From Sandarakinorhabdus oryzae (GTDB taxonomy: Bacteria; Pseudomonadota; Alphaproteobacteria; Sphingomonadales; Sphingomonadaceae): a stretch of DNA of 43,974 nucleotides. The notes beneath the pieces are model-generated. The model saw only the letters and a program-made list of their open reading frames with translations. It did no database searches and had not been told where the DNA came from. Shown here one piece after another: positions 1 through 43,974 of the stretch. The stretch spans positions 1-43,974 of the forward strand of contig NZ_WNJP01000005.1 in the NCBI RefSeq assembly GCF_009733735.1. The letters are read 5' to 3'. A program made the translations under genes and the position numbers. How positions within the stretch are numbered: the first letter of the stretch is position 1; every line of letters starts with the position of its first letter.

Positions 1-585
1 GCCGGCAATCTCGCCGCCGCGCTGCCGCACCTGGCCGCCAGTACCAACCTCGAAGCCCGCGCCCCGGCGCTCACCCGCGCCGCCACACGCCTGGCCACTG
101 GCAACGCGCTGCGCATCGCCGCCACCCTGGCCGATGTCGCCCAGGCCGATGCCGTCACCACCCCGGTCTATATGCTGGGGCTGGAGGATCTCGCCGCCGG
201 CCGCATCGCCCAGAGCGCCAAGCTGAAATTGTGGGCGCAGATCCTGCCCACCGAAGCCGGCGCGGTATCGGCCGAAGCCCGCGCCAGCGATGCGGCGTTC
301 GCGCAGATGTCCAACGGGATTGGCGCCAGCCGCTTCCGCAACGCGCTCACCCGCATGGCCGCCGCCCCGCCCGCCGATGATGGCGAGGTGGCGCAGCTGC
401 GCATCCCGGCCCTGCACATCAGCTGCCTGTGGCTGAAGGGCGGCCGCGGCGGTGACCGGTTCGAGGTGATCGAAGCGCCGCCGGGGGTGCTCACCGTCGG
501 CCAGACTCTCAGCGCTGCCCAACTGGCCGCCGCGCTGAAAACCCATGCTGTCAGCCGCCTGGCCAACCGCGATGCGGATGGCTGA
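1..585 (+). CDS. hypothetical protein, 5' end outside window
   Basis: An open frame runs from base 1 to a TGA at 583-585 with no stop, so the gene begins upstream; 194 codons are visible. The product is rich in alanine and leucine, with no membrane segment or motif I recognise. The first part is alanine-rich and probably helical; the last 60 residues (LRIPALHISCLWLKGG and following) look like a small beta-containing domain. Codon use, with strong G/C in third positions, matches the neighbours and supports coding. It lies upstream of lepA on the same strand but is separated by about 130 bp holding GC-rich repeats, so an operon is not evident. Function unknown. Confidence 0.6.
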   Translation, partial: AGNLAAALPHLAASTNLEARAPALTRAATRLATGNALRIAATLADVAQADAVTTPVYMLGLEDLAAGRIAQSAKLKLWAQILPTEAGAVSAEARASDAAFAQMSNGIGASRFRNALTRMAAAPPADDGEVAQLRIPALHISCLWLKGGRGGDRFEVIEAPPGVLTVGQTLSAAQLAAALKTHAVSRLANRDADG

Positions 586-627
586 GACGGCTGTGTGGTG
601 AGGGCCCGTCCGGGGCTGGCCGCGCCA

Positions 628-659
628 GTGGCCGGCCCCGGATGTGGCCGGCCCCGGAT
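628..659. repeat. 16-bp tandem duplication in lepA upstream region
   Basis: The unit GTGGCCGGCCCCGGAT occurs twice without a gap, followed by a partial third copy (GTGG). Together with CCGGGGC just upstream (around 610-616), the GGCCCCGG parts could fold into a GC hairpin. There is no T-run, so it is at best a weak terminator for the preceding gene. Probably a slippage duplication. Confidence 0.6.
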
Positions 660-716
660 GTGGGCGCGACGGCCTGACCGTTGCAACATGGGCCATGCCT
701 GCTAAAGCCGGGGCCC

Positions 717-2525
717 ATGTCCACACCGCAAGACCGTATCCGCAATTTCTCGATCATCGCCCATATCGATCATGGGAAATCGACGCTGGCCGATCGCCTG
801 ATCCAGACCACCGGCGGCCTCGCGCTGCGCGAGATGTCGGAGCAGGTGCTCGACAACATGGATATCGAGAAGGAACGCGGCATCACCATCAAGGCGCAGA
901 CCGTGCGCCTCGATTATCGCGCGGCGGACGGCAAGGATTATGTCCTCAACCTGATGGACACGCCCGGCCACGTCGATTTCGCCTACGAAGTCTCCCGGTC
1001 CCTCGCTGCCTGCGAAGGCGCGCTGCTGGTGGTGGACGCAGCGCAAGGCGTCGAAGCGCAGACGCTGGCCAACGTCTATCAGTCCATCGAGCACGACCAT
1101 GAGATCGTGCCGGTGATCAACAAGATCGACCTGCCCTCGGCTGACCCTGACAAGGTGAAGAAGGAGATCGAGGACATCATCGGCCTCGATGCCTCCCAGG
1201 CCGTGCTGGCCAGCGCCAAGTCCGGCATCGGCATCACCGAGGTGCTGGAAGCCATCGTCACCCGGATTCCGCCGCCGAAGGGCGATCCGGACAAGCCGCT
1301 GAAGGCGATGCTGGTCGACAGCTGGTACGACCCCTACTTGGGCGTCGTCGTGCTGGTGCGCATCATCGATGGCACGATCAAGAAGGGCCAGCAGATCAAG
1401 TTCATGGCCGCCGACTCCATCCACCTGGTGGACCGGGTCGGCGCCTTCCGCCCCAAGATCGAACAGTTCACCGAACTCGGCCCCGGCGAAATCGGCTTCA
1501 TCACCGCCCAGATCAAGGAAGTCGCCCAGGCCCGCGTGGGCGACACCATCACCGACGCCAAGAAGCCGGCCAACGAAGCCCTGCCCGGCTTCAAGGAAGT
1601 GCAGCCGGTCGTCTTCTGCGGCCTGTTCCCCACCGACGCCGCCGATTTCGAGAAGCTGCGCGACAGCATCGCCAAGCTGCGCCTGAACGACGCGAGCTTC
1701 AGTTTCGAGATGGAAACCAGCGCCGCCCTCGGCTTCGGCTTCCGCTGCGGCTTCCTCGGCCTGCTCCACCTCGAAATCATCCAGGAACGCCTGAGCCGCG
1801 AGTACGACCTCGATCTGATCACCACGGCGCCGTCGGTCGTCTATCACATCGCCATGCGCGACGGCAGCATCCGCGAACTGCACAACCCGGCCGACATGCC
1901 CGACCCGTCGTCCATCCTGCAGATCGACGAACCCTGGATCGAAGCCACCATCTATGTGCCGGATGAATATCTCGGCTCCATCCTGAAACTCTGCCAGGAT
2001 CGCCGCGGCATCCAGAAAAACCTCACCTACGTCGGCGGCCGCGCCCAGGTCGTCTATGAACTGCCGCTCAACGAAGTCGTGTTCGATTTCTACGACCGGC
2101 TGAAATCCATCAGCCGCGGCTACGCCAGCTTTGACTACCACCAGATCGGCCACCGCGAAGGCGACCTGGTGAAGATGTCGATCATGGTCAACATGGAGCC
2201 GGTCGACGCCCTCTCCATGATCGTCCACCGCAGCGCCGCCGAAGCCCGCGGCCGCCACATGTGCGAACGGATGAAAGACCTCATCCCCCGCCACCTGTTC
2301 AAGATCCCGATCCAGGCCGCCATCGGCGGCAAAGTCATCGCCCGCGAAACCATCGCCGCCCTGCGCAAAGACGTCACCGCCAAATGCTACGGCGGCGACG
2401 CCTCCCGCAAACGCAAGCTGCTGGACAAGCAGAAGGAAGGCAAGAAGCGGATGCGGCAATACGGGAATGTGGACATCCCGCAGGAAGCCTTCATCGCCGC
2501 GCTGCGGATGGGGGATGATAATTGA
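717..2525 (+). CDS. lepA: elongation factor 4 (LepA), back-translocating ribosomal GTPase
   Basis: LepA is a translational GTPase that binds the ribosome and helps with stalled translocation and subunit biogenesis. The 602-residue length matches the family (about 600). The N-terminal GTPase domain has the P-loop AHIDHGKST near residues 15-23, the switch II DTPGH and the guanine-specificity NKID. It is followed by the EF-G-like beta-barrel and the LepA-specific C-terminal domain ending in the basic stretch around [15 protein letters not shown]. An in-frame ATG lies 36 nt upstream (681), but [20 protein letters not shown] is the usual LepA beginning, so 717 is preferred. The gene appears monocistronic: the next gene is on the opposite strand after a repeat-bearing gap. 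Confidence 0.97.
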
Positions 2526-2609
2526 GGCCATGATCCTCTCCCGCTGGGGGAGGTGGCGCCCGCTGGGCAACGAGGGGACGACGCCCTCTACCACAGAGTC
2601 CAAGCAGGG

Positions 2610-2643
2610 GCCTCCGGCGGGCAGGGTCGCAGACCCTGCACCC
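2610..2643 (-). repeat. 34-nt REP-like hairpin repeat, copy 1 (inverted)
   Basis: Read on the minus strand this is GGGTGCAGGGTCTGCGACCC followed by TGCCCGCCGGAGGC. It contains an 8-bp stem GCAGGGTC/GACCCTGC around a TGC loop. The same unit occurs at 4134-4167, 4415-4447 and 9078-9111, with a decayed copy at 8772-8805. Relative to the 4134 copy the only two differences sit opposite each other in the stem and preserve pairing. A further CTCCC/GGGAG hairpin lies at about 2534-2549; nothing else is seen in the 2526-2688 gap. Confidence 0.8.
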
Positions 2644-2688
2644 ATGAGTGGAGTGTAAGCCTAATTGTGAGAGCGGACTTGTCTGCTA

Positions 2689-3624
2689 CTAGCCTTGTTC
2701 CTTTTTGCGCCTTTCCTTGCGAAGGAAGATCTCCAGATAGTCCGCTAAGTCGCTCAGGCCGCTCGCAGTGATGGTTTCGGGGAAGATGAGTGTGACATCG
2801 CCGTCATCTAAGGGGAACATGGCCTTCCGCATTCCCTTTGCAGGCGGCTCGGGCGGCTCTTCTTTCGGCAGAGGCATCGTTGGGCGTTCCAAAGGAGCGC
2901 CATCTCCACCGAGTGGTCGTTGCTTAACGAAAACGTTGGCGACCTCCAGTCCAACCTCGCTGCCATCGACGAAAACCCATTTCGCGTCGCTCGAAATAGC
3001 GCGAACCCGCAACGGTTCCGCGTTAGCAATTACTCCTCCGATTTCGTAATCAACCAAGTCTCCTACTTGAGGGGCGCCAAAACGGGACTCTTCGCCAGGT
3101 TCGTTTTGCGACCCCTCGTCAGATTGCCTCTGACCTGCGCTTTGCTTGCTGGCTCCTTCATCAGTGAGTAGCTGCAGGGTGTCCAGGTAGGCCTTTGCTG
3201 CCGGCCGAATAGCAGACTGGTTGAAGCCTTTGCGGTTCAGAAATGTTTCAACGCCTTCATACGGCGGAATCATGTCGGGATAGCGGTCCTGCAACTCCCT
3301 GAACAAATTTGGTTCAAAGGCGGCAAATCTCAGCTGCTCCCTCTTCTCGGATTCGTGGTCCGGATGTAGGATTGCCTTAGCGCGAGCAGTCACCCGCATT
3401 TCGCCTTTTCCTGCCCGTTCGACCAACCCGTACTGTGCCAGCGCGGCCAAGGCTTTGTTGGCTGGGCCGCTAAGTCCCGAATAGCCAATCAGCTTCGCAG
3501 CAGCTTCTCGATCAACATTTGCATTCCGATAAAGGCGTTCAATTTTCCTCACCTCGTCCAATGCCTCACCCAAAGACATGTTTGGGTAGGATGGGCTCCG
3601 AACAGGCTGTGTCGCTGCGGCCAT
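2689..3624 (-). CDS. hypothetical protein with probable winged-helix N-terminus
   Basis: This 311-residue protein is not assigned to a named family. The start at 3624 is chosen because AGGAGG lies at ideal spacing before it; an ATG 54 nt further upstream lacks this. Residues about 15-90 (DREAAAKLIGYSGLSG, ALAALAQYGLVE, KGEMRVTARAKAILHP) have the helix-turn-helix-wing pattern of a winged-helix DNA-binding domain. A polar, low-complexity linker (about 155-180, rich in S, Q, E, G) leads to a small beta-rich segment, a proline-rich stretch (PKEEPPEPPAK), and a C-terminal helix ending in RKERRKKE. Codon use is more A/T-rich than the neighbours, suggesting recent acquisition. It is divergent from the 3733-4105 transcription unit, which it may regulate; that is inference. 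Confidence 0.8.
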   Translation of the reverse strand: MAAATQPVRSPSYPNMSLGEALDEVRKIERLYRNANVDREAAAKLIGYSGLSGPANKALAALAQYGLVERAGKGEMRVTARAKAILHPDHESEKREQLRFAAFEPNLFRELQDRYPDMIPPYEGVETFLNRKGFNQSAIRPAAKAYLDTLQLLTDEGASKQSAGQRQSDEGSQNEPGEESRFGAPQVGDLVDYEIGGVIANAEPLRVRAISSDAKWVFVDGSEVGLEVANVFVKQRPLGGDGAPLERPTMPLPKEEPPEPPAKGMRKAMFPLDDGDVTLIFPETITASGLSDLADYLEIFLRKERRKKEQG

Positions 3625-3691
3625 GTCATTCCTCCTGCGTCTCGTCAGCCTTTTGCCATATCCGAGAAAAAACAGCAATAGCGATTACTCG

Positions 3692-3706
3692 ATGACTTGA
3701 CGTCAT
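3692..3706. promoter_or_regulatory. operator-like inverted repeat over a -35 box
   Basis: ATGAC-TTGAC-GTCAT is a 5+5+5 inverted repeat that contains the perfect 8-bp palindrome TGACGTCA (3698-3705). It covers the -35 hexamer of the plus-strand promoter and lies 68 bp from the start of the divergent winged-helix gene, a normal place for an autoregulatory operator. Function is inferred from position only. Confidence 0.4.
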
Positions 3707-3726
3707 GGCTGCCGATCCCCTATAGT
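3697..3726 (+). promoter_or_regulatory. sigma70-type promoter for the 3733-4105 unit
   Basis: TTGACG (3697-3702) and TATAGT (3721-3726) are separated by 18 bp, close to the housekeeping consensus and stronger than most sequences upstream of genes in this window. A start of transcription near 3733 is predicted. The only elements downstream before the terminator at 4079-4105 are the structured leader and the short ORF at 3939-4022. Confidence 0.6.
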
Positions 3727-3938
3727 GTCACGTGTGCCCAGTCGACGTAGTGCGACGCACATCGAAAGGCGGTCAGAATTATGGGCTGATGTAACGGAGC
3801 CGGCGCCGAGAGCCGGACAAGAAAAGGGCCGACCCAAAGGGCCGGCCCGTGGTTCAATCTCAGCGCCGAAGCGTCGCGATCTCTCCGTGTGGTAACTGAG
3901 AAATCGCACTTTCCGGCGCTGACTGCAAGGAAAATGCG

Positions 3939-4022
3939 ATGATTTGGGTTTCCGCCTATCTTCGCGTGCGGTTTGGGCGTGTGGAACACGTCCGGCCGCA
4001 CTGGCGTTCCTATCCTTTCTAA
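3939..4022 (+). CDS. small basic protein, 27 aa
   Basis: ATG at 3939 is preceded by AAGGA at 3927-3931, seven bases away, which is an excellent ribosome binding site in a region otherwise without one. The 27-residue product begins MIWVSAYLRVRFG, continues RVEHV and ends RPHWRSYPF. It is rich in Arg, His and aromatic residues and has no membrane segment. The spacing of Y-x-R, G-x-V and V-R-x-H-x-R resembles short basic bacterial proteins I have seen, but I cannot name a family. It would be the only ORF on the transcript running from the promoter at 3697 to the terminator at 4079. It could instead be chance within a structured RNA, since the 3966-4001 hairpin lies inside it. Confidence 0.4.
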   Translation: MIWVSAYLRVRFGRVEHVRPHWRSYPF

Positions 4023-4078
4023 ATAGAAGGGCTTGAGCCGTCGGAGTGCATTGCACCGCTGACTGAATTCAAAACTCT

Positions 4079-4105
4079 CGCCCCGCTTCGGCGGGGCGTT
4101 TTTTT
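4079..4105 (+). terminator. rho-independent terminator, plus strand
   Basis: CGCCCCGC-TTCG-GCGGGGCG (4079-4098) is a perfect 8-bp GC stem with a TTCG tetraloop, followed by seven T residues (4099-4105). It is the clearest intrinsic terminator in the window. The nearest annotated plus-strand gene upstream is lepA, 1.5 kb away with an opposing gene in between, so it must serve the 3733-4105 transcript. Confidence 0.9.
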
Positions 4106-4133
4106 GGAAATTGGGGGTTACCCTAAAACAAGC

Positions 4134-4167
4134 GGGTGCAGGGACTGCGTCCCTGCCCGCCGGAGGC
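4134..4167 (+). repeat. 34-nt REP-like hairpin repeat, copy 2
   Basis: GGGTGCAGGGACTGCGTCCC followed by TGCCCGCCGGAGGC; the stem is GCAGGGAC/GTCCCTGC with a TGC loop. It is in inverted orientation to the copy at 2610-2643, so the two form 34-bp inverted repeats with 32 of 34 positions matching, around the winged-helix gene and the small transcript. It lies 29 bp after the terminator. Confidence 0.8.
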
Positions 4168-4183
4168 TCCCTTTCCTCCCTCG

Positions 4184-4447
4184 TTGCAGCGCGCGCACAT
4201 CGGGACGCTGTCCTACAGGGCGCTGGTGGCGGTATGATCGGCGTCCGATTGCCCGGGTGCTCTTTCCACTATTGACCCTGTCCAGGCGCGCGTGCGCATG
4301 AAGGGCGATTTGTAAGCTTTGTAACCTACAGCGGCGACGGCCGATGAATCGGAATCCGACACGAATCGTCAACAGTGTCAAAAATCACCGGCGCATAAGC
4401 GCTTGAAAACAAACGGGTGCAGGGACGAGTCCCTGCCCGCCGGAGGC
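4184..4447 (+). repeat. 264-bp dispersed intergenic element, copy A
   Basis: This stretch aligns along its whole length with 8848-9111, about nine bases in ten by eye. The last 150 bp (from GCGCGTGCGCATGAAGGGCG to the closing hairpin) are nearly identical. It ends in a copy of the 34-nt hairpin repeat. A minus-strand reading frame is shared by the first 35 or so codons of both copies, then drifts apart at an indel, so coding is unlikely. A TATGAT box here corresponds to TATAAT in the other copy. No transposase is present, so it resembles a non-autonomous element or a conserved intergenic RNA or regulatory module. Confidence 0.8.
4415..4447 (+). repeat. REP-like hairpin repeat, copy 3 (33 nt)
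   Basis: Same unit as 4134-4167 with one loop base missing: GCAGGGAC-GA-GTCCCTGC, then CCGCCGGAGGC. It forms the right end of the 264-bp element, as the 9078 copy does in the second element. Confidence 0.8.
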
Positions 4448-4471
4448 CCCTCTTTCTTCTCCAACCGCCCT

Positions 4472-5455
4472 TCAGGGCTGCAGCGCGCCGTCGTGATGCC
4501 GCCACAGCTGCACGGTGAAGCGGTCGGCGTTGTCGGTCCAGGCGTGGGCGGGTGTCCAGCCGCTGGCGTGGGCCATCAGGCGGATTTCGGCGGGCGTCCA
4601 TTTGTGGCTGTTTTCGGTGTGGATGGTCTCGCCCGCGGCCAGGCGGAAATTCTGCCCGGCGGCGGTGAATTGGGTGTCGCGGCGGGCGACCAGGTGCATC
4701 TCGATGCGGCCGAGGGCGGCGTTCCAGACGGCACGGTGAGCGAAATCATCGACGCGCACCGTGCCGGCGAGTTCGCGGTTGATGCGGTGGAGGAGGTTGC
4801 GGTTGAAGGCGGCGGTGACGCCGGCGGCATCGTCATAGGCGGCCTCCAGCGTGGCCACCGATTTGCCGGCGCCTGGGGCCAGATCGAAGCCGATCACCAG
4901 CCAGCTTTCCGGCCCGAGCAGGCTGGCAAAGCCGCGCAGCAGATCGATGGCGGCGCCGGGTGCCAGATTGCCGATGGTGGAGCCGGGGAAGAAGCCCAGG
5001 CGCGGCCGCGCGGCCACCTGTGCCGGCAGCGCGAAGGGCCGGGTGAAATCGGCGACCACCGGCAGGATCGGCAGGTGGGGAAACTGCACGGCCAGCGCCG
5101 CGGCCGACTGGTTCAGGAATTCGCCAGAGATGTCCACCGGCACATAGGCCGCCGCCGCCAGCGGCCGCAACAGCAGCGGGGTTTTCGCCGATGATCCCGA
5201 TCCATATTCGATCACCGCCCGCCCCGGCCCCACCGCTGCGGCAATGGCGGCGGCACAATCGGCCAGGATCGCGGCTTCGGTGCGGGTGGGATAATATTCG
5301 GGCAGCTGGGTGATCGCTTCAAACAGCGCCGATCCGGCCTCATCATAGAAAAACCGGGCCGGGATGACCTTTTGCGGCTGACGCAACCCGATCAGCACGG
5401 CGCGTGCAAAGGCGTCGGCCGTGGCCGGGCCGGCCGGTTCAACCATGTCAGGCAT
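4472..5455 (-). CDS. egtD: L-histidine N-alpha-methyltransferase EgtD
   Basis: EgtD transfers three methyl groups from S-adenosylmethionine to the alpha-amino group of histidine, giving hercynine, the first intermediate of ergothioneine. The 327-residue length fits the family (about 320). Recognisable blocks are YYPTR (54-58, substrate side), EYGSGSS (83-89, SAM-binding loop), VPVDIS (105-110) and FFPGSTIGNL (155-164). The start used overlaps the end of egtB by 8 nt; an alternative ATG three codons later begins just after the egtB stop. The gene is the last of a minus-strand run with egtB and the permease at 6837-8621, and cytoplasmic action is expected. It sits immediately beside the repeat element at 4184-4447. 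Confidence 0.95.
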   Translation of the reverse strand: MPDMVEPAGPATADAFARAVLIGLRQPQKVIPARFFYDEAGSALFEAITQLPEYYPTRTEAAILADCAAAIAAAVGPGRAVIEYGSGSSAKTPLLLRPLAAAAYVPVDISGEFLNQSAAALAVQFPHLPILPVVADFTRPFALPAQVAARPRLGFFPGSTIGNLAPGAAIDLLRGFASLLGPESWLVIGFDLAPGAGKSVATLEAAYDDAAGVTAAFNRNLLHRINRELAGTVRVDDFAHRAVWNAALGRIEMHLVARRDTQFTAAGQNFRLAAGETIHTENSHKWTPAEIRLMAHASGWTPAHAWTDNADRFTVQLWRHHDGALQP

Positions 5456-6695
5456 CGCGCGCCAATCGCAGGCCGGTGAATTGCCAGCGCTGGTGGGGGA
5501 CGAAGAAATTGCGCACGCTGGCCCGCGAACTGCCGCGCGGCGTGGCGCAGCTGGCGCCTTTCAGCACCATCTGCCCGCTCATGAACTTGCCGTTATATTC
5601 GCCCACCGCGCCGGGTGCCGGGCGAAAGCCGGGGTAGGGCAGAAACGCCGAGGCCGTCCATTGCCAGCAATCGCCGAACAGCCCGTCGCTGGCGCCCGTC
5701 GGCTGCACGGCCGCTGCACTGTCGAGCTGGTGGCCGGCCGCCGCATCCTGGCCGTGCGCGGCGACTTCCCATTCGGCCTCGGTCGGCAACCGGGCGCCGG
5801 CCCAGGCCGCAAAGGCGTCGGCTTCAAAATGGCTGATGTGCGTGACCGGCGCGTGCGGTGCCAGCGGCTGCCGGCCGGCCAGCGTCATGCTGGTCCAGCC
5901 ATCGGTGCCGGCCTGCCAGCGCAATGGCGCCGTGATCGCGCAGCGCTGCACCCAGGCCCAGCCGTCCGACAGCCACAGGCGGGGATCGGTGTAGCCGCCA
6001 TCCGCGATGAAGGCCTGCCATTCGGCGTTGGTCACCAGCATGTTCGCCAGTTGAAAGGGCCGCAGCAGCACATCGTGCGCCGGCCCCTCGCAATCAAAGG
6101 CAAAGCCGCTGCCGGCATGGCCGATCCGCACGATGCCGCCTTCATGGCTTTCCCAGCGACGGGCGCGGGCCGGCGCGTCGATCGGTGGCGCCGGCAGATA
6201 GGCCGGCTCCAGCGGATTGGCGGCAAACAGATCGAGGAGATCGGTGAGCAGCAATTCCTGATGCTGCTGTTCGTGATTGATGCCCAGCGTCACCAGCGCC
6301 AGCGCGTCCGCATCCAGCCCGGGCAGCGCGGCGGCCAGCGCGTCATCCACATGGCCGCGCCAGGCCAGCACATCGGCCAGCGCCGGCCGGGTGAGCAGGC
6401 CGCGCCGATCCCGGGCATGGCGCGGGCCAGCCGCCTCATAATAGCTGTTGAACAGAAAGCCGTAGCGATCATCAAACGGCCGATAGCCTGGCACATTGGC
6501 CAGCACGAACGTTTCGAAAAACCAGGTCGTGTGCGCCAGATGCCATTTCGCCGGCGAGGCGTCGGGCATCGACTGCACACTGGCATCGGCATCCGACAGC
6601 GGCGCGGCCAGCGCCACGCTCAGGCTGCGGGTGCGGTGCAGGGCAGACTGCAACGACGCCAGATCAACAGTTGCTGTGCCAGTGTTGGTGGCCAT
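5448..6695 (-). CDS. egtB: ergothioneine biosynthesis sulfoxide synthase EgtB
   Basis: EgtB is a non-haem iron enzyme that joins hercynine to a thiol donor (gamma-glutamylcysteine or cysteine) with oxygen, forming the C-S bond of ergothioneine. Of the 415 residues, the N-terminal DinB-like helical domain carries the iron-binding histidines (WHLAHTTWFFE near 51-61 and NHEQQHQE near 140-147). The C-terminal half is a formylglycine-generating-enzyme/sulfatase-modifying domain with the FGDCWQWTASAF block near its end. GGGAGGG precedes the start at good spacing. egtD follows with overlap. No egtC amidohydrolase or egtE lyase is adjacent, so the cysteine-using route or distant genes must complete the pathway. 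Confidence 0.95.
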   Translation of the reverse strand: MATNTGTATVDLASLQSALHRTRSLSVALAAPLSDADASVQSMPDASPAKWHLAHTTWFFETFVLANVPGYRPFDDRYGFLFNSYYEAAGPRHARDRRGLLTRPALADVLAWRGHVDDALAAALPGLDADALALVTLGINHEQQHQELLLTDLLDLFAANPLEPAYLPAPPIDAPARARRWESHEGGIVRIGHAGSGFAFDCEGPAHDVLLRPFQLANMLVTNAEWQAFIADGGYTDPRLWLSDGWAWVQRCAITAPLRWQAGTDGWTSMTLAGRQPLAPHAPVTHISHFEADAFAAWAGARLPTEAEWEVAAHGQDAAAGHQLDSAAAVQPTGASDGLFGDCWQWTASAFLPYPGFRPAPGAVGEYNGKFMSGQMVLKGASCATPRGSSRASVRNFFVPHQRWQFTGLRLARDA

Positions 6696-6717
6696 GCGGC
6701 GGTGCCCTCCCGGTCAG

Positions 6718-6837
6718 TCAGCAGTTCGCATCGGGCAGCGAAGGCGTTGCACCCTTTGCCTTACCCTCGCCACGGCCAGCCGAAAATGCAAGCCCGGCGG
6801 CCGTTGCGACCAGGGCCGGCAGAGCAAGGCAGGCCAT
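6718..6837 (-). CDS. possible coupled small protein, 39 aa
   Basis: The ATG (6837-6835) overlaps the stop of the permease gene as TGATG, and the frame runs 39 codons to a TGA at 6720-6718, just before the egtB ribosome binding site. The peptide begins MACLALPALVATAAGLAFSA, a short hydrophobic segment, and continues with a basic, glycine-rich tail ending LPDANC. Restart on the preceding stop codon is a common coupling arrangement, and the ORF fills almost the whole gap between permease and egtB. It could also be chance in GC-rich DNA. If translated it would be a single-span membrane peptide or a signal-like leader. No family recognised. Confidence 0.35.
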   Translation of the reverse strand: MACLALPALVATAAGLAFSAGRGEGKAKGATPSLPDANC

Positions 6838-8621
6838 CACAGGCCATAGCGCAGCGCGAGCAAGGTCGAGAGCGTGACCACCATCAGCGCAACCAGCGGC
6901 AGGCCGGTGCGCAGATAGTCTTTGAACTGATATTCGCCCTCCGACATGATCATCATGTTGGTTTGATAGGCAACGGGCGTCGCATAACAGAGATTGCAGC
7001 CAAACAGCACGGCCAGCACCAGCGGTTCGGCCGGCAGGCCCAGCGTGTTGGCCAGGCTGAAGGCAATCGGCGTTCCCACCGCGGCCGCCGTCGCGTTCGA
7101 TGCGAAATTGGTCAGCACCGTCACGAACAGCATGATCGCGGCCAGCACACCGGCCGCCGGCAGATTCTGCATGCCCGATGCCAGCAGGCCGCCAATCCAG
7201 GCAGCCGCACCGCTCACCAGAACGAACTTGCCCAGCGCAATCGAAGCCGCCACCAGTACGATCACCTTGGCCGATAGCGCCCGCCCGACCCGATCAAACT
7301 TCACGCAGCCGGTGATGAACATCAGCACGGCGCCGCCCAGCGCCGAAACCGCGATCGGCATGACTCCGGTGCTGGCCAGGCCAACGGCAACCGCCATGAT
7401 GATCAGCGCCAGGGTGGCCTTGTTCGATCGCGGCATCTCGCGGCCGCCTTCCAGGATCAGCAGGCCGTCGCGGCGGGCAAAGGCCTGGGCGTTGGTGATG
7501 GTGCTCAGCACCAACAGCACATCGCCCTCGCGCAGCAACGCCTCGGCTGACTGATCGGCCGTGTCGTGCATCAGCCGGCGCACCCGGTGCACCCCCAGCA
7601 CCGCCACAGCTTCCAGGCCGGCGGTCTGCAGCGTCAGGCCGATCAGCCGGCTGTCGGGCGCGATGGTCATCTCGATCTGCGCCAGATCCTGTCCGTCCAT
7701 CGCCGCTTCCCGGCGCAAGCGCGTCAACAGCCAGTCCGGCGCCGGCGTGGCGCCCAGCCGCCGCGCCGCTTCCTCCAGCGCCTCCTGCGAGCCTGACAGG
7801 TTCAACCGCGCGTCCGGCAACACGCTGGCATCGCCGCCCGGCGCAATGGCAACATCGCCCGGCAGCATCGCCGCCAGTTGCGCCATTGATTTGCCCAGCG
7901 CCGGCGCGTCCGATCCGAAACGGAAGGTGGCATGATACAGCCGCAGCTCTGGCGTGAGCGCGCTGCTGTTATCAGGTAGCAGGCGCGGCATCACCAGCCA
8001 GATATAGGGCAAGGCCACTGCGGCTGCCGCCAGCACGATCCCGGTGTAATGGAACACCCCGATCGGTTTCATGCCCAGATCGGTCGCGATCGACACCACC
8101 AACAGGTTGGTGGACGTGCCGATCGTCGTCGACATGCCGCCGATCAGGATCGCCGAATTGACCGGGATCAGCGTTTTCGACGCCGGCATGCCCCCCTTGC
8201 GCGCCAGCTGCACCAGGATCGGCAGCAGCAGCACCAGCACCGGCGTGTCGTTGATGATCATGCTGGCAAACAAGGCAATCACCAGCGTGACCAGCAGTCC
8301 GACCCTGGTGTTGAACCGCCACACCGTGTTGAGCACCCGCGCCGCCGGATCAAGCGCCCCCGTCACCACCAGCCCGCGCCCCAGCACCATCAGTGCGCAG
8401 ATGGTGATCAGGGCATGATGGCCAAACCCCTCGAACGCCAGCGCCAACCCGTCCTGCGGCGCCGTACCCGGCAGCGGATAGAAATAGAGGCCCAGCGCGA
8501 GTGCGCCGATGGTGAGCAGCGAGATGATCTCGATCCGCGCCCGCCCCCGCGCAAACCCCGCAAACATCGCCACCGCCAGCGCGATCGCTGCAATCGCGTG
8601 CCAGGGGGGAAAAGCGGCCAT
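6837..8621 (-). CDS. SLC13/DASS-type permease with two RCK_C (TrkA-C) domains
   Basis: The protein has the layout of bacterial anion:sodium symporters of the SLC13/DASS group with a regulatory insert. About five N-terminal membrane helices are followed by a soluble middle of roughly 200 residues with two TrkA-C-like repeats, then about six more helices. The motifs NDTPVLVLLLPI and GGMSTTIGTSTNLL in the first half are mirrored by TNFASNATAAAVGTPI in the second, the paired substrate-binding hairpins of this fold. The start at 8621 (594 aa) begins directly with a membrane helix; an ATG 69 nt upstream would add a basic tail and is less likely. It leads the gene run to egtB and egtD. Substrate is unknown; sulfate or a carboxylate is usual. 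Confidence 0.85.
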   Translation of the reverse strand: MAAFPPWHAIAAIALAVAMFAGFARGRARIEIISLLTIGALALGLYFYPLPGTAPQDGLALAFEGFGHHALITICALMVLGRGLVVTGALDPAARVLNTVWRFNTRVGLLVTLVIALFASMIINDTPVLVLLLPILVQLARKGGMPASKTLIPVNSAILIGGMSTTIGTSTNLLVVSIATDLGMKPIGVFHYTGIVLAAAAVALPYIWLVMPRLLPDNSSALTPELRLYHATFRFGSDAPALGKSMAQLAAMLPGDVAIAPGGDASVLPDARLNLSGSQEALEEAARRLGATPAPDWLLTRLRREAAMDGQDLAQIEMTIAPDSRLIGLTLQTAGLEAVAVLGVHRVRRLMHDTADQSAEALLREGDVLLVLSTITNAQAFARRDGLLILEGGREMPRSNKATLALIIMAVAVGLASTGVMPIAVSALGGAVLMFITGCVKFDRVGRALSAKVIVLVAASIALGKFVLVSGAAAWIGGLLASGMQNLPAAGVLAAIMLFVTVLTNFASNATAAAVGTPIAFSLANTLGLPAEPLVLAVLFGCNLCYATPVAYQTNMMIMSEGEYQFKDYLRTGLPLVALMVVTLSTLLALRYGL

Positions 8622-8771
8622 CAACAAGATGTAGGCCGGACCCGGCCGCTTGACCACCACGTCCCACACGCGCCGCCGCACCACCCCCACACCCGGCCGC
8701 CAGCGGTGGCAAGGCGATTACCCGCGCCTGGGGCGGGGCGGACTGAGGGACGTCAGGTGGAAAGGAAGACG

Positions 8772-8805
8772 GCTTCCGGCGGGCAGGGTCTGAGAACCTG
8801 GGCCC
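8772..8805 (-). repeat. REP-like hairpin repeat, decayed copy 4 (inverted)
   Basis: The GCCGG-A-AGC arm and CCCTGCC core of the family are recognisable on the minus strand, but the stem has mismatches (AGGTTC against GACCCT). It is in inverted orientation to the copy at 9078-9111, so the pair brackets the second 264-bp element. The rest of the gap 8622-8847 shows nothing else I can support. Confidence 0.55.
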
Positions 8806-8847
8806 ACGTTCGTTGGCATCGCCCCTTTCCCCATCACCCGGGATTTG

Positions 8848-9111
8848 TTGCAGCGCGCACATCGTGGCGCTGTCCTACAGGGCGCTGGCGGGGTTATAAT
8901 CGGCGACCGGCCCGCCCGGATGCTCTTTCCACGATTGATCCTGTCCAGACGCGCGTGCGCATGAAGGGCGATTTGTAAGCTTTGTAGCCGACAGCGGCGA
9001 CGGCCGATGAATCGGAATCCGACACGAATCGTCAACAGTGTCAAAAATCACCGGGGCATAACCGCTTGAAAACAAACGGGTGCAGGGACTGAGTCCCTGC
9101 CCGCCGGAGGC
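8848..9111 (+). repeat. 264-bp dispersed intergenic element, copy B
   Basis: Second copy of the element at 4184-4447, same orientation and same length. Differences cluster in the first 110 bp; the block from GCGTGCGCATGAAGGGCGAT to the end is almost unchanged. This copy contains a perfect TATAAT at 8895-8900, but no good -35 box 17 bp before it. It ends in the 34-nt hairpin repeat at 9078-9111. Its place downstream of the amidohydrolase (minus) and upstream of the permease (minus) differs from the context of copy A, so the element moves or is maintained independently of the flanking genes. Confidence 0.8.
9078..9111 (+). repeat. 34-nt REP-like hairpin repeat, copy 5
   Basis: GGGTGCAGGGACTGAGTCCC then TGCCCGCCGGAGGC; the stem GCAGGGAC/GTCCCTGC is intact and the loop is TGA. 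It forms the right end of the 264-bp element, as copy 3 does at 4415. Confidence 0.8.
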
Positions 9112-9244
9112 TTGGCTGGCTGTCGTTCGCGACAAAAACGGCGAGATTTGGGGAAAGCCTGTGTTTTCAGGCTTGTAGACGGTTCAATCTGTCAAATGTG
9201 TCAAATAAGCCGGCAGGCGCCACCCCCTCCACCACGGCCCCTCC

Positions 9245-9317
9245 ACCACCTTCGGTGGTCCCCCTCCCCGTCCTGCGGACAGGGAGGATCAGTCACCCCC
9301 GTCCTTCGGGCAGGGAG
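9245..9317 (-). other. cluster of three GC hairpins after the amidohydrolase gene
   Basis: Three small stem-loops stand in a row: ACCACC-TTC-GGTGGT (9245-9259), CTCCC-c-GTCC-TGC-GGAC-a-GGGAG (9264-9286) and a related CCC-c-GTCC-TTC-GGGC-a-GGG copy near 9297-9315. They lie just beyond the stop of the minus-strand amidohydrolase. There is no T-run, so they are more likely RNA 3'-end stabilisers or repeats than intrinsic terminators. Confidence 0.5.
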
Positions 9318-9327
9318 GAATGGCGGA

Positions 9328-11040
9328 TCAGGGTTTGCGTTCGAACACCACTTTGCCCCGGAACAGCGTCATGTCGGCCTTCATGTCCTTCACCGCGGCG
9401 GTGGGGACCGAGTAGGGGTCTCGGTCCCACACGGCGATGTCGGCGGATTTGCCCACGGCGAGCACGCCGGAGTTGTCGGCGCGGATCAGGGGGGCGGCCC
9501 AGCGGGTGTAGCTGGTGAGCGCGGTGGTGATGGGGACGGACTCGGCCGTGCCGAAGGGTTGGGCGCCCCACACCTTGCCGCTGGTTTCGCGGGCGGTGGA
9601 GGCCCAGAGGCCGAGGCGGGCGGGGAACGGGGTGACGCCGGTGTCGGAGCCGCCGCCCCAGCGGATGCCGTTTTTCACGTAGGTGGCGTAGGGGTTGAGG
9701 CGCTGGCTGCGGGCCGGACCGAGGTTGGCGGCGTAAATGTCGCCGATCCACCAGGTGAAGGTGGGCTGGGTTTCGGGGTAGCCGGAGCCATAGTCGCGTT
9801 GCAGGGCGGCCATGGTGGCAATCGCGTGATCGGTGGGAATGTTGGCGTGGATGATGGAGAGGCGCAGGTCCTTGGTCGGGTGGGCCTTCAGGGCGTCGGC
9901 ATAGCCGTCCACCACCCAGTCGATGGCCTTGTCCCCGATCGCATGGGTGCCGATGCCGATGTCTGAATTGATGAACATGGCAATCATCTGGCGATATTCG
10001 GCCGGGTCGATCTGGGGATAGCCGCTGTTGCCCCTGGCGATTTCGGTGCGGTGGTGGTTCCAGTCCTCATACATCCAGGCGGTGGGCGCGGCGCCGCTGC
10101 CGTCCATGAACAGCTTGACGCCGCAGACGGCGAGGCTGCTGTTCTTCACCGGCGCGATTTCCGCCTTGGCCTGTTTGATTTCGGCCAGCGCCTTGGTGGC
10201 CGTGGCCAGGGAGCGGCCGCCGGAAAAGAGCACGCAGGCGTTGATCGGGAATTGGCCGGCCTTCACCAGTCCCAGATAGGCCAGCCAATCCTCGCGGCCG
10301 ATGGAGGGGTCCTTGAAGCCGGTCATGCCTTCTTCGTGGAGGCGGCGGATCATGTGGGAGAGCGCGGCCTGGCGCTGGGCCACTGTGGGTTCGGGGATGA
10401 GGCGGGTGACGAGTTCCTGCGCGGTTTCCTTCATCACGCCGGCGGGGCTGCCATCGGGCAGGCGCTCGATGGTGCCGGCGGTGGGGGTGGCTGTGGCGGC
10501 AGTGACGCCGGCCATTTTCAGGGCGAGGCCGTTGGCGACGCCATAATGGCCGGTGGTGTGTTCGAGCCAGACCGGGTTGTCGGGGGAGACGGCGTCGAGA
10601 TCGGCAGCGGTGGGATAGGTGGTGGTGGCGAACTTGCCTTCATCCCAGCCGACGCCGAGGATCCACTGGCCCTTGGGCGTGGTGGCGACACGGGCCTTCA
10701 CCGCGGCCACCATGTCCGCCACCGAGCGGGCGCCCGCCAGCGGGATCTGGTTCAGCTCACCCAGGCCGGTGGAGAGGATATGGGCGTGGGTGTCGATCAG
10801 CCCGGGGGTGGCGGCGCGGCCATGCAAGTCGATCACCTTCGTCCTGGGGCCGACCAGTTTCTTGATGGCGGCATCGCTGCCCACTGCGCTGATCTTGCCG
10901 CTGGTGATGGCGAGGGCCTGCACGACGCTGTCCTTCGCGTCGGCCGTGAGGATGCGGCCGTGGAGGAGGACGGTATCAGCGGGCGCGGCCAGTGCCGGCG
11001 AGGCGAGAATCATCGATGCTGCGAGGAATGTCCGGATCAT
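9328..11040 (-). CDS. exported amidohydrolase, YtcJ-like
   Basis: A 570-residue metal-dependent hydrolase of the amidohydrolase superfamily (amidohydrolase_3 branch). The N-terminus, MIRTFLAASMILASPALAAP, is a signal peptide, so the enzyme acts in the periplasm. The metal-binding DTHAH is at 83-87 in the barrel; further ligands are likely in SIIHANIPTDH and GTHAIGDKAID, and WGGGSDTGVTPFP carries the C-terminal aspartate block. The composite beta-sandwich is visible at both ends (VLLHGRILTADA and KSADIAVWDRDPY). The substrate is not predictable; members act on amides, ureas and cyclic compounds. It follows gpmA by 72 bp and may be cotranscribed. Downstream are hairpins and the repeat element. 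Confidence 0.88.
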   Translation of the reverse strand: MIRTFLAASMILASPALAAPADTVLLHGRILTADAKDSVVQALAITSGKISAVGSDAAIKKLVGPRTKVIDLHGRAATPGLIDTHAHILSTGLGELNQIPLAGARSVADMVAAVKARVATTPKGQWILGVGWDEGKFATTTYPTAADLDAVSPDNPVWLEHTTGHYGVANGLALKMAGVTAATATPTAGTIERLPDGSPAGVMKETAQELVTRLIPEPTVAQRQAALSHMIRRLHEEGMTGFKDPSIGREDWLAYLGLVKAGQFPINACVLFSGGRSLATATKALAEIKQAKAEIAPVKNSSLAVCGVKLFMDGSGAAPTAWMYEDWNHHRTEIARGNSGYPQIDPAEYRQMIAMFINSDIGIGTHAIGDKAIDWVVDGYADALKAHPTKDLRLSIIHANIPTDHAIATMAALQRDYGSGYPETQPTFTWWIGDIYAANLGPARSQRLNPYATYVKNGIRWGGGSDTGVTPFPARLGLWASTARETSGKVWGAQPFGTAESVPITTALTSYTRWAAPLIRADNSGVLAVGKSADIAVWDRDPYSVPTAAVKDMKADMTLFRGKVVFERKP

Positions 11041-11112
11041 GTCTGCCCCCTGCCCTGTGGTTGCCGGCAGTCTGGCAGTATCTTGACACTCGTCAAGCTG
11101 TTGGGGTGGCCC

Positions 11113-11790
11113 TCAGATGTAGCGCCGGGAGATCGCCGTCAGATCGTCCGCCAGCTCATAGACCATCGGCTGGCCGGTCGGGATTTCCTCGTGGACGATC
11201 TCGTCGTCGGACAGGCCGGAGAGGTGCTTGACCAGGGCGCGCAGCGAGTTGCCGTGGGCGGCGATGATGACGCGCTTGCCGGCCTTGAGTTCGGGGGCGA
11301 TGGCGGCTTCCCAATAGGGCAGCACGCGGGCGATTGTGTCTTTCAGGCTTTCCGCAGTGGGGATGGCAATGCCGGCGTAGCGGCGGTCGGCGGCAAGATC
11401 GAAGTCGCCACCGGGGGCGAGCGGCGGCGGCGGCACGTCGAAGCTGCGACGCCAGATCTTCACCTGGTCCTCGCCATATTTGGCGGCGGTGTCGGCCTTG
11501 TTGAGCCCGGTGAGGCCGCCATAGTGGCGTTCATTGAGGTGCCAGTCTTTCGTGACCGGCAGCCAGAGGCGGCCCATGCTTTCCAGCGCCAGGTTGAGCG
11601 TCTTGATGGCGCGGCTCTGCACGCTGGTGAAGGCGAGATCGAAGTCGAGGCCGGCAGCGGCAATGCGCTGACCCGCGGCGATGGCCTCGGCGATGCCCTG
11701 GTCGGTCAGGCCGACGTCCCACCAGCCAGTGAAGCGGTTTTCGAGGTTCCACTGGCTCTGGCCGTGGCGGAGGAGGACGAGTGTCGGCAT
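11113..11790 (-). CDS. gpmA: 2,3-bisphosphoglycerate-dependent phosphoglycerate mutase
   Basis: GpmA interconverts 3- and 2-phosphoglycerate in glycolysis and gluconeogenesis through a phosphohistidine. The phosphohistidine motif RHGQSQWN is at residues 8-15, followed by [25 protein letters not shown] carries substrate contacts, and [14 protein letters not shown] holds the second catalytic histidine. The start at 11790 places RHG at the normal distance; an ATG 36 nt further up would add an atypical tail. At 225 residues it is shorter than the E. coli enzyme, as in other alphaproteobacteria. A terminator for amtB lies just upstream, so gpmA is likely transcribed from its own promoter. Confidence 0.95.
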
Positions 11791-11820
11791 GGGCAGCGTC
11801 TTAGCGGCGGCCTTGGGCAA

Positions 11821-11860
11821 AGCCAAAAGAAAATGGCCGGGAGGTTTCCCTCCCGGCCAT
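11821..11860 (-). terminator. rho-independent terminator after amtB
   Basis: On the minus strand a 12-bp stem (ATGGCCGGGAGG with CCTCCCGGCCAT, 11833-11860) is followed by TTTCTTTTGG. It begins 20 bp after the amtB stop and separates the glnK-amtB run from gpmA. Confidence 0.85.
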
Positions 11861-11880
11861 GCTTACGCTGGGTACGCCAC

Positions 11881-13311
11881 TCAGTAGTTGTAGGCGCGTT
11901 CGCCGTGATCGTTGATGTCGAGGCCTTCGCGTTCGACATCGGCGGTCGGGCGCAGGCCAATCGTCTTCTTGATGACGAAGAACAGCACGAAGGAGACAAG
12001 GCCGGACCAGACCACGGTATAGCCCACGGCGGTGGCCTGGGTGATGACCTGGCCCATCATGTCGTAGGCGCCGGCGGTGGCCGGGAACACGGTGTAGTCA
12101 ACCCAGCCCTGGCCGCCCAGCGCCGGATCAGCGACAATGCCGGTGCCGATGGCGCCGACGATGCCGCCGATGCCGTGCACGCCGAACACATCGAGCGAGT
12201 CGTCATACTTCAGCATCGACTTCACCTTGGAGACGAACAGGAAGCAGATCGGCGAGACGATGAGGCCAAGCAGGATGCTGGTCATCGGCGCGGCAAAACC
12301 CGACGCCGGGGTGATGGCGACGAGGCCGGCGACGGCACCCGAGGCAGCGCCCAGCATGGAGGGCTTGCCGTGGACGATCTTGTCGCACAGCGCCCACGAC
12401 ACGGCGGCCGCGGCGGTGGCGACGAAGGTGTTGATGAAGGCCAGGGCAGCAAGGCCGTTGGCTTCCAGGTTGGAGCCGGCGTTGAAACCGAACCAGCCCA
12501 CCCACAGCAGCGAAGCGCCGATCATGGTCATGGTCAGGCTGTGCGGGGTCAAGGCCTCCTTGCCGTAACCGATGCGCGGGCCGATCACGAGGCAGCCCAT
12601 CAGGCCGGCGATACCGGCGTTGATGTGGACGACCGTGCCACCAGCGAAGTCCAGCGCGCCCTTCAAGTAGAGCACACCGGCGTCGTCCTTGGCGTCGGAC
12701 AGGAAGTCAGGGCCAGCGAAATACCAGACCCAGTGGGCGACCGGGAAATAGACGATGGTCAGCCACAGCACGGTGAACACCATCAGGCCGGTGAACTTCA
12801 CACGTTCGGCAAAGGCGCCAACGATCAGCGCCGGCGTGATGCAGGCGAAGGTCATCTGGAAGATCACATAGGTATATTCGGGGATGTAGACGTTGTTGGA
12901 GAACGTCGCGGCATAGGTGCCGACGTTGACGCCCTGCAGGAACGCCTTGGAGAAGCCGCCCACCCACGGCGAACCGCCAGTGAAGGCCATGGAATAGCCG
13001 TAGCAGACCCAGAGCAGGGCGGCGACCGAGACGATCATGAACACCTGCATCAGCACGCTGAGCATGTTCTTGGTGCGCACCAGGCCGCCATAGAACAGGG
13101 CCAGGGCCGGGATCGACATCAGGAGCACCAACGCGGACGAGACGAGCATCCAGGTGGTGTCACCCTTGTTCACCATGCCCGCCATCTGTTCGGCGGTGGG
13201 GGCCTTGATCAGGTCTGCGGCCAGGGCGGGCGCACTGGCAAGGCCCGCCAGCAGCCCGGCGGGCACCAGGGCCAGCGCACGGCGCGGCGAGAGGTCAAAG
13301 AGCGGTTTCAT
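11881..13311 (-). CDS. amtB: ammonium transporter AmtB
   Basis: AmtB is a trimeric inner-membrane channel that takes up ammonium. The 476-residue precursor starts with a basic segment and a hydrophobic signal (LVPAGLLAGLASAPALA), then about 11 membrane helices. Family blocks include ALFYGGLVRTKNML in the first helices, GTVVHINAGIAGL with a pore histidine, GWFGFNAGS, and DVFGVHGIGGIVGAIGTGI with the second pore histidine. The start at 13311 overlaps the glnK stop by 17 nt, so the two are translationally linked. GlnK blocks AmtB when nitrogen is sufficient, and the genes are paired in most bacteria. A strong terminator follows. Confidence 0.96.
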   Translation of the reverse strand: MKPLFDLSPRRALALVPAGLLAGLASAPALAADLIKAPTAEQMAGMVNKGDTTWMLVSSALVLLMSIPALALFYGGLVRTKNMLSVLMQVFMIVSVAALLWVCYGYSMAFTGGSPWVGGFSKAFLQGVNVGTYAATFSNNVYIPEYTYVIFQMTFACITPALIVGAFAERVKFTGLMVFTVLWLTIVYFPVAHWVWYFAGPDFLSDAKDDAGVLYLKGALDFAGGTVVHINAGIAGLMGCLVIGPRIGYGKEALTPHSLTMTMIGASLLWVGWFGFNAGSNLEANGLAALAFINTFVATAAAAVSWALCDKIVHGKPSMLGAASGAVAGLVAITPASGFAAPMTSILLGLIVSPICFLFVSKVKSMLKYDDSLDVFGVHGIGGIVGAIGTGIVADPALGGQGWVDYTVFPATAGAYDMMGQVITQATAVGYTVVWSGLVSFVLFFVIKKTIGLRPTADVEREGLDINDHGERAYNY

Positions 13312-13633
13312 CAATTTCCCCTGTTCTGATCCGGACAGCCGTTTCGATACCGGCCACGAAGATCTTGCCATCCCCGATGCTGCCCGTGTGGGCAGCCTGG
13401 GTGATGGCATCCACCACGCGGGCGGCATCATCATCTTCCACGACCACTTCGATTTTCAGCTTGGGCACCAGGTTGACGTTATATTCTGCACCCCGATAGA
13501 TTTCGGTCTGGCCCTTCTGGCGGCCGAATCCGCGCACTTCGGACACGGTCATGCCCTGCACGCTGCACAGCATCAGCGCCTCGCGGACATCTTCCAGTTT
13601 GAACGGCTTGATGATTGCCGTGACCAGCTTCAT
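13295..13633 (-). CDS. glnK: nitrogen regulatory protein P-II (GlnK)
   Basis: A 112-residue PII signalling protein, a trimer that senses 2-oxoglutarate, ATP/ADP and glutamine (through uridylylation). The start MKLVTAIIKPFKLEDVREAL is the classic PII opening. The T-loop GRQKGQTEIYRGAEY contains Tyr51, the uridylylation site. VDAITQAAHTGSIGDGKIFV is the PII signature near the C-terminus. Placement directly before amtB makes it GlnK rather than GlnB. The upstream gap (13634-13739) has an AAGGA ribosome binding site, and no convincing sigma-54 box was found. Confidence 0.96.
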   Translation of the reverse strand: MKLVTAIIKPFKLEDVREALMLCSVQGMTVSEVRGFGRQKGQTEIYRGAEYNVNLVPKLKIEVVVEDDDAARVVDAITQAAHTGSIGDGKIFVAGIETAVRIRTGEIDETAL

Positions 13634-13739
13634 GGCCAAACGCTCATCCTTGTGGTTGCAGTGCAGCAGCCTTGCCGCAGCGCGCGCGGCCGCAACATAA
13701 GGCGTTTGCCGCAGCGGCAGGCCGCCGCCGCCGGCTGCG

Positions 13740-13943
13740 TCAGTGCGGGCTGGCGAGGATGGCGCGGGCGGCGCTGGCATCTTCTTCGGCCACCATCAGG
13801 CGGATGCCGGAAATGCCGGGGCCGATCAGGCTGGCGATGCCGGCATCGAACAGCACGGCGGGAATGCCGGCCGAATCGAGCAGGCTGCGCAAGATTTCCG
13901 CCTCCACGGGTGAGAAGACAGTTTCAACGCAGGCGAGCGCCAT
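13740..13943 (-). CDS. DUF2007 family small protein
   Basis: A 67-residue protein with the pattern of DUF2007, called putative signal-transducing protein: V-x-x-P-x-E-A-E-I-L-R-x-L-L-x-x-x-G-I-P-A near the start, an RLMV strand and a final EEDASAARAIL helix. These proteins resemble the ACT or PII-like ferredoxin fold; no function is established. The ATG overlaps the stop of the PNPOx-like gene as TGATG, so translation is likely coupled. It precedes glnK by about 106 bp. Confidence 0.75.
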   Translation of the reverse strand: MALACVETVFSPVEAEILRSLLDSAGIPAVLFDAGIASLIGPGISGIRLMVAEEDASAARAILASPH

Positions 13944-14500
13944 CAGCTGTAAGGCAGCAGCGACGGCGGCGTGACCGGCAGCCCATCGATGGAGCGGTTG
14001 CGCTGTTGATATTTGGCCAGGCGTTCGGCCGGCTCTTCCTGGGCGTGGAACTTGCGTAGGGTCTGGCGTTCCTCGACCAGCTTCATCTTGGGCACCGCCC
14101 AGCCGCAGCTGGTCTGGGTCGATTCGACGCTGATCACGAAGATTTGGCGCACACCGCGTTCGATGGTGAACTGCGCGGCCAGGCCATCCCATTCCGCATC
14201 CTGCGGCAACACGAAGCGGCCGCGGCCATAGATGCGGTAGATCAGCGCCGGCTGATCAAAGGCGCAGAACATGATGGTAATGCGGCCATCGGCGGCCAGG
14301 TGCGCGTTGGTTTCATTGCCGCTGCCGCCATAATCGAGATAGGCGCAGCTGCGCCCGTCATTGAGCACACGGAACGTGTCGAGCCCCTTAGGGCTGAGAT
14401 TGATGCGCGAATCGGGCGCGGCGGTGGCGACGAAAAACACCGGCTGGCGGGCGATGAAGGCCGCGTGATCGGCCGTGATATGATCAAAAAAGTCCGACAT
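13943..14500 (-). CDS. pyridoxamine 5'-phosphate oxidase-like flavin protein
   Basis: A 185-residue protein of the split-barrel FMN-binding group. FVATAAPDSRINLSPKGLDTFRV is the characteristic beginning of the barrel, where a small-molecule oxidoreductase would bind FMN, and YLDYGGSGNETNAHL is the next conserved segment. The C-terminal part (SCGWAVPKMKLVEERQTL) is the extension common in the pyridoxamine-oxidase-like proteins annotated only by fold. It is not PdxH: it is shorter and lacks the PdxH substrate motifs. It lies 18 nt after tldD and overlaps DUF2007 by one base. Confidence 0.78.
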   Translation of the reverse strand: MSDFFDHITADHAAFIARQPVFFVATAAPDSRINLSPKGLDTFRVLNDGRSCAYLDYGGSGNETNAHLAADGRITIMFCAFDQPALIYRIYGRGRFVLPQDAEWDGLAAQFTIERGVRQIFVISVESTQTSCGWAVPKMKLVEERQTLRKFHAQEEPAERLAKYQQRNRSIDGLPVTPPSLLPYS

Positions 14501-14518
14501 GCCGCCCTCCCGCTGTGT

Positions 14519-15949
14519 TCAGGCGGCCGTGCCGCCGACGGTCAATCCTTCCACCAGCAAGGTCGGCTGGCCAACGCCGGCCGGCACGCTCTGCCCGGCC
14601 TTGCCGCAGATACCGACGCCTTCATCGAGCGCCATGTCGTTGCCGATGGCCTTCACCCTGGTGAGCACGTCCGGGCCGTTGCCAATCAGCGTGGCGCCCT
14701 TCAGCGGACGGCCAAGCCGGCCATTTTCGATCTCATAGGCCTCGGTGCAGGAAAACACGAATTTGCCGCTGGTGATGTCAACCTGGCCGCCGCCGAAGCT
14801 CTTGGTGTAGATGCCCTTCTTGACGCTGGCGAGGATATTGCCCGGGTCTTCATTGCCGCCCAGCATGAAGGTGTTAGTCATGCGTGGCATCGGGGCGTGG
14901 GCATAGGATTCGCGGCGGCCGTTGCCGGTGGGGGCGACCCCCATCAGGCGGGCGTTCAGCCGGTCCTGCATATAGCCCTTCAGGATGCCGTCCTCGATCA
15001 GCACCGTGCGACCTGTGGGCGTGCCTTCATCGTCCACGGTCAGGCTGCCGCGGCGCTGATCGAGGCTGCCGTCGTCCACCACGGTCACGCCCGGCGCCGC
15101 CACGCGCTCGCCGATGCGGCCGGAAAAGGCGCTGGTGCCCTTGCGGTTGAAATCGCCTTCGAGACCGTGGCCGATGGCTTCGTGCAGCAGGATGCCTGGC
15201 CAGCCGGGGCCAAGCACGACCGTCATCTCGCCGGCCGGGGTATCGACGGCGTCGAGGTTCACCAGCGACTGCGCCAGCGCGATGTCGATGGCACCTTCCC
15301 AGGCATCGTCCTTGAACAGCGCATCATAGAGATAGCGCCCGCCGAGGCCGTGGAAGCCGGTTTCGCGGCGGCCATTCTTTTCGGTGACGATCTGCACGTT
15401 CAATCGCACCAGCGGACGAACGTCGCGCACGCGGGTGCCGTCACCGCGCAAGATCTCGACGACGCTCCAACTGCCGAGCAGGCTGGCCGAGACCTGGACG
15501 ACACGCGGATCACGGGCGCGGGCGGCGGCATCGATCTGCTGCATCAGCGCGACCTTGGCCGAAAAATCCACGCCAGAGAGCGGGTTGGCATCGGTGTAGC
15601 GGCGCGCGTTGGTCGGCATCGGCGGCAGCGCCATGGTGCCGCCATGGCCATCGCGCACCACCTTGATGGTGTCAGCGGCGCGGGCAATCGCGGCCTGGCT
15701 GAGCTCGTTGGCGTGCGCAAAGGCAGTCATCTCGCCAGCGACGCCGCGCAGGCCGAAGCCCTTCATCGTGTCGAAGCTGGCGGATTTCAGCCGGCCATCA
15801 TCGAAGGCGAAACTCTCCGACACCGCATATTGCAGATAGAGCTCGCCATCATCGCAGCCATTCAGCGCATCAGCGACCTGGGCGGCAGTGCGGTCCGGAT
15901 CGAGGCCGGTATCGGTGTAGAACAGCTGGGTGGCATCAGGGGTCGTCAT
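14519..15949 (-). CDS. tldD: metalloprotease TldD
   Basis: TldD works with TldE (PmbA) as a heterodimeric zinc protease that degrades unfolded peptides and matures some ribosomal peptides such as microcins. The metal site HEAIGHGLEGD is at residues 256-266 of this 476-residue protein, with the HExxxH arrangement of the family. Other blocks are GFGLRGV near 64-70, KGYMQDRLNA and the C-terminal GPDVLTRVKAIGND. The start MTTPDATQLFY at 15949 is preferred over an ATG 108 nt upstream. No pmbA partner is in the window. It is downstream of the retropepsin-like gene by 67 bp and probably cotranscribed. Confidence 0.94.
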   Translation of the reverse strand: MTTPDATQLFYTDTGLDPDRTAAQVADALNGCDDGELYLQYAVSESFAFDDGRLKSASFDTMKGFGLRGVAGEMTAFAHANELSQAAIARAADTIKVVRDGHGGTMALPPMPTNARRYTDANPLSGVDFSAKVALMQQIDAAARARDPRVVQVSASLLGSWSVVEILRGDGTRVRDVRPLVRLNVQIVTEKNGRRETGFHGLGGRYLYDALFKDDAWEGAIDIALAQSLVNLDAVDTPAGEMTVVLGPGWPGILLHEAIGHGLEGDFNRKGTSAFSGRIGERVAAPGVTVVDDGSLDQRRGSLTVDDEGTPTGRTVLIEDGILKGYMQDRLNARLMGVAPTGNGRRESYAHAPMPRMTNTFMLGGNEDPGNILASVKKGIYTKSFGGGQVDITSGKFVFSCTEAYEIENGRLGRPLKGATLIGNGPDVLTRVKAIGNDMALDEGVGICGKAGQSVPAGVGQPTLLVEGLTVGGTAA

Positions 15950-16016
15950 GGCCAAGATATGGGCCAGCGGGGGCAAAAGGGAAAGGGGGGCGGCAATCAG
16001 GCCAGCCGCTTGGCGC

Positions 16017-16955
16017 TCAGCTGAACTTGCAGGTGAGCAGCCAGCGTTCGCCGACACGATCGAAGCTGATGCGGCTGCAGTAATCGAGCACGTCGCGGCC
16101 GATCAGGATCCACGGGTCGCGGCCGCGCTTGCGCTTGCGATCGGCGGACACGGTGATCGTGTCCTCATCGTCACTGGCAGTCGACGTTCCCTTCGCAGCC
16201 GCATCGATGGCGCGGGCCTGGCTTTCCGACACGCGCACGCCCAACTGCCGCATCGGCAGGCCGGCGATGGTCAGCCCCGATTTCGGTGTCAGCGCCTGGT
16301 AAGGCAGCGCGACGCCCGGGAACGGCCGCCAATAGCCGACCGCGTTGGCGCGCTTCGCCAGGCCGGCCTCCACCAGCGCTTCACCGGCGCGGGCGTTCAT
16401 CACCGTGGTCGGGCTGTTGAGCTCCAGGCTGACATCCACCTCCTCGTCACCGATTCGCGAGGTGATGCCGGTTTCGCCGCTGCCCTTTTTCTTGAGGACA
16501 AAAGTCTGGCTGCCTGGCGGCGTCTCTTTCAGGATCACGTCGATGCGGTCGGCCTTCAAAGCGCCGATGGTCAATATGCCATCGGCGTCGCTGGCGATGG
16601 CGCGGCTCACCCACACCGCCGGCACCTTCTTCGATGGCAGGCCGGCCGGCGTCATGGTGGCAAGGTTGAAGCGGAAGGTCGCCTCTCCGCCGGGGATCAA
16701 GGCGTTCTTGAAGGTGCGCTTGCCAAAGAAGGGAAAGGGCTTCAGTCCGGCGCGGGCGGCCGGATCCATATTGAGGATGAGCGCAGTGTCGAAGCTCAAG
16801 GCGATGCGGATGTTGAGCGTCGCCTGCTTCACCGTGACTGGCAGATAGGGGTTGCCGGTTTCGGCCGCGCGCAGCGTAAACACGGCCGGCGGAGCGATCT
16901 TGGCCGCGTTCACCGGCACCGCCGCCAGCAGCGCCAGCGCCAGCAGCGCCCTCAT
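16017..16955 (-). CDS. secreted retropepsin-like protein, probably inactive
   Basis: A 312-residue protein with a clear signal peptide (MRALLALALLAAVPVNA), so periplasmic. I read two retropepsin-like lobes. IALSFDTALILNMDPAARAG in the first looks like the active-site strand and helix of an aspartic protease, with DTA in place of DTG. VSLELNSPTTVMNARAGEAL in the second is the equivalent segment with the aspartate replaced. ILIGRDVLDYCSRISFD resembles the usual end of such domains. A charged insert (SDDEDTITVSADRKRKRGRD) precedes it. This assignment is by eye and tentative. Its ATG overlaps the zinc-finger gene stop by 4 nt (ATGA), so the two are coupled. Confidence 0.6.
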   Translation of the reverse strand: MRALLALALLAAVPVNAAKIAPPAVFTLRAAETGNPYLPVTVKQATLNIRIALSFDTALILNMDPAARAGLKPFPFFGKRTFKNALIPGGEATFRFNLATMTPAGLPSKKVPAVWVSRAIASDADGILTIGALKADRIDVILKETPPGSQTFVLKKKGSGETGITSRIGDEEVDVSLELNSPTTVMNARAGEALVEAGLAKRANAVGYWRPFPGVALPYQALTPKSGLTIAGLPMRQLGVRVSESQARAIDAAAKGTSTASDDEDTITVSADRKRKRGRDPWILIGRDVLDYCSRISFDRVGERWLLTCKFS

Positions 16956-17152
16956 CGCTTGTCAGCCGGGCCGCCCGCCAGGATAAAGCGGCGATCGCAA
17001 TAGCCGCAATCGGCAAAGCCCGACGCATCGATCTGGATCCACACGCGCGGGTGGCCGTCGCCGCCGCGTTCATCGCCATCACAATAGACGCGGGCGGTGT
17101 CGGAGACGTAGGTTTCGGGGGCCGGAATGGCGAGGGCGCGGGGCACAGTCAT
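16952..17152 (-). CDS. zinc-finger protein related to NDUFS6 (zf-CHCC)
   Basis: A 66-residue protein with the zf-CHCC pattern: C at VYCDGD, H at GHPRVWIQID, then ADCGYCDRRF. These residues bind one zinc. In mitochondria and many alphaproteobacteria the homologous NDUFS6 domain is an accessory part of respiratory complex I; free-standing copies like this are conserved in alphaproteobacteria. It is the first gene of a long minus-strand run and overlaps the next by 4 nt. The 87-bp gap to the divergent ABC gene should hold both promoters; no clear boxes were seen. Confidence 0.88.
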   Translation of the reverse strand: MTVPRALAIPAPETYVSDTARVYCDGDERGGDGHPRVWIQIDASGFADCGYCDRRFILAGGPADKR

Positions 17153-17239
17153 GACCTTATTCTATCAGCGCGGCGCGGCAAAGTCACCCTGCCGCACCCT
17201 CCCCTTGCCCCACTTCCCGCCCCGGTCTATCCCCAAGCC

Positions 17240-18169
17240 ATGAGCGACACTGCCATCAGCCTGAAGGGCCTGACCAAGACCTATGCCGGCGGCAAGCAGG
17301 CGCTGAAGGGCATCGATCTCGACATCCCGCGCGGCTCCATCTTCGGCCTGCTCGGGCCAAATGGCGCCGGCAAGTCGACTACCATCAACATCCTGGCCGG
17401 TCTGGTGAACAAGACCGCCGGCACGGCGCGCATCTGGGGCTTCGACATCGACGAGCATCCCAGGAACGCCAAGGCCAGCATCGGCATCGTGCCGCAGGAA
17501 CTGGTGTTCGATGCCTTCTTCACGCCGTTCGAAACGCTGGAATTGCAGGCCGGCCTGTTCGGCGTTCCCAGGGCGCAGCGCCGCACGATGGAGTTGCTCA
17601 AGGCCGTGCGCCTCGACGACAAGGCGCATGTCTATTCGCGGACACTGTCAGGCGGGATGAAGCGGCGGCTGCTGGTGGCCAAGGCACTGGTGCACAACCC
17701 GCCCGTGCTGGTGCTGGATGAACCGACGGCGGGCGTGGATATCGAGCTCAGGCAATTGCTGTGGGATTATGTCCGCACCCTGCACGCGGCCGGCACCACC
17801 ATCGTGCTGACCACCCATTATCTCGAGGAAGCCGAGAGCCTGTGCGACCGCATCGCCATCATCAACCATGGCGAAGTGGTGGCCAATGACGAGACGGCCA
17901 AGCTGCTCGGCACCACTGGCGACAAGGTGCTGGAAGTGGTGGTGGACCGCGATCTTGCCGCCGTGCCGCCGGCGCTGGCCGGGTGCAAGGCGGTCGAAAT
18001 GAAGGGCCCGCGCACGCTGGTCATCACCTATGACAAGCGCACCAACAATGCCGGTGCTGTTCTGGCGATGGTGGGTGCTGCCGAGCTGGGCGTGGTCGAT
18101 GTCTCCACCCGCGAGGCCGATCTGGAAGACGTCTTCCTGGAATTGACCAGTGGCAAGACTGCCGCCTGA
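17240..18169 (+). CDS. ABC transporter ATP-binding protein, DrrA/ABC-2 type
   Basis: A 309-residue ATPase subunit of an ABC-2 type exporter. Walker A GPNGAGKST is at 39-47, the Q-loop at VPQ (84-86), the signature LSGGM at 136-140 and Walker B with LVLDEPTAG at 157-165, followed by the H-loop TTHYLEEAE. The C-terminal 80 residues form the extra domain of the multidrug/antibiotic group ending VDVSTREADLEDVFLELT. The start at 17240 gives the usual N-terminus. No permease gene is adjacent, which is unusual: the next gene is nadB, overlapping by 20 nt. The partner must be elsewhere. Confidence 0.9.
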   Translation: MSDTAISLKGLTKTYAGGKQALKGIDLDIPRGSIFGLLGPNGAGKSTTINILAGLVNKTAGTARIWGFDIDEHPRNAKASIGIVPQELVFDAFFTPFETLELQAGLFGVPRAQRRTMELLKAVRLDDKAHVYSRTLSGGMKRRLLVAKALVHNPPVLVLDEPTAGVDIELRQLLWDYVRTLHAAGTTIVLTTHYLEEAESLCDRIAIINHGEVVANDETAKLLGTTGDKVLEVVVDRDLAAVPPALAGCKAVEMKGPRTLVITYDKRTNNAGAVLAMVGAAELGVVDVSTREADLEDVFLELTSGKTAA

Positions 18170-19787
18170 GGCCCGCCATTTCGATGCCATCGTCATCGGA
18201 TCGGGCGCGGCCGGGCTGACGGCGGCGTTGCACCTGGCCGAACGCGGGACCGTAGCTGTGCTGGCCAAGGGCGATCTGGCCGACGGATCCACTGCGTGGG
18301 CGCAAGGCGGCATCGCGGCGGTGCTCGATGCCGGTGACACGGTGGAAGCCCATGTCGAAGACACGATGGTGGCCGGCGCCGGGCTCAATCACCGCGCCAC
18401 GGTGGAATATGTCGCCGCCAATGCCAGTGCCGCGATTGATCGGCTGGCAGCGTTGGGCGTGCCGTTCAACCCGGGCGAGACGGTCTCCGAACGCTGGCAC
18501 CTTACCCGTGAAGGCGGCCACAGCCATCGCCGCATCGTGCATGTTGATGATGCCACCGGATGGGCGGTGAGCCAGGCGCTGATCAAGGCGGCGCAGGCGC
18601 ACCCCAACATAACACTGGTGCCGCACATGGCCGCGGTGGATCTGATCACCCATCGCCACGTGCTGCACGAACGCTTCCCGGCGCGACGCTGCCATGGCGT
18701 CTATGCGCTGGATGTGAAGAAGCGCCATGTCGTGCGCTTCCTGGCGCCGGCCACCGTGCTGGCCACCGGCGGGGCGAGCCGCGTCTATCTTTATTCCACC
18801 AACCCCGATGGCGCGACCGGGGACGGCATCGCCATGGCCTGGCGCGCCGGCTGCCGTGTGTCGAACATGGAATTCAACCAGTTCCACCCGACCTGCCTCT
18901 ATCACCCCAAGGTGCGCAATTTCCTGATCACCGAAGCCGCGCGCGGTGAAGGCGGCCAGTTGAAGCTGCCCGACGGCAGCCGTTTCATGGACCGTTATGA
19001 CGAGCGGCTGGAACTGGCGCCGCGCGACGTGGTGGCCCGCGCCATCGATGCCGAAATGAAGCGGCTCGGTCTTGAACATGTGCTGCTCGATCTCACCCAT
19101 CTCGGCGCCGATTTCGTTACCTACCATTTCCCCACCATCCACGCCCGTCTGCTGGAACTGGACATTGATTGCACGCGCGTGCCGATCCCGGTGGTGCCGG
19201 CCGCGCACTACAGTTGCGGCGGCGTGATGGTCGATCTGGACGGCCGCACCGATCTTGATGGCCTGTGGGCGGCTGGCGAAGTGACACAGAGCGGCCTGCA
19301 CGGCGCCAACCGGCTGGCGTCGAACTCGCTGTTGGAATGTCTGGTGTTCGGCCAGGCCGTGGCCGACGATATCAATGCCCAGCGAATCCACGCCGCTTCC
19401 GCCCCGGCGGCGGCGCCCGAGGTGAAACCGTGGGATGAAAGCCGGGTGACCGACAGCGACGAGGAAGTGGTGATCGCCCACAACTGGGACGAGATCAGGC
19501 GCACCATGTGGGATTATGTCGGCATCGTGCGCACCGATAAGAGGCTGGAGCGCGCGGCCCACCGGGTGAAGAATCTGCGCAAGGAAGTGCAGGACTATTA
19601 CGGCAATTTCCGCGTCACGGCCGACCTGATCGAACTCAGGAACCTGGTGACCGTGGCCGATCTGATCGTGCGCTCTGCCCGGCGCCGCCGCGAAAGCCGC
19701 GGGCTGCATTACAGCACCGATTATCCCGGGCTTGCCACCGAGGCTGTGGACACCATCCTCGATCCCAGCCTGACCCGCGAAGCGTGA
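18150..19787 (+). CDS. nadB: L-aspartate oxidase NadB
   Basis: NadB oxidises L-aspartate to iminoaspartate with FAD, the first step of de novo NAD synthesis; NadA then condenses it. The 545-residue protein has the FAD-binding IGSGAAGLTAALHLAE from residue 16, the STAWAQGGIAA segment, REGGHSHRRIVH with substrate-binding arginines, NQFHPT, HYSCGGV and GANRLASNSLLE of the succinate-dehydrogenase/aspartate-oxidase family. The C-terminal helical domain ends in the RSARRRRESRGLHY motif that typifies NadB and helps tell it from SdhA. The start is GTG at 18150, inside the end of the ABC gene. nadA and nadC are not in the window. Confidence 0.95.
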   Translation: MARLPPEARHFDAIVIGSGAAGLTAALHLAERGTVAVLAKGDLADGSTAWAQGGIAAVLDAGDTVEAHVEDTMVAGAGLNHRATVEYVAANASAAIDRLAALGVPFNPGETVSERWHLTREGGHSHRRIVHVDDATGWAVSQALIKAAQAHPNITLVPHMAAVDLITHRHVLHERFPARRCHGVYALDVKKRHVVRFLAPATVLATGGASRVYLYSTNPDGATGDGIAMAWRAGCRVSNMEFNQFHPTCLYHPKVRNFLITEAARGEGGQLKLPDGSRFMDRYDERLELAPRDVVARAIDAEMKRLGLEHVLLDLTHLGADFVTYHFPTIHARLLELDIDCTRVPIPVVPAAHYSCGGVMVDLDGRTDLDGLWAAGEVTQSGLHGANRLASNSLLECLVFGQAVADDINAQRIHAASAPAAAPEVKPWDESRVTDSDEEVVIAHNWDEIRRTMWDYVGIVRTDKRLERAAHRVKNLRKEVQDYYGNFRVTADLIELRNLVTVADLIVRSARRRRESRGLHYSTDYPGLATEAVDTILDPSLTREA

Positions 19788-19797
19788 AATTCAGGGC

Positions 19798-22311
19798 CTA
19801 GGCTGCAGCCTGGCGCGGTTCCGGGAACGGCTTGGGCTGGCCATAAAGGAAGCCCTGGGCCAGGTCGCAGCCCATTCGGCCCAGCACCGTGGCCTGGCTT
19901 TCGGTTTCGACGCCCTCTGCCACCACCTGCTTGCCCATGCTGTGCGCCAGATCGATGGTGGCACGCACCACCTGCTGGTTTCCGGCTGATTCTGCCAGCC
20001 GGGCGATGAAGCTGCGATCGATCTTGACGATGTTTGCCGGCACGTCGCGCAGCTGGATAAGGCTGGCGTGGCCGGTGCCGAAATCGTCCAGCGCCACGCC
20101 AACCCCGGCATCGCGCAGACATTCCAGCGCCTCGATCAGGGCGCCGCCCAGGCCGCCCATCACCACGGCTTCGGTCACTTCCACCACAAGCGCCTGCGGC
20201 GGCAGCCGGTGGCGGGCCAGTTCGTCAAGCACCGCAACTGCGGCCGCCGTGCCCTGCAACTGGCTGCCGACGAAGTTGATCGACATGGTCAGTTCTTCGC
20301 CTTCGGCGCGCAGCCGCGCCGCCTGTTCCAGTGCCGATTGCAGCACGAAGGCTTGCAGTGTCGGCAGCATGGTCGATTCGCGCAGCACGTCAGCAAAATC
20401 GCCGGGGCTCAGCAGGCCCAGGCGCGGATGTTGCCACCGCAGCAGCGCCTCGTGGCCAACCAGCGTGCCATCGAGCTCCACGACCTTCAGATAGTGCAGC
20501 AGGAACTGGCCAGTGGCGAGACCAACCCGGGCTTCGGACAGCAGCCGGGTGCGGGCTTCGGCCGCATCGGCCATGCTGGCATCATAGCTGCGCCAGCACC
20601 CGCGGCCGGCTGCCTTGGCCCGATACAGCGCGAGATCGGCCTGCTTGAAGATGCGCGACAGCGAGACATTGCTGTCATCCGACGAACTGTGGCCAGCGCA
20701 GATCGAGATGGTGAGATTATGCCCCGAATGGCGCAGCGGCACGCCCGACGACAGCGCAATCATCTGGCGGACAGCCGGCAGGCGATCGCGGGCCTCGCCG
20801 GTCAGCAGGATGACGAACTCATCGCCGCCGACGCGGGCGATGCTGGCTTCCGGGCCAGCCGCAGCGGTCAGCCGTTCGGCCACCGCGACAATCAGCGCGT
20901 CACCGGCATCATGGCCGGCCATGTCGTTGGTCTGCTTCAGGAAGTCGATATCGATGGCGATCACGTCGATGCCGCCCTGGCGGGCCAGCGGCTGATCCAG
21001 CATGTTCTGGAACAGCGCGCGATTGCCCAGGCCGGTGAGCGGATCGGTGGTTGCCACGCGGAACAGGGTTTCACGCTCGGCATCGGCAGCGTCGGCATCG
21101 CGGCGCAGCTGGCGGAAGCGATCGGCAATTGCGAGGGAAAGCAGCAGCGATTCCCAACCGATGGCAGAGAAGCCGGCGAGATCGACCAGATCATCCTGGG
21201 GCAGCAGGCCGAAATTGCGGAACAGGCGCAGCACCAGCACGGCCAGCGCCGGCAGCCAGCCGGCCAGATAATACCAGATCGCTCGGCTGCCGTTGATCGC
21301 GGCCAATGCTGCGCCGGCGGCCAGGCTGAGCGTGACCGCCACCAGCGCAAGGTTGAGCAGCAGGTCGCCAAGGGCGGCCGGGAAGACCACATCGAAGGCG
21401 GCCAGCACCGCGCTCACCGCGACAGCCATGCCGGCGATCTGGCCGAACTCGACCAGCCAGGGCGGTATTTTGTCCTTCTCGATCAGGCTGAAGAAGAAGG
21501 CGGCGCCCGACACGACGATCAGCCCCAGCAGCAGATAGGACGTGCGCACCGACGCCGGGCCGGCGAGGAACGGGAAGATGTTGAGGATCGAGCCCGTCCA
21601 CACCAGCAGATAGGCAAGGCTGCCGGCAAGCCAGACGACATACCAGCGTTGGAAGCCGGTGCGCAGCCAAGTGAGCAGGAACATGTTGTAGACAAAGGCC
21701 GAAAACAACATGCCCATGACCAGCGCCACCTGCACCGACCAGCGCAGCACATGGCTCTGGTGACTGGCGTCGTCCATCGCCTTGATGGTGCGCAGCAGGG
21801 CAGGCGAATCCAGGTTGCGATAGCCGATCTGCAGCGCGGTCACATCGCGGCCGGCAACCGGCACCACGAAGCGCAGATTATTGCCGAGCGTCCAGTTGTG
21901 CTGCAGCGCGAACTGGCCGCGGCGCAGCACCGACACGCCGTCCCTGTGCACGACGCGGATCTCGATGGCGCTGAAACGGGTGTTGTCGACAATCAGATTC
22001 CAGCTGGCGGGCATTCCGGCCAGGCGGGTGGTGTCCACGGCGAACCAGGTCCAGCGCCCGGCTTCAGCCTGTGATCCAGTTGTCGGCGTTGCCGCCGCAC
22101 CAGTGCTGCCGGACGGACACGGCGCAGCACTGCACCCGCCTTGCATCGTGTAAGCCAGCTGCACCGTTTCCGCACGCGCCGGCGCTGCCAGCAGTGCGAG
22201 AAACAGACCCAACGCCAGAACAGCCAGACCCCATGACTGCCTTGCGAAGGGGACCATCCGGTTCAGGCGAACCGGCTTCGGTCTGCTGCTCTTGCGCAAC
22301 ATTCCGTCCAT
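19798..22311 (-). CDS. membrane GGDEF-EAL protein with 7TM-DISM sensor
   Basis: A cyclic-di-GMP enzyme with both synthesis and breakdown domains. After a signal segment there is an extracytoplasmic beta domain (to about residue 190), seven membrane helices of the 7TMR-DISM type (about 190-400), a GGDEF domain (GGDEF intact at about 495-499) and an EAL domain (EALLRW at about 621). The EAL site is complete: MSINF, EVTE, DDFGTG, KIDRSF, AEGVE and QGFLYGQP are all present, so phosphodiesterase activity is likely. The RxxD inhibitory site ahead of GGDEF is missing. Start 22311 follows GAGGGG at good spacing; an ATG 27 nt upstream is possible. It is convergent with nadB. Confidence 0.92.
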   Translation of the reverse strand: MDGMLRKSSRPKPVRLNRMVPFARQSWGLAVLALGLFLALLAAPARAETVQLAYTMQGGCSAAPCPSGSTGAAATPTTGSQAEAGRWTWFAVDTTRLAGMPASWNLIVDNTRFSAIEIRVVHRDGVSVLRRGQFALQHNWTLGNNLRFVVPVAGRDVTALQIGYRNLDSPALLRTIKAMDDASHQSHVLRWSVQVALVMGMLFSAFVYNMFLLTWLRTGFQRWYVVWLAGSLAYLLVWTGSILNIFPFLAGPASVRTSYLLLGLIVVSGAAFFFSLIEKDKIPPWLVEFGQIAGMAVAVSAVLAAFDVVFPAALGDLLLNLALVAVTLSLAAGAALAAINGSRAIWYYLAGWLPALAVLVLRLFRNFGLLPQDDLVDLAGFSAIGWESLLLSLAIADRFRQLRRDADAADAERETLFRVATTDPLTGLGNRALFQNMLDQPLARQGGIDVIAIDIDFLKQTNDMAGHDAGDALIVAVAERLTAAAGPEASIARVGGDEFVILLTGEARDRLPAVRQMIALSSGVPLRHSGHNLTISICAGHSSSDDSNVSLSRIFKQADLALYRAKAAGRGCWRSYDASMADAAEARTRLLSEARVGLATGQFLLHYLKVVELDGTLVGHEALLRWQHPRLGLLSPGDFADVLRESTMLPTLQAFVLQSALEQAARLRAEGEELTMSINFVGSQLQGTAAAVAVLDELARHRLPPQALVVEVTEAVVMGGLGGALIEALECLRDAGVGVALDDFGTGHASLIQLRDVPANIVKIDRSFIARLAESAGNQQVVRATIDLAHSMGKQVVAEGVETESQATVLGRMGCDLAQGFLYGQPKPFPEPRQAAA

Positions 22312-22420
22312 TCTTTGCCCCTCGTCGAATCGGGACATAGAAGGAAAGGCGTTTAAGAACGATTACCTGAGCAGTTTATGTGACATTTCAACGAATAAGC
22401 CGGCCTATATTGGCTGATTT

Positions 22421-23836
22421 TCAGCCCATGAATTGCCGCACATCGGTGAGTCGGCCAGTGATCGCCGCCGCCGCCGCCATCGCCGGTGACACCAGGTGCG
22501 TGCGCGCGCCAGGCCCTTGGCGGCCCACGAAATTCCGATTCGAGGTCGAGGCGCAGCGCTCGCCCGCCGGCACCTGATCGGGATTCATGCCCAGGCACAT
22601 CGAACAGCCGGGCTCCCGCCATTCAAAGCCAGCGTCGATGAAGATGCGGTCCAGCCCCTCGGCCTCGGCCTGGCGCTTGACGAGACCGGAGCCCGGCACG
22701 ATCAGCGCCTGGCGGATGTTGCCGGCCAGCCTGTGGCCCTGCACCACGGCGGCGGCGACGCGCAGATCCTCGATGCGGCTGTTGGTGCAGCTGCCGATGA
22801 AGATATTCTCCACGGCCACATCTTCCATGCGGGTACCGGGAGTGAGGCCCATGTAATCCAGGCTCTTGGCCGCCGCCTCGCGCTTGGCGGCATCGGCAAA
22901 GCTGGCGGGATCGGGCACGGTGCCGGTGATCGCCACCACGTCTTCTGGGCTGGTGCCCCAGGTGACGAGCGGCGCGATGGCGCTGCCGTCGATCACGACG
23001 CGCTTGTCATAGGTGGCGCCCGGATCGGTCTTCAGCGTTTTCCACCAGGCCAGCGCCTTGTCCCACGCCTCGCCGGTCGGCGCCCGCGGCCGGCCCGCAA
23101 CATAAGCGAAAGTCTTTTCATCCGGCGCGATCAGCCCGGCGCGGGCGCCGGCCTCGATCGCCATGTTGCACAGGGTCATGCGCCCTTCCATGGAGAGCGC
23201 CTCGATCACCGGGCCGGTATATTCGATCACATGCCCGGCGCCGCCGCCCGAACCGAGCACGCCGCACACGGCGAGTGCGACATCCTTGGCGGAGACCGAG
23301 AAGCCCAGTTCGCCCGTCACATGCACTTCCAGCGATTTCGACTGGCGCAGCAAGAGCGTTTGCGTGGCAAACACATGCTCCACTTCCGACGTGCCGATGC
23401 CAAAGGCCAGTGCGCCGAACGCACCATGGGTGGCGGTGTGGCTGTCGCCGCACACCATGGTGACGCCCGGCAGGGTGAAGCCCTGTTCCGGGCCAATGAC
23501 GTGAACGATGCCCTGTTCCGGCGCATCGATATTGTAGAGCTCGACGCCGAAATCGGCGCAGTTCTGCACCAGCGCTTCCAGCTGCGCCTTCGACATCGGA
23601 TCAAGAATAGGCAACCGGCGATCAGTGGTCGGCACATTATGATCGGGCACGGCCAGCGTCAGATCGGGCCGGCGCAGCTTGCGGCCAGCGAGGCGCAGCG
23701 ATTCAAATGCCTGCGGGGTCGTCACCTCGTGGATCAGGTGGCGATCGATGAAGATCAGCGCGGTGCCGTCGTCGAGCGACTGGACGACATGATCATCCCA
23801 GATCTTCTGGTAGAGGGTGCGGGGGGTGCTGGTCAT
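22421..23836 (-). CDS. leuC: 3-isopropylmalate dehydratase large subunit LeuC
   Basis: LeuC and LeuD together isomerise 2-isopropylmalate to 3-isopropylmalate in leucine synthesis; LeuC holds the 4Fe-4S cluster. The 471-residue protein has the aconitase-family blocks [22 protein letters not shown], the first cluster cysteine in [12 protein letters not shown] and the [11 protein letters not shown] pair. The ending [26 protein letters not shown] is typical of LeuC. Start 23836 ([14 protein letters not shown]) matches family members. leuD is not next to it: downstream is the GGDEF-EAL gene, and upstream there are 175 bp without a gene. Confidence 0.95.
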
Positions 23837-24011
23837 GGGGGCGGCTCTGCCAAGGCTTTCAGGCAAAATCCAGCGGCATTTCGGCGCCGCCATTTTTGTC
23901 GTTTTTGACACTTCGTATCGAATCTGGAAAAATCAGGCCGGTCCGGATTGTTCGCCATTGCGGCCAAGCGATTGATGATAATGACAGATTCGGCCTGTGT
24001 AGGACAGGATT

Positions 24012-25265
24012 TCAGACCCTGTTGGAAATCGCGCCAAGCGCCGCGATCAGCGTGTCCACCTCGTCCAGACTGTTATAGTGGGTGAAGCCCACCCGCACCG
24101 CACCCCGTTCCCGCAAGCCCAGCACGCCGGCCGGTTCCCACGCATAATAATAACCGTTCCAGACGAAGATGTTGCGGGCGGCAAGCTCAGCCGCAATGGC
24201 ATCGGCACTGTGGCCTTCGATCTCGAATGTGAAGGTCGCCACCCGCTCGTGCAGCCGGTTGGCGTTAGCGATGCCGTGCAGCGTGACGCCCGACACCGTG
24301 GCGATGCCGGTCAGGAAACGCCGCATCAGCTCGGTCTCGTGCGCCTGTGCCGCCCCAAGCCCGGCGACCAGCCGCTGCCTGAGCGGCGCGTCGGCGCGCA
24401 CCGTGCCGGCGGCTTCCCCCAGCCAGGCCAGATGCGCGATCGCCGCCGTGGTGCCGGCCATGGCTTCGAAGCTGGGGGTGCCGGGCATCAGCCGCGTCGG
24501 CATCTCGTCAACCGACGGGCGCACTTTCAGCGGCCGGATCAGGCCCTGAAGACGCTTTGAAATATACATCACGCCCAGGTGCGGCCCGAAGAATTTGTAG
24601 GCCGATGCCGCCATCAGGTCGCAGCCGATGGCGCCGACATCCAATGCAATGTGCGGCGCGGACTGCACGGCATCGACAATGCTCACCGCCCCCACCGCGC
24701 GGGCGGCGGCGCAGACGGCGGCGACATCGTTGATGGTGCCCAGGAAATTGCTGGCATGGCCCACGGCAACGGCGCGGGTGCGGCTGTCGATCAGCTCGCC
24801 AAGCGTTTCCAGTTTCAGTGCGAAGGTTTCGCGGTCCCACTCCAGGAAGCGCACCTCCACCCCACGCGCCTCGGCGGCCTGCAGCCAGGGCGAGACATTG
24901 GCGTCATGGTCCATGCGGGTGAGGAGGATATTGTCGCCGGCCTGCCAGTTGGCGGCGATCAACGGCGCCATCTGGAAGAACAGGCTGGTGGTGTTGAGGC
25001 CGAAGATCACTTCGTCTTCGGCGCAGTTGAACAGCGCGGCGGCGGCGGCCAGCGCGGCTTCGACGATGGCGCCCGTGGCGACGCTGGTGCGGAAGCTGCC
25101 GCCATCATTGGCACAGGCGGCGATCATGGTGTGGCTCATCGCCTCCACCACCCGGCCCGCAACCTGGGTGCCGGCCGGCGCATCGAGATAGAGGCGGGGG
25201 CGCCCATCATCGCGCAAGGCCAGCGCCGGAAAGGCAGCGCGCACCACGTCGATCGGCAAGTTCAT
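24012..25265 (-). CDS. cysteine-desulfurase-like PLP aminotransferase-fold enzyme
   Basis: A 417-residue fold-type I PLP enzyme of the class V group, closest to the cysteine desulfurase-like VC1184 branch. It has the N-terminal YLDAPAGTQV segment, RMDHDANVSPW, and the PLP lysine in SAYKFFGPHLGVMY. The segment where NifS/SufS enzymes have a catalytic cysteine reads VRVGFTHYNS here, without cysteine, as in others of this branch, so sulfur mobilisation for Fe-S clusters is doubtful. EgtE-type C-S lyases have the same fold, but nothing here identifies the substrate. It follows the thiol-redox gene by 29 bp. Confidence 0.85.
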   Translation of the reverse strand: MNLPIDVVRAAFPALALRDDGRPRLYLDAPAGTQVAGRVVEAMSHTMIAACANDGGSFRTSVATGAIVEAALAAAAALFNCAEDEVIFGLNTTSLFFQMAPLIAANWQAGDNILLTRMDHDANVSPWLQAAEARGVEVRFLEWDRETFALKLETLGELIDSRTRAVAVGHASNFLGTINDVAAVCAAARAVGAVSIVDAVQSAPHIALDVGAIGCDLMAASAYKFFGPHLGVMYISKRLQGLIRPLKVRPSVDEMPTRLMPGTPSFEAMAGTTAAIAHLAWLGEAAGTVRADAPLRQRLVAGLGAAQAHETELMRRFLTGIATVSGVTLHGIANANRLHERVATFTFEIEGHSADAIAAELAARNIFVWNGYYYAWEPAGVLGLRERGAVRVGFTHYNSLDEVDTLIAALGAISNRV

Positions 25266-25294
25266 TCTGGCTCCCCCGCTTGTCTGCGGGAGGC

Positions 25295-25837
25295 TTATTG
25301 GCCCAGCGCGTCCACCGCGGCAAGCACCGCTTCGGGCTGCGGGCGCACACGGTAATTTTCTTCCATCAGCCGGGCGCGAATGATGCCCTTGCGATCGATC
25401 ACATAGACCGCCGGGCGCGGCACGCCATAGGCGCGGTTGCCGGCCGGATAGGCCGGGTCGCGCAGCTGCCAGCCATCGATCACCTGGGATTTGGGATCCG
25501 ACAGCAAGGGCCAGCCGATCTTGCGCTCCACGGCGAACTTGGCGAGCACTTCAGGCGAATCATAGGACAGGCCAACCAGCGCATAGCCCTTGGCAGAGAG
25601 CGCCGCAGCCGCCTTGTCGTTCATGGCGATCAGTTGCGCCTTGCAATAGGGGCACCAGGAAGCGGAGCGGAAGAACATCAGCACCGTGCCCTTGCGGCCC
25701 GCCACCTGTTTCAGCGAGCGGGTCTTGCCGCTGATATCAGTGCCGGAAACGGCGGGCGCCTTCTCGCCCACGGCGGGAATGGCGGCGGCCGGCGCGGCGA
25801 TGACGGTGAGGGCGATGAGGGCGGGAATGATGCGCAT
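25295..25837 (-). CDS. secreted peroxiredoxin-like thiol-redox protein
   Basis: A 180-residue thioredoxin-fold protein of the AhpC/TSA or redoxin group. The N-terminus MRIIPALIALTVIAAPAAA is a signal peptide, so it acts in the periplasm. The active site is SASWCPYCKAQL, a CxxC of DsbA/TlpA type, and the segment PRPAVYVIDRKGIIRAR carries the cis-proline region and the usual strand. Likely roles are disulfide reduction or peroxide removal. Start 25837 is chosen for the signal peptide; ATG codons 9 and 51 nt upstream are in frame, and the longest form would overlap the end of ruvB. Confidence 0.82.
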   Translation of the reverse strand: MRIIPALIALTVIAAPAAAIPAVGEKAPAVSGTDISGKTRSLKQVAGRKGTVLMFFRSASWCPYCKAQLIAMNDKAAAALSAKGYALVGLSYDSPEVLAKFAVERKIGWPLLSDPKSQVIDGWQLRDPAYPAGNRAYGVPRPAVYVIDRKGIIRARLMEENYRVRPQPEAVLAAVDALGQ

Positions 25838-25877
25838 GCCAGCCATTCGCACCAGCTCCGCGAAAAGTTGCAGCGCC

Positions 25878-26891
<1,014 letters not shown>

Positions 26892-26903
26892 GGGCGAGCC
26901 GTC

Positions 26904-27500
26904 TTAGCGCGCGCTCTTCTTCAAAGCTACGCGCACCACGTCGTTGAGGCCGGCCCCCTCGCCCAGTTCGGCCAGCGCTTCGGAGACGGCGCGGCTGGCG
27001 TCCATCGGTTTGAAGCCCAGCGCTGCGAGCGCCGAGACGGCGTCCTCGACGATCCGGGCGCCGGCCGTCACCGGCAGTGGCGCCCCGGCGACAAGCGCCA
27101 CGCCGCCCATCTTGCCGTTCAGTTCATTGGCGATGCGCGCCGCTAGCTTCGGCCCGACACCATTGGCGCGCGCCAGTGAGGCGGCATCGCCGGCTGCCAC
27201 CGCGTGCGCGACCTGGTCCGGAGTGAGCACGGAGAGGATATTAAGCGCAACGCGGCCGCCCACGCCCTGCACGGTGATCAGCGCGCGGAAGGCCGCCAGC
27301 TCGGATTCCGACGGGCAGCCGAACAGGGTGATGGCATCCTCGCGCACCTGCGTTTCGATGTGCATGGCGATGGGCTGGCCGACGGACAATGTGGCCAGGG
27401 TGCGGGTGGAGGCCTGCACCAGATAGCCGACGCCGTTCACGTCCATCACCAGCGCGTCGGCCGACACGCTGTCCACCAGGCCTTTCAGTCGCGCGATCAT
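26904..27500 (-). CDS. ruvA: Holliday junction DNA helicase subunit RuvA
   Basis: RuvA binds the four-way junction as a tetramer and recruits RuvB. The 198-residue protein begins MIARLKGLVDSV with the OB-fold domain (VGYLVQAS), has helix-hairpin-helix segments in ALITVQGVGGRVALNIL and ANGVGPKLAARIANEL, and the flexible linker followed by a UBA-like C-terminal domain (DAVSALAALGFKPMDASRAV). Its ATG overlaps the ruvC stop as ATGA. Confidence 0.96.
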   Translation of the reverse strand: MIARLKGLVDSVSADALVMDVNGVGYLVQASTRTLATLSVGQPIAMHIETQVREDAITLFGCPSESELAAFRALITVQGVGGRVALNILSVLTPDQVAHAVAAGDAASLARANGVGPKLAARIANELNGKMGGVALVAGAPLPVTAGARIVEDAVSALAALGFKPMDASRAVSEALAELGEGAGLNDVVRVALKKSAR

Positions 27501-27988
27501 TGCATCAACTCACGCATGCTTTTCACCAGGTGCGCGTGGGCAATGGCCACCGCCAGCGCGTCAGAGGCATCGCTGCCAGCAATTTGCGCGCCCGGCAACA
27601 GCCGTTCCACCATCGCCTGCACCTGGGGCTTTTCGGCTGCGCCTGTGCCGGTCAGCGCTTTCTTGACGGCACGGGTCGAATGCTCGCCCACCATCAGGCG
27701 CGCCCGCCCGACACACAGCAGTGCCACACCGCGCGCCTGCACCAGCTTGATCGCAGACTGGGGATTGGAATTGACGAACACCTCCTCCACAGCCGCTTCG
27801 GTGGGCTGGTGGGCGGCGATCACCGCCATCAACTCGTCGTGCAGCAGCCGCAGCCGCTCCACCATCGGTTCGGTGACCCGGGTCTTGATGGTGCCGTTGG
27901 CGATGTGCCGCAGCCGGTTGCCCTCGGCCACGATCACCCCCCAGCCAGTGGCGGCCAGGCCGGGATCAAGGCCGATGATGGTCCTCAC
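27497..27988 (-). CDS. ruvC: crossover junction endodeoxyribonuclease RuvC
   Basis: RuvC is the dimeric resolvase that cuts Holliday junctions symmetrically. The RNase H-like fold begins with TIIGLDPGLAATGWGV, in which Asp8 is a catalytic residue; EEVFVNSN carries the glutamate and GSDASDALAVAIAH the final acidic cluster. The start is GTG at 27988, giving 163 residues, the usual length; a longer reading from an ATG upstream would run through the end of the previous gene. The GTG overlaps the preceding stop as GTGA. Confidence 0.95.
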   Translation of the reverse strand: MRTIIGLDPGLAATGWGVIVAEGNRLRHIANGTIKTRVTEPMVERLRLLHDELMAVIAAHQPTEAAVEEVFVNSNPQSAIKLVQARGVALLCVGRARLMVGEHSTRAVKKALTGTGAAEKPQVQAMVERLLPGAQIAGSDASDALAVAIAHAHLVKSMRELMQ

Positions 27989-28425
27989 GGCCTGGTGGGC
28001 GCTCCGTTCGTCAAGGTCACAAACGTCTCGCTGCGCAGTTTCCAGCCCTGGGAAGTCGGCACCCAAACTGCCAGATATTCGCCGCTGAAGCGGCCATTGA
28101 CGCTGCCGCCTGACCAGTGGCCGCGCTCCATGGCGCGCACGGGCGGGGTGGCGACGGTCACCACGTCGGGCGTGCGCACGAAGCCGAGGAAGCCCGGCGT
28201 CTTGAAACTGCGGGCGAAATAGTCGGTCATGGCCTCCGCGCCGCTGATCACTTCGCCGCCGCTGCCAGCGATGCCGACATAGGGATCGCCCAGCGCGGCG
28301 CGCACGCCGGCGGGGTCGCGGGCGGCTATGGCGGCGTTGTAGGCAGCCCGAGCGGCCCTGATTTCGGCCACCGGGTCGGCCGCGGCGGGGGTGGCCATGA
28401 TCATCAACAGCGCCGCCAGCTTCAC
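27985..28425 (-). CDS. secreted NTF2-like protein (DUF4440/SnoaL type)
   Basis: A 146-residue protein with a short signal peptide ([18 protein letters not shown], starting at a GTG) and an NTF2-like cone domain: a helix [26 protein letters not shown], then [17 protein letters not shown] and [24 protein letters not shown] strands. DUF4440 proteins of this type are small-molecule binders or enzymes with no common function. It is placed between yebC and ruvC with 4-nt GTGA overlaps on both sides, so it is translated as part of the recombination operon although it is exported. Confidence 0.8.
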
Positions 28426-29162
28426 AGCGCGGCCATCACGTCGTCGGGCACGTCGTAATTGCCCCACACCGTCTGGATATCATCATCCTCTTCCAGCGCG
28501 TCGATCAGCTTCATCAGCTGCGCGGCGTCTTCGGCGCCCACGGTCACCATCGTGCCCGGCTTCCAGCCCAGCCTGGCCTGGCCGCTGTCGCCCAGCACCG
28601 GCTCCAGCGCGCGGGCGACGTCATGCAGCGTCTCGATGCCGACCCAGATTTCGTGGCCGTCCTCGCTCGACTGCACATCGTCGGCGCCGGCTTCCAGCGC
28701 GGCTTCGAACACGGCATCGGCGCTGCCGGCGGTGGCCGGATAGGAAATCAGCCCCAGCCGCTCGAAGCCGTGGGACACGCTGCCCGAGGCGCCGAGGTTG
28801 CCGCCATTCTTGGCCATGATTGTGCGCACGTTGGTGGCGGTGCGGTTGCGGTTGTCGGTCAGGCTCTCGATGATCAGGGAAACGCCGCCGGGGCCGAAGC
28901 CTTCGTAGCGCACTTCCTCATAGTTGGCGGTGTCGCCTCCCTGCGATTTGTCGATGGCGCGCTGGATATTGTCCTTGGGCATGCCTTCAACGCGGGCGGC
29001 GAGCACGGCGGCGCGCAGGCGCGGATTGTTCGCCGGATCGGGCATGCCCATCTTGGCCGCCACGGTGATTTCGCGGGAGAGCTTGGAAAACAGGGCGCTG
29101 CGCTTTTTGTCCTGCGCGCCCTTCCTATGCATGATGTTCTTGAATTTGCTGTGGCCGGCCAT
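28422..29162 (-). CDS. yebC: YebC/PmpR family translation or transcription factor
   Basis: A 246-residue YebC protein (TACO1 in mitochondria). The N-terminus [20 protein letters not shown] and the segments [12 protein letters not shown] and [14 protein letters not shown] are diagnostic. Family members have been described as DNA-binding regulators, and more recently as ribosome-associated factors that relieve stalling at proline stretches. yebC commonly precedes ruvC, as here. The stop overlaps the NTF2-like start. Confidence 0.95.
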
Positions 29163-29225
29163 GATCGTTCAACTGGTTGGAAACGGGATGGCAGCGGCCT
29201 TAGCAACCCGTCCGCCAAACGGCAA

Positions 29226-29555
29226 TCAGCCCAGCTTCACCGCCGTGCCGACCGCGCCCACCATCAGCATCGAATCCGATGCGCCCAGCGCGGCATAGCT
29301 GATCTGCACGCCGATCACGGCATCAGCCCCCAGCGCCAGCGCCCGATCGGACATTTCACGCAAGGCTTCCTCGCGGGCATCCTGCATGACGGTCTCATAG
29401 GAACCGGACCGGCCGCCGACGATATCGCGGATGCTGGCGAACAGGTCGCGGAAGATATTGGCGCCCATGATGGCTTCACCGGCGACGATGCCGAGATGAT
29501 GCGTCGCCATGCGGCCTTCGACCGTCGGCGTGGTGGTGACGATCAGGTTCGGCAT
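29226..29555 (-). CDS. YbjQ family (UPF0145) heavy-metal-binding-domain protein
   Basis: A 109-residue protein of the YbjQ family: [12 protein letters not shown] near the start, [34 protein letters not shown] in the middle and [16 protein letters not shown] towards the end. These proteins form pentameric rings of unknown role, despite the heavy-metal-binding label. It is 11 bp downstream of the medium-subunit gene and 63 bp upstream of yebC. Confidence 0.88.
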
Positions 29556-29566
29556 GCCGGTCTCCT

Positions 29567-30343
29567 TCAGGCCAGGGTGGCGAGTGCCTGTTTCAGCATA
29601 ACGCCGCACAAGTGCGCGCGATACTCGGCACTGGCGTGGATGTCGCTGTTGAGATCATCGGCGGCCAGCACCAGGCCCGCTGTATCGGTGCCGGCGTTCA
29701 ACGCGGCTTCGGCGTCCGTCCAACGGAACACGCCCGGCCCTGCCCCCGTCACCGCCACGCGCCAGCCACCAGCATGGCGGGCGACATAGACGCCGACCAT
29801 CGCATAGCGCGACGCCGGATGGCGGAACTTGGCATAGGAAGATTGCTGCGGGATGGCGAAACCGACGCGGGTGATGATCTCGCTTTCGGCCAGCGCCGTG
29901 GTGAACATGCCCTGGAAGAAATCATCGGCCGTGTGGCTGCCGCGATCGGTCTCGATCACCGCGTCCAGCGCCAGCGCGGCGGCGGGATAATCGGCGGCGG
30001 GGTCATTGTTGGCCAGGCTGCCGCCCAGCGTGCCGCGGTTGCGCACCTGCGCGTCGCCGATGCCGGCGGCCAGGCAGGCGAGGCCCGGAATGGCGGTGGC
30101 GCCGGTGGCAACATCGGCATGGCGGGTGGTGGCGCCGATCCACAGCCGGTCGCCGTCCCGGCTGATGCCGGAAAGGCCAAGGCCTGTCAGATCCACGAGC
30201 GCATCGGGCATGCGCAGCCGCGATTTCATGGCCGGGATCAGCGTGTGGCCACCGGCGAGATAGGCGGCTTCGCCATCGGTGCCGGCAAAGGCGGCGGTGG
30301 CTGCCGAAACGCTGGCCGGGCGGTGCAGGGCAAAATCACGCAT
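29567..30343 (-). CDS. FAD-binding medium subunit of a molybdenum hydroxylase (CoxM type)
   Basis: A 258-residue FAD subunit of the xanthine oxidase/CO dehydrogenase family that carries electrons from the iron-sulfur subunit. The FAD loops are [12 protein letters not shown] (near 29-40) and [28 protein letters not shown] (near 96-123). The C-terminal CO dehydrogenase flavoprotein domain follows, with [16 protein letters not shown]. Its start overlaps the small-subunit gene by 8 nt. The large molybdopterin subunit is not adjacent on either side. Confidence 0.93.
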
Positions 30344-30812
30344 GGGCCGTCTCCATCGCAGCCGCGCCGGCGACGATTGCCTTCACGATATTGATATAGC
30401 CCGTGCAGCGGCACAGATTGCCTTCGAGCTCATGCGTGACCAGTTCCGGCGTCAGCTTAGTGCCATGCTTGCGCACGATTTCGAGGCCGGCCATCACCAT
30501 CCCCGGCGTGCAGAAACCGCACTGCAGGCCATGAGCGTCGCGGAACGCCGCCTGCATGGGGTGCAGGGCGGCTTCGCTGCCGATCCCTTCAATGGTGGTG
30601 ACGCTCGATCCATGCGCCTGCGCGGCCAGCATGGTGCAGGCCTTCACGGCCGCGCCGTCCACCAGCACGTTGCAGGCACCGCACTGGCTGGTGTCGCAGC
30701 CGATGTGAGTGCCAGTCAGCCCGAGCTGGTCGCGCAGCACCTCCACCAGCAGGCTGGCCGCCGGTGCCTCCACGCTGTGGCTCTCGCCGTTGATGGTCAG
30801 CGTCATCTGCAT
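30336..30812 (-). CDS. 2Fe-2S small subunit of a molybdenum hydroxylase (CoxS type)
   Basis: A 158-residue ferredoxin-type subunit with two 2Fe-2S clusters. The plant-ferredoxin-like cluster is [24 protein letters not shown] (around residues 36-60); the second is [11 protein letters not shown] and [11 protein letters not shown]. It passes electrons between the molybdopterin and FAD subunits. ATGs at 30812 and 30806 are both possible. The order small then medium, with no large subunit, is unusual. Upstream is the GST gene. Confidence 0.92.
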
Positions 30813-30860
30813 CAGCTCTTCCCCTTGTGTGGCCAGCTTAGGGGCCAGACCGCCCGGCAA

Positions 30861-31499
30861 TCAAGCCCGGCTGGCCAACATCTGCTTCAAGCCTTCGGCC
30901 TGCTCGGCAATCGCCTGCGCGCCCAGTGCACTGGCCTTGGCGCGGGCCCACCAGGCCGCCAGGCCCGGCCGGGCGGCAATCAGCGCCTTGGTCGGCATCG
31001 GGCCGTCGAGCGCATCCAGGAAGAAGAACAGCGGGATCAGCGCCGCATCGGCCTGGGTAAAGCTGCTGCCAAAGGCAAATTCGTCAGCAGCGTTGCGGTA
31101 ATGCTCGATATAGCCCAGCGCCTCGCCCATGCCTTTCAGCGCATCCGGCACGCCGGCCGGGTTCTCGCGGCCGCGGAACAGCCCGCCCAGCTGCGGCACC
31201 ACATAGGTATCGGCCAGCCGCACCAGCAGCCGCACCTTCGCGGCACCGGCGGCATCGGCCGGCACCAGCTTCGGGCCCGGCAGCGCCATGTCGAGATAAT
31301 CGGCAATGACCTGGCTTTCCGGCAGCGCCAGATCGCCATCGACCAGCAGCGGCATCTTCCCCGTCGGGCACAGCGCCAGATATTCCGGGCACTTGATGCC
31401 GCCTTCGAACTGCGCCAGCGTCACTTCGGCAACCTTGGCGCGGCTCACCAGCAGCGGCCGCATCACGAACGGCGACAGCTTGCCCCCATAAAGGATCAT
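30861..31499 (-). CDS. glutathione S-transferase family protein
   Basis: A 212-residue GST-fold protein. The N-terminal thioredoxin-like domain has MILYGGKLSPFVMRPLL (a serine in the active-site position), KMPLLVDGDLALPESQVIADYL with the cis-proline and the glutathione-gamma-glutamyl ES pair, followed by an all-helical C-terminal domain containing FTQADAALIPLFFFLDAL, the N-capping box region. Substrate unknown. It lies 14 bp after the GapR gene and about 50 bp before the CoxS-type gene. Confidence 0.88.
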   Translation of the reverse strand: MILYGGKLSPFVMRPLLVSRAKVAEVTLAQFEGGIKCPEYLALCPTGKMPLLVDGDLALPESQVIADYLDMALPGPKLVPADAAGAAKVRLLVRLADTYVVPQLGGLFRGRENPAGVPDALKGMGEALGYIEHYRNAADEFAFGSSFTQADAALIPLFFFLDALDGPMPTKALIAARPGLAAWWARAKASALGAQAIAEQAEGLKQMLASRA

Positions 31500-31513
31500 G
31501 TCATTCCCCCCAA

Positions 31514-31753
31514 TTACAGGCCGATGGCGGCCCTGTAGGTTTCCAGCAGCGCCTCGGCCTCCTGCCGCGCCGCCGTCTCCATCTTCCTGAGCCGCACCAG
31601 CGTCTTCATCGTCTTGATGTCGAACCCGGTCGCCTTGGCTTCGGCATAGACGTCCTTGATGTCGTCGGCGATGCCCTTCTTTTCCTCTTCCAGCGTCTCG
31701 ATGCGCTCGATGAACAGGCGCAGCTGGGTGGCGGACACGTTTTCTTCGCTCAT
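31514..31753 (-). CDS. gapR: DUF2312 nucleoid-associated protein, GapR homologue
   Basis: A 79-residue DUF2312 protein. In Caulobacter, GapR of this family is an essential small chromosome-structuring protein that encircles overtwisted DNA ahead of forks and polymerases and stimulates type II topoisomerases. Seen here are the N-terminal coiled-coil helix ([20 protein letters not shown]), the [24 protein letters not shown]-clamping region rich in Lys and Arg, and a short C-terminal helix. Start 31753 is the only one giving the usual length. It sits in the DUF1244-GapR group beside pyk, as in many alphaproteobacteria. Confidence 0.88.
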
Positions 31754-31788
31754 GGTGGTCCCTGAAGTGAATTGAGATGCTGAGCGGG

Positions 31789-32109
31789 TTATCTGACCGC
31801 CTCGTTCTTCGCCAGCGATTCGGCCATCAGGTCCAGCTGCGCTTGCGTGGCCGGCTGCTGGTAGCGTTCCTTCCACGCGGCCTGGCTCATGCCATAGACG
31901 TGCGTGCGGCCCTCGTCCTTGCTCAGTGCCAGGCCCATCGCCTCGGCCTCCTCGTGCAACCAGTCGCCCAGGCAGTTGCGGCAGAAACCGCTCCAGCCCA
32001 TCAGGTCGATATTCTGCACGTCACTGCGTTGGCGCAGGTGCTGCACCAGCCGGCGAAAGGCTGCGGCTTCAAGCCGTTCCCGCACTGCATCATCGGCAAA
32101 TATGGTCAT
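31789..32109 (-). CDS. DUF1244 family protein
   Basis: A 106-residue DUF1244 protein. The signature is [34 protein letters not shown], with two cysteines three residues apart (CRNC) that could bind metal or be redox-active, followed by [13 protein letters not shown]. Function is unknown. It is divergent from pyk, with a 76-bp gap between their starts, and is upstream of gapR by 35 bp; this trio is conserved in alphaproteobacteria. Confidence 0.87.
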
Positions 32110-32185
32110 CGTCTTGTCTCTCTCCTGTGGCAATGCGCCGCATCAGCCGCTAGGGTGGCGGCGACTTCGAATAACGGGACGCAGT

Positions 32186-33637
32186 ATGAGCCGACATCTT
32201 CAACCGCGGGGCCGCCGGGTCAAGGTGCTTGCCACGCTGGGGCCAGCCTCGAGCAGCGAGGAGATGATCAGCCGCCTGCACGCCGCCGGTGCCGATGCCT
32301 TTCGCGTCAACATGAGCCACGGCAGCCACGAGAGCCAGGGCCGGCTGATCGAGGCGGTGCGTGCGGTGGAAAAGGCCAATGGCCGGCCGATCGCCATCCT
32401 GGCCGATCTGCAGGGTCCCAAGCTGCGGGTGGGCCGTGTGGCTGGCGGCAGTGCGGAGCTGGCGAAAGGCCAGGCCTTCCGCTTCGATCGCCATGCCACG
32501 CCGGGCGACGCGGCGCGCGTGTGCCTGCCGCACAAGGAGATCTTTGCTGCGCTGCGCCCCGGTGCGCGCCTGCTGGTGGACGACGGCAAGATCGTGCTGC
32601 GCGCCACCGCGGTGTCGGCTGACGCCATCGACTGCGTGGTGGAGGTGCCCGGCACCATCAAGGACAACAAGGGCGTCAACGTGCCCGACGTGGTGGTGCC
32701 GCTGCCGGCGCTGACGCCGAAAGACCGTGCCGATCTGGCCTTCGCGCTGGATTGCGGGGTGGACTGGATCGCGCTCAGTTTCGTGCAGCGCCCCGAAGAC
32801 GTCGCCGAAGCGCGCCGGTTGATCGGCGGCCGCGCCTCGTTGCTCGCCAAGATCGAGAAGCCGGCGGCGCTGGAGCGCCTGGAGGAGATCCTCGAAATCG
32901 CCGACGCGGTGATGGTGGCGCGCGGCGATCTGGGCGTGGAACTGCCGCCGCAGAACGTGCCACCGGCACAGAAGCGCATCGTTGCCATGGCACGCAGCCT
33001 GGGCAAGCCGGTGGTGGTGGCAACGCAGATGCTGGAATCGATGATCACCAGCCCCTCGCCCACCCGCGCCGAAGTGTCGGACGTGGCGACCGCCATCTAT
33101 GACGGCGCCGATGCGGTGATGCTGTCGGCCGAAAGCGCCGCCGGCGCCTGGCCGGTGGAAGCCGTGACCATGATGGACGCCATTGCCGCCCAGGTGGAGG
33201 CCGACCCCGGCTATCACGGCCGGGTGCATTTCACCGAAGTCGCCATGGGCCGCTCCACGCCGGCGGCGATCACGGCGGCGGCGGCCGAGATCAGCAGCAC
33301 GGTCGGCGCGCGCGCCATCGTCTGCTTCACGATTTCCGGTTCCACCGCCGGCCGCGCCGCCCGCGAGCGGCCGACCGTGCCGGTGCTGTGCCTCACCCCC
33401 AGCCAGACCACGGCGCGGCGCATGGCGCTGGTGTGGGGCATCCATTCCATCACCACCCGCGACGTGGTCAGCTTTGAAGAGATGGTCGCCAAGGCCAAGC
33501 GCATGGCACTGCGATCGGGCCTGGCGCGCGGCGGAGACCCGCTGGTGCTGATCGCCGGCGTGCCCTTCTCCACGCCCGGCAGCACCAATGTGCTGCACGT
33601 GGTGCGGTTGACCGGGGATGAACTGAAGAATTATTGA
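32186..33637 (+). CDS. pyk: pyruvate kinase
   Basis: Pyruvate kinase makes pyruvate and ATP from phosphoenolpyruvate and ADP, the last step of glycolysis. The 483-residue protein has the N-terminal barrel beginning KVLATLGPASS, the phosphate-binding arginine region AFRVNMSHGSHE, the small B domain (about 70-170), the catalytic lysine in LLAKIEKPAAL, the MVARGDLGVELP metal-binding motif, MLESMITSP and the C-terminal allosteric domain. Start 32186 gives the usual MSRH-type N-terminus. The final stop overlaps the stop of the convergent HAD gene by 7 nt. Confidence 0.96.
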   Translation: MSRHLQPRGRRVKVLATLGPASSSEEMISRLHAAGADAFRVNMSHGSHESQGRLIEAVRAVEKANGRPIAILADLQGPKLRVGRVAGGSAELAKGQAFRFDRHATPGDAARVCLPHKEIFAALRPGARLLVDDGKIVLRATAVSADAIDCVVEVPGTIKDNKGVNVPDVVVPLPALTPKDRADLAFALDCGVDWIALSFVQRPEDVAEARRLIGGRASLLAKIEKPAALERLEEILEIADAVMVARGDLGVELPPQNVPPAQKRIVAMARSLGKPVVVATQMLESMITSPSPTRAEVSDVATAIYDGADAVMLSAESAAGAWPVEAVTMMDAIAAQVEADPGYHGRVHFTEVAMGRSTPAAITAAAAEISSTVGARAIVCFTISGSTAGRAARERPTVPVLCLTPSQTTARRMALVWGIHSITTRDVVSFEEMVAKAKRMALRSGLARGGDPLVLIAGVPFSTPGSTNVLHVVRLTGDELKNY

Positions 33638-34239
33638 GCGAGCAGGCCGAGGCGCGCCAGTTCGGCGGCCAGCGGTTCGTGACCAGTGAACAGGTGGCCC
33701 ACAAAGCCATTGGCCTCGCCAGCGGCCACATTGTCAGCACGGTCATCGACGAAGATCGCTTCGCCCGGCGCCAGGCCAAAGCGGCACAGGGCCAGCGCAT
33801 AGATGGCCGGGTCCGGCTTCACCAGCCGCTCGGCGCCCGACACGATGATGTCGGTGAAATGGTCGAAAACCGGTGCGGTGGCGCGGAATGGCGCCCAGAA
33901 CTCGGCGGAGAAATTGGTGATGCCAAACAGCGGCACGCCGCGCTGCGCCAGTTGCTCGACCAGGGCCAGCATACCGGGAATTGGCCCCACGATCGTCTCG
34001 TTGAAGCGCGGGCCGAACTGGCGGATCAGATCGGCTTCCTCGGGAAAGCGGGCGATCAACTCGGCGCTGGTTTCGGCAAACGGGCGCCCGGCATCGTGCT
34101 GGAAATGCCATTCCGGCGTGACCACCTCGCGGCAGAACCAGGCGAGGCGCTCGGGATCGGCGATCAGCGGGCGATACAGCGCCGCAATGTCCCAGCCATA
34201 AAGGACATTGCCGACATCGAATACCACCGCTTTTGCCAT
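33631..34239 (-). CDS. HAD-superfamily hydrolase (YihX/epoxide hydrolase N-terminal type)
   Basis: A 202-residue HAD phosphatase-like protein. Motif I is VVFDVGNVLYGWD, the D-x-G-N-V form found in YihX-like phosphatases and haloacid dehalogenase relatives; motif II is the T in GITNFS; motif III is the K in RLVKPDPAIY; motif IV is the DD in IFVDDRADNV. The helical cap is between motifs I and II. YihX itself acts on alpha-glucose-1-phosphate, but this assignment is not certain. It overlaps the end of pyk. Confidence 0.88.
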   Translation of the reverse strand: MAKAVVFDVGNVLYGWDIAALYRPLIADPERLAWFCREVVTPEWHFQHDAGRPFAETSAELIARFPEEADLIRQFGPRFNETIVGPIPGMLALVEQLAQRGVPLFGITNFSAEFWAPFRATAPVFDHFTDIIVSGAERLVKPDPAIYALALCRFGLAPGEAIFVDDRADNVAAGEANGFVGHLFTGHEPLAAELARLGLLAQ

Positions 34240-34254
34240 GACGATTCCCACAAA

Positions 34255-34284
34255 GAGCAAAACCCCCGCCGAATGGCAGGGGTT
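34255..34284 (-). terminator. rho-independent terminator after rpmJ
   Basis: On the minus strand AACCCCTGCC-ATTC-GGCGGGGGTT (34261-34284) forms a 10-bp stem with one G-T pair, followed by TTGCTCTTT. It lies about 40 bp beyond the rpmJ stop and ends 16 bp before the HAD gene start. Confidence 0.7.
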
Positions 34285-34325
34285 GCTGTGTCAACCGGCC
34301 GGCCGATTGGCCAGCGGCGCCCTGT

Positions 34326-34451
34326 TCAGCCCTGGCGGGCCTTGAAGCGACGGTTGGTCTTGTTGATCACATAAGTGCGGCCATGACGGCGCACGACCTG
34401 GCAATCACGATGGCGGCCCTTGAGGCTCTTGAGGCTGTTGCGGATCTTCAT
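34326..34451 (-). CDS. rpmJ: 50S ribosomal protein L36
   Basis: A 41-residue protein, [20 protein letters not shown] then [21 protein letters not shown], matching the zinc-independent L36 form found in alphaproteobacteria (YkgO type). Most zinc-ribbon cysteines of the other L36 form are missing; one cysteine remains at position 17. It is a small basic protein of the large subunit. The gene stands alone between RidA (divergent) and the HAD gene, with its own terminator. Confidence 0.96.
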
Positions 34452-34493
34452 GATCAATTCCGGCAAGTGAATCGGTGGTCGAACGGAGGCCGG

Positions 34494-34522
34494 TCGCTAA
34501 GGGAGGCCGGCTGCTTTGTCAA
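34494..34522 (-). promoter_or_regulatory. possible rpmJ promoter
   Basis: On the minus strand a perfect TTGACA (34517-34522) is followed after 17 bp by TAGCGA (34494-34499), a poor -10 box. The predicted start would leave a 5' leader of about 36 nt before rpmJ. The -35 match and placement support it; the -10 does not. Confidence 0.4.
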
Positions 34523-34598
34523 CCGATGCCGGCATTTGCCAGCGCCATTCCCGTGTGAGACGCTGTGGCCCTTCGAACGACAATGGGGGGACTCAATC

Positions 34599-34994
34599 AT
34601 GGAACGCCGTGCCATCAATCCCACGCCCTGGCTTGCCCATTTCAGTGTGAACCACGCTATCGAGGTGAAGGGCGGCAGCCGTACCCTCTATCTGTCAGGG
34701 CAGACATCCACCGCCGCCGACGGCTCCACCCTTCATGCCGGCGACCTGGTGGCGCAGTTTGCCACCGCCTGGGCCAATCTCAAGGACGCGCTGGCTGCGG
34801 CCGACATGGCGCCGACCGACGTGGTGCGCCTCAACTTCTACACCACCGATGTCGAGCAATTCATGGCCCGGGCCGGCGAACTCGTGCCGATCTATGCCGC
34901 CGATGGCGTGCAGCCGACCTGCACGCTGCTGGGCGTGACCCGCCTGTTCGATCCAGACGTGATGATCGAGCTGGAAGCCACCGCCGTCGCTTGA
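34599..34994 (+). CDS. RidA family protein (enamine/imine deaminase fold)
   Basis: A 131-residue RidA/YjgF family protein. RidA enzymes hydrolyse reactive 2-aminoacrylate and other imines made by PLP enzymes. Seen here are LYLSGQTSTAADGSTLHAGDLVAQFATAWANLKDAL, the VRLNFYTTDVEQF segment carrying a conserved Arg, and PTCTLLGVTRLFDPDVMIELEATAVA with the C-terminal glutamate. Start 34599 gives the usual length; earlier in-frame ATGs would run through the rpmJ region. It is divergent from rpmJ. Confidence 0.9.
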   Translation: MERRAINPTPWLAHFSVNHAIEVKGGSRTLYLSGQTSTAADGSTLHAGDLVAQFATAWANLKDALAAADMAPTDVVRLNFYTTDVEQFMARAGELVPIYAADGVQPTCTLLGVTRLFDPDVMIELEATAVA

Positions 34995-35060
34995 CGGATA
35001 CTTGCAGGCGCGGCGCTGAAGTGCGACCAGTTGGGCATGCGTATTGTTGGAGTAGAGCCC

Positions 35061-35696
35061 ATGGTTCGTCACATCCTGCCCGCCGCCCTGTTGCTGTGCC
35101 TGTCGCCGGCCGCGGCCAACGCCGCCACCGCCACCGTCGAAGTCACGCGCTTTCACTTGCTGGCGCCCCCGGCCCCGGCCATCACCGGCGCCAGCATCGC
35201 CTTTGAACCTGCGCCAACGCCAGAGGCGGCCGCCACCCCAGCAGCGGCCCCGGCCCCACCCTCGCTGCAGTTTGGTGCGCTGGCCGCCGCAGCCAGCGGC
35301 GAATTCGCCAAGGCCGGCTTCAAGCCGGTGGCGAGCGGCCAGCCCGCCGACTATGTGGCGCGGCTGTCGCTCACCGGCACCAGCCAGGTCGTGCCCAAGC
35401 GCTCGGGCTTCTCGATCGGGCTGGGCGGCAGCACCGGCGGCTGGCGCGGGGGCGGTGTGAGCGGCGGCGTCTCCTTTCCGATCGGCAGCACCACCAAGAC
35501 GGTGACCGCAGCGCAGATGACGGTGCAGATCCGCCGCGCCAGCGACAACAGCACCGTGTGGGAAGGCCGCGCCAACAGCATCGCTCCCGGCGCCGATCCG
35601 ATCAGCGCGGCGCCGGCCCTGCTGCAGGCGCTGTTGAAGGGCTTTCCGGGCCCCAGCGGCCAGGCGGTGAAAGTGAAAGTGAAAACGACCCCATGA
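35061..35696 (+). CDS. exported DUF4136-like protein
   Basis: A 211-residue exported protein. The signal peptide is MVRHILPAALLLCLSPAAANA (cleavage near the second AA). A proline/alanine-rich stretch (PAPTPEAAATPAAAPAPP) follows, then the DUF4136-type domain: GFKPVASGQPADYVARLSL, a glycine-rich stretch (GLGGSTGGWRGGGVSGGV) and MTVQIRRASDNSTVWEGRA. Such proteins are periplasmic or outer-membrane-linked and uncharacterised. Its stop overlaps the start of the M14 peptidase gene (ATGA), so they form a coupled pair. Confidence 0.78.
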   Translation: MVRHILPAALLLCLSPAAANAATATVEVTRFHLLAPPAPAITGASIAFEPAPTPEAAATPAAAPAPPSLQFGALAAAASGEFAKAGFKPVASGQPADYVARLSLTGTSQVVPKRSGFSIGLGGSTGGWRGGGVSGGVSFPIGSTTKTVTAAQMTVQIRRASDNSTVWEGRANSIAPGADPISAAPALLQALLKGFPGPSGQAVKVKVKTTP

Positions 35697-36826
35697 TTCG
35701 CATCGACAGCGCGTTCGACTCCGGCAACATCAAGGTCGAGCGCATTTCAGGCCCGCACGAGATCGTGCTGACCATCCCGCAGGACGCCCACAGCGATTTC
35801 TATCAATGGTTCCATTTCCGCCTGTCGGGCGCGAAGGGCCAGCGCTGCACCATCCGCATCGTCGATCTGAAGGGCAGCGCCTATCCCGATGGCTGGCCGG
35901 GCTATCGCGCCTGTGTTTCCGACGACCGCCAGACCTGGCGGCGGGCCGAGACCAGCTATGACGCCAAGTCCGCCAATGGCACGCTGACCATCAGCGTCAC
36001 CCCGGCGGTGGACCAGGTCTGGCTGGCCTATTTCGCGCCCTATTCGCTGGAACGGCATCACGACCTGATCGTCCGCATCGCCGCCCGGCCGGGCGTGCGC
36101 GCCGACGTGCTGGGCCACAGCCTTGATGGCCGGCCGATCGACCGGCTGGTGATCGGCGATGGCCCGAAGACTGTCTGGCTCTATGCCCGCCAGCATCCTG
36201 GCGAGAGCATGGCCGAATGGTGGATGGAAGGCGCGCTCGAACGGCTCACCGATGCGGCCGACCCGGTGGCGCGCAAGCTCCGCAGCCAAGCCACCTTCCA
36301 CATCGTGCCCAACATGAACCCGGATGGCAGTTTCCGCGGCCATCTGCGCACCAACGCCGCCGGCGTGAACCTCAACCGCGAATGGCACGCGCCATCAGCG
36401 GAAAAGTCGCCCGAAGTGCTGTGCGTGCGCGATGCGATGGACAAGACCGGCTGCAACCTCGCCGTGGACGTGCACGGCGACGAGGCTATCCCGCAGGTGT
36501 TCATCGCCGGCTTTGAAGGCATCCCGTCGATCACCGAGAAGCAGCTGGCACTGCTCGCCGACTACAAGGCGCGGTTGGCGCGGATCACGCCGGATTTCCA
36601 GACGGCGAAGGGCTATCCCGTCGCCCGCCCTGGCACCGCCAACCTGGCCATGAGCACCAACCAGCTCGCCGAACGCTTCCGCTGCCTCGCCATGACGTTG
36701 GAAATGCCGTTCAAGGACAATGATGATCTGCCCTGCGCCGAGTTTGGCTGGTCGCCGGAACGCTCCAAGCTGCTGGGCCGCGATTGCCTGGCCGCCATCT
36801 TGGAAACGCTGCCCGACCTTGGCTGA
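35693..36826 (+). CDS. M14 metallocarboxypeptidase, cytosolic carboxypeptidase-like
   Basis: A 377-residue zinc carboxypeptidase of the cytosolic carboxypeptidase (CCP/Nna1, M14D) branch. The N-terminal beta-sandwich domain (1-130, including YQWFHFRLSGAKGQ) is the mark of this branch. Zinc ligands are His168 and Glu171 (RQHPGES) and His261 (VDVHGDE); NMNPDG (207-212), NLNREW (226-231) and the catalytic glutamate in TLEMPFKD (Glu337) are in place. In animals CCPs trim glutamate from tubulin; bacterial members act on unknown C-terminal or side-chain peptides. There is no signal peptide, so it is cytoplasmic. Confidence 0.92.
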   Translation: MIRIDSAFDSGNIKVERISGPHEIVLTIPQDAHSDFYQWFHFRLSGAKGQRCTIRIVDLKGSAYPDGWPGYRACVSDDRQTWRRAETSYDAKSANGTLTISVTPAVDQVWLAYFAPYSLERHHDLIVRIAARPGVRADVLGHSLDGRPIDRLVIGDGPKTVWLYARQHPGESMAEWWMEGALERLTDAADPVARKLRSQATFHIVPNMNPDGSFRGHLRTNAAGVNLNREWHAPSAEKSPEVLCVRDAMDKTGCNLAVDVHGDEAIPQVFIAGFEGIPSITEKQLALLADYKARLARITPDFQTAKGYPVARPGTANLAMSTNQLAERFRCLAMTLEMPFKDNDDLPCAEFGWSPERSKLLGRDCLAAILETLPDLG

Positions 36827-36886
36827 TTGATGGGGTGACGGCGCCGGCGCGCCGCCCCTATCGTGCCGGCCAAAGGGAGACCAACC

Positions 36887-37687
36887 ATGGCCTATGAGCA
36901 TATCCTGTTCGACGAAGCCGACGGCATCGCGACGCTCACCATCAACCGCCCGCAGGTGATGAACGCCCTGCACATCGGCGTGATCGAAGAGATGATCGAC
37001 GCCGTTGACCGGGTGCGCGACGAGGGCACGGCGCGCGTTCTCGTGCTCACCGGCACCGGGCGCGCCTTCTGCTCGGGCGCCGATCTGGCCGGTGGCGGTG
37101 CCGGTGGCGGCAAGCGTCGTTCCGGCCCGCCCGACGCCGGCGCGGTGCTCGAATCGCATTTCAACCCGCTGCTGGAGCGGCTGTTCGCGCTGCCGGTGCC
37201 GTTCATCACCTCGGTCAACGGCGCGGCGGCCGGGGCCGGCTGCTCCTATGCGCTGGCCGGTGACATCGTGATTGCCGGCAAATCCGCCTATTTCCTGCAG
37301 GCCTTCGTCAACATCGGGCTGGTGCCGGACGTCGGCTCGACCTGGCTGCTGCCGCGCCTCGCCGGCCGCGCGCGGGCGCAGGCGATGATGATGCTGGGCG
37401 AGCGCATTCCGGCCGAGACCGCGCTGGATTGGGGCATGGTCTACAAGGTGGTCGATGATGCCGAACTGGCCGCTGCCACCCGCGCCGTTGCCGAAAAGCT
37501 GGCCAAGGGCCCGACCCGCTCCTACGCCCTCATCCGCACGGGGCTGCGCGAGTGCCTCGACAAGCCATTGTCGGAAGGCCTGATGGTCGAACGCCGCAAC
37601 CAGCTCGTCGCGGGCCGGACGGCGGACTTTGTCGAAGGGGTGAGCGCGTTCCTCCAGAAGCGGCCGGCACAGTTCAGCGGCAAGTAA
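36887..37687 (+). CDS. enoyl-CoA hydratase/isomerase family protein
   Basis: A 266-residue crotonase-fold protein. The oxyanion-hole segments FCSGADLAGGGAGGG and SVNGAAAGAGCSYALAGDIV are conserved, and NIGLVPDVGSTWLLPRLAGRARA covers the second catalytic region. A good AAAGGGAGA ribosome binding site precedes the ATG at 36887. Hydration or isomerisation of an enoyl-CoA is expected, in fatty acid or aromatic (phenylacetate) degradation; PaaG-like sequences also match. It is 60 bp after the M14 gene and ends one base before the convergent ADH stop. Confidence 0.9.
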   Translation: MAYEHILFDEADGIATLTINRPQVMNALHIGVIEEMIDAVDRVRDEGTARVLVLTGTGRAFCSGADLAGGGAGGGKRRSGPPDAGAVLESHFNPLLERLFALPVPFITSVNGAAAGAGCSYALAGDIVIAGKSAYFLQAFVNIGLVPDVGSTWLLPRLAGRARAQAMMMLGERIPAETALDWGMVYKVVDDAELAAATRAVAEKLAKGPTRSYALIRTGLRECLDKPLSEGLMVERRNQLVAGRTADFVEGVSAFLQKRPAQFSGK

Positions 37688-38791
37688 TCAGTCCATCACC
37701 AGCACAGGCTTCACCGCCACCCCGCTGGCCATGTCCGCAATCGCTTCGTTGATCGCGGCCAGCGGATATTCGCGCACCAGCGGCGCATGGTTGAAACGGC
37801 CGGCGCGGTGGCGGTCGATCAGCCACGGGATGAACACTTGCGGGTCGGCATCGCCTTCCACCGCGCCGCGCAATGAGCGCCCGCCGAGCAGCGTGTTGGG
37901 ATTGAACGTGATTTCCGTGCCCGGCGCCGTCACCGCCAGCATGGCGAGTTCGCCGCGGCTGGCCAGCGCCTCCAGCCCGGCGCGGATCACCGGGGAGGCG
38001 CCGGTGGTATCGACGATGCGATCGATGCCGGTGGCGATGATCGCGCGCAGCGCCAGCATCACGTCCTGGCCATCGGCCAAAATCGTGTGGGTTGCGCCCA
38101 GTTGCCGGGCCAGATCAAGCCGGGCGGCCACCCGGTCAATGGCGACGATGGTGTGGCAGCCACGGTCCACTGCCGCCAATAACGCCGCCAGCCCGACGGT
38201 GCCCGCCCCCATCACCGCGAAACTGTGGTGCGCCTGCACATTCAATGTGTTGTAGGCGGTGCCGGCGCCGGTCTGCAGGCCGCAGCCAAACGGGGCGGCG
38301 AGCGCAAACGGCACATCGTCGGGCAGCTTCACCGTGTTGCGGGCATAGGCGATGGCATGATCGGCAAAGCTGGATTGGCCGAAGAAGCCGCCATAGACCG
38401 GCTCCTCGCCGCGGTGCATCGGCACCCGGCCATCGGGCAGCACGCCCGAATAATTGAGCGCCATGAAGTTGGCACAATATTGCGGATGGTCGTGGCTGCA
38501 ATTCGGGCAGGTGCCGCAGCTGGCATAGCTGAGCACCACCCGGTCCCCCGGCGCCACGTGGGTGACGCCCTCACCCACGCTGAGCACCGTGCCGGCGCCC
38601 TCATGGCCCAGCACGTGCGGCAACGGCGTGCCCTGCTCATAACGCTGCACGCCAACATCGGTGAAGCAGATGCCGGTCGCCGCCAGCTTCACCAGCAACT
38701 CCCCGGGCCCGGGATCGGCCAGCGTGACGGTTTCGAGGGCAAAGGGCGCGCCCCGCTGGCGCAGCACGGCGGCACGCGTGGTGGTCGGCAT
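37688..38791 (-). CDS. zinc-dependent alcohol dehydrogenase
   Basis: A 367-residue medium-chain dehydrogenase. The catalytic zinc cysteine is in GICFTD, with histidine in LGHEGAG; the structural zinc site is CGTCPNCSHDHPQYC (four cysteines). The coenzyme domain has GAGTVGLAAL, and GFFGQSSFADHAIAY and FGCGLQTGAGTAYN are typical of the class III/aryl-alcohol group (benzyl alcohol or glutathione-dependent formaldehyde type). Start 38791 (MPTTTRAAVLRQRG) has GGGGAG ahead of it; the frame extends further but without family similarity. Divergent from xseB. Confidence 0.9.
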   Translation of the reverse strand: MPTTTRAAVLRQRGAPFALETVTLADPGPGELLVKLAATGICFTDVGVQRYEQGTPLPHVLGHEGAGTVLSVGEGVTHVAPGDRVVLSYASCGTCPNCSHDHPQYCANFMALNYSGVLPDGRVPMHRGEEPVYGGFFGQSSFADHAIAYARNTVKLPDDVPFALAAPFGCGLQTGAGTAYNTLNVQAHHSFAVMGAGTVGLAALLAAVDRGCHTIVAIDRVAARLDLARQLGATHTILADGQDVMLALRAIIATGIDRIVDTTGASPVIRAGLEALASRGELAMLAVTAPGTEITFNPNTLLGGRSLRGAVEGDADPQVFIPWLIDRHRAGRFNHAPLVREYPLAAINEAIADMASGVAVKPVLVMD

Positions 38792-38939
38792 TCTCACTCT
38801 CCCCAGGAATCTTGGCCAGTGTCGCGCCATGGTCCGGCGCCGGCCAGCCCGCCTTAATGGCAGTGACGCGCGCGCGCCCCACCTGCAGGCTCGACCCAAC
38901 GCTTGACCACCGGCCATCACCCGTCCAGATACGGCGTCC

Positions 38940-39182
38940 ATGGATACGCCTGCTGCCACCCAGCCCTCATTCGAAGCCGCCCTGCGTGAGCTGGAAGACA
39001 TCGTGCGCAAGCTGGAATCTGGTGATCTCAGCCTGGATGACAGCATCGCCCTCTACGAGCGCGGCCAGGCGCTGAAAGCCCTGTGCGAAGCCCGGCTGAA
39101 CGATGCCCGCATGCGCATCGAGCAGATCCAGCAGAATGCCGCTGGCGATGCTGTCGCCACCCGCCCCTTTGATGCCCAATAA
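38940..39182 (+). CDS. xseB: exodeoxyribonuclease VII small subunit
   Basis: XseB is the small subunit of exonuclease VII, which degrades single-stranded DNA with XseA. The 80-residue protein has FEAALRELEDIVRKLESGDLSLDDSIALYERGQAL, the family signature, and is two helices in a coiled hairpin. ispA follows after 13 bp, the common xseB-ispA order. xseA is not in the window. The 148 bp upstream to adhesion with the divergent ADH gene hold no convincing promoter boxes. Confidence 0.94.
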   Translation: MDTPAATQPSFEAALRELEDIVRKLESGDLSLDDSIALYERGQALKALCEARLNDARMRIEQIQQNAAGDAVATRPFDAQ

Positions 39183-39195
39183 GGGGGGCACGCTC

Positions 39196-40095
39196 ATGGT
39201 TCCCGCCTCGCTCAGCCTGAAACCGGCCCTCGATGCCATTGGCAAGGCCATTGATCAGCGCTTCGACAAATTGCTGGCCGTTCCCGACGACAGCCGCGCC
39301 CGCCTCTATGAAGCCATGCGCCACGCCGTCATTGGCGGCGGCAAGCGCATGCGCCCGCTGCTGGTGGTGGCGGCCTGCGACATCTTCCATGTCGATCGCG
39401 AACGGGCGCTGCGCGTCGCGCTCGCCATCGAATGCATCCATTGCTACAGCCTGATCCACGACGATCTGCCCTGCATGGACGATGACGACATGCGCCGCGG
39501 CAAGCCGACCGTGCACAAGGCCTTCGATGAAGCCACCGCCGTGCTGGCCGGCGACTGTCTGCACGATATCGCCTTTGAAATCCTCGCCGATCCCGCCACC
39601 CACGAAGATCCGTTCGCCCGGCTGGAGCTGGTGACCGAACTCGCCGTGCAGTCCGGCCCGGCCGGCATGGCCGGCGGCCAGATGATGGACCTGGTGGCCG
39701 GCGACGTGACCTATGATCTGGCTGGCATCACCCGGCTGCAGCAGCTGAAGACCGGCGCCCTCATTCAGTGGTGCCTGGAAGCCGGCGCCATCATGGGCCG
39801 TGCCACGGAAGCCAACCGCAAGTCGCTGCGCGCCTATGCCCGCGATCTCGGCCTCGCCTTCCAGATTGCCGACGACCTGCTCGATGTCGAAGGCGAATCC
39901 GCCAAGACCGGCAAGGCCGTGCAGAAGGATGCCGCCGCCGGCAAGGCGACGTTCGTGTCGCTGCTCGGCATCGAACGCGCCCGTGACCAGGCCAATGCGT
40001 TGATCGATCAGGCCATCGGGCACCTGTCGGGCTTTGGCCCGGAAGCCGATCTGTTGCGTGCGATTGCCCGTTTCGCGGTCGAACGCGACCGTTAG
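39196..40095 (+). CDS. ispA: polyprenyl synthetase, geranyl/farnesyl diphosphate synthase
   Basis: IspA condenses dimethylallyl and isopentenyl diphosphate to geranyl and farnesyl diphosphate. The 299-residue protein has GGGKRMRPLL, the first aspartate-rich motif DDLPCMDDDD (89-98) and the second, DDLLDVEG (near 232-239), plus HKAFDEATAVLAGDCL. Start 39196 gives the standard length; ATGs further upstream fall inside xseB. The stop is the first base pair group of the cloverleaf element. Confidence 0.94.
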   Translation: MVPASLSLKPALDAIGKAIDQRFDKLLAVPDDSRARLYEAMRHAVIGGGKRMRPLLVVAACDIFHVDRERALRVALAIECIHCYSLIHDDLPCMDDDDMRRGKPTVHKAFDEATAVLAGDCLHDIAFEILADPATHEDPFARLELVTELAVQSGPAGMAGGQMMDLVAGDVTYDLAGITRLQQLKTGALIQWCLEAGAIMGRATEANRKSLRAYARDLGLAFQIADDLLDVEGESAKTGKAVQKDAAAGKATFVSLLGIERARDQANALIDQAIGHLSGFGPEADLLRAIARFAVERDR

Positions 40096-40359
40096 GGCCC
40101 AAACTCGGTGAGGATAGGGGTCGGCATGGGCTGGAGAGACAATATGGCTAGGCGCGGGCGCGCTGGCGGGGCTTCGCCCCCCGGCAAGCGACCGCAACGA
40201 CGCCATATTGTCTCTCCAGCCCACCCGGAGGGCGCCGTCAGGAAGGCCGATGGCGCGCTCGCTCGATTGCCGGGTAGCGCTGCTACCCGGCTGCACTCGC
40301 TCACTCCCATCGGCCTTCCTGACGGCGTGACGACGCCTATCCTCACTGAGTTTGGACCC
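40095..40359. repeat. nested cloverleaf-like inverted-repeat element
   Basis: An outer stem joins 40095-40123 with 40331-40359 (26 of 29 matching, from GGGCCCAAACTCGGTGAGGA). Inside it are two hairpins. The first joins 40128-40148 with 40202-40222, a perfect 21 bp (GGGCTGGAGAGACAATATGG side), and encloses a GGGGC-TTC-GCCCC hairpin at 40168-40180. The second joins 40233-40253 with 40307-40327, also a perfect 21 bp (CGCCGTCAGGAAGGCCGATG side), and encloses GCCGGGTAGC-GCT-GCTACCCGGC at 40269-40291. The whole makes a three-way junction with bulged arms. No coding sequence is supported. It starts on the last base of ispA and ends 14 bp before coaD. Confidence 0.92.
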
Positions 40360-40373
40360 TTGAGGAGCGCACC

Positions 40374-40874
40374 ATGACCCGCATCGGCGTCTATCCCGGC
40401 ACGTTCGATCCAATGACCCTGGGGCATATGGACATCATCCGGCGCGGCGCCCGGCTGGTCGATCGGCTGGTGATCGGCGTGGCCACCAACCCGTCGAAAT
40501 CGCCGATGTTCACCCTGGCGGAGCGCAAGGCCCAGATCATCCGCGAGACGGCCGATATCCCCAATGTCGAGGTCGTCGATTTCGATGAGCTGCTGATGAG
40601 CTTTGCCGAGCGCCTGAACGCCACGGTGATTATCCGCGGCCTGCGCGGCGCCGGCGATTTCGAGTATGAGTTCCAGATGACCGGCATGAACCGGGCGCTG
40701 AATGACGATATCGAACAGGTGTTCCTGATGGCCGATGTCGCGCTGCAGCCGATCGCTTCACGTCTGGTCAAGGAAATCGCTGTCTATGGTGGCGACATTC
40801 GCAAGTTCGTTCCGCCCAGCATTGCCGCCGACGTGGTGGCGCGTGTGGGCGAAATGGGCATGAAAGGCCAATGA
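40374..40874 (+). CDS. coaD: phosphopantetheine adenylyltransferase CoaD
   Basis: CoaD transfers an adenylyl group to 4'-phosphopantetheine, the penultimate step of coenzyme A synthesis. The 166-residue protein has YPGTFDPMTLGHMDII (T/HxGH nucleotidyltransferase motif), IIRGLRGAGDFEYE and SRLVKEIAVYGG, all diagnostic. GAGGAG precedes the start and immediately follows the cloverleaf element, so that structure is in the 5' leader or promoter region. Its stop overlaps the start of the cyclophilin gene. Confidence 0.96.
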   Translation: MTRIGVYPGTFDPMTLGHMDIIRRGARLVDRLVIGVATNPSKSPMFTLAERKAQIIRETADIPNVEVVDFDELLMSFAERLNATVIIRGLRGAGDFEYEFQMTGMNRALNDDIEQVFLMADVALQPIASRLVKEIAVYGGDIRKFVPPSIAADVVARVGEMGMKGQ

Positions 40875-41605
40875 TGCGTTCCCGGATATTGATTGCTGCC
40901 CTGTTTTCCCTGGTTGCCCTGCCAGCGCTGGCCCAGCAGCAGCGCATCGATCCCAAGGATCTGAAGGCGCCGCCCAAGCTGCCGGCGATGGCCGCCCCGT
41001 CCAACATTGCTGGACAATTGGCGCAGGTGAGCGATGAGAATGTGCTGTTTCTCGACCTGTCGTCGGGCGGCCGGGTGAAGATCGTCATGCGTCCCGACGT
41101 GGCGCCCAAGCATATCGAGCGCATCAAGACCTTGGTGCGCCAGGGCTTTTACAACGGCACCATCTTCCACCGCGTCATCGATGGCTTCATGGCCCAGGGC
41201 GGTGATCCGACCGGCACCGGCACCGGCGGCTCCAAGCTGGAAGACCTGAAGGCCGAATTCAACGATCTGCCGCACGTGCGCGGCGCCGTTGCCATGGCCC
41301 GCGCCCAGAGCGAGGACAGCGCCAACAGCCAGTTCTACATCGTGCTGATGCCGGTGCTGAAGCTGGATCGCACCTACACGGTGTGGGGCCGCGTTGTGGA
41401 CGGGATGAAGTGGGTGGACGGCATCGAAAAGGGCGAGCCGCCGGAGAATCCGACCAAGATCATCCAGGCCAGCATTGCCGCCGATCATGTGCCGCCGCCG
41501 GATTTCGCGGCGATCAAGCCGGCGGCCACGCCGATTCCGGCCGGGGCGCTGAACCTGCCGCCGCCGGCATCCGGCACGCCGTCGGGGCCACAGCCGCCGC
41601 GGTGA
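40871..41605 (+). CDS. exported cyclophilin-type peptidyl-prolyl isomerase
   Basis: A 244-residue cyclophilin with a signal peptide ([24 protein letters not shown]), so it acts in the periplasm on folding proteins. The catalytic segment is [22 protein letters not shown], with the conserved catalytic Arg in [20 protein letters not shown] and [11 protein letters not shown] follow. The last 60 residues are rich in Ala, Pro and Gly. The ATG overlaps the coaD stop; a second ATG immediately follows. Coupled to coaD. Confidence 0.92.
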
Positions 41606-41660
41606 TGCCGCCGCGCTGATCCTTCCCCTCCCCCCTCTCCGCCAAAGGGCTGTTCCCCCG

Positions 41661-42728
41661 ATGCTGCCAGAGATGCTTGTTTCCGATTTCGATTTCCATC
41701 TGCCCGAAGACCGTATCGCGCTGCGGCCGGTGAGCCCGCGCGACTCTGCCCGATTGCTGACCGTGCGCGGCAAGAATCTTGGCTCGCTGGCCGATCTGCA
41801 TTTCATGGATTTGCCCGGCCAGCTTCGCGCCGGCGATGTGCTGGTGGTCAACGACACCCGGGTGATCCCGGCGCAATTATTTGCCCAGAAAGGCGACGCG
41901 GCGATCGGCGTCACGCTGCACAAGCGCGAGACCGCCAGCCGCTGGTGGAGCTTCGTGAAGAATGCTCGACGGCTGCGCGATGGCGACACGATCGATTTTG
42001 GCCGCGGCGTGGTGAAATTGACCGGCACCGTGGTCGAGAAAAGCGCAGAAGGCGGCGTGCTCTGGCAGTTCACCACCGATGGACAGCCGCTGGAAAGTGC
42101 GCTCCAGGCCGTCGGCGAGATGCCGTTGCCACCCTATATCGCCCGCCGCCGCGGCATCGATGCCCAGGATTTCAGCGATTATCAGACACTGCATGCACGG
42201 AAGGACGGCGCGGTGGCCGCCCCCACCGCCGGCCTGCACTTCACGCCGCGCCTTTGGGAGGCGCTGGCCGCTGCCGGCGTGACCCGCGAGACCGTCACGC
42301 TGCACGTGGGCGCCGGCACCTTCCTGCCGGTGAAGGTGGACCGCGTTGAGGATCACCAGATGCACGCCGAATGGGGCAGCATCGCTGCCGACACCGCCGC
42401 CCGCCTCAATGCCGCCCGCGCTGCCGGCGGCCGCATCATCGCGGTCGGCACGACCTCGCTGCGCCTACTCGAATCCGCCGCCGATGATGGACGCACCATC
42501 CATCCCTTCACCGGGGACACTTCGATCTTCATCACGCCCGGCTATCGCTGGAGGGCGATCGACGGTCTGATCACCAATTTCCACCTGCCGCGTTCCACCT
42601 TGTTCATGCTGGTCAGCGCGCTGATGGGCCTGGACGTGATGCGCAAGGCGTACGCGCATGCCATTGAAAAAGAATATCGTTTCTATTCCTATGGCGATGG
42701 CAGTCTGCTGATTCCCAGCGAGACCTGA
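41661..42728 (+). CDS. queA: S-adenosylmethionine:tRNA ribosyltransferase-isomerase QueA
   Basis: QueA transfers and isomerises the ribosyl moiety of SAM onto preQ1 at tRNA position 34, making epoxyqueuosine, the penultimate step in queuosine synthesis. The 355-residue protein has [61 protein letters not shown] and [12 protein letters not shown], all typical. ATG at 41661 follows AAAGGG; a second ATG at 41673 gives the more common N-terminus. GreA-like follows. Confidence 0.95.
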
Positions 42729-42729
42729 G

Positions 42730-43209
42730 ATGAGTGTCGCCTTCACCAAGGAATCCGACGCGGAGGCCGTCGCCGCCAATCTGCCCGACCGGCCGATCCC
42801 GGCGCACCCGAACCTGGTGACGGCCAGGGGGCTGGCGCAGATCGAGGCCGAACTGGCCGCCGCCCGCGCCGCCTATGCTGCGGCCCAGGCCAGCGACCAG
42901 ATCAGCAGTGACCGCACTGCCATGGCGCGCGCCACCCGCGATCTGCGCTATTGGTCGGCCCGCCGCGCCTCGGCCCAACTGGTCGAACCGCGCGCCGGGG
43001 ACGGCAGCATCGCCTTTGGCAGCCGCGTTAGCTTCGAGCGTGCCGATGGCCGCCGCCAGACCTACGCCATCGTTGGCGACGATGAAGCCGATCCGGCTCA
43101 GGGCAGCGTGTCCTACGTCTCGCCGCTGGCCCGCGCCATGATCGGCAAGGCGGTGGGCGATGTGGTGATGCTGGCCGGCCAGGAGGTCGAGATCGTCGCC
43201 GTCGATTAA
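42730..43209 (+). CDS. GreA/GreB-like transcription elongation factor
   Basis: A 159-residue protein of the Gre family. The N-terminal coiled coil (TARGLAQIEAELAAARAAYAAAQ) and the C-terminal FKBP-like domain (FGSRVSFERADGRRQTYAIVGDDEADPAQGSVSYVSPLARAMIGKAVGDVV) are present. Gre factors stimulate transcript cleavage by backtracked RNA polymerase. The tip acidic residues of the coiled coil are poorly matched, so a relative such as the Rnk or GreB-like regulator is possible. It starts one base after the queA stop. Confidence 0.85.
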   Translation: MSVAFTKESDAEAVAANLPDRPIPAHPNLVTARGLAQIEAELAAARAAYAAAQASDQISSDRTAMARATRDLRYWSARRASAQLVEPRAGDGSIAFGSRVSFERADGRRQTYAIVGDDEADPAQGSVSYVSPLARAMIGKAVGDVVMLAGQEVEIVAVD

Positions 43210-43571
43210 GGCAATACGTTCAGCGTCCACACGGCGAGCGCAATAAAGGCGCTGCCGCCGATGAAGGCGTGGGCGGCCAGCGCAGTGCCAACGATTTCCG
43301 GGCGCGGTTTGGCCATGATGCCGGCGAACAGGCCGGAGACAACGGCAAAACCCAGCAGCACCAGCGCGATCGTGCTGTTCTGGGTCAATGCGGCGTCGCC
43401 CCGGCTCATCCGGGTGACCAGCATCACCACTTCCAGCCCGCCAAAGCCGGTGAGGAAATGGATGGCCTGCACCGCCTTGGGCGGCCGGCGTTCCGACAGG
43501 AAATACCAGCCCAGCACCAGCCCCAGCGACACGGTGGTGCCATAGATGATGATCGGCAACCAGACCTGCAT
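43206..43571 (-). CDS. integral membrane protein, unknown function
   Basis: A 121-residue protein with about four membrane helices (LPIIIYGTTVSLGLVLGWYF, AIHFLTGFGGLEVVMLVTRM, STIALVLLGFAVVSGLFAGIM and AAHAFIGGSAFIALAVWTL). No family recognised. It converges on and overlaps the end of the Gre-like gene by 4 nt. A good ribosome binding site (GAGGAGGG) precedes the start. Confidence 0.75.
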   Translation of the reverse strand: MQVWLPIIIYGTTVSLGLVLGWYFLSERRPPKAVQAIHFLTGFGGLEVVMLVTRMSRGDAALTQNSTIALVLLGFAVVSGLFAGIMAKPRPEIVGTALAAHAFIGGSAFIALAVWTLNVLP

Positions 43572-43589
43572 GGACGCCCCTCCTCGTCG

Positions 43590-43974
43590 TTAAAGCGCTA
43601 CACCATCTGGTGGCGGCGCAACAGCCGATGGCAGCAGCTTCAGCCACAGCCGGCGCTCACCGGGACCACCGGCCAGTGTGCCGGGTCGCGCCATCAGCAC
43701 CGGCGTGACCGCCTGGAAGGCCACAGGATCGACATCGGGCGCCGGCACCAACCGGGTGATGGCGCCGCTGGCATCGATGGTGACGATCATCTCGAGCCGC
43801 ACGCCGCCCGGCGGCAGCGCCAGCCGCCCGACCGCCGCCGCCAGATCACTGTCTACTTGGCTCCAGGCCGGACCGGGCATCGCCATGGACACGTCAGGCT
43901 GGGGCGGCGGCGCCGGCCGCACGTCCCCGCAGGGCACGGCCTGGCGCCGCAGCACCACCGGCCACCACCAGCCC
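43590..43974 (-). CDS. hypothetical protein, 5' end outside window
   Basis: An open frame reads from the window edge on the minus strand; a GTG exists at 43958, but the frame continues upstream with GWWWPVV, so the true start is probably outside. The segment after it is proline-rich (RPAPPPQPDVSM), then VRLEMIVTIDASGAITRLVPAPDVDPVAFQ, a short beta-strand-rich domain, and the C-terminal end RRLWLKLLPSAVAPPPDGVAL. The pattern is reminiscent of TonB-like or other exported proteins, but no family is assigned. Confidence 0.55.
   Translation of the reverse strand, partial: GWWWPVVLRRQAVPCGDVRPAPPPQPDVSMAMPGPAWSQVDSDLAAAVGRLALPPGGVRLEMIVTIDASGAITRLVPAPDVDPVAFQAVTPVLMARPGTLAGGPGERRLWLKLLPSAVAPPPDGVAL

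What the first reader, a model, noticed from the sequence alone, without database searches (positions are those of the whole stretch)
3697..4105. Orphan plus-strand transcription unit with promoter, structured RNA, 27-codon ORF and terminator
TTGACG-18 bp-TATAGT, a perfect GC stem with seven Ts 370 nt later, no long ORF between, and several nested complementary arms, including 9 bp pairing 3860-3868 with 3914-3922. An AAGGA site stands seven bases ahead of a 27-codon ORF. Such a complete set of signals in an intergenic region is unlikely by chance. Either a new small RNA or an mRNA for a tiny Arg/His/aromatic-rich protein.
Basis: partly seen in the sequence, partly recalled or inferred. Interest (0 to 1): 0.65.

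Follow-up and report, generated by a model that had tools for sequence, protein, structure and literature searches.

The report
Mobile microprotein gene with structured leader
The stretch is a gene for a tiny 27-residue protein, read from an RNA with a conserved folded front end, and relatives of this overlooked gene travel on bacterial transposons, phages and plasmids, so it is a widespread small protein whose job is still open.

Summary
The 27-codon ORF (3939-4022) is a protein gene: over 11 sequences pN/pS is 0.29 in frame against 1.05 and 1.72 in the shifted frames. It belongs to phrog_21154 (function unknown; 3e-9), a microprotein family found in Alphaproteobacteria, lambdoid phages, Enterobacterales plasmids and Bacteroidales MAG contigs. 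In sphingomonads it has a ~145-nt leader of covarying hairpins (90% of pairs kept; 46 double-change cells against 16 shuffled) without an Rfam match at gathering score, and a conserved terminator. The unit is not an orphan: it is divergent from gene A (2692-3624), predicted winged-helix; of 397 family genomes 20 have A, 25 the microprotein and 9 both. In eight relatives it lies inside an IS1595-type transposon with terminal repeats and target duplications (one offset by a base); the window copy has no transposase or such repeats. Best reading: a mobile cassette gene whose basic, predicted all-beta microprotein is throttled by its leader. Its role (toxin-like, exclusion, transposition accessory) is inferred only.

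The parts
3697..3726 (+). sigma-70-like promoter TTGACG-18-TATAGT
   Evidence: TTGAC recurs 91-108 nt before hairpin H1 in 5 of 11 sequences, the window included; the other six were not tested further.
3733..4105 (+). predicted transcript of about 370 nt (start inferred)
   Evidence: Between promoter and terminator; z -4.4 for folding. No transcript data.
3800..3816 (+). leader hairpin H1 (CCGGC..GCCGG)
   Evidence: helices 1 and 2: 90.0% and 96.9% of cells paired.
3826..3848 (.). leader hairpin H2; on the minus strand an intrinsic-terminator pattern (stem, then TTTT)
   Evidence: Four A before the stem invariant in 9 of 9. A minus-strand terminator pattern stands upstream of the ORF in 13 of 49 loci (7 of them at the H2 place, 106-120 nt before the core motif) against 4 of 155 control places. 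H2-like hits are common in sphingomonads, so this piece alone is not specific.
3860..3922 (+). leader hairpin H3, long, outer arms 3860-3868/3914-3922
   Evidence: 6 of 6 modelled outer pairs show changes on both sides. Plus strand folds better than minus in 9 of 12; the window is one of the three others.
3925..3937 (+). small hairpin H4 (GCA..UGC) with most of the Shine-Dalgarno in its loop
   Evidence: helix 8: 89.6% of cells paired.
3927..3931 (+). Shine-Dalgarno AAGGA
   Evidence: CAAG kept in 9 of 9 and CAAGGA in 8 of 9 aligned sequences.
3939..4022 (+). microprotein gene, 27 codons, MIWVSAYLRVRFGRVEHVRPHWRSYPF
   Evidence: pN/pS 0.29 over 11 sequences, first 24 codons; codon-position variability 0.17/0.11/0.44; alignments A2 and A5; phrog_21154 at 3e-9.
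4079..4105 (+). intrinsic terminator
   Evidence: Plus-strand terminator patterns downstream in 25 of 49 loci against 5 of 155 control places; stem pairs with changes on both sides.
2689..3624 (-). divergent gene A, 311 aa; no accepted Pfam, NCBIfam, PADLOC or PHROGs match; predicted winged-helix N-terminus, beta domain, beta-beta-alpha tail
   Evidence: Homologues in 20 of 397 family genomes, own included.
2607..2649 (-). REP-like repeat at the left border of the extra region
4125..4167 (+). REP-like repeat at the right border of the extra region
   Evidence: in relative G001 lepA and egtD are only about 240 bp apart.

Best explanation
The unit is a protein-coding cassette gene. A ~370-nt mRNA carries a ~200-nt leader with hairpins H1-H4, a 27-codon microprotein gene and a terminator. 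Shown by sequence: the peptide is selected as a protein, the leader is selected as a structure, and the unit is paired with a divergent gene A. Relatives ride in IS1595-type transposons, and more distant members sit in phages and on plasmids. Inferred: H3 and the small H4 hairpin around the Shine-Dalgarno sequence hold translation low. H2 stops transcripts arriving from the opposite strand (in intact transposons the transposase mRNA) before they enter gene A. The winged-helix-type protein A, or another protein in its place elsewhere, regulates or partners the peptide. The basic, predicted all-beta peptide acts as a small nucleic-acid- or protein-binding effector that benefits the mobile element, most likely in a toxin/antitoxin-like or superinfection-exclusion role.
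For: Coding: pN/pS 0.29 against 1.05 and 1.72 in shifted frames, no in-frame stop in the first 24 codons of 11 of 11, third positions most variable. Family: 28 loci in the genome collection, 2 viral contigs, 25 of 397 family genomes and 15 of 398 phylum genomes, own included, phages and plasmids; phrog_21154 matches the window peptide (3e-9) and the plasmid form (5e-10). Structure: 90.3% of cells paired against at most 45.1% when slid; 46 double-change cells against 16.3 shuffled; non-seed hits L064 73, L089 58, L150 87 bits. Partner: A and the microprotein together in 9 genomes, hypergeometric P 4e-7, relatedness ignored; of the 28 loci found through the peptide alone, 10 have A. Mobility: 12 of those 28 have an IS1595-type transposase nearby (two representatives scanned, PF12762 2e-41 and 4e-40); both terminal repeats with exact 8-bp duplications in 7 elements, an eighth offset by one base. 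Model of one 40-residue member all-beta, pLDDT 88.
Against: No transcript, ribosome or phenotype data. Gene A also occurs without the microprotein (11 of the 20 genomes with A). Ten proteins beside the peptide in other loci show no relation to A by hhalign, so a fixed two-protein partnership is not shown. 23 of 49 loci have neither A nor the transposase within about 3.5 kb (or within the shorter flank held). The whole leader folds better on the minus strand in 11 of 12, and in the window even H3 does, which clouds which strand's structure is selected. No significant fold match for the peptide, so 'binds nucleic acid' is inference from charge. G402 keeps the leader at 87 bits while the following ORF is frameshifted.
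Confidence: 0.55

Rival explanations
1. A type I toxin-antitoxin-like locus: the peptide is a toxin, and a minus-strand RNA complementary to the leader, ending at H2, represses it.
For: H2 is a conserved minus-strand terminator pattern about 110 nt before the ORF's core motif; long structured leader with the Shine-Dalgarno in a hairpin; tiny ORF with mobile relatives; the whole leader folds well on the minus strand.
Against: No minus-strand promoter in the window at the threshold. Known type I toxins are mostly hydrophobic membrane peptides (recalled); this one is Arg/His/aromatic-rich and a relative is predicted all-beta. H3 alone prefers the plus strand in 9 of 12, with G-U 17 against A-C 8 cells.
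Confidence: 0.2
2. A transposition accessory or regulator of IS1595-type elements: the peptide controls the transposase or its mRNA, which converges on the unit.
For: IS1595-type transposase nearby in 12 of 28 peptide-found loci, convergent and downstream in 10 of these 12 (in L068 and L083 it has the same orientation); two transposase subgroups; complete elements.
Against: 16 of the 28 have no full-length transposase nearby, and none was seen beside the phage and plasmid copies opened; the window copy stays intact without one.
Confidence: 0.15
3. Superinfection-exclusion or defence module: the peptide works with its variable neighbour against phages.
For: In phages Oslo and phi-8 the gene follows a 172-173-aa gene between cI and N, a lysogen-expressed slot (the role of that slot is recalled); on two Enterobacterales plasmids it faces an AAA-family gene, one of which matches PADLOC candidate PDC-S06 at 2e-250.
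Against: Gene A and three of the four neighbours scanned have no PADLOC match; location is not function.
Confidence: 0.2
4. A non-coding regulatory RNA whose short ORF is incidental.
For: Strong folding and covariation; G402 keeps the leader with a broken ORF.
Against: pN/pS 0.29 and third-position bias; relatives without this leader keep the peptide.
Confidence: 0.04

Closest known systems
phrog_21154 (PHROGs v4, unknown function)
   Same: The window peptide matches it over residues 2-26 (3e-9), the plasmid form at 5e-10, other relatives at 9e-9 to 3e-6.
   Different: The profile is 47 positions, the window peptide lacks the first 20; the leader RNA and gene A are not part of it; no function is given.
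IS1595-family transposons with passenger genes
   Same: Relatives of the cassette lie inside elements with an IS1595 transposase (PF12762), GGG..TGACCCA terminal repeats and 8-bp duplications.
   Different: The window copy has no transposase and no such terminal repeats. No paper on this passenger turned up (listings only).
Type I toxin-antitoxin loci (hok/sok type; recalled)
   Same: Tiny ORF with long structured leader, mobile relatives, possible antisense terminator.
   Different: Peptide is basic and predicted all-beta, not a membrane helix; no antisense RNA shown; a divergent protein gene is paired with it.
DUF5343 proteins (PF17278)
   Same: The gene upstream of the microprotein in Hoeflea (L065) is a DUF5343 protein (8e-24); it stands where other loci have A or another protein.
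   Different: Gene A itself has no accepted Pfam match.

Membership tests
Microprotein family phrog_21154 | Profile match of the window peptide | tested here: met
   3.3e-9, residues 2-26 on profile positions 21-45 of 47.
Microprotein family phrog_21154 | Core Y-x-R-x-R-x-x-x-x-E-x-V-x-x-H-x-R | tested here: met
   Window peptide 44-74% identical to eight homologues; Y, R, R, E, V, H, R invariant in 17 of 17 chosen members.
IS1595-family transposon | IS1595 transposase | tested here: not met
   None within about 3.5 kb of the window ORF; present in relatives.
IS1595-family transposon | Terminal inverted repeats and 8-bp target duplication | tested here: not met
   None found at the window with the pattern of L057; present in eight relatives.
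Type I toxin-antitoxin | Antisense RNA antitoxin | tested here: inconclusive
   Minus-strand terminator pattern conserved; no promoter at the scan's threshold; no expression data.
Type I toxin-antitoxin | Small hydrophobic membrane toxin (recalled criterion) | tested here: not met
   Sequence Arg/His/aromatic-rich; model of a family member all-beta.
Type I toxin-antitoxin | Toxicity on expression | not testable with these tools
   Needs an experiment.
Any Rfam family | Match at gathering score | tested here: not met
   0 matches against 4227 families over the whole window; sub-threshold hits all lie below their gathering scores, e.g. STnc100 24.5 of 47 bits.
PADLOC defence families | Profile match of gene A | tested here: not met
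   None at E up to 1.

The most novel reading that the evidence does not exclude
A so far unnamed class of mobile effector: one constant peptide core of about 26 residues with a beta fold, carried by transposons, temperate phages and plasmids (and seen in Bacteroidales MAG contigs), combined with interchangeable winged-helix, coiled-coil or other neighbours and, in sphingomonads, with its own leader RNA that controls its translation. It would be a new kind of toxin-antitoxin or exclusion system in which the partner is swapped and the effector is fixed.
Probability: 0.3. Interest if true: 0.85.

Novelty: new variant of a known kind. Interest (0 to 1): 0.6.

Why it matters
The gene is easy to overlook: in the one E. 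coli record opened, the ORF is intact but not annotated, and in the 20 of 79 plasmid records listed no feature lies under the match (those gene tables are incomplete). Yet it is conserved across phyla and kinds of mobile element. It links a leader RNA without an Rfam match, a constant peptide and variable partners, and makes a concrete question testable: what does a 26-residue peptide do for transposons, phages and plasmids alike?

Tried and rejected
Rfam sub-threshold hits rejected: below gathering scores throughout; several plus-strand hits such as STnc100 include the terminator. DNA search of 60 relatives with the unit: 50 genomes have some match at E up to 1, but only the window matches in full; the others listed are pieces of at most 47 nt. 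The homologues appeared only through gene A. The first genome-contig scan with gene A found no relative. Plasmid and phage blastn with the DNA: no match.

A shared C-terminal tail between gene A and the lambdoid 172-aa protein looked likely by eye but failed hhalign and HMM tests and is dropped. Homology of A to ten other neighbouring proteins also failed. PDB search by sequence gave one hit at E 1.4, by fold none at E up to 0.001 for either model.

Rows dropped: of the 21 places with an A homologue, nine carry the unit; the other 12 were not used for the leader. L044 was in the first alignment and was left out from then on because neither ORF nor leader was recognisable. The genome-wide leader search gives 295 of 397 genomes at E 0.01, but only 10 above 85 bits and the rest listed at most 48 bits; I read the latter as mostly H2-like hairpins and do not trust the model's E-values there. 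MAFFT put the 5' arm of H3 out of register; the pair counts use the model-fitted alignment A7, which leans towards the structure. Loci L138-L140 were fetched but not analysed further. Literature searches: listings and starts of abstracts only; no paper opened, none on this peptide seen.

Full report
OBSERVATION. The consensus patterns by themselves are not beyond chance (1 promoter-like site in 10 kb against 2.0 in shuffles; 8 terminator-like sites against 6.9), so the claim must rest on other evidence. The predicted transcript folds better than 100 of 100 shuffles (z -4.4), and so does its complement (z -6.0). Rfam has no match at gathering score in the window.

SETTING. On the left lies lepA (plus strand, 681-2525), on the right an egtD-like and an egtB-like gene (minus strand; the egt names are recalled from their Pfam domains). 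Between them stand a minus-strand gene A of 311 aa without a family and the unit in question. In the relative G001 lepA and egtD are only about 240 bp apart, so A plus the unit was gained here or lost there; REP-like repeats stand at both borders. In G002 and G011 no lepA match was seen within the 1.5 kb of flank held.

FINDING HOMOLOGUES. A DNA search of 60 relatives gave only the window itself in full. Gene A led further: homologues in 20 of 397 family genomes, own included. Blastn with short words and reading of the upstream stretches then showed the unit beside nine of the 21 A places; the longer blastn matches are 68-75% identical, while the A proteins there are about 35-51% identical (in L052, L058 and L045 the blastn pieces are short and the unit was recognised by its ORF and terminator). 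The ORF is the best conserved block by eye.

THE ORF IS A PROTEIN GENE. Over 11 sequences (the nine of alignment A1 plus L064 and L089; first 24 codons) there is no in-frame stop, pN/pS is 0.29 (other frames 1.05 and 1.72, with stops), and variability at codon positions 1/2/3 is 0.17/0.11/0.44. The family is wide: 28 loci in the genome collection, with titles naming Sphingobium, Pacificimonas, Paracoccus, Hoeflea, Rhizobium, Bosea, a Ferrovibrio MAG and two Bacteroidales/Bacteroidia MAG contigs; 2 viral contigs, one with the same ORF as a bacterial contig already found; 25 of 397 family genomes and 15 of 398 phylum genomes, own included in both. With a homologous 26-mer at the loose limit of E 10 it is in 79 plasmid and 4 phage records; the best have E near 0.01. 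The window peptide matches phrog_21154 (unknown function) at 3e-9 and the plasmid form at 5e-10; three other forms at 9e-9 to 3e-6. In L114 the motif occurs twice in tandem. The AlphaFold model of one 40-residue member (L087) is all-beta, pLDDT 88, without a significant PDB match.

THE LEADER IS A CONSERVED STRUCTURE. Single-sequence folds give the same hairpins in most of nine sequences: H1, H2, a long H3 and a small H4 around the Shine-Dalgarno. A covariance model from nine sequences finds L064, L089 and L150 outside the seed, and weakly (17-25 bits) the homologous place in L070, L071, L072 and L103. On the 12-sequence alignment 90.3% of cells pair, against 33-45% when one side is slid; 16 of 31 pairs and 46 cells have changes on both sides, against 9.6 and 16.3 in shuffles; the six modelled outer H3 pairs are among them. 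Caveats: the alignment is fitted to the structure, and the rows are related. Strand: G-U cells exceed A-C cells 25 to 12, and H3 is more stable on the plus strand in 9 of 12, the window not among them, but the whole leader is more stable on the minus strand in 11 of 12. H2 is a minus-strand terminator pattern: such patterns stand upstream of the ORF in 13 of 49 loci (7 at the H2 place, 3 in Rhodobacteraceae a little further up, 3 elsewhere) against 4 of 155 control places, and plus-strand ones downstream in 25 of 49 against 5 of 155 (one genome is in the 49 twice, as L070 and L104).

COMPANIONS. Of the 28 loci found through the peptide alone, 10 carry gene A in the same divergent arrangement and 12 an IS1595-type transposase nearby, convergent and downstream in 10 of the 12 (four of the 28 are, by equal contig length, contigs already held as L052, L055, L058 and L060, where A and transposase were scored). 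Of 397 family genomes 20 have A, 25 the peptide and 9 both (P 4e-7, relatedness ignored); 11 genomes have A without the peptide. In the phylum sample A is near the peptide in L164 and L170 (weakly in the contig of L166 and L175), the transposase in L169 and in that same contig. Two transposases scanned match PF12762 and PF12760. Terminal repeats of the type GGG(A/G)CCTATATAC..TG..TGACCCA with exact 8-bp duplications are seen in L052, L055, L057, L070 (same genome as L104), L072, L091 and L103; in L089 the duplication is offset by one base; L058 shows one end. In other loci the place of A is held by other proteins of 125-241 aa; ten were compared with A and show no relation. One neighbour is DUF5343 (L065), one has an IrrE-like peptidase domain (L074), the others scanned have no accepted family. 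A 53-61-aa gene lies between peptide and transposase in several elements.

PHAGES AND PLASMIDS. In phages Oslo and phi-8 the gene stands between cI and N, after a 172-173-aa gene; the Oslo one is phrog_2602. DNA covering at least 80% of the Oslo pair's region is in 232 of 5426 E. coli genomes; in the one opened, the ORF is intact but not annotated. On the Enterobacter and Serratia plasmids opened it faces an AAA-family gene; the Enterobacter one is AAA_13 and its best PADLOC match is candidate PDC-S06.

HOW IT MAY WORK. Shown: protein-level selection, leader-level selection, terminator patterns on both strands, repeated association with A and with IS1595 elements. Inferred: H3 and H4 limit translation; H2 shields gene A from transcripts of the opposite strand; the peptide is an effector of the mobile element, and the neighbour (A: model pLDDT 84, N-terminal helices with a two-strand wing, no significant fold match) regulates or partners it. 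Toxin/antitoxin-like, exclusion and transposition roles are not separated by the present evidence.

VERDICT. A real, conserved microprotein gene with a structured leader and mobile relatives; function open. Leader and gene pair did not turn up in the searches made (open-access full text only, listings seen), and the only family name found for the peptide is a PHROG of unknown function.

Noticed in passing
window 2610(-), 4125(+), 4409(+), 9071(+): REP-like repeat of about 40 bp (CGGGTGCAGGGACTGCGTCCCTGCCCGCCGGAGGC) that flanks the extra region and recurs near egtD in relatives.
   Followed up: partly
L114 (G231:C20): Microprotein gene with the core motif duplicated in tandem within one ORF.
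   Followed up: no
L057 5217-5280, L058 4073-4136, L059 5860-5920, L060 5750-5812, L061 5300-5363: Possible 7-codon mini-ORF (GTG to stop) ending next to H1 in 5 of 11 leaders, which may be a leader peptide. Not in that form in the window.
   Followed up: partly
L052, L058, L070, L072, L089, L091 (between microprotein and transposase): Conserved 53-61-aa gene beside the convergent transposase; the one member scanned has no Pfam family.
   Followed up: no
L123 and L124: Microprotein convergent with an AAA-family gene on a conjugative and a mobilizable Enterobacterales plasmid; the L123 gene matches PADLOC candidate defence family PDC-S06.
   Followed up: partly
L113, L114, L117: Microprotein genes in unusual places: between or beside genes that look like phage portal and terminase, and near dnaN- and recF-like genes (names recalled, not searched).
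   Followed up: no
L150 (G402:C2:575512-575651): Leader kept at 87 bits while the following microprotein ORF is frameshifted.
   Followed up: no
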